Assembly: GCA_000310025.1 (NCBI GenBank)
Contig: FN649742.1
Coordinates: forward strand, 4,188,559 to 4,227,187
Direction of reading: 5' to 3'
Source of the DNA: Ectocarpus siliculosus
Taxonomy: Eukaryota; Sar; Phaeophyceae; Ectocarpales; Ectocarpaceae
Length of the DNA: 38,629 nucleotides
The position numbers and the translations under genes are program-made. The notes below the pieces were generated by a model. The model was not told where the DNA came from. It searched no databases and saw nothing but the letters and a program-made list of their open reading frames with translations. How positions within the stretch are numbered: the first letter of the stretch is position 1; each line of letters opens with the position of its first letter. Of the stretch, positions 1-38,629 are shown piece by piece.

Positions 1-480
1 TTGGGGGGGGGGGATTTGGTTTTTGGAAATGTGGAGGAAAAATTTGGGGGGTGGGGGAAGAAGGAGAAAATTTTAAATTTTTTTGGGGTTTTGGGGGGAA
101 AAACCGTTTTTTTTTTTTGGGGAAATTTTTTTTTTTAAAAGGGGGGGGGGAAGTTTTATTTGCGGGGGGGGGAAAAAAAAAAGGGGGGTTAAGGGGTTTT
201 TTTTGGGGTTGGAATAAGGGGGGGGGGGGGGTTGTTTTTTGGGGGGTTTGAAAGGGGGTGAAAAAGGGGGGAAGGGTTTTTTTTTGGATAAAAAATTTTG
301 GGAAAAATTTTTTGGGCCCTTTTTGGAAAATTGGGAAGGAAAGTTTGGCCTTTGGGTTTTGGTTTTGGGGGAAAAATTTTTTTTTTTTTTGGGGGGGGGG
401 GGTTAAATGTTTTAACCCTTAAAAACTCAAAAAAAAAAGGGCCCCCCCCCCCCCCCCCCCCCCCCCCTCTAATCACCGCC
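1..480. other. Low-complexity, low-quality contig end
   Basis: This stretch is almost entirely runs of G, T and A with a C-run of more than 20 bases near 440-465. No gene-like composition is visible and the open frames are homopolymer artefacts. It looks like degraded consensus where assembly broke at the repeat that begins right after it. No biological content should be read from it. Confidence 0.8.
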
Positions 481-1081
481 CCCCCCCGGTGTTTGCCATC
501 GGGGTTGGGTTTTCGTCGCTTGGCAACGACGTTGTAAAACAAGCCCCCCCCTCGGTGTTTGCCATCGGGATTGGGTTTTCGTCGCTTGGCAACGACGTTG
601 TCAAAGAAGCCAATTCACTTCGTGACTCGGCAACCAGGTTACCATTTTGTTTTTTACCTCTGTTTTTGTTTTGCGGTAACCATGAATGGTGGTCGAGTAG
701 ATCATGTTGTGCGGGGTGGAGAAACCTCGCTCCGCGAAAGGGGAATGATCGCACCACGTTGTGTTAAAATGGTCAAGCATCCTCGACGCAATTACACAGT
801 GCTTACAACTGTCTCTGGAAGTGAAAGCACCAGAACATAAATTAAGTCATACGCAGCTGTCATCCGTACGCAAGGAAGTAAGCACAAGATGCCGAACACC
901 CTTGTAGCAGGATGCAGCGCACCCTTCATGCGACTCGCCGAATACCTCACGGCGCTTCGCGCTTGGTCATGTGAGAGCCTGGTCCGGTGAGAACCTGGCG
1001 TGCTCCGTCCCGGCTTTGTAGGGATGCGAGGTCAATGGTCTAACGACTACGGCATGCACGACTATGAGTACACCCCCCCCC
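481..1081 (+). repeat. Dispersed ~600 bp repeat, copy A
   Basis: This is one of three near-identical copies in the window; the others are at 9498-10098 (same strand) and 24401-25022 (opposite strand). The left part is two tandem subunits of about 57-60 bases, each with TTTTCGTCGCTTGGCAACGA and separated by C-runs. Then comes a unique body, and the right end is GACTATGAGTAC followed by a C-run. No protein-coding potential is conserved between copies, so it is probably a non-autonomous element or a repeat with a minisatellite head. Both ends are C-tracts. CTCTAATCA occurs just outside each end (467-475 and 1081-1089); it could be a target-site duplication, but the other copies do not show it. 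Confidence 0.8.
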
Positions 1082-2588
1082 TCTAATCATAGCTGATTGT
1101 TTTGGATTGTTTTGTGTAGATCGTGTTCGACGACACCGAACGCCAGAAGAAGACAAACATATCGGCATCTTGGGGGCATGATGCACTTGTTCAGAAGACC
1201 TCGTGACGTGGCCCTTTATGGTGTCGGCTTCGGCATGATCTTCTTTCTCTCGTGCAGCGGAAGTGCGAGATGTGATACCAGGCTTGCTGTCTCCGGCGTT
1301 TCCTTGCTGACCCCCCCTTTTTCGAGATGAGACTGCCCGAACGGCTTTCAAGCTTGACGCCAGCATCGACAACCGAACGTGAGCTCAGCCTCAGAGCACG
1401 TGCTGCCTGCGGGTTGGTGGGGGTCAGTGTCAGGCTCGAGTTCAGCTTTGCGGATATCACGTTTACATCCTACGTCAGTTGTTTGAGTGCGTGGCGGAAC
1501 TGGAATTCGGACGCCTATGTAGGGTTACGGCGAGGATCCGTACGATTCCGTAGCTTGACCTGTTCATCTAGAAACCTATGTTCGTTTTGATAAACAAGTG
1601 CGTCGCCGACAACTATATGTGAGGGATCTCCTCTATACACGCCCCGCATTCGATCCTTGGCTTGGTTACTAGGCAAGACATGATTTATTCAGGTAACCTC
1701 AACTCGACCGGCTTGCGGCACGCTGAGTTATTTCTTCACGTCCTTCTGTGCGTAATGACCAGGATTGGCTACGTCCAACACATTGTTGGAACTTCGATAT
1801 TTTCCGACATCTGTTTCATTTATTTGTACTTAGCGACACACAAAGTACACAAAGTACGTGTGAGCGGAAGGTTTTCCCTCGCTCCTAACCAGCTCAACGG
1901 TTCATTATTATCTGTTCTCGGCCGTTGTCTGTGGTTGACCCCGTTAGATTCTTGCCTCTTGCTATGTCCATGCCTTTGTTTTTGGCTGTTGGCTCGCTCA
2001 ACTTTGCCTCGCAGCAAAGATGCATGGAAGCTCATGAGATGGCATGAATGCACAAAGGGTCAACAGGAAAAACCAAATATGAAAACTTGGCACATGTTTA
2101 ATTGCAACGACGCGGAGACGGTGGACTACTGGCTTCATGGGGCAACGTGAGAGTTGACGTTTCGTGGTGTGTTAGCCCGCACATTTTCCTTTAACTACCA
2201 AAGAAAAGGCGCAAAAAACGAATACACTGAACCCCGACTACAGCGAATGCCATCAAGAATGTACTGCTGTTAACACGTTTCGTTTGTGCTGGACGAGGTA
2301 CTGGCGTAGAATTCCCCACGGCTGCTGGAAAGCGTGGAAGAGCTTTCCTGCATATCTCTGTACCCGTTGTCGGCTATTAGTGAGCAAGGTTGTCGGAGGG
2401 CGCGCGTGCATTTGACGGTAGATAGATATTTATAGACAGACAGACAAACAAAACCCAGGAGGAGAGACAGGAGCCATAAATGTTTGCCATGTTAGATTAT
2501 GGGTGGAAATGCTGGGTAGGTTTCCGATTTTTTTCGCAATTGCGAAAGAATCGGCAACACCAAATTGCTTTCCTTTCCCTCTTTGGCA
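1082..2588. other. Intergenic, no supported gene
   Basis: No open frame here has convincing composition, splice structure or recognisable motif. A frame at 1662-2150 is open but lacks an early ATG and resembles no family known to me. No RNA gene was recognised. Confidence 0.5.
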
Positions 2589-2999
2589 ATGACTCAGACT
2601 ATCAGAGGCTATGGGAAGCTTATTGGGCACTGGAACGCCAACAAAAGCACGAACAAGTGCCTAGCCCGGATGGTGCAGAGGGTTGCTCAGAGATTGGACG
2701 TGAAAGCAGGTCCGCGAACGGACACCGGTAGTAGCAGCATCAACAGCGACAAACACAGAGGCACCACCACCACCATCCGCAGAAATGAGAGCAGGCTAAA
2801 GAGGAAGAGGGTCACTGACTCAACGGTGTCTCTTCAAGCCGGAAAGAGGCCCAGGACAGACCAAGAAAAATCAGTTCGCTCGGATGGCACGAGCACCAGG
2901 CAAGAAGCATGGCACATCCCAAGATTGAAACAGTATCGGCTGAAGCAACCTCGATATCGAAACAAGTCGATGTCCACAAAGGTCTGGATCCATGTGTAG
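2589..2999 (+). CDS. Doubtful small basic protein
   Basis: An ATG-initiated frame of 136 residues ends at a TAG at 2997. The product is rich in Lys, Arg, Ser and Thr. It carries two clusters resembling nuclear localisation signals (RLKRKRV and GKRPRTD), with a possible helical N-terminus around HWNANKSTNKCLARMVQRVA. I recognise no domain. It stands alone, with no clear splice partners. It could be a lineage-specific gene, a remnant of a transposon-encoded protein, or a chance frame. Transcription or homology evidence would be needed to accept it. Confidence 0.22.
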   Translation: MTQTIRGYGKLIGHWNANKSTNKCLARMVQRVAQRLDVKAGPRTDTGSSSINSDKHRGTTTTIRRNESRLKRKRVTDSTVSLQAGKRPRTDQEKSVRSDGTSTRQEAWHIPRLKQYRLKQPRYRNKSMSTKVWIHV

Positions 3000-3757
3000 C
3001 TCTTGTTGCCCCCCGTCAGAATTGGGGGGCAGCTGCCTAGAGACGATGAATGTGACCCTTGCCATAGTTCCGATGGCGGGGATTTTTCCCCGTTTGAAAA
3101 TTCTTCGGTTTAATCAGTTCTAGACAAAATAGGTGGAGAGAACAGGCGCGTTGACTTCGCCAACCTCGATACGTCGCTCACGCCCTCTCCACAGACACAT
3201 CTCTCGGCCTACCTGCACTTCGTATCAAATCAATTCAAAGATATGCCGCGCACGGGGAGCGCTAGGGCACGCAGCTTATTATCTCACCGAATCCTTCCCG
3301 CGCGCGCTCGCGACTCGAACCCACGACCCGCCGACAGAGTCTTTGGGGCCACCACCGTCTGGTTTTCGAGCAAACTAATAAAAGGTTCACAAAGAACAAA
3401 CCATTTGTCCTTTTGACCCTGTCTCATTCCCTCCCTTCGCCTGCCACCATGCCGATGCGTCTGTGGCAGCGTCGACGCCAATATGATGGCGGTCCTCACT
3501 ATCGTTGCTTACCAGCGTTTCGTATCGACCTGGCATCTCCAATGCTCGTCATTGGAGCTTAACAAGGCATGCCGGCGCGAAGCGACTTTGGTCGTGACAG
3601 TTGGTGAAGGCTTCATGCCAGTGGACCGCCTGGCTCGAAGCAGGAAGCACAACGAGGTGGGAGTGCGCCGGGCTACGGCCGGAAAAACGATGGCCGGGCC
3701 AGGCGTCATGCCGGCGTCAAGGGTTCCACAATCCGTCCGCGCGGTCTGGTATGGGGC
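3000..3757. other. Intergenic, no supported gene; tRNA-like fragment on the minus strand
   Basis: No credible coding sequence. The minus strand of about 3290-3372 contains GGGTTCGAGTC, which resembles a pol III B-box or T-arm, preceded by a GC-rich stretch. I could not fold a complete tRNA cloverleaf, so this may be a decayed tRNA or tRNA-derived SINE. Confidence 0.35.
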
Positions 3758-4268
3758 ATGGATGTAAAGGCACTCGGACAGGGTGAAGTTGACTTCACTC
3801 ACGTGCGTTGCCTGCAACTCACCGCGACAGCCTGCCAGGAGCCTCTGCCGGATGGGCTTGAGTTGCCGGCGTCCCTCCAGCAGCTCAAATTCAGGGATTA
3901 TTTCAACAAGCCTACCGCCGGAGTCACGTGGCCGCAGTCACTGGAGACGCTCAAGTTCGGGTCTGGTTATAACCAGCCGATCCACGCAGTTGTGGCCGCC
4001 GGCACTATGGCGGCTCAAGTTCGGTGCTTTTAACCAGCCAATTCACGCAGTCGCGTGGCCGCCGTCATTGCAGCGCCTCCAATTAGGGTTTAGTTTCGAC
4101 AAGCCTATCACCAAGGTCGCGTGGCCGCCATTCCTGCAGCGCCTCCAGTTCGGCTCGCGCTTCAACCAAACGCTCGCTGAAGTCGTGTGGCCGTCCTCAC
4201 TGGTGCAGCTCGAGTTCGGGGATTATTTTAACAAGCCCATCGCTGGAGTCGTGTGGCCAAGTCCTTAG
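3758..4268 (+). pseudogene. FNIP/LRR-type repeat gene fragment, frameshifted
   Basis: The translation shows about six tandem units of roughly 22-23 residues with the pattern WPxSLxxLxFGxxFNxPIxxV, the layout of FNIP-type leucine-rich repeats. The first two units are read from an ATG at 3758. Within unit two, near 3990, about two bases appear to be missing: GTTGTGGCCGCC stands where the other repeats predict GTG TGG CCG CC. Reading shifts into the frame of the remaining four units, which end at TAG 4266. As written, the first frame stops at 4033. No flanking domain (kinase, GTPase or F-box) is visible. It is either a decayed member of an expanded repeat family or a sequencing error in a short repeat protein. 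FNIP repeats are presumed to mediate protein binding; no specific partner can be inferred. Confidence 0.6.
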
Positions 4269-5724
4269 CTGCTAAGTTCTCAATTTGGTGGTGGCACGTT
4301 CTGTATTGTGGTGTGTATGGAGGCCACCATTGACAAGATCTGTGCCCTGTCCTTCAAACACTAAATTCCTCACGTGCCTCTCTCTACTGCCTGCTGTTGG
4401 AATTTGCCAGCACAAATAGTGCAGCTGTGGCAGGCTCGGTGGATTGGTCGTTCCTGCCAGGCTGCTTCCATTACCATTGGTGCCTGAGGCGGTGGGGTGG
4501 TGCCAGCTCCGTCGGCTACATATCTACGGCACCCGCATCACAGAGTCTCGTCTTCTTCGACATTACCAAGCAACAACCATATAACACCATGGTGCACCGT
4601 TCGGATGATCTCTTTACGAAGAGAGCCTCGTCCGCACAACACATTCATTCCCCATGCCGCCCTTCTTCCTATGCTAGCGGGGTCGCTGTCCTCGCCCTCG
4701 CCACAGCCTCCGTACTCGAGGTGTACCAGATCTTCAAGGATGGTGTCGTCCTGACTGAATTGGAATTGCACAAGAAACGACCACCACTGCCGCTGCCAAG
4801 AACATATTGACCAGAAGCAGAGACAACACACACATCCTTGTCGCAACCCCTGTGTGACCTCAAATCAGTCCAAGATCTCTCCCGTCACCCATGGGTACCC
4901 GGTAGCCGGGCTTACATGTCATCGCGGCATTGGCGGACATCTGTTACCATTTCCTCCGAGAGACCGGCTCGAGCCAGTAGTTGCCACACCAGCTATCTGT
5001 CGGTCGGTTGAGTCATAGGCCTCAAAGACGTCTCAAAGCTGCGCTGAATGCGTCCTTCAGCTGGACTAGACTAATGGGGCGAGCAGGTCGTGGCGAGTTG
5101 CTTTCGCATTGAATACGCCAGACCAATGTGGACACTTTGTAAGTGACACACGAGCTGATCTACAGCAGGTAGGTATGGAAGGTGAAGAAAGTTCTGGTGG
5201 CGTCGGTAGTCTAGATGCTCCTGCGCGACACGATGCTCTCCACGCTATGTATGCTACAAATACAATCTAGAATACTCGGATCATGTAGCACGGCGATTGG
5301 TGGATAACACGCGCGCCTAATTGCGATGTTCATTGCCGTGTTCATTCGTAGGGCCTCCATTGTACGGTCCCTCGGTAACATGTTTGCGGGGATAACGGTA
5401 CAATGTCGTCCACCGAGAATGAGAGCTGTGGGAGGCACTTGCAAGTGGTCTGGTGGATCGTGATCATGAACCCTGTGCACGCAACGGTTGGAAAAGTACC
5501 GACGGTTGGAAAAGCACCGAGATACCCCCCCCCCCCCCCCCAGCGATTCCAGACTTCAGCCCCCCTCGCAAAGGTGTCAAAGGGTGTGGTGCTGCTGCGT
5601 GAACGAAGCAGCCAATTCATCATGTGTGTATCGGAGCACTGCCTCGTGCTGTTGTGCAGCAGCAGTGTAGTAGACTCTTGTACGACAGCAGCGTAGTAGA
5701 CGGGGGTAGGCGCTTTGTAGGGCG
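4269..5724. other. Intergenic, no supported gene
   Basis: Open frames on both strands (for example 4397-4810 + and 4538-4846 -) overlap each other and show no recognisable motif. A C-run lies near 5525-5541. The final part would hold the promoter and 5' UTR of the ligase gene, but no core promoter motif is obvious. Confidence 0.45.
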
Positions 5725-5840
5725 ATGCACCGCGCCTTCCTGCTGCTGCTCACAGTCTCGCTAAACTGCTGTGCAGCCTGCCTTAGCGTGGGAACCATGA
5801 AGAAGGCCAACTTGACCCCGAGAACGATACTGCTCAGAAG
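5725..5840 (+). CDS. Tentative first exon of the ligase gene (signal-peptide-like)
   Basis: An ATG at 5725 opens a frame beginning MHRAFLLLLTVSLNCCAACL, a typical hydrophobic signal peptide, followed by a basic stretch. The frame reaches a possible donor AAG|GTGGGA after 116 bases (phase 2). The phase matches an acceptor at 6479/6480, which has a good pyrimidine tract and ends in CCCCAG. Joining them gives the ligase an ATG, which the long 5' open exon itself lacks. If right, the enzyme has a signal peptide followed by an Arg/Ser/Pro-rich stretch, the bipartite layout expected for secondary plastids. This is a model from phase and composition only; the frame could equally be a chance ORF. Confidence 0.33.
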
Positions 5841-6479
5841 GTGGGACACAGAGAGAGCATTGTCAATTGTATGGCGCTTGCTGCTGCCCTTTCGCCTACA
5901 CCTGCGCTCTAGACGGATAGCCACCTTACCATGTCATTGGTTTTTGCCGTAGAGTCCGTGGGGTGGTTTCAGAACAAGGGTGGGGTTGTCGGGCAATGGT
6001 GCCGGCAGTGTACACTGTCCTAGCAGCAGCAGCGTCTTTCTACGGCACCTTGGCTGTTTAACGCGGCAGCGCCGATGGGGCCAAGTACAGTAGACATGGG
6101 GACGTGGTTTCTATGGACACCATATTTCGCGTTATGTCCTTCTGCGTACCAAGGCTAAACCTGCTGCCTGGTTGTGTATCGTTGTTTAAAATTTTAAAAT
6201 TTGAACGCCACTCTGCCAGATGTGGACGGAAACGAGCCTGCATGGCATCAGCTCCACACCTCATATGGCGTAATTCCACCCGACCCCCAAATGCCTTGCG
6301 CGCCTGTTGTGCTGGCACATATCCTTGACCTCCCCAACAAGGGAAGAGTTGAGAGAAAGTTGAAGTGCGACCTCGTTTTTGGCTCTTCCGCCGCTGGAAG
6401 TAATCTACCGTGCCCGGCCTGCCTGGCGTGCGCCATGCCTGCTTGCTTCCCTCCACTTTTCTGGCGCGAATCACCCCAG

Positions 6480-16398
<9,919 letters not shown>

Positions 16399-16452
16399 GA
16401 GCCCCGGCAACGGTCGAGGCGCGTGCGCGGGGGGGGGGGGGGGGAGGGGGTT

Positions 16453-16552
16453 NNNNNNNNNNNNNNNNNNNNNNNNNNNNNNNNNNNNNNNNNNNNNNNN
16501 NNNNNNNNNNNNNNNNNNNNNNNNNNNNNNNNNNNNNNNNNNNNNNNNNNNN
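16453..16552. other. Assembly gap (100 N)
   Basis: Exactly 100 N bases flanked by G-runs, 54 bases after the ligase stop codon. The true gap size is unknown, and the ligase 3' UTR may continue through it. Confidence 0.95.
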
Positions 16553-18328
16553 AAGAAGAATGGGGGGGGGGGGGGGGGGGAGGGGGGGGGGCTGCGATCT
16601 TGGCATCCATGTATGTGCAAGCGGACGTTCTCGTATGCCTTACTACGATAGTCTAGAGGTAAGATAGACCGGTAGGGAGCGTGCTCGCTGTTTGCGGTGT
16701 GACGAGCTGGCTGGCTTTGCTTGAAGGGTGAGACCTTGGATTTTTGCTCGTTTTTGCGCGAAGCACATAATAGAGCTTGTGTTGTGGTGCCTGCTCCCTA
16801 CTCTCTACAAGAGCTCACGTGGGTGGGTAGGTGCCAACATCTATTCCGCAAAATTCCTGTTTTTTTTTTCCCACGGCGTGCTCCTGCTCATTTTCAACAT
16901 TTTTTTTTCACCTGCTCCGGCGGTACGATCGTGATTTTGTAGGGTGGTGCCATTTGAGGCCCATCAACACCACGGCCGTCCTAGAAGATGGTGGGGGGGA
17001 GTTCTCTTGCCGTCGCGTGTACACTAACTACTTGCTTGGTTGAGTGTACAGAAAGTACAGATGAGTTGTCTCCAAATCGAGATTTACTTCCCAAGGGTCA
17101 GAAATTTTCTACAGAAGCGGCGTAGCAAGTAGGCGGGACGTTGAAAAATCTACAAATCTACTTGTGGTGACTTAAGCCAGATGTAATTGTGGGGGAGAAA
17201 CACGTGCAATGTTCACAAAATATTACGATGATGTGAACAAAATTGAAACCCAGCAAGTGGGAGGATCAGGCAAGGCGCAAACACGACGATGTCGTGGCTC
17301 CTTCTGGCGGACACATGAACGTGTCTCTCTCGCATGATGGATCGCGTTTTTTTGCGAAAAAGAGCGAGAGCAAGGCAGGCCCGACCGCCTTACGCAAGCG
17401 AGCCGGGCCGCCGTCGAGGCGCAAGTTGCAACAACCCCCCGCTCCGCATACATGCCCAAGAAATCGAGCAAAGGGCCATCATCGGCCTCGATTGCAACAA
17501 CTTCATGGGGCAATAATGACGGACGTCAAAAAAATGTTATTTATATGTTTTTTATTAACCATTCTCTCTCATCGTTTCGGGCTACCGTGAAGCGGAGCCC
17601 GGCGACAAATTGATGCCGCAAGAATACTCTAATCAAAAGAGCTACGCTTACGTAGCCGCAACCAACCACATCAAACACATGTATTTTCAAACAAATGCAA
17701 GCCCGCCCCACACGCACAACACTTTTTCTAAGGCGGTCCAATGTGAAAACCACCCCCTTTGCAAGAGCGTCGGATACAAAGCAACACCGTCGCCATACAC
17801 CGACAAGCAAGCAAATACCACAACTAACTGCGGATACCATACTCACGGCAAACAGATCGATGAAAGAAAGCACTGGTCCTAATTTTAGAAAGGACGCTGC
17901 TTTTTTCTTGAGAACAAAAGCCGAGGGCATATCAAAACGCCCAGGAGAAAACGGCGGTTACAAATCCCTCCTCTCTTAGCACCGAACGGAAAAACAAAGG
18001 AAGGAACCTCGCCCAAGGGCCAAAACTAACACACGCATCATGCAGAAGAAATAAAAACACGAGAAAGGGATGACAATAATACCAATCAACAAACAACGCC
18101 AGACGACCGAAACACATTGATTGGTGAGATGGAACGATACGGGCTGCATTTTTCAACCAAACCAAGACCAACCCGAGTAAAAATTCCACACATTTCCACA
18201 CATTTAACAAATTAACACAACAAACACAAACAAACGCACGCGAATCGATACATCACTCTACGTCGATCCTCCATTCAACCCAACGCCGGGCGTAAAACAA
18301 GACTGCACCCACCCCCACGATCCGCATT
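16553..18328. other. Intergenic between convergent genes, no supported gene
   Basis: The left part presumably carries ligase 3' UTR, and the AT-richer 17880-18328 carries the 3' UTR of the minus-strand secreted-protein gene. Open frames at 17243-17590 (+), 17223-17513 (-) and 17541-17930 (-) have no recognisable motif and no clear splice structure. Confidence 0.5.
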
Positions 18329-19900
18329 TCACAAAGCGAACATGGTGGACAGCCAGCGAGCGTTGGGCTCCGACCCTACCGGCACCAGCGCGGTAGAGTT
18401 GCTCGACAGGCTAGCAGTACCCTGCTCTTCCTCCCCACCGTATCTCGTGTCCGCTGTTGCTGCCAACGCCTCCTCCACCTCGCCGGCATCCGCGCAGCCG
18501 AAGTCGATCCAGAAGTTCTCCTCCAGGGTCGGGCGCGTGGTGCTCGTCGCCGGCGTGAACTTGGCCCACGAGGTCGCCTCGGAAGGGTCGTCGACCCCGG
18601 ACACCGACAGGAACGTGTTCTCCCCCGCGGCGTCGAGGCTCTCGGCGCCGTCCGCGACCAGGAGCCAGACGGGCACCTCGCAGCCGTCGTTGTCGGAGGA
18701 GGCGGCGGCGTCGTCGGCGGTGTCCACGCCGACGTTCTCGGCCACGTACATGAGGAAGACGGTGTTGACGGTGGAGGTCGGGGGCAGGTACTCCACGCCG
18801 ACGGCCCAGTCGGCGTCCACCACGCCGTACCCGGACGCGCAGACGTTCATCGTGGTGGAGAAGACGACGTCCGTCCGGTCGGCGCCGACGGCGGCGTAGC
18901 TCGGCCGGCCGTTCCGGAAGACGACCCCGCCCTCGCCGTCGACGCCGCTGAGGGAGTAGACGCCCGCCCGGTCCTCGCCGTTGTTGATCTTGAGGTTCGC
19001 GCAGCCGCCGACCGCGGACGTGTCGACCATCGTCGTGTCGGTGGGGAGATCGGTAGGTGCCGGCGTTGTTGCCGGGGGGACGACGGTCTCCGCGGTGGAC
19101 ATCGTCGAGTTCTCGTTCTCCGCAGGCGAAGAGGGGACTGGGTCATTGGGCGCCGGGGTGGTGGTCACCGGCGCCGCGGCGATGACGTCGGCGGTCCAGG
19201 CGGAGCACGACATGTGGAGCTTCGAGATGCACGACCCGCAGGTGGGGTCGTTGTTCCTGACCCAGGGTTGCAGCATGTCCTCCGGGTCCTTCAGGTCGGC
19301 CGGCTCGAAAACGGCCGATTCGAGGGACAGGAAGAACTTGGAATTGGGCGACGCCTGGGTGATGTACCACGTGGTAGGCACCCCCTCCTCATCTTTCGCG
19401 AAGAACTTGTTGCCGTTTGCAGCGGCGTAGACCGGCCTCCGGTCGCTGTAGTGGCCCTGGAAGTCGTACGTGCCGGTCAGTTCGTCCCCGGCCCCCGTAG
19501 GAACGAACAGGCTAGAGCACGCCGGCAGCAGGGCGCCGTCGGCGGACGCTTGTAGCAGCCTGCGGCCGCCTCCCTTGTTAGCCTCGACCTTGCTCTTCTT
19601 AGGCTTCTTGGCGCGTCCGGCCTTCTTGCTCTCCTTGCTCTTCTTAGCCCTCTTGGAGCCGCCGTTCTTCTTGCCCTTCCTGGCCGCCGACGCTGGATGC
19701 ACCTCCAGATGTTGGTACCCACCGCTGCTCCCGGCCTCAAGAAGACCACTCTCGCCGCCGCGGTAGCTCGCCCTCCTTCCCACCACGGTGTCTGCGGTCA
19801 TGGCCGATCCGCGCAGGGAGGTGCCACCTGAGCAAGGCGTGGTGGTCAAGCCTAGGACGACCGACAGCGCCGCCAAGGATACTGCTGCTGTGTTCGACAT
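18329..19900 (-). CDS. Secreted two-module protein, single exon, 523 aa
   Basis: ATG is at 19900-19898 and the stop at 18331-18329. Residues 1 to about 25 are a moderately hydrophobic signal peptide. Residues 74-112 form a Lys-rich basic segment (about 17 lysines) ending at RRLLQ (113-117), a likely processing or spacer region. Two related modules follow: about 127-232 (C...LTGTYDFQGHYSDRRPVYAA...TTWYI...C) and about 300-500 (C...RAGVYSLSG...NGRPSYAAVG...W). They share a GxYxxxG..xRPxYAA core with flanking cysteines. They are joined by a Thr/Pro/Ser-rich linker (245-290) that looks like an O-glycosylated stalk. There is no C-terminal membrane helix. It is probably an extracellular or cell-wall protein; I do not recognise a named family. 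Strong GC bias at third positions and the intact length support a real gene. Confidence 0.85.
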   Translation of the reverse strand: MSNTAAVSLAALSVVLGLTTTPCSGGTSLRGSAMTADTVVGRRASYRGGESGLLEAGSSGGYQHLEVHPASAARKGKKNGGSKRAKKSKESKKAGRAKKPKKSKVEANKGGGRRLLQASADGALLPACSSLFVPTGAGDELTGTYDFQGHYSDRRPVYAAANGNKFFAKDEEGVPTTWYITQASPNSKFFLSLESAVFEPADLKDPEDMLQPWVRNNDPTCGSCISKLHMSCSAWTADVIAAAPVTTTPAPNDPVPSSPAENENSTMSTAETVVPPATTPAPTDLPTDTTMVDTSAVGGCANLKINNGEDRAGVYSLSGVDGEGGVVFRNGRPSYAAVGADRTDVVFSTTMNVCASGYGVVDADWAVGVEYLPPTSTVNTVFLMYVAENVGVDTADDAAASSDNDGCEVPVWLLVADGAESLDAAGENTFLSVSGVDDPSEATSWAKFTPATSTTRPTLEENFWIDFGCADAGEVEEALAATADTRYGGEEEQGTASLSSNSTALVPVGSEPNARWLSTMFAL

Positions 19901-21554
19901 GCTGCTTCTGCTGCTGCTGCTGCTTTAGTGTATTCTCGAAGTTGGTGGTTGTTTGCTGCTGTACGCGGCTTCCAGAAGCTCTCTCTGGCTGCAATGGACG
20001 GGTTGATCCTCCTCAGTAGTTCGTAAGGTAGTGCAGGGTTGGGGCTTTCCAAGGGGAGGGGTACAGGGTGGAGAGAGAAGGGTGTGGTAATGACAGGGTG
20101 TGGGCCGATGCCCGAAAAACTAAATCTGAACAAAATGCGGCGGAATTTTTATTTTGGAACCGGAAACTTGGGGTCATCGCTCTCCGAATCGGCATGTGAC
20201 CCTTGTTCGTTCTGTTCTTTTTTTCGGATGGCGGCTGTTCGGCTGTTGCTGGCGTCTTGCCCCTGCCTCGTCCCGTCTCTTTGATCCACACAGAAGTCTC
20301 TGCGCATTTACAAGCATCAATCACATTCCGGCCACACCAGTCCACAGTACAATTGTAGACTGTTCCCTTCCTTCCTCCGTTCCGTTCTCCTTTACCTTAT
20401 TTCGCTCTCTGTCTCTGTCTGTCTGTCTCTCTGCCTCTGTCTCTGTCTCTCTCTCATCCTTGTGGGCGTGTTTCTATTATTTGCAACACACACGGATGAT
20501 GATGTGGTCGTGCACAGATAGATCACATGATGACCTGCAGTACGACGGTGCTCGTTTCGTTGGTTCTTGTTGAGAGATATGCATAGCCTATGTGCCGCTG
20601 AGCTGTGCTGCGAACGGTTGGAAATTCAAACGGCATCTTCGTGAGGAAAACGACGAAAGAGCTGAAGAGCAGCACACCCTGTCTGTACATTCCAAGTGCT
20701 CCAGCATTTCGTTTCGTGCCGTCTTGATTTCCTTCATATTTTTACAGTGTGGTGCGCCTTGGACACAGTAAAACACGCCGTACACCGTACACCGAGTCTG
20801 GCTACTGTTGCGTTTATTTTCTAACTTCTAACACCTCAGTCTATTTGTAGCTATATCACCGCCATCAACCAAGTTCAGAGTCGAACTAAATAGGACCAAT
20901 TTCGGAGTCTAAAAAAGGCTCACACCGTCTTGTAATTTTGGCAGAAAAGGGGTGAAAACAAAACAACCCCGTTCACCGTCACCCCCATGTGTGTGTCTAT
21001 GATGACAGCATGCGCACGTAAACCCGATCGGATCGCAGCCGTCGCCTATTCACCCGCTGAGACCCATGTGACATCTGTTCGGCGGTACGCCCGTCAGCGC
21101 GGAAAATGCAAAGAACGAAACAACCCGCCTCCTTTACATAATGAGACAAACTGCTACATATGTCCGACCAACCCCCGCCAAGAAGACACCTGGCTGCACG
21201 TATGTATGTGTCGGCACTTGCACGGCTCGTCGACACCACAAAAAAATGAAACGCAATCAATTGTCCACACACTAGACCAGTACATCAACATCCCCATGCT
21301 GCGTGATGTGCAGCGTGGCGAACAAGCAACACGCCGCCGACAGTCGTAGCAAAGTCGGTCGTGGAGGCGTTGTTGCTTGAGAAGGGACGGCACGCCGCCG
21401 GCGGTGTCTGTCAGAACAATAAAAACGCTGGAGATCTTCGTCCTATATGCATAGTGAGATGGATGAACTCCACGCCTTCAACACGTGGGACCCTGTACAG
21501 GGCAGGTCGCTATCGCTCACGATTCATGTACGAATGCCAAAGGACCGGTCACCA
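19901..21554. other. Intergenic, no supported gene
   Basis: The start is the 5' flank of the secreted-protein gene, with a short CAG/CTG run (19904-19926) just before its ATG. A CT/CTGT-rich microsatellite occupies about 20405-20456. No convincing coding or RNA gene was found; the frames at 20154-20573 and 20987-21349 show no family features. Confidence 0.5.
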
Positions 21555-22067
21555 TCACAGCATCATCATGTCGTCGTCGTCCTCACGACCACCACCACCC
21601 CCTCCGCCGCCAGCGCTAACACCCCGACAGCGCGAGCCCCCTTCTCTCTCCCTGCCGCCAGCTTTCGCCTTCCCCCTCCTTTCCTGAGGCGCGCCGCTGC
21701 GCTTGCTTGATCGGCCGCCGCTCGTCACCGCCGTGGGAACAGCGGTCTTGCTCTTTGAGTCCCGATTCCCTCCGACCCCACCACAGCCGCCTCCAACTCG
21801 AACTCCCGCGTCTCCTCCCCGCGTAGCAGGGCTCTTTCCCCGTCCACTCTGTCGTTGTTTTTGCTGCTGCTGCCTTTGTGGGGTTTCTGCGAACCTCAGG
21901 CTGACCTCCCGCATTTTGGCGGGTTGCCGCTGCTGCTGCTGATGTTGAGAGGTCCCTCTTGCTGCCTCCTTTGTACTGCCCCCCAACCCGCCTATTGTGG
22001 CCCTCCGCGGCATGCTGGATGAAGATGAAAAAGGCGGAAGTGTGGCTGACAAGAGGGACGGCGAACT
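21555..22067 (-). CDS. Candidate last exon of the M1AP-like gene (low-complexity tail)
   Basis: The minus strand is open for 171 codons from 22067 to the stop at 21555. The product is rich in Ser, Gly, Gln, Arg and Lys and ends in a Gly tract and DDDD. A CAG acceptor at 22068-22070 gives phase 0, matching the phase-0 donor CGG|GTGAGC at 22749/22748 of the preceding exon. The C-terminal part of human M1AP is also a Ser/Arg/Lys-rich low-complexity tail, which is weak support. Against it, the acceptor lacks a clear pyrimidine tract because it follows a CAG repeat. The alternative is that the upstream exon reads on to its own stop at 22458. Confidence 0.4.
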   Translation of the reverse strand, partial: SSPSLLSATLPPFSSSSSMPRRATIGGLGGSTKEAARGTSQHQQQQRQPAKMREVSLRFAETPQRQQQQKQRQSGRGKSPATRGGDAGVRVGGGCGGVGGNRDSKSKTAVPTAVTSGGRSSKRSGAPQERRGKAKAGGREREGGSRCRGVSAGGGGGGGGREDDDDMMML

Positions 22068-22080
22068 CTGATGTCGCCTC

Positions 22081-22117
<37 letters not shown>

Positions 22118-22748
22118 AGTAGTAGGCGATACAAGCAAAACGTGGGTGAAGGGGGATCGAAAATGCGGAGGATTTTGCGAGGTCTAGAGCGGGAACCAGA
22201 GGAAGGTGGACAAAACTCTACGAAGGAGTTTATTGTTTGTCTGGAACGGTAGCGGGAAAGCAGTCGACGATGACGCCGGCATCCGCATCTCGGACACACA
22301 CAACCGAACAAAGAAAGACTCTGGGGGCTCGGTGAGTGACGACAGAACTTCGAAAGTCCGATGGAAAAGCGCGAGCTTTGCCTATCCACACAACAACAAG
22401 AAAAAAACAGTGGCAGTGCTCAGCACGACATGATTTACTCCTGTCACCTAACGAGCGTCATGCAAGGTTGTGGCTGTCAAGCCAATCCTTTGATTGAAGC
22501 AGGCAATAAACGCATAGGCTCGACAAAAAGCAGGTTCGAGACTCCGAAAAGACAGAGCGTCCGTGCGGAGCTCTCACCGTAGATGACTCACTTCCACGGT
22601 TTCCGGGACTCATTCTACGCGCGCCAATTGGCCGAATTTTTCTAGCTCTTGATTTTTTCATTTGTCCTAAACACCCATACACAGGGTGGTGGATCAACAC
22701 AATCCACCATACTTTACGCGATCTATCTCTCGACCATGACTCGCTCAC

Positions 22749-25700
22749 CCGATCTGGGTCGCAGCCGAGCCTGCGGTTCGCACTCACGCCGCCTACGCCA
22801 GCGCCAGCATTGCTCGCCGCCCTCGCTGTTCTCGGCGCTGCCGCCACGGTGCCGCTAGTAGAAGTGCGCCCCTGTTGGGGCTGGTGCCGCTGAGACGCAA
22901 GCAACTCGAACAGTCCGCTCGAGTGCTTCAGCGGATTGTACGTGCCGGTGTCTAGCACCTCGAGGCTGCCGCGGTGGGATGCATTGGGTAGGGTGGGGAG
23001 AGGTCGAGGACACGCCGGAGACGGAGGCGTTCGGGACGAGAGCGTAAGACAAACGAAAAACGCCGTTATTATGCGGTTTTGCTCCTGTGTGGGCGTTTTC
23101 ACCAACACGTCGCCTCTGTTCGACCGACCGCCACAAACGTTAGAGCAAAGATTCGATAGATAAAAAGTAGCATGGGGGCCAAGAACCGTGACCGAAAACG
23201 AGACAATTTCTGCATACCAAAAATATCACACACACACACATCAACGCAAAAAAATATACTTCTTGCTTAGTCAAAAACATAGAAACGAGGGAGGGTACCT
23301 GGCGGAAGCGGCCGCCCTTTCAACGGAAAGCTCCGACGCGACATTCGAGATGCTGTTCACGCTTGTTTCGACCGCCTCTCCCTCCTCCAGGACCTCTTCC
23401 TTCGTCGCCAGGCGGATCAGCAGCCCCCTGTCTGCCAGCATCGCATCCGCGGGGCCCCCTTGTTGCGCTCTCGGTGCGCCGAGGGCAGCAGCAGCAGCAG
23501 CAGCGGGGTCTTGTGGAGGGGTTTGGGGCAGCAGCAGCCACCGCTCCTGCGACCGTATTAGGTCCCAGGGGGAGAGGGGGGGGGGGGTCAAGCGGCGTCC
23601 CGAGTCCTGGCTGCGTCCGCACTATGAGGTCGCATCATCCATGCCGTAAATTTCCAGGTTGGTCCTCGTGTTTTGTACCCCACCTCGACAAACAGGGGTC
23701 TAGGTAGCGCCACCCGACATTCATTCCAAACGATCACCAGCGAGAAGCGAAAGCGTAGAACAATGACAACGCAGGTAGTTGGGCGTTCAACCTCTTACCC
23801 TATGAGCGGCAACCGGTTGACCAAAACGCGCCACCGCTAGTTTACTGTCATACTGATCGACAGAGGTATTTTTTTTCGTTTATCTTCAAGAAACGAAAGC
23901 AAATACATTCCCCATCCATAGGCCCTATCAATAGGTGGGTCTTCACCTCGAGGGAAGTGGAGGGGTGTCGGAGGGAAAGGAGAAGGCCCATGTCGCGCTC
24001 GTTCAGCTCGGCGCACACTGCCATGAACAGCTTCCTGACCCCCCCCGAGAGGCACAGCGACAACAGGGGAGAAGGTCCGCGGTGACGGCGGCGACGGGGG
24101 GTAACGCCGAATGAGTCGGTGGGCGTGTGGATGGCGGGTCAGTACGGTTTGCTTCGTCGATGGCGTTTGCTTCCCTCTACGCGTCCGTACGCGCGAAAAG
24201 CACGCGTTAAGACCAAGCGCGAGGCGATCGGTATGGGCGAAAACAGGGGCTGAGCCTATATCTCCAAGGAACGCCTTGTGTCCGTACACCTCACCTGTTG
24301 GCCTGGGAGTGTTGACGGGACCCTTGGATACGGGACGGGATGCACAGTAGCGGATCCCCCCGACACAACCCCTGGTCCAAGGTATCCAATACCACGCCCT
24401 GGGGGGGGGGGGGGGGGGGGGGGTACTCATAGTCGTGCATGCCGTAGTCGTTAGACCATTGACCTCGCATCCCTACAAAGCCGGGACGGAGCACGTCGGG
24501 TTCTCACCGGACCAGGCTCTCACATCACCAAGCGCGAAGCGCCGTGAGGTATTCGGCGAGTCGCATGAAGGGTGCGCTGCATCCTGCTACAAGGGTGTTC
24601 GGCATCTTGTGCTTGCTTCCTTGCGTAGGGATGACAGCTGCGTATGACTCACTTTATTTTCTGGTGCTTCCACTTCCAGAGACAGTTGTAAGCACTGTGT
24701 AACTGCCTCGAGGATGCTTGACCATTTTAACACATCGTGGTGCGATCATCCCCCTTGCGCGGAGTGAGGGTTTTCGACCCCGCTCAACATGATCTACTCG
24801 ACCACCATTCATGGTTACCGCAAAAACAAAAACAGAGGTAAAAAAACCCGGAAACCTGGTTGCCGAGTTCACGAAGTGAAGTGGCTTGTTTTACAACGTC
24901 GTTGCCAAGCGACGAAAACCCCATCCTGATGGCAAACACCGGGGGGGGTGGCTCGTTTTACAACGTCGTTGCCAAGCGACGAAAACCCATCCCCGATGGC
25001 AACCCCCGGGGGGGGGGGGGGGTCAAAAAACGACAAGCTTGCGTCACCGTAGAGCAAAGGGGGACAGCGGACAGCGGTGGTAGTGATGCCGTCTTCAACG
25101 ATATAGCAGGAGGTGAGGTGCGTGCCGACTGAACGTATCGGTTCAGTTACAGAGTAGGGAGGGTTGCGACGAGTGACATGTATATATACTTTCTATCCAC
25201 TCCGCTGGAGAACCAAGAAGAAAAAGCGGAACAACAACAAAAAATATAACCGACCACCTTCTTTCGTGAAAGCTTGCTGCGTGGAAAGTGGGCGGAGTTC
25301 GGTCGCCTTGTCGTAAAAAAATCGCGAAATGCTAGAAAAGCATACGTATGATGAGGAGCAGGATACAAGCCAAAGTTTCTCCTTCAATGAAGAAAGTGGC
25401 GCCGTAGCATTGTTTCATCGGAACGAAATCACGGACCAATCGGGCAGGCAGGTCCCACGAAGCGTATACTCGAGAGTGACCACACGCCATGTCAGGACAC
25501 GCTGCCTTGTGACTAGAGGGCTGTGCGACTGTTTTCTGAGAACTACAAGGAAACCAACGATAGATCAAAACAAAACCTCATTCACTACCGGTGCGGAGTT
25601 GCACTTTCTCATACTGACAATATCTTCTCTTGCTTCTATTTGCGATAGAACGTTTCGTGAAAGCTGATGGCATCGTCCACGAACCAACGCTCTCCTATAT

Positions 25701-28700
25701 TTTTTCTCCCGCGTTGCACCAGGTGGTTCGACGGAGAGAGAGTGAGAGAGAGAGTGAGAGAGAAGAAAGAGAGTGAGAGTGAGAGTGAGAGAGAAGAAAG
25801 AGAGTGAGAGTGAGAGAGAAGAAAGAGAGAGGGAGCCCCGGCAGCACCCTCCCGTTCGACCCGATCCATACCTCTCTTTTCGACCGCGCTCCACAACCAA
25901 AGACCAAACAAACAATAACAGGAGCAGACGTAGCGCTCCATGCGTTGGCCAGCCGGCTACAATACCCTTTCCTCCTCTGCCCCCACCCCACCGTCCCCGG
26001 TGCGTCTCACCTGGACGACCTTCATATTGGAAAACCTGATGGTATCACACGGCAGCACGAAAACACGACGAATTCAAAAGAACGGCATCAGCAACAGGTT
26101 GTATTCGGGGGGGTGCGTGGGGTGGGGGGGGGGAATCACCACCTTTCGCAGGCGGCGTTCACGCGACGGTTTTCTCCGTCGCACGCACCAAGCGAAACAA
26201 ACTTCCCACGTCCCCATCCAACTGACCCCTTCCGCGATGGTGCAAAACCTACAGTACCGACAAAAGAGAGAGCACTTACCCCTTGTGCAGCAGCGACGCC
26301 GGGGAGCCGGGCGACGACTTAGGCAAGACCCGGCTTTGGTCCAGCAGGTAGTGAGTCATCTCCACCTGTCCAACAACAAAGCGCGCCGTACAGTGCGTGC
26401 GCATCGGGCCGCGCGCGCGGGGGCGAGGGAGGGGGTCGAGTCATGAAGAAGACATGCTGCCTGGTTGCTGTGAAGTTTATAGTTGCTGTACCAGCCGCCG
26501 TCAGATGAACGAGGTAGGATGCGCACGTAACACGCACCTCGCGGGTCGTGACCGAGGAGGAAATTCTCGCAAAAAATGGACTCAGCCTCTTGAGTGGATC
26601 AGGTGCAAGCTCCTCTCTCGTGAGAGTCCGCTCGATGTTGACGGCCGTAAGGTTCGAAACATGGTACCTAGCAGAGGCGGAGATTTCATATGACAAACGT
26701 AGATATCTGGATTTGTGATAGTATTTAGGTACAACCAGGCGATCTTGACCGATGTACCTCGATGGTGACGCCGCTGAAGGTCTCTGTCGCCGGCAAGCGG
26801 AGAGAGCAGGCCTGCCGCGGGGAAGAGTCTCTCAGCCAGCACCGAAGCTGGGAATCGAACATGGCCGCCGTGTTATCGATGAGGTCCTTTTGCAGGCCAT
26901 TGTGGCGTAGACAGATGGACAGGCAAGGCACAATAGCAATGAGCGGAGGCAGAAGCATCTGACGTCGGTGAAGCGTTTGTGTGAATTGTATATTCACATG
27001 ACAACCACCGCTATTGTTTTTCCTCACCATAGTTACGTTCGGTGTCTGAAACATCCATATTTGCGGTCGGAGCAACACGCGCGGAGGATATCACGGGTCC
27101 CTTAGTGTGCAATCATATCACGGTACCCCCCTGATCGTCTGTGCCATTTCAAAGACGCTAAAGCTCGTTCATTAAGCATGAAGCTTGCTTGCGGCAAACA
27201 ATGTTACTGATTGCAGCAGGCAACCGGGTGGAAGTTCAGTACGAGAGAGAGAGACAAGACAGGGACAGAGAGAGATAAACAGACAGGCAGACAGAGAGGC
27301 AGGCAGAAAGACAGAGAGAGATACTCACAAGGAGACCCAGAGGTGGAGAGAGAGAGAGAGACAGAGAGAGAGACAGAAAGACAGAGACAGAGACAGACAC
27401 ACACAGAGAGAAAAAGAGTAAATATCCAGCCAGGAGCTGCGTTCATGCACTAGTGCACGTAGGTCCCGTTGTGACAAACAAACGAAAAACTTACGAGCGC
27501 GAACGCCCTGCCCCGGTCCTTGGCCCCCTCCCGAAGCCGTTGAAGTCCGTTCCACCCGGTCAGCGGGTCCGACGCCCCCGCCCCACCAACGCTGCAGGAA
27601 GAAGAGCCCACCACCTCCACGAACACCAGCGAGATGCGAGGCACCGGCGGGGCCTGCTGCGTCCCCAGGGCCTCGGCGGTCTGGGAGAAGAAGCGAGCCT
27701 CGTTCGCCGAGTCTTCGCCCGCGAGCATGAGGTCGGTCGTGAGGACGACTATCTGGTGTGTGCATGTACCCATCGATCGTACGCACGCGAGGTTTCCGAT
27801 TGTTCCAGGGGGTGGTAGTGGCGCGCGTTGGCGATGGGCAGAGTTTGGGTTGGGTGTCTCTGTGTTGCGTATGATTTTATTGCACCAGTCGAGAACATCT
27901 GTCGAACAGGGCACACAAACGGCGGAGGCGCAGCATCCTGCCTCTGACGAGGGTCGGTTTCCGAACCTCGATACAGCCTTGGCAAGCAACCAAAAGGCGA
28001 GTCGCCAACCCGTCGTCAACACGAACTTTGGAAAAAGCTCTTGGCGCAATATCTCTCGTGCTACCCTCTTTCGGCGCGCACGCCTTTCGCTAGTGCGGAG
28101 CAACAGACCTTGGAGAATACGGGATAGGGGTGTTCTCCAGACGCGCGAAACCTGAGATAGCTGTAGTAGGTCCCCGCACAATGCCCTCATCACGTTAATA
28201 AGTATGTCTCTTATTGTGGGACCATGCTCTATCGCATGGGGGGAGGCGTGGGAGTCACCTCTTCCAGAGCGCGTTCTCGGATCCTGGTCGCGGTGAGGGT
28301 GGCGTCGATCAGAAACTTCCACCCGAACCCGTCGCCGTAGCCGTTCTCCGGCACATCTACCTGTGGGGAGGGAGGCATCAAAGCGACCGGACGGGCGAGG
28401 TGGTTTCCAACGGAACCTTGGCGCGGCCTCCATTTACAGAGCAGGAGGGGAGAGCGGAGCGCGGGAGCTGCAAAGAACTGGCCAGCCTGGAATGCCTGTC
28501 TTTTACTACGATATGAACGCCTCCTTGCCGAAGGCTATCTGCTTGCTGCGTTTGCGCGACGGGTGGGGGATGGCGGCCATCCCCCCCCCCACACACGCAG
28601 GAGAGAGAGAAGCGCCCCGCACCGACATTCGTTTGGATGCAGCTGGCATGCTGCAGTGCCGTTGGTTATCCCTCACCGTGTGGGGGATGCCGTACTGGGT

Positions 28701-29553
28701 GACCTGCCGTATTGGGTGACCTACCGTACACCTCTGTCGGACACGGCACACAGCTTTGGCAAACACGATCTGCACATTTTCGTTGGGAGATTTCACCCCT
28801 CTCCACACAAACCGATACCTATGTAGCACACACACCGGGTACCGCGCGAGGTACAAAGTGTGCGTATGACACGGGGGGACCAGGTGGGGACGTACCAATC
28901 GCGCGCACGACACGTCTGCGGGGGTGACGGGCCTTCCTCGGCAGACAACTTGCACCATCTTGCCCTGGCTGCCGGTGGGGACGATCAGTCCGGAGGGCGC
29001 ATCCACGAGCTGCACTCTGCCCAGAGCGCAGCAACGCGACAGCAGCTGCTTCGCGTTCTCTGCAGCGCGGCGCAAGTGGATTGAAAATAACGGTGAAACT
29101 AGGCACATACCATCCTTGGGTGTAGAACACGTTTGCCAAGCAGTGACTACAACTGGTGTGTGTGTTGAAAGGCGAGCTCATGTGCTGCGAAAATTTGAGA
29201 TTCAAACCGAAAACATGTGTTGCGTGTCCAAGCAGCTGAAAAAAAGAACAGCAACCGTTCTTGAGGCAATATGCATGGGATCAGCAGGGTCAGGTAGTTC
29301 GTGGCAGCATTACGCAGACGACCTTCTCCACCCACCCCACTCAGCTAAATGAACCAGACTTTGTCGTCAACGGCAACCGTAGCATAGCCTGGGTAAAGTC
29401 CCATCACAACGCGCTGCAAGATACTGCTGCTGTAGATACTGCTGCGGCGGCTCTTCCGGCAAGGGCCAAAGTCATACCTAGAAACACCTCCAACCGCAGG
29501 TTGACATCGACGGCCAGAGACGACGGCCGCCGGGAATCCAGCACAACGATCAT
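22749..29553 (-). CDS. M1AP-like meiosis protein (meiosis I associated protein homologue), multi-exon
   Basis: Exons read from the minus strand: 29553-29478, 29059-28896, 28360-28259, 27752-27495, 26886-26750, 26667-26538, 26365-26280, 26035-26011, 24398-24295, 24034-23947, 23546-23299, 22965-22749. Phases agree throughout. The ATG (29553) opens MIVVLDSRRP. Anchors that match my recollection of vertebrate M1AP, in order: IVVLTTDL and a downstream LVFVEVV; LIDNTAAMFDSQLRCWLRDS; VVLDTLDQGLC; KLFMAVCAEL; ERWLLL; LDTGTYNPL followed about 18 residues later by QGR. Vertebrate M1AP is a ~530-residue protein needed for male meiosis I and linked to crossover factors. This product is about 545 residues to the end of the twelfth exon, longer with the tail exon. 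The donor at 26749 (GTCAAG) is atypical. The gene itself is well supported by splice structure; the family name rests on memory and needs a profile search. Confidence 0.72.
24401..25022 (-). repeat. Dispersed ~600 bp repeat, copy C, abutting an M1AP-like splice acceptor
   Basis: Reverse-complement copy of the repeat at 481 and 9498, lying in the intron 24399-26010 of the M1AP-like gene and so in the same orientation as that gene's transcript. In element orientation it starts in the C-run at 25022-25008, has two head subunits and ends with GACTATGAGTAC plus a run of more than 20 C. That run is followed immediately by AG and then the coding exon beginning at 24398. The element's terminal C-tract therefore is the intron's polypyrimidine tract. 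Confidence 0.8.
25732..25833 (+). repeat. GA-rich microsatellite
   Basis: An imperfect GAGA/GTGAGA array with internal AGAAGAAAGAGAGTGAGAGT repeats, in the same M1AP-like intron as repeat copy C. Open frames through it on either strand are artefacts of the repeat. Confidence 0.85.
27243..27415 (+). repeat. GA/CAGA-rich microsatellite
   Basis: A long purine-biased array of GAGA, CAGA and GACAGA units ending in an ACAC tract, in the M1AP-like intron 26887-27494. On the transcribed sense (minus) strand it is CT-rich. No coding role. Confidence 0.85.
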
Positions 29554-29868
29554 GGGCAACACGGAAGCAACACTCTCGTGGCGTGGCGAAGTCGCAGCCG
29601 GCCTCTTGCGCGCTCCAAAAGCTGATTCAAACAGCCGCAGCAAGTCAAGTCGCAGCAAGGCGCAGCTGCGGGGGGTTATCCAACCAAGATGTTAGGTAGG
29701 GATGTACCAAGAATAATGTGCCGGCCCCCGCCAGATCAGCATTTATTTGTAGAACAGAAGAGGCCACACGGCACACCTTTTATTTTTGCTTGCACTCCTC
29801 TCTCCTTCCTTCGCTGTTGTCTCCCCACACACGCACACCTGCATCCGAGAGCACTACCAGCAGCCACC
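29554..29868. promoter_or_regulatory. Divergent promoter region between the M1AP-like and metacaspase genes
   Basis: The two start codons lie 316 bases apart on opposite strands, so core promoters and both 5' UTRs must share this stretch, unless either gene has an upstream non-coding exon. No clear TATA box is visible. Short repeats occur at 29635-29665 (CGCAGCAAGTCAAGTCGCAG) near the M1AP-like start, and a C/T-rich tract at about 29785-29840 precedes the metacaspase ATG. The shared-promoter role is inferred from geometry. Confidence 0.45.
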
Positions 29869-32800
29869 ATGGGCGGATTTATGGATTCGATTAAGGCCAG
29901 CTGCACGAAGATGGCGAAGCAGCAAAGTGAGCGGCAGCCGCCCCTTCCCTGTGTTTCTCGATTTTTTTTTTAACAAAATAGAGAAGGCTCCTTCCTCACC
30001 CACTGCCCGTGTGGGCTGACCCTCTCATCTCGTGTTGCCGACCGTCTCCACAGTCAACGAGGCTATGGCGGGCGACAAGAAAGAGTCAGCATCTGGCGGT
30101 GGATCAGCTGCGACGGGAACTAGGGTGAGTTTTAACGGTCCTCAAACGTGTTCTCTTTGCTTCCACTGCTGCTCGTGTTTTGAGGAAAATCCAACTGCCA
30201 CCACTTCTCTTGCGTGCCCGTTTGTCGCGTTGTCGTTCAACCTCTCTCTCTCTCTCTCTCTCTCTGCCTGCTGCAGGCGCCCGAGGATGCGGAGGCCTAC
30301 GCCAAGAAGGTTGCTGAGGCCATCAAGGCCGATGTCCGGTGAGAGACGAGAAAGCTTGGTGGTGCCTGTCTCTGCCCACCTTCCCTCTTTCCTTCCGCTG
30401 GCACCAGTGTCGAGAAAGAGAAGACGAATCAAAACCTCTTTGTTAAAAGAGTGTTCGCGAAAAATAGAGGCAGCTGTTCCCTGTGGGCGGGTATGCAGCA
30501 GAGCAAACAGATCGATGGGTGAATGGGTGGATGGGTTAACTGGAAAATTATAAACGACTTGCCGTCGCCACCGTCTGCTGCGGAGGGATCGTGGTAGAAC
30601 TTTGTGGCCACGGACGGAGTTGACCGTTTGTCTTAAAAGTTGTAGCTGTCGTCCCTCCTCCTGGGGACACTTGTGGGTCATGAAAAAAATGATGTCGAAG
30701 TTGTTCCGCCTTCCCAAGTTGATGTTCGGCTCTCCCCGCGTTAACCCTTGTGGGTGGATGGACACCCACAAAAATGGCCCGTCGTTACGATGACGAAGGC
30801 TGACGACGCGCCGGTCTGGTTGAAGTTGAAGATGTTCCGTGTTTAGCGACAGAACGATCGACAAAATGTACGTACACTGCCAGGATACGACCAGGGCTTG
30901 CCCTGCGGGGCTCTTCCGTTCACTGAAAAGACTCCACCACATCCCGTTCGACTGTGGGTATATCTCGAATGGGTGGTCTTTCTGTGTGTGTTTTTATTAT
31001 TCCTTAATACTTCGTACATGACGCCGCGTGTTAATTCCGACATATTTTGAAATCTTGTACACTTTTCATTTTTCATGACAGCAGACTCACTTGCTGTGAA
31101 GACTTACTTCAACACATGCCCTTCGACTGCTGTACTGGTACATCGGTTGTTGTATCTCGAACGGGTAATATTTCTGTGTGTTTACGTATTTTTTCCTCAA
31201 GGATCCGCTTACACACCGGTAGGTTTTTTATTTCATCTTTGGTTGTTTTATGTCCGTCCGAACAGAAATAGCTCGGAGATATCAAAGTGTAGTGTAGATG
31301 TCATAGTATCACCCAACGATCATGTCTATCGAAGAAAAGAGTCCTAAGATAGTAGCATTGAATCCAGAGAGTCAGCGAAAGTTCTGTTTTTCCACGATTT
31401 TTCAAGATTTTGGACGCCGATAATGTGATCTCGCCGTGTCGTAATGTTCTCACACGGTTGAGCATAGCAGAATAGTCCTCCTGTGACATTTGTGGGCCCT
31501 CTATGCTCTACTTCTTCGTAGCTGGCATTTGTAAAGATGAACAAAAACGTGTAACTCGTACAAGTAATATGTTTAAGTTTCAACGCCGACACCAGCCAGC
31601 CGCCGTGCAAGTATCTGTTCGTCTTTGCCTCGAAAGCTAGTTCAAAAACCAAAAACCCGTGCGCTTCGGCACTTTGGTGGTGAGCAATCAATCCACACGG
31701 GGGAAGCATGTCCATGCCGTGGTTAATTGGGACACCTCTTTGGTCGCTAGGCGAGCCCTTCTTGTTTTTCGTTTGAACCTTCGAAAAGTTGCCCCGGAAC
31801 TGCTGCTGGTGCGTTTAGGTCGCTTTCTCTGGAAACAAGTAATATGCATCTGCGGCCACGAAATAGTTTGCGTGTGGTACGCGCTAACCAGCTGACCAAT
31901 AAAAACGATGCCAGTAATTGCGGGACAACAAAAGACGCGAGCCGCGAGCCTTCTCTCTCTATAGTAGTTAGGGTAGGGTGGTTCCCCCGACAGCAAGTAG
32001 CCGGTGCAGGGAGGAAGGAGGTTGGGCGACAGGGGCAGCAGCCCAGCATCTGGATTCGGAATTTACCTAGGTAGTAGAGAAAGGGTATGCAGCAAAAATG
32101 TCTTCTCACGACACGAGAGAATGATCCCTCTTGCGGCATCTATTCCCGTGCTGTGTGTAGTGTGTACGCACAGCCATCATTCACGTTGCAGTTGAGTGGT
32201 ACCACTCTCTTGCCGGCTCGTCTTCGCCCCGTTTTTTTGTGTGTTGCGTGTTGTGGTTGTTGTCATCATCCCCGTACATGCTGGTACGTGGTTCATGATT
32301 TGTGGCTGCGATAAAGCGAAAATCGTCGACAGCATTAGACATGTAGATGGCACCACTTTCTTCCTCCAGTCGATTCGATAGGTGCATCAATGGCGGATTT
32401 CTTCTGCCTCCTTCGCCTGCCTTGTGTCGGAACTCGCATTGTTCTTGTATCAAGCAACACGCCCGAATAGCACTTTACTATGTTGAAGTGACAAAAAAAG
32501 GCTTTTTGCGAGGTTCCCTACTTTGGGACGCCGCTACCCGTCAGTGGCGCTCATGTTTGTCGTGTGTATGGGTTTGCTGTGCTGTCCAGTATGTTCTCGG
32601 GCTGCATGGACAGCCAGACCTCTGCGGACGTGAAGGACGTTTCCAAGTTCGGGCTGCCCGACGCGGACGGGGCCGGCGGCGCTTGCACGAACGCCATGCT
32701 CCTTACCTTGGTGGGTTTCGCGGTTGCATCGATGCATGGTTGTGGCAAAAAAAAAATTGGCGTTTGAAGCGAGAAGAAAGAAGAAGCGTAGATGGGGGTG

Positions 32801-35800
32801 GTAGGTGGGCGTTGCTGACGCTGCTGCTGTACTCACAGACGGGAATCGTTTGGAAGTCGCGTTGACCGAGGTCTGGCCTCGAGTGCTGAGCGCATCCTGA
32901 CTGCTCTTCTTCGAGTTGGGCTAGCTCTACAATTGTACTGCTGCCACAACGGTGTGCGCTCGGTGCTTTTCGGTGTGCAGACACTTCCGCCAGCCTGACT
33001 ATTCCGCACCAAGCTACTTGTGCATAATTAGCTCTGACTCTTGCGCCAATGCTGATGCTTTGGTGCCACTCGTGTGTTCGGTTGGCGTACACATCGCCCC
33101 TTCCTGCCAGAGTGACGAGCACTCCGACTCGTGGCTGGGCCTGCTGAAGGGGATGCAATCCGTCCTCAAGACCAAGAGGTTCTCTCAGGTGCGACAGCGT
33201 CATTGGAAGCAATGGGGTAGAGTGGGTCTTGGTCTCTAACTTGTACTTCGTTCTCCTGCACCAGCGGGAGGGAGGAACGAGGAATGCAGCATGGTCGACG
33301 ATGTCGTTGGGGCTCTCCGCTGTACTCTTCTTTGTCCGTCTCTCGGCAGAATCTCTGTGGCGGGAAAGGCTTGTTTGTTCAAAGCAGTGACGATGAAAGG
33401 CATGCACCCATTCATGTTATCTCCTCGAAACAGCCGATACGCGTAACATTGCAGGAATGTCGTGCGACGTTTTGGTTCCTGCTCGGCTGTGAGGCAACTA
33501 CAGTATAGGATTTTTTTTTTGTGAGCTGTTGTTTGTGTCGTATGCGGCGTTGGGTGGCCGTCGTTGTTGTCACCGTCTTCAAATCACGTGCGTGAATTGT
33601 ACCGTACAACTCTGACTACTTCGGGTGGGGGGTGCTTGTCGCAGAGGTTCTGTATGGCTGACGGTATCGGGGTGGAATGCACCGTGGTCCGGAAATTTTC
33701 GCACATTTTCAGCTTTCCCGATGCTTTTGTGTGCGCATGAGAGTTGTTGCATTTTTGGTCGGTGAGCCTTCATTTTTGTTTCGTGTGGTCTGTTGTTGCC
33801 ACAACACGAAAAATTCCTGAATGTACGACACCATGTAAAAAATATATGTACTGTATAATTGTTTCGTTGTCCTTGGTGCAGTCTCCCGTTCCTTGTGTGA
33901 TCTGAACGAACGAACAACCGATCTGTAAATGTACATGTAGATAGACACCGACCGCAAACGGAACGTGCTTTTCAAAACGATGCATGGCACAGCAATAGAC
34001 GCACGAGACACAAAGTTTTACTCCCACATGCCTCATTCCGGATGAGGAGTTGGGGGTGTGGAGTTTTTTTCCTGGCCCGTTCATTTCGCTTTTTGTTCGT
34101 TGTTCTCTGCTGATGTCTATCTCCCTCCGGCTGCTGCTGCTGCTGCTGCTGCTGCTACCCTCTCTCTTTCGTGGATGTCCCTGGTTTATGTTGGTTCTTC
34201 CCGAACAGGTCCCGCAGCTTAGCACGTCGCGGGAGATCGACGTCAACGATAAGTTCTCCCTCCGCAACACCGCGGTACGTTTTGGGCCGAAGCTGCGTAC
34301 GCGTATGCACGTGTTGCGTATTTTGGATGCCGAGCCATCTTGGGTTATGGATGTGGCGTTGGCCTTTGCCTTTTTTTCGTGCGTTTCGCTCTTGTTGGTG
34401 TTGCTTTGGCGACCGCCCGCTTGTTGCTGTGTGATTGGCATTGTGGCCGCTGGTCGGGCTGCTGCTGCTGCTGCTGTTTCCCTCGTTGACGTTCGGCTTA
34501 TTGTGCTCCTTTTCTTCCTCCCTCTCGTCTTGCGCGTTCCTTGCCGCCCCTGCGTCCGATTCGACGTGGGAAGGGTGGTGGAAGCACCAAGTGCCTGCTC
34601 ATCGGCATCAACTACATCGGGCAGCAGGGAGAGCTGGCTGGCTGCCACAACGACGTGGACATGATGAAGAAGTACATCACCACCCACGTGAGGAAGCATG
34701 GACCGAGACGCTATGTTGTCGCGGAGGTGTTGATTTGATGCCCGTGTATCGTGTGGTTTGTGTTTCTTGAATTGCCATCTTCCACGCTACGTAACCAATG
34801 GAAAGAGGCACTGGTTTTGAAGCGGGACACTATCGCGAAAACGCTTGTGGTGCATCATATTGTATGTGTGTGTTGTTATGTTTTGCACCGACCGCACTGA
34901 CCGGCTGACCAATGAAAATACGTCAAGTCTCATAGGGAGAAAAGAAACGCGAACGGACACGCTTCCCTACGCAACGCGAACGGACACCCTAACCAAACGG
35001 TTCTGCCGATAGGGCGGGGTGGGTGCAGTAGTCGGATGACTGTGGTGCGCATGCAGAATTAGAGCCTTTCGGTGTGTTGGCGCGTGTCGTTAAGCCAGTA
35101 TTCTGTTGGTTCTTTCGTCTACAGGGGTACAGCATGGATCCAGCGGACTGCAAGGTCCTGATGGACGACAATGTCCACGGCATGCCCGACCACAAGGGCG
35201 TCATCGAAGGATTCAGGTGCGGCACACATTTGTCACGTAAACGGTTTTCCAATATGGAAAAGGCGGCAACGAACGGTGGCGCCCCTTCGAAGAAACACGT
35301 CGCCCCCCCTGGAGTCGAACATTTTCCGGCTAAACAACGCGCAACGCCAACGTAGCCCCTCCTTTGTTATTGTTGGATTTTGTTTTGCACAGTTTCCCGG
35401 AAGTTTCTCGGCCCGCAGGTACGACGGGGGTAAGCACCTCCATCCACTTCGCCGCCAGCACAGCTGCCGTCGCTGTGGTGACCCTCGTTCCTGACGGGAA
35501 CGCCTCTATGTTGCGCTCCGTGGGGTACAACCTGTACGGTACAGGCTGTACCCCACGGAGCGCAGCATAGAGGCGTTTCCATCCTGGACTGAGTTCACTA
35601 GAGCAGACGGCAACTGCGCCGGCGGCGAAGTTGATGGAGGCGCTTAGCCCCGCCGTAACACCGCCAGCGGGTGACCGCGGCCGGATAACTCGGGTGATGC
35701 AGATTGCTCAGCAAAACTCTCGCGTGCCTGCAGTGCTCCCCAAACCAAGGACACATGCTACGTACAATTGTATGGCGCTTGAACCAGCCGGCCTGGTTTT

Positions 35801-38034
35801 TTGCCTGTCGGCAATGCTCAGCAAGGAACCATATAGCTCATCCATACGGATGTCACGTTTACCTGCCAGACGGATCCGTTGTTCACTGCTCTGGCACGTT
35901 ACAGCCCCTGGAGAGCATCGCCCGGTTGTGTGACCTTCCAGCGTGGTCGAACTCTAATCATGACCGTGACCACCCCCTCCCAAAGGGCCAAGGAAAAGCG
36001 CACCTGGGTGACCTTTGGGAATGAGCTCTTTCCCATTGCCACCCCGGTGCATCTTGTCCTTGCCCAATTGGGACGGGGTGGTTCTTGGCGAGAGGTCGAC
36101 GACGAAGGGACGTCACACAGCCGGGTGACGCTCTGGTCCTTGAAGGGCTGGCGGCAAAGTGACAGCAGTGAAGAACTGGTCCATCAGGCCGGCTAGCTTG
36201 ACGCCCTGAGAAGCTAGTAGCCCCCTGCTGGATGTTGCCGATAGACAAGCCCCAGGTGGCACGGTCGACGCGCGAACCAAACAATTGGAAATGTTTGAAA
36301 CTCTGACGATTGGAACAACCAAATGTTTGAATCTCCCAATTGATTGAAACTCCCTATGCATATATATATGATATTTTATGGCCTTCAGGACGAAGCAGTG
36401 TGCAGGGATGGGATGGGTCACGCCGGACGTCCGCCCCTCTTGGCAGATACTGCTGTAGCACAAAGAAATTGTTTGCCGCTAGTGCAGTGCAGCTAGCGAC
36501 CCGTAGCACTGCGTACGAGAACGAAACGGCTTGCTGCTGTGTTTGTTGCCGTAGACCCGCCATCAGATGGTACCTCCTCGTCTCTATGTCAGTGCTTGGT
36601 TTGGTTTCCCGGAGCGACTTCAGTTTCGTTTCGGGCTGTGAGCGCTGGTGGTGGTACGTACTTGTAGTCGATAGGAATACAACAGGGATATGGTCTTGCC
36701 CTCGTACCCTCCGTCGCGTTGCATCACAACCGCCCAAGAACTCGAGGTAGACGAACACCGCACCCAGTTCTTCGCATCGCATGCATGGGTTGCTCGCTGT
36801 TTTCAGATGGTTGACGGCGGATGCGAAGGCGGGGGACTCTCTCTTCATGCACTACTCAGGTGAGGATTCTCCGTGGAAAGAGGATGGGGGTGTGGGCGAG
36901 GGTCACTTTTTGTTTTTTGCACATCTGTGGCGGTTTCACGCTGAGATTACCGTGCATTCGTTCGTACTACACGATGTGTGCCCCCTGGAGGGTATTCCCA
37001 GAGAAGTACAGACGCGGCTTCGATTTAAAGAGGGTACCTTATGTGAGGGGGCTCCGATATATGAGCCTCGAATTGGTTGTCACGGACTTGGCCCGCTACA
37101 GTTGGTTGGGTACTCTCTTATTCCGGTATTAGACGGGGCTCCCATATAAGAGGGTCGAGGGCCCTTAATATAAGAGGGTCGAGGGCCCTTATCACACCGC
37201 CCTCTTGTATCGGGCCCACGACTGTATGAACATGACGTCCTTCTTCGTGCTGTGTGTGGATAGCTGGCGGATATTGTGACAGTAATTCCGTCGGCGAGTG
37301 AATGTTTGTCAGCCAGGGTTCCTCAATAGCGCGTGACTGCTCCCCCCCTCCCCCCTCTCTCTCTTTGTCATGAAATGAAATGAAGGCCACGGGGGCTCGG
37401 TGAAGGACACCTCGGGGGATGAGGCCGACAACATGGACGAGACGCTGGTGCCCGTCGACTACAAGTCGTCTGGACAGATCACTGACGACGAGATCCTCAA
37501 GGAGGTTCGTTGGCCGTTATTTGTTTTTGGGGCGTCGGTTGTTTCCCATGCATGCCACCCGCAAGTTTTCTTGTATATGCTACAGTAGTCCTGTTTTTTT
37601 TTTTTTTTTTGAGGTGGTTGACGAGGCGTGGTCTCTGGCGTGCGTTGCGCTGAACCGTTCGATCGATGCGGACGGATATCGGAGGCGTTTGACGAGAAGT
37701 GTTGTGTGGCGCGCTGGCGCGTGTCGTTGGTGGCAACGGCATCCTCGGCGTGTGATTGGCCCATCGATTTCCACTTACTCGATGTAACGTAATTTTCCAA
37801 ACCGCAGAAACCTGACGTAGAAAAGGCAACCCTCATTTTTTTTCTGCCTCTACACAGCTGGTGATGGTCCTGCCCGAGGGAGTTACGTTGACCGTGGTGA
37901 TGGACTGCTGCCACAGCGGTTCGATCCTCGACCTGCCCTACGCGCTCAAGGCGGACGAGGGAACCATCAGCGCGGTGGAGGCTGGCGAGGTGTCGTCGAC
38001 GATCAGCGCTAACCCTGGCTTCGACTTCGCGAAG
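29869..38034 (+). CDS. Type III metacaspase (p10 before p20), C-terminus unresolved
   Basis: A caspase-fold cysteine protease that cleaves after Arg or Lys. Exons: 29869-29926, 30054-30124, 30277-30338, 32590-32710, 33111-33188, 34209-34274, 34574-34687, 35125-35216, 36807-36859, 37386-37504, 37858-38034, together exactly 337 codons. The first three encode a short helical N-terminus (MGGFMDSIKASCTKMAKQQ). Exons 4-6 encode the p10 half, with SGCMDSQTSADV, QVPQLSTSREIDVN and FSLRN. Exons 7-11 encode the p20 half: CLLIGINYIGQQGELAGCHN, the catalytic His in HYSG|HGG (about residue 240), and the catalytic Cys in MDCCHSG (about residue 296). This order is the defining type III feature. Introns follow GT-AG; the p20-p10 autocleavage linker of type I is absent. 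The last exon probably splices at AAG|GTGGGC (38034/38035). Without splicing, a stop at 38125-38127 would add 30 residues unlike the family. The true last exon may lie beyond 38035 or outside the window. Confidence 0.92.
35425..35652. repeat. Long inverted repeat 1 in a metacaspase intron
   Basis: The inner arms 35498-35536 and 35540-35578 are complementary at 36 of 39 positions with a 3-base loop. Similarity continues outward at a lower level to about 35425 and 35652 (for example CACCTCCATCCACTTCGCCG against the complement CGCCTCCATCAACTTCGCCG), giving arms of about 114 bases. It lies inside the intron 35217-36806. It would form a strong hairpin in the pre-mRNA. Confidence 0.85.
35855..36200. 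repeat. Long inverted repeat 2 in the same metacaspase intron
   Basis: The sequence is imperfectly self-complementary around the GAGCTC at 36023-36028. Matching segments include CACCTGGGTG (36001) with the complement of CACCCCGGTG (36039), GCCAAGG with CCTTGCC, and CCCGGTTGTGTGACC (about 35921) with the complement of the segment around 36109-36124. The most distal match is TTGTTCACTGCT near 35879. Arms are about 170 bases with substitutions and small indels. It is a separate fold from inverted repeat 1, with its own centre about 490 bases downstream. Confidence 0.75.
37144..37191 (+). repeat. Exact 24-bp tandem duplication
   Basis: Two identical adjacent 24-base units containing AAGAGGGTCGAGGGCCCTTA, in the metacaspase intron 36860-37385. 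Each unit carries the palindrome AGGGCCCT. A short hairpin is possible; no function is evident. Confidence 0.85.
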
Positions 38035-38629
38035 GTGGGCCGAGAGGGACGTCCAATGGTCATCCCACTCTTTAGGAAATGTACATACAAACTAGAGAGG
38101 AACTACTTGTACCCGTTCGCGATGTAGCCACAGTAGCCGAAGGGGACGTGTTAAGTCCTTGCTGTTCGTGACTGTGTTTTGTGCTGGCGTTGATCTTGTT
38201 GTCGGTGGTGGTGAAAAATCGGCCCTGTCACATATGACTATTATAGTCAAGGCATTCGTCAGGCAATTGGAACACTTGCGTCTTCTCTGGTCGACACGTC
38301 CGCACCGTCAAAAGTCTTTTTTCGTTGTTTTGAGTCGTTGTGGGCGGCGTTGCGGGAGAGCTGTTGTGTTTTTCTTGGAACGTGTCTGGCCCTCTTCAAT
38401 CCAGGCTTGGGGGGACAACGCTTTCTGTGTTGCGATCCATTTAGGTATCCCCTTACTTTTCCCAGAGCCTCACACATATTTTTACGCTTGCGGCGAGCCA
38501 AAGGCTCGAAGCTGCTGGGGAAGATTCTTGTCAGGCGCTGCCGTCCTCTCGCCCCCTCCCCCCCCCCCCCCCCCGGGAAATGGAAGTTTTAACCCCTTGT
38601 GGATTTTTGCCATAAAAAAATTTAGCCTG
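38035..38629. other. Probable metacaspase intron or 3' flank, contig end
   Basis: If the last recognised exon splices at 38034, this is intronic. A further exon could begin near 38490, where AKGSKLLGKILV is open in one frame, but I could not confirm phase or family match. The last ~75 bases contain a C-run of about 20 and look like low-quality contig end, as at the start of the window. Confidence 0.4.

Follow-up and report, generated by a model that had tools for sequence, protein, structure and literature searches.

The minus strand of the window, the 38,629-nucleotide stretch of Ectocarpus siliculosus DNA analysed here, carries a spliced gene whose product is probably a remote homologue of M1AP, as profile comparisons in both directions suggest. 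The gene itself is real, being spliced and present in other brown algae. The best explanation as a whole, namely a remote M1AP homologue of the same build that would act in crossover support during prophase I, is one that we favour slightly over its negation.

The corrected gene model runs from 29553 to 21555 on the minus strand and comprises 12 exons encoding 684 residues. Its 11 introns are 244–1612 bases long, and all of them start with GT and end with AG. The first-pass annotation had placed the gene at 22749–29553 with minus-strand exons joining in phase. The exons do join in phase with GT..AG introns, but the in-phase 12-exon reading of exactly 22749–29553 needs a 130-base stretch (26667–26538) that is not in the relatives, and P0005 has a different short insert at this position. 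The span also had to be extended, as the last exon lies at 22112–21555 and encodes a tail like those of P0002 and P0004. The features of the corrected model, with the evidence for each, are as follows.

29478–29553, minus strand: exon 1, opens with the start codon at 29553 and encodes the first strand, MIVVLDSRRP; aligned to P0001 and P0004–P0007
28896–29059, minus strand: exon 2; relatives alignment and Ascophyllum protein genome match
28259–28360, minus strand: exon 3; relatives alignment and Ascophyllum protein genome match
27495–27752, minus strand: exon 4, holds IVVLTTDL, which lines up with M1AP EITILTSQ; relatives and Ascophyllum match
26758–26886, minus strand: exon 5, holds LIDNTAAMF..CWLRDS; end corrected from relatives; Ascophyllum match
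26538–26667, minus strand: non-exon stretch on present evidence; missing from 7 of 7 relatives
26280–26365, minus strand: exon 6; relatives alignment
26011–26035, minus strand: exon 7, 25 bases; relatives alignment
24295–24398, minus strand: exon 8, LDQGLC and GxPxxxxP; relatives and Ascophyllum match
23947–24034, minus strand: exon 9, NxxxFxAxCxxL together with the preceding codon; relatives and Ascophyllum match
23299–23546, minus strand: exon 10, ERWLLLPQ and LLIRLATKEE; relatives and Ascophyllum match
22749–22965, minus strand: exon 11, TYNPLxxxxxLxxxL; relatives alignment
21555–22112, minus strand: exon 12, low-complexity basic tail, DDDDMMML end and stop codon; tail matches P0002 and P0004

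Splicing at the donor that follows GAG at 26758 gives TIE-VEM, the same as in the relatives. Exon 12 encodes the low-complexity basic tail, followed by a short stretch of REVSLRF type and finally DDDDMMML. Elsewhere in the window, on the plus strand at 7227–9020, lies an NAD-dependent (bacterial-type) DNA ligase adenylation domain (PF01653), matched over the open reading frames 7227–8522 (E 1.8e-45) and 8592–9020 (E 3.9e-9) as if spliced. A bacterial-type ligase gene within an algal chromosome is worth a look in its own right.

Relatives of the gene occur in at least four brown-algal genera besides Ectocarpus. A protein search with the gene product recovered seven relatives (E 4.2e-285 to 3.9e-78): two from Ectocarpus, one each from Scytosiphon, Ascophyllum and Discosporangium, one labelled Undpi1, which would be Undaria, and one EukProt entry. 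The Ectocarpus protein P0001 has 87% local identity in the search and 96% in the alignment, and the most distant relative, from Discosporangium, has 41–46%. A profile search extended the set to 10 algal relatives, eight of which are brown algae by name, one of those by label only. When the Ascophyllum protein was compared with the 189-Mb genome, which consists of 492 contigs and has the window on contig C17, all seven matches fell here, exon by exon, and no other place was found at E≤1. The gene is apparently single copy, because the Ascophyllum protein matches this locus alone at that threshold. Outside brown algae there was no named hit in either of the protein searches (thresholds E≤1 and E≤10), each of which scored 8000 word-sharing candidates.

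Similarity to M1AP was assessed by comparing a profile of six brown-algal proteins, five of them trimmed of low-complexity loops and inserts (A2), with a profile of 14 vertebrate M1APs (A3). The human M1AP query agrees fully with the human isoform in the database over the aligned positions; it retrieved 470 proteins at E≤10, of which 120 were covered here, the names read among them being vertebrate, and A3 was built from these. Alignment of A2 with A3 by hhalign covered 204 columns with a score of 40.6 (E 2e-4, probability 47%). None of 400 column shuffles reached this score (mean 17.4, s.d. 3.2, best 30.4), a reversed profile scored 23.4, and among 495 unrelated bacterial decoy proteins the top score was 29.0 over 19 columns. 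Seven single M1APs scored 28.0–39.3 over 119–214 columns against the algal profile; six exceeded the top decoy, whereas P0130 fell short of it. The N-terminal halves by themselves gave E 0.11, with their strands pairing in the merged alignment.

Scoring of individual sequences with the profile HMMs gave an excess in both directions. With the A2 HMM, 117 of the 120 listed vertebrate M1APs, which are mostly mammalian and not independent, scored above the best of the 495 bacterial decoys (median 9.8 bits, range 2.6–19.1; best decoy 3.1). The best reversed M1AP (n=120) reached 2.0 and the best shuffled one (n=600) 4.6. The untrimmed algal HMM gave a median of 7.35 (best decoy 1.8), and an algal HMM without the Ectocarpus sequences a median of 8.6 (best decoy 4.1). 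Scaled to 20,000 proteins, the E-values from A2 were 5e-4 for Dromiciops, the best of the 120 listed, 0.016 for a caecilian, 0.019 for the coelacanth, 0.035 for a turtle and 0.31 for the condor, and 6.5 for a human isoform without part of the core. The untrimmed HMM gave a best E-value of 0.0012 on the same scale, and values of 0.17–4.6 across the five named species examined. In the opposite direction, nine of 11 algal sequences scored 4.3–15.5 bits with the A3 HMM, the window protein 11.1, all above the highest decoy score of 1.3 (n=495); the two others are short proteins (P0008, −2.2; P0010, not reported). Among 400 shuffled algal sequences, one attained 6.5 bits against A3, exceeding the 4.3 of P0007. 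The excess is consistent in both directions, but no single species is overwhelming, and single E-values are marginal proteome-wide.

The main rival is chance: a single comparison at a score of 39 has P ~2e-5, estimated from the mean and s.d. of the decoy comparison, and correction for about 20,000 families would erase this value. The brown-algal protein would then be unrelated to M1AP, and the resemblance would be a coincidence with one family among thousands. The marginal single E-values after correction for many families, the non-significant N-terminal match and the confinement of named hits to brown algae among the word-sharing candidates scored are in keeping with this explanation. It is nevertheless at odds with the excess in both search directions, with about 200 colinear columns carrying exactly spaced shared motifs, and with controls that include shuffles, reversed sequences and real proteins, and we regard it as unlikely. 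Homology is preferred on account of the HMM scores in both directions, the colinear run of about 200 columns and the motif spacing, which together lift it above chance.

The shared positions are mostly in the C-terminal core. In the merged alignment, 24 columns are fixed for one and the same residue across the two families, whereas 200 shuffles averaged 15.5 such columns and never exceeded 23, and a separate alignment of 15 untrimmed sequences has 11 invariant columns. Within the core, both families share a W, GxPxxxxP, NxxxFxAxCxxL and YNPL-x5-L-x3-L, together with the P of WLLLPQ/YVIMPS and the L and E of LLIRLATKE/LLVKAVATRE. The W, encoded in exon 5, is invariant across the algae and the aligned vertebrate M1APs. 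Overall identity of the M1APs to the Ascophyllum protein is 18–22%. The ordered anchors on which the resemblance was originally proposed fared unevenly. LIDNT..CWLRDS, TYNPL and IVVLTTDL are in register with vertebrate M1AP, but LDQGLC is shifted by a few residues relative to the GLC/GVC of M1AP and can be matched to it only with additional gaps. ERWLLL was dropped as evidence since it aligns with the YVIMPS strand rather than with KREWLLL, and QGR was dropped since it is not conserved among the aligned vertebrate M1APs. Missense sites reported in infertile men are S50, R266, G317, P389 and L430 of M1AP (PMC8944341). One of these five, P389, is conserved in the algal sequences covering that position, and W226, at which a frameshift has been reported, does not vary among the 15 aligned sequences.

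The algal proteins end in an acidic run followed by hydrophobic residues (DDDDMMML, DDDNVMMML, DDDESMVL and HDENMML), and this end, present in four of four complete algal proteins, is possibly a short binding motif. The DDDDMMML of the window protein (21555–21579) resembles the ends of P0004, P0005 and P0006. A loose form of the pattern fits 21 of the 120 listed M1APs and 16 of the 495 decoys. The C-terminal end was not used as evidence, since only this minority of the M1APs fits even the loose pattern.

Family searches returned no competing assignment. The window protein had no Pfam family at E≤10, in a model set without M1AP, in which human M1AP itself got no match, and sequence searches of Pfam, NCBIfam and PDB gave no convincing or rival family. 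Stray weak rows (best E 0.0028, 0.0049 and 0.21), each involving a single member or chain, were taken as chance. The precomputed Pfam domain PF28287.1 is found on the listed vertebrate M1APs and on none of the 10 algal proteins, so the latter are described as M1AP-like rather than as proven members. A search of the whole genome with coelacanth M1AP did not find this locus; the single weak match, at E 0.99, fell on a different contig, contained a stop and was set aside. The profile searches suggested at first reading support the M1AP assignment in part: both directions exceed the controls and no rival family appears, but the relationship is remote and single E-values are marginal.

Granted homology, a meiotic role is likely. 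In mouse and man, M1AP is described as interacting with SHOC1, TEX11 and SPO16 (the ZZS complex) and as supporting class I crossovers (PMC12162868 and PMC13245411). Ectocarpus meiosis takes place in unilocular sporangia, and SPO11, DMC1, HOP1 and RED1 are expressed in sporophytes (PMC12678776). During prophase I in these sporangia, the algal protein would serve as an accessory factor, stabilising crossover intermediates. Its predicted build would be like that of M1AP, with a VWA-like N-terminal domain, a Ku-like barrel, a C-terminal part and a disordered tail.

An M1AP homologue could also serve outside meiosis, for example in Ku- or INTS14-like DNA repair or RNA processing, with animals having recruited M1AP to meiosis. 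The description of M1AP as Ku70/80- and INTS14-like (PMC11377751) is compatible with such a history. So is the genome search, in which exon-by-exon searches for the ZIP4, SPO16 and SHOC1 families gave no usable hit and the Zip2, Zip4 and Spo16 families went undetected, although no control genome scored above its cut-off either, so that the search had no working positive control. Diatoms, likewise stramenopiles, are reported to be without ZIP genes (PMC4647503). The one ZIP4/SPO22-family match, a weak one in a long open frame (L001, C6:1215534–1215842, E 0.69), was rejected, as by eye it is a P-loop NTPase followed by many TPR-like repeats. Against a non-meiotic role, the M1AP functions described in mouse and man in the sources above are meiotic. 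In addition, the genome has a MutS-family place that shares 53% identity with an MSH4 stretch across 57 residues, with one stop inside the match; it is possibly MSH4. We consider a non-meiotic homologue rather unlikely and retain the meiotic homologue as the preferred reading.

Descent from a different VWA/Ku-type protein, with the algal gene as a diverged paralogue of INTS14 or Ku70/80 for example, would likewise fit the architecture proposed as common to M1AP, INTS14 and Ku (PMC11377751), and a family search of the genome, made without a positive control, found no separate algal INTS14. This origin is highly improbable. The window protein has no Pfam VWA, Ku or IntS14 match; Ku is absent from the window protein at E≤10 and from the six members, and neither the IntS14 barrel nor its C-terminal domain matches the algal family, whereas INTS14 itself matches both models. 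INTS14 is decoy-like against the algal profile (E 0.1; −0.5 bits) and against a joint algal and M1AP profile. The test of INTS14 against the algal family is weak, because INTS14 is unmatched by the M1AP profile too (E 0.38). The Ku-domain hits of the genome sit on other contigs, at C25:969278–970303 (minus strand) and C32:796173–798183 (plus strand), one match passing the Pfam cut-off, and these loci are presumably Ku70 and Ku80.

According to a published statement, conservation of M1AP reaches no further than fish. In the literature searched, no paper linked M1AP to HEIP1, to Arabidopsis and ZMM, or to Ectocarpus, and among the titles listed by a broader search none concerned M1AP outside vertebrates. 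If true, a stramenopile homologue would overturn the fish-only conservation and surprise specialists, and this fertility factor would be far older than described, which suggests great age and patchy retention. We see an even chance that M1AP is an ancient eukaryotic Ku-like crossover partner, predating the split of animals and stramenopiles and later lost or unrecognisable in many lineages. Brown algae would then provide a non-animal system for studying M1AP, and Ectocarpus, whose meiotic axis proteins are under study already (PMC12678776), would be the species in which to test it.

Compared with M1AP, the algal protein has a core of similar length and a colinear C-terminal two thirds, including the W, the GxPxxxxP, NxxxFxAxCxxL and YNPLxxxxxLxxxL motifs, and the residue facing human P389. 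It differs in its low identity of 18–22%, in an N-terminal half that is not significantly alike, in the long low-complexity basic tail with its acidic-hydrophobic end, and in the lack of an annotated Pfam M1AP domain on the 10 algal proteins. Its likeness to INTS14 and Ku70/80 would lie in the architecture proposed for M1AP (PMC11377751), and the algal family differs from both in having no sequence match to either.
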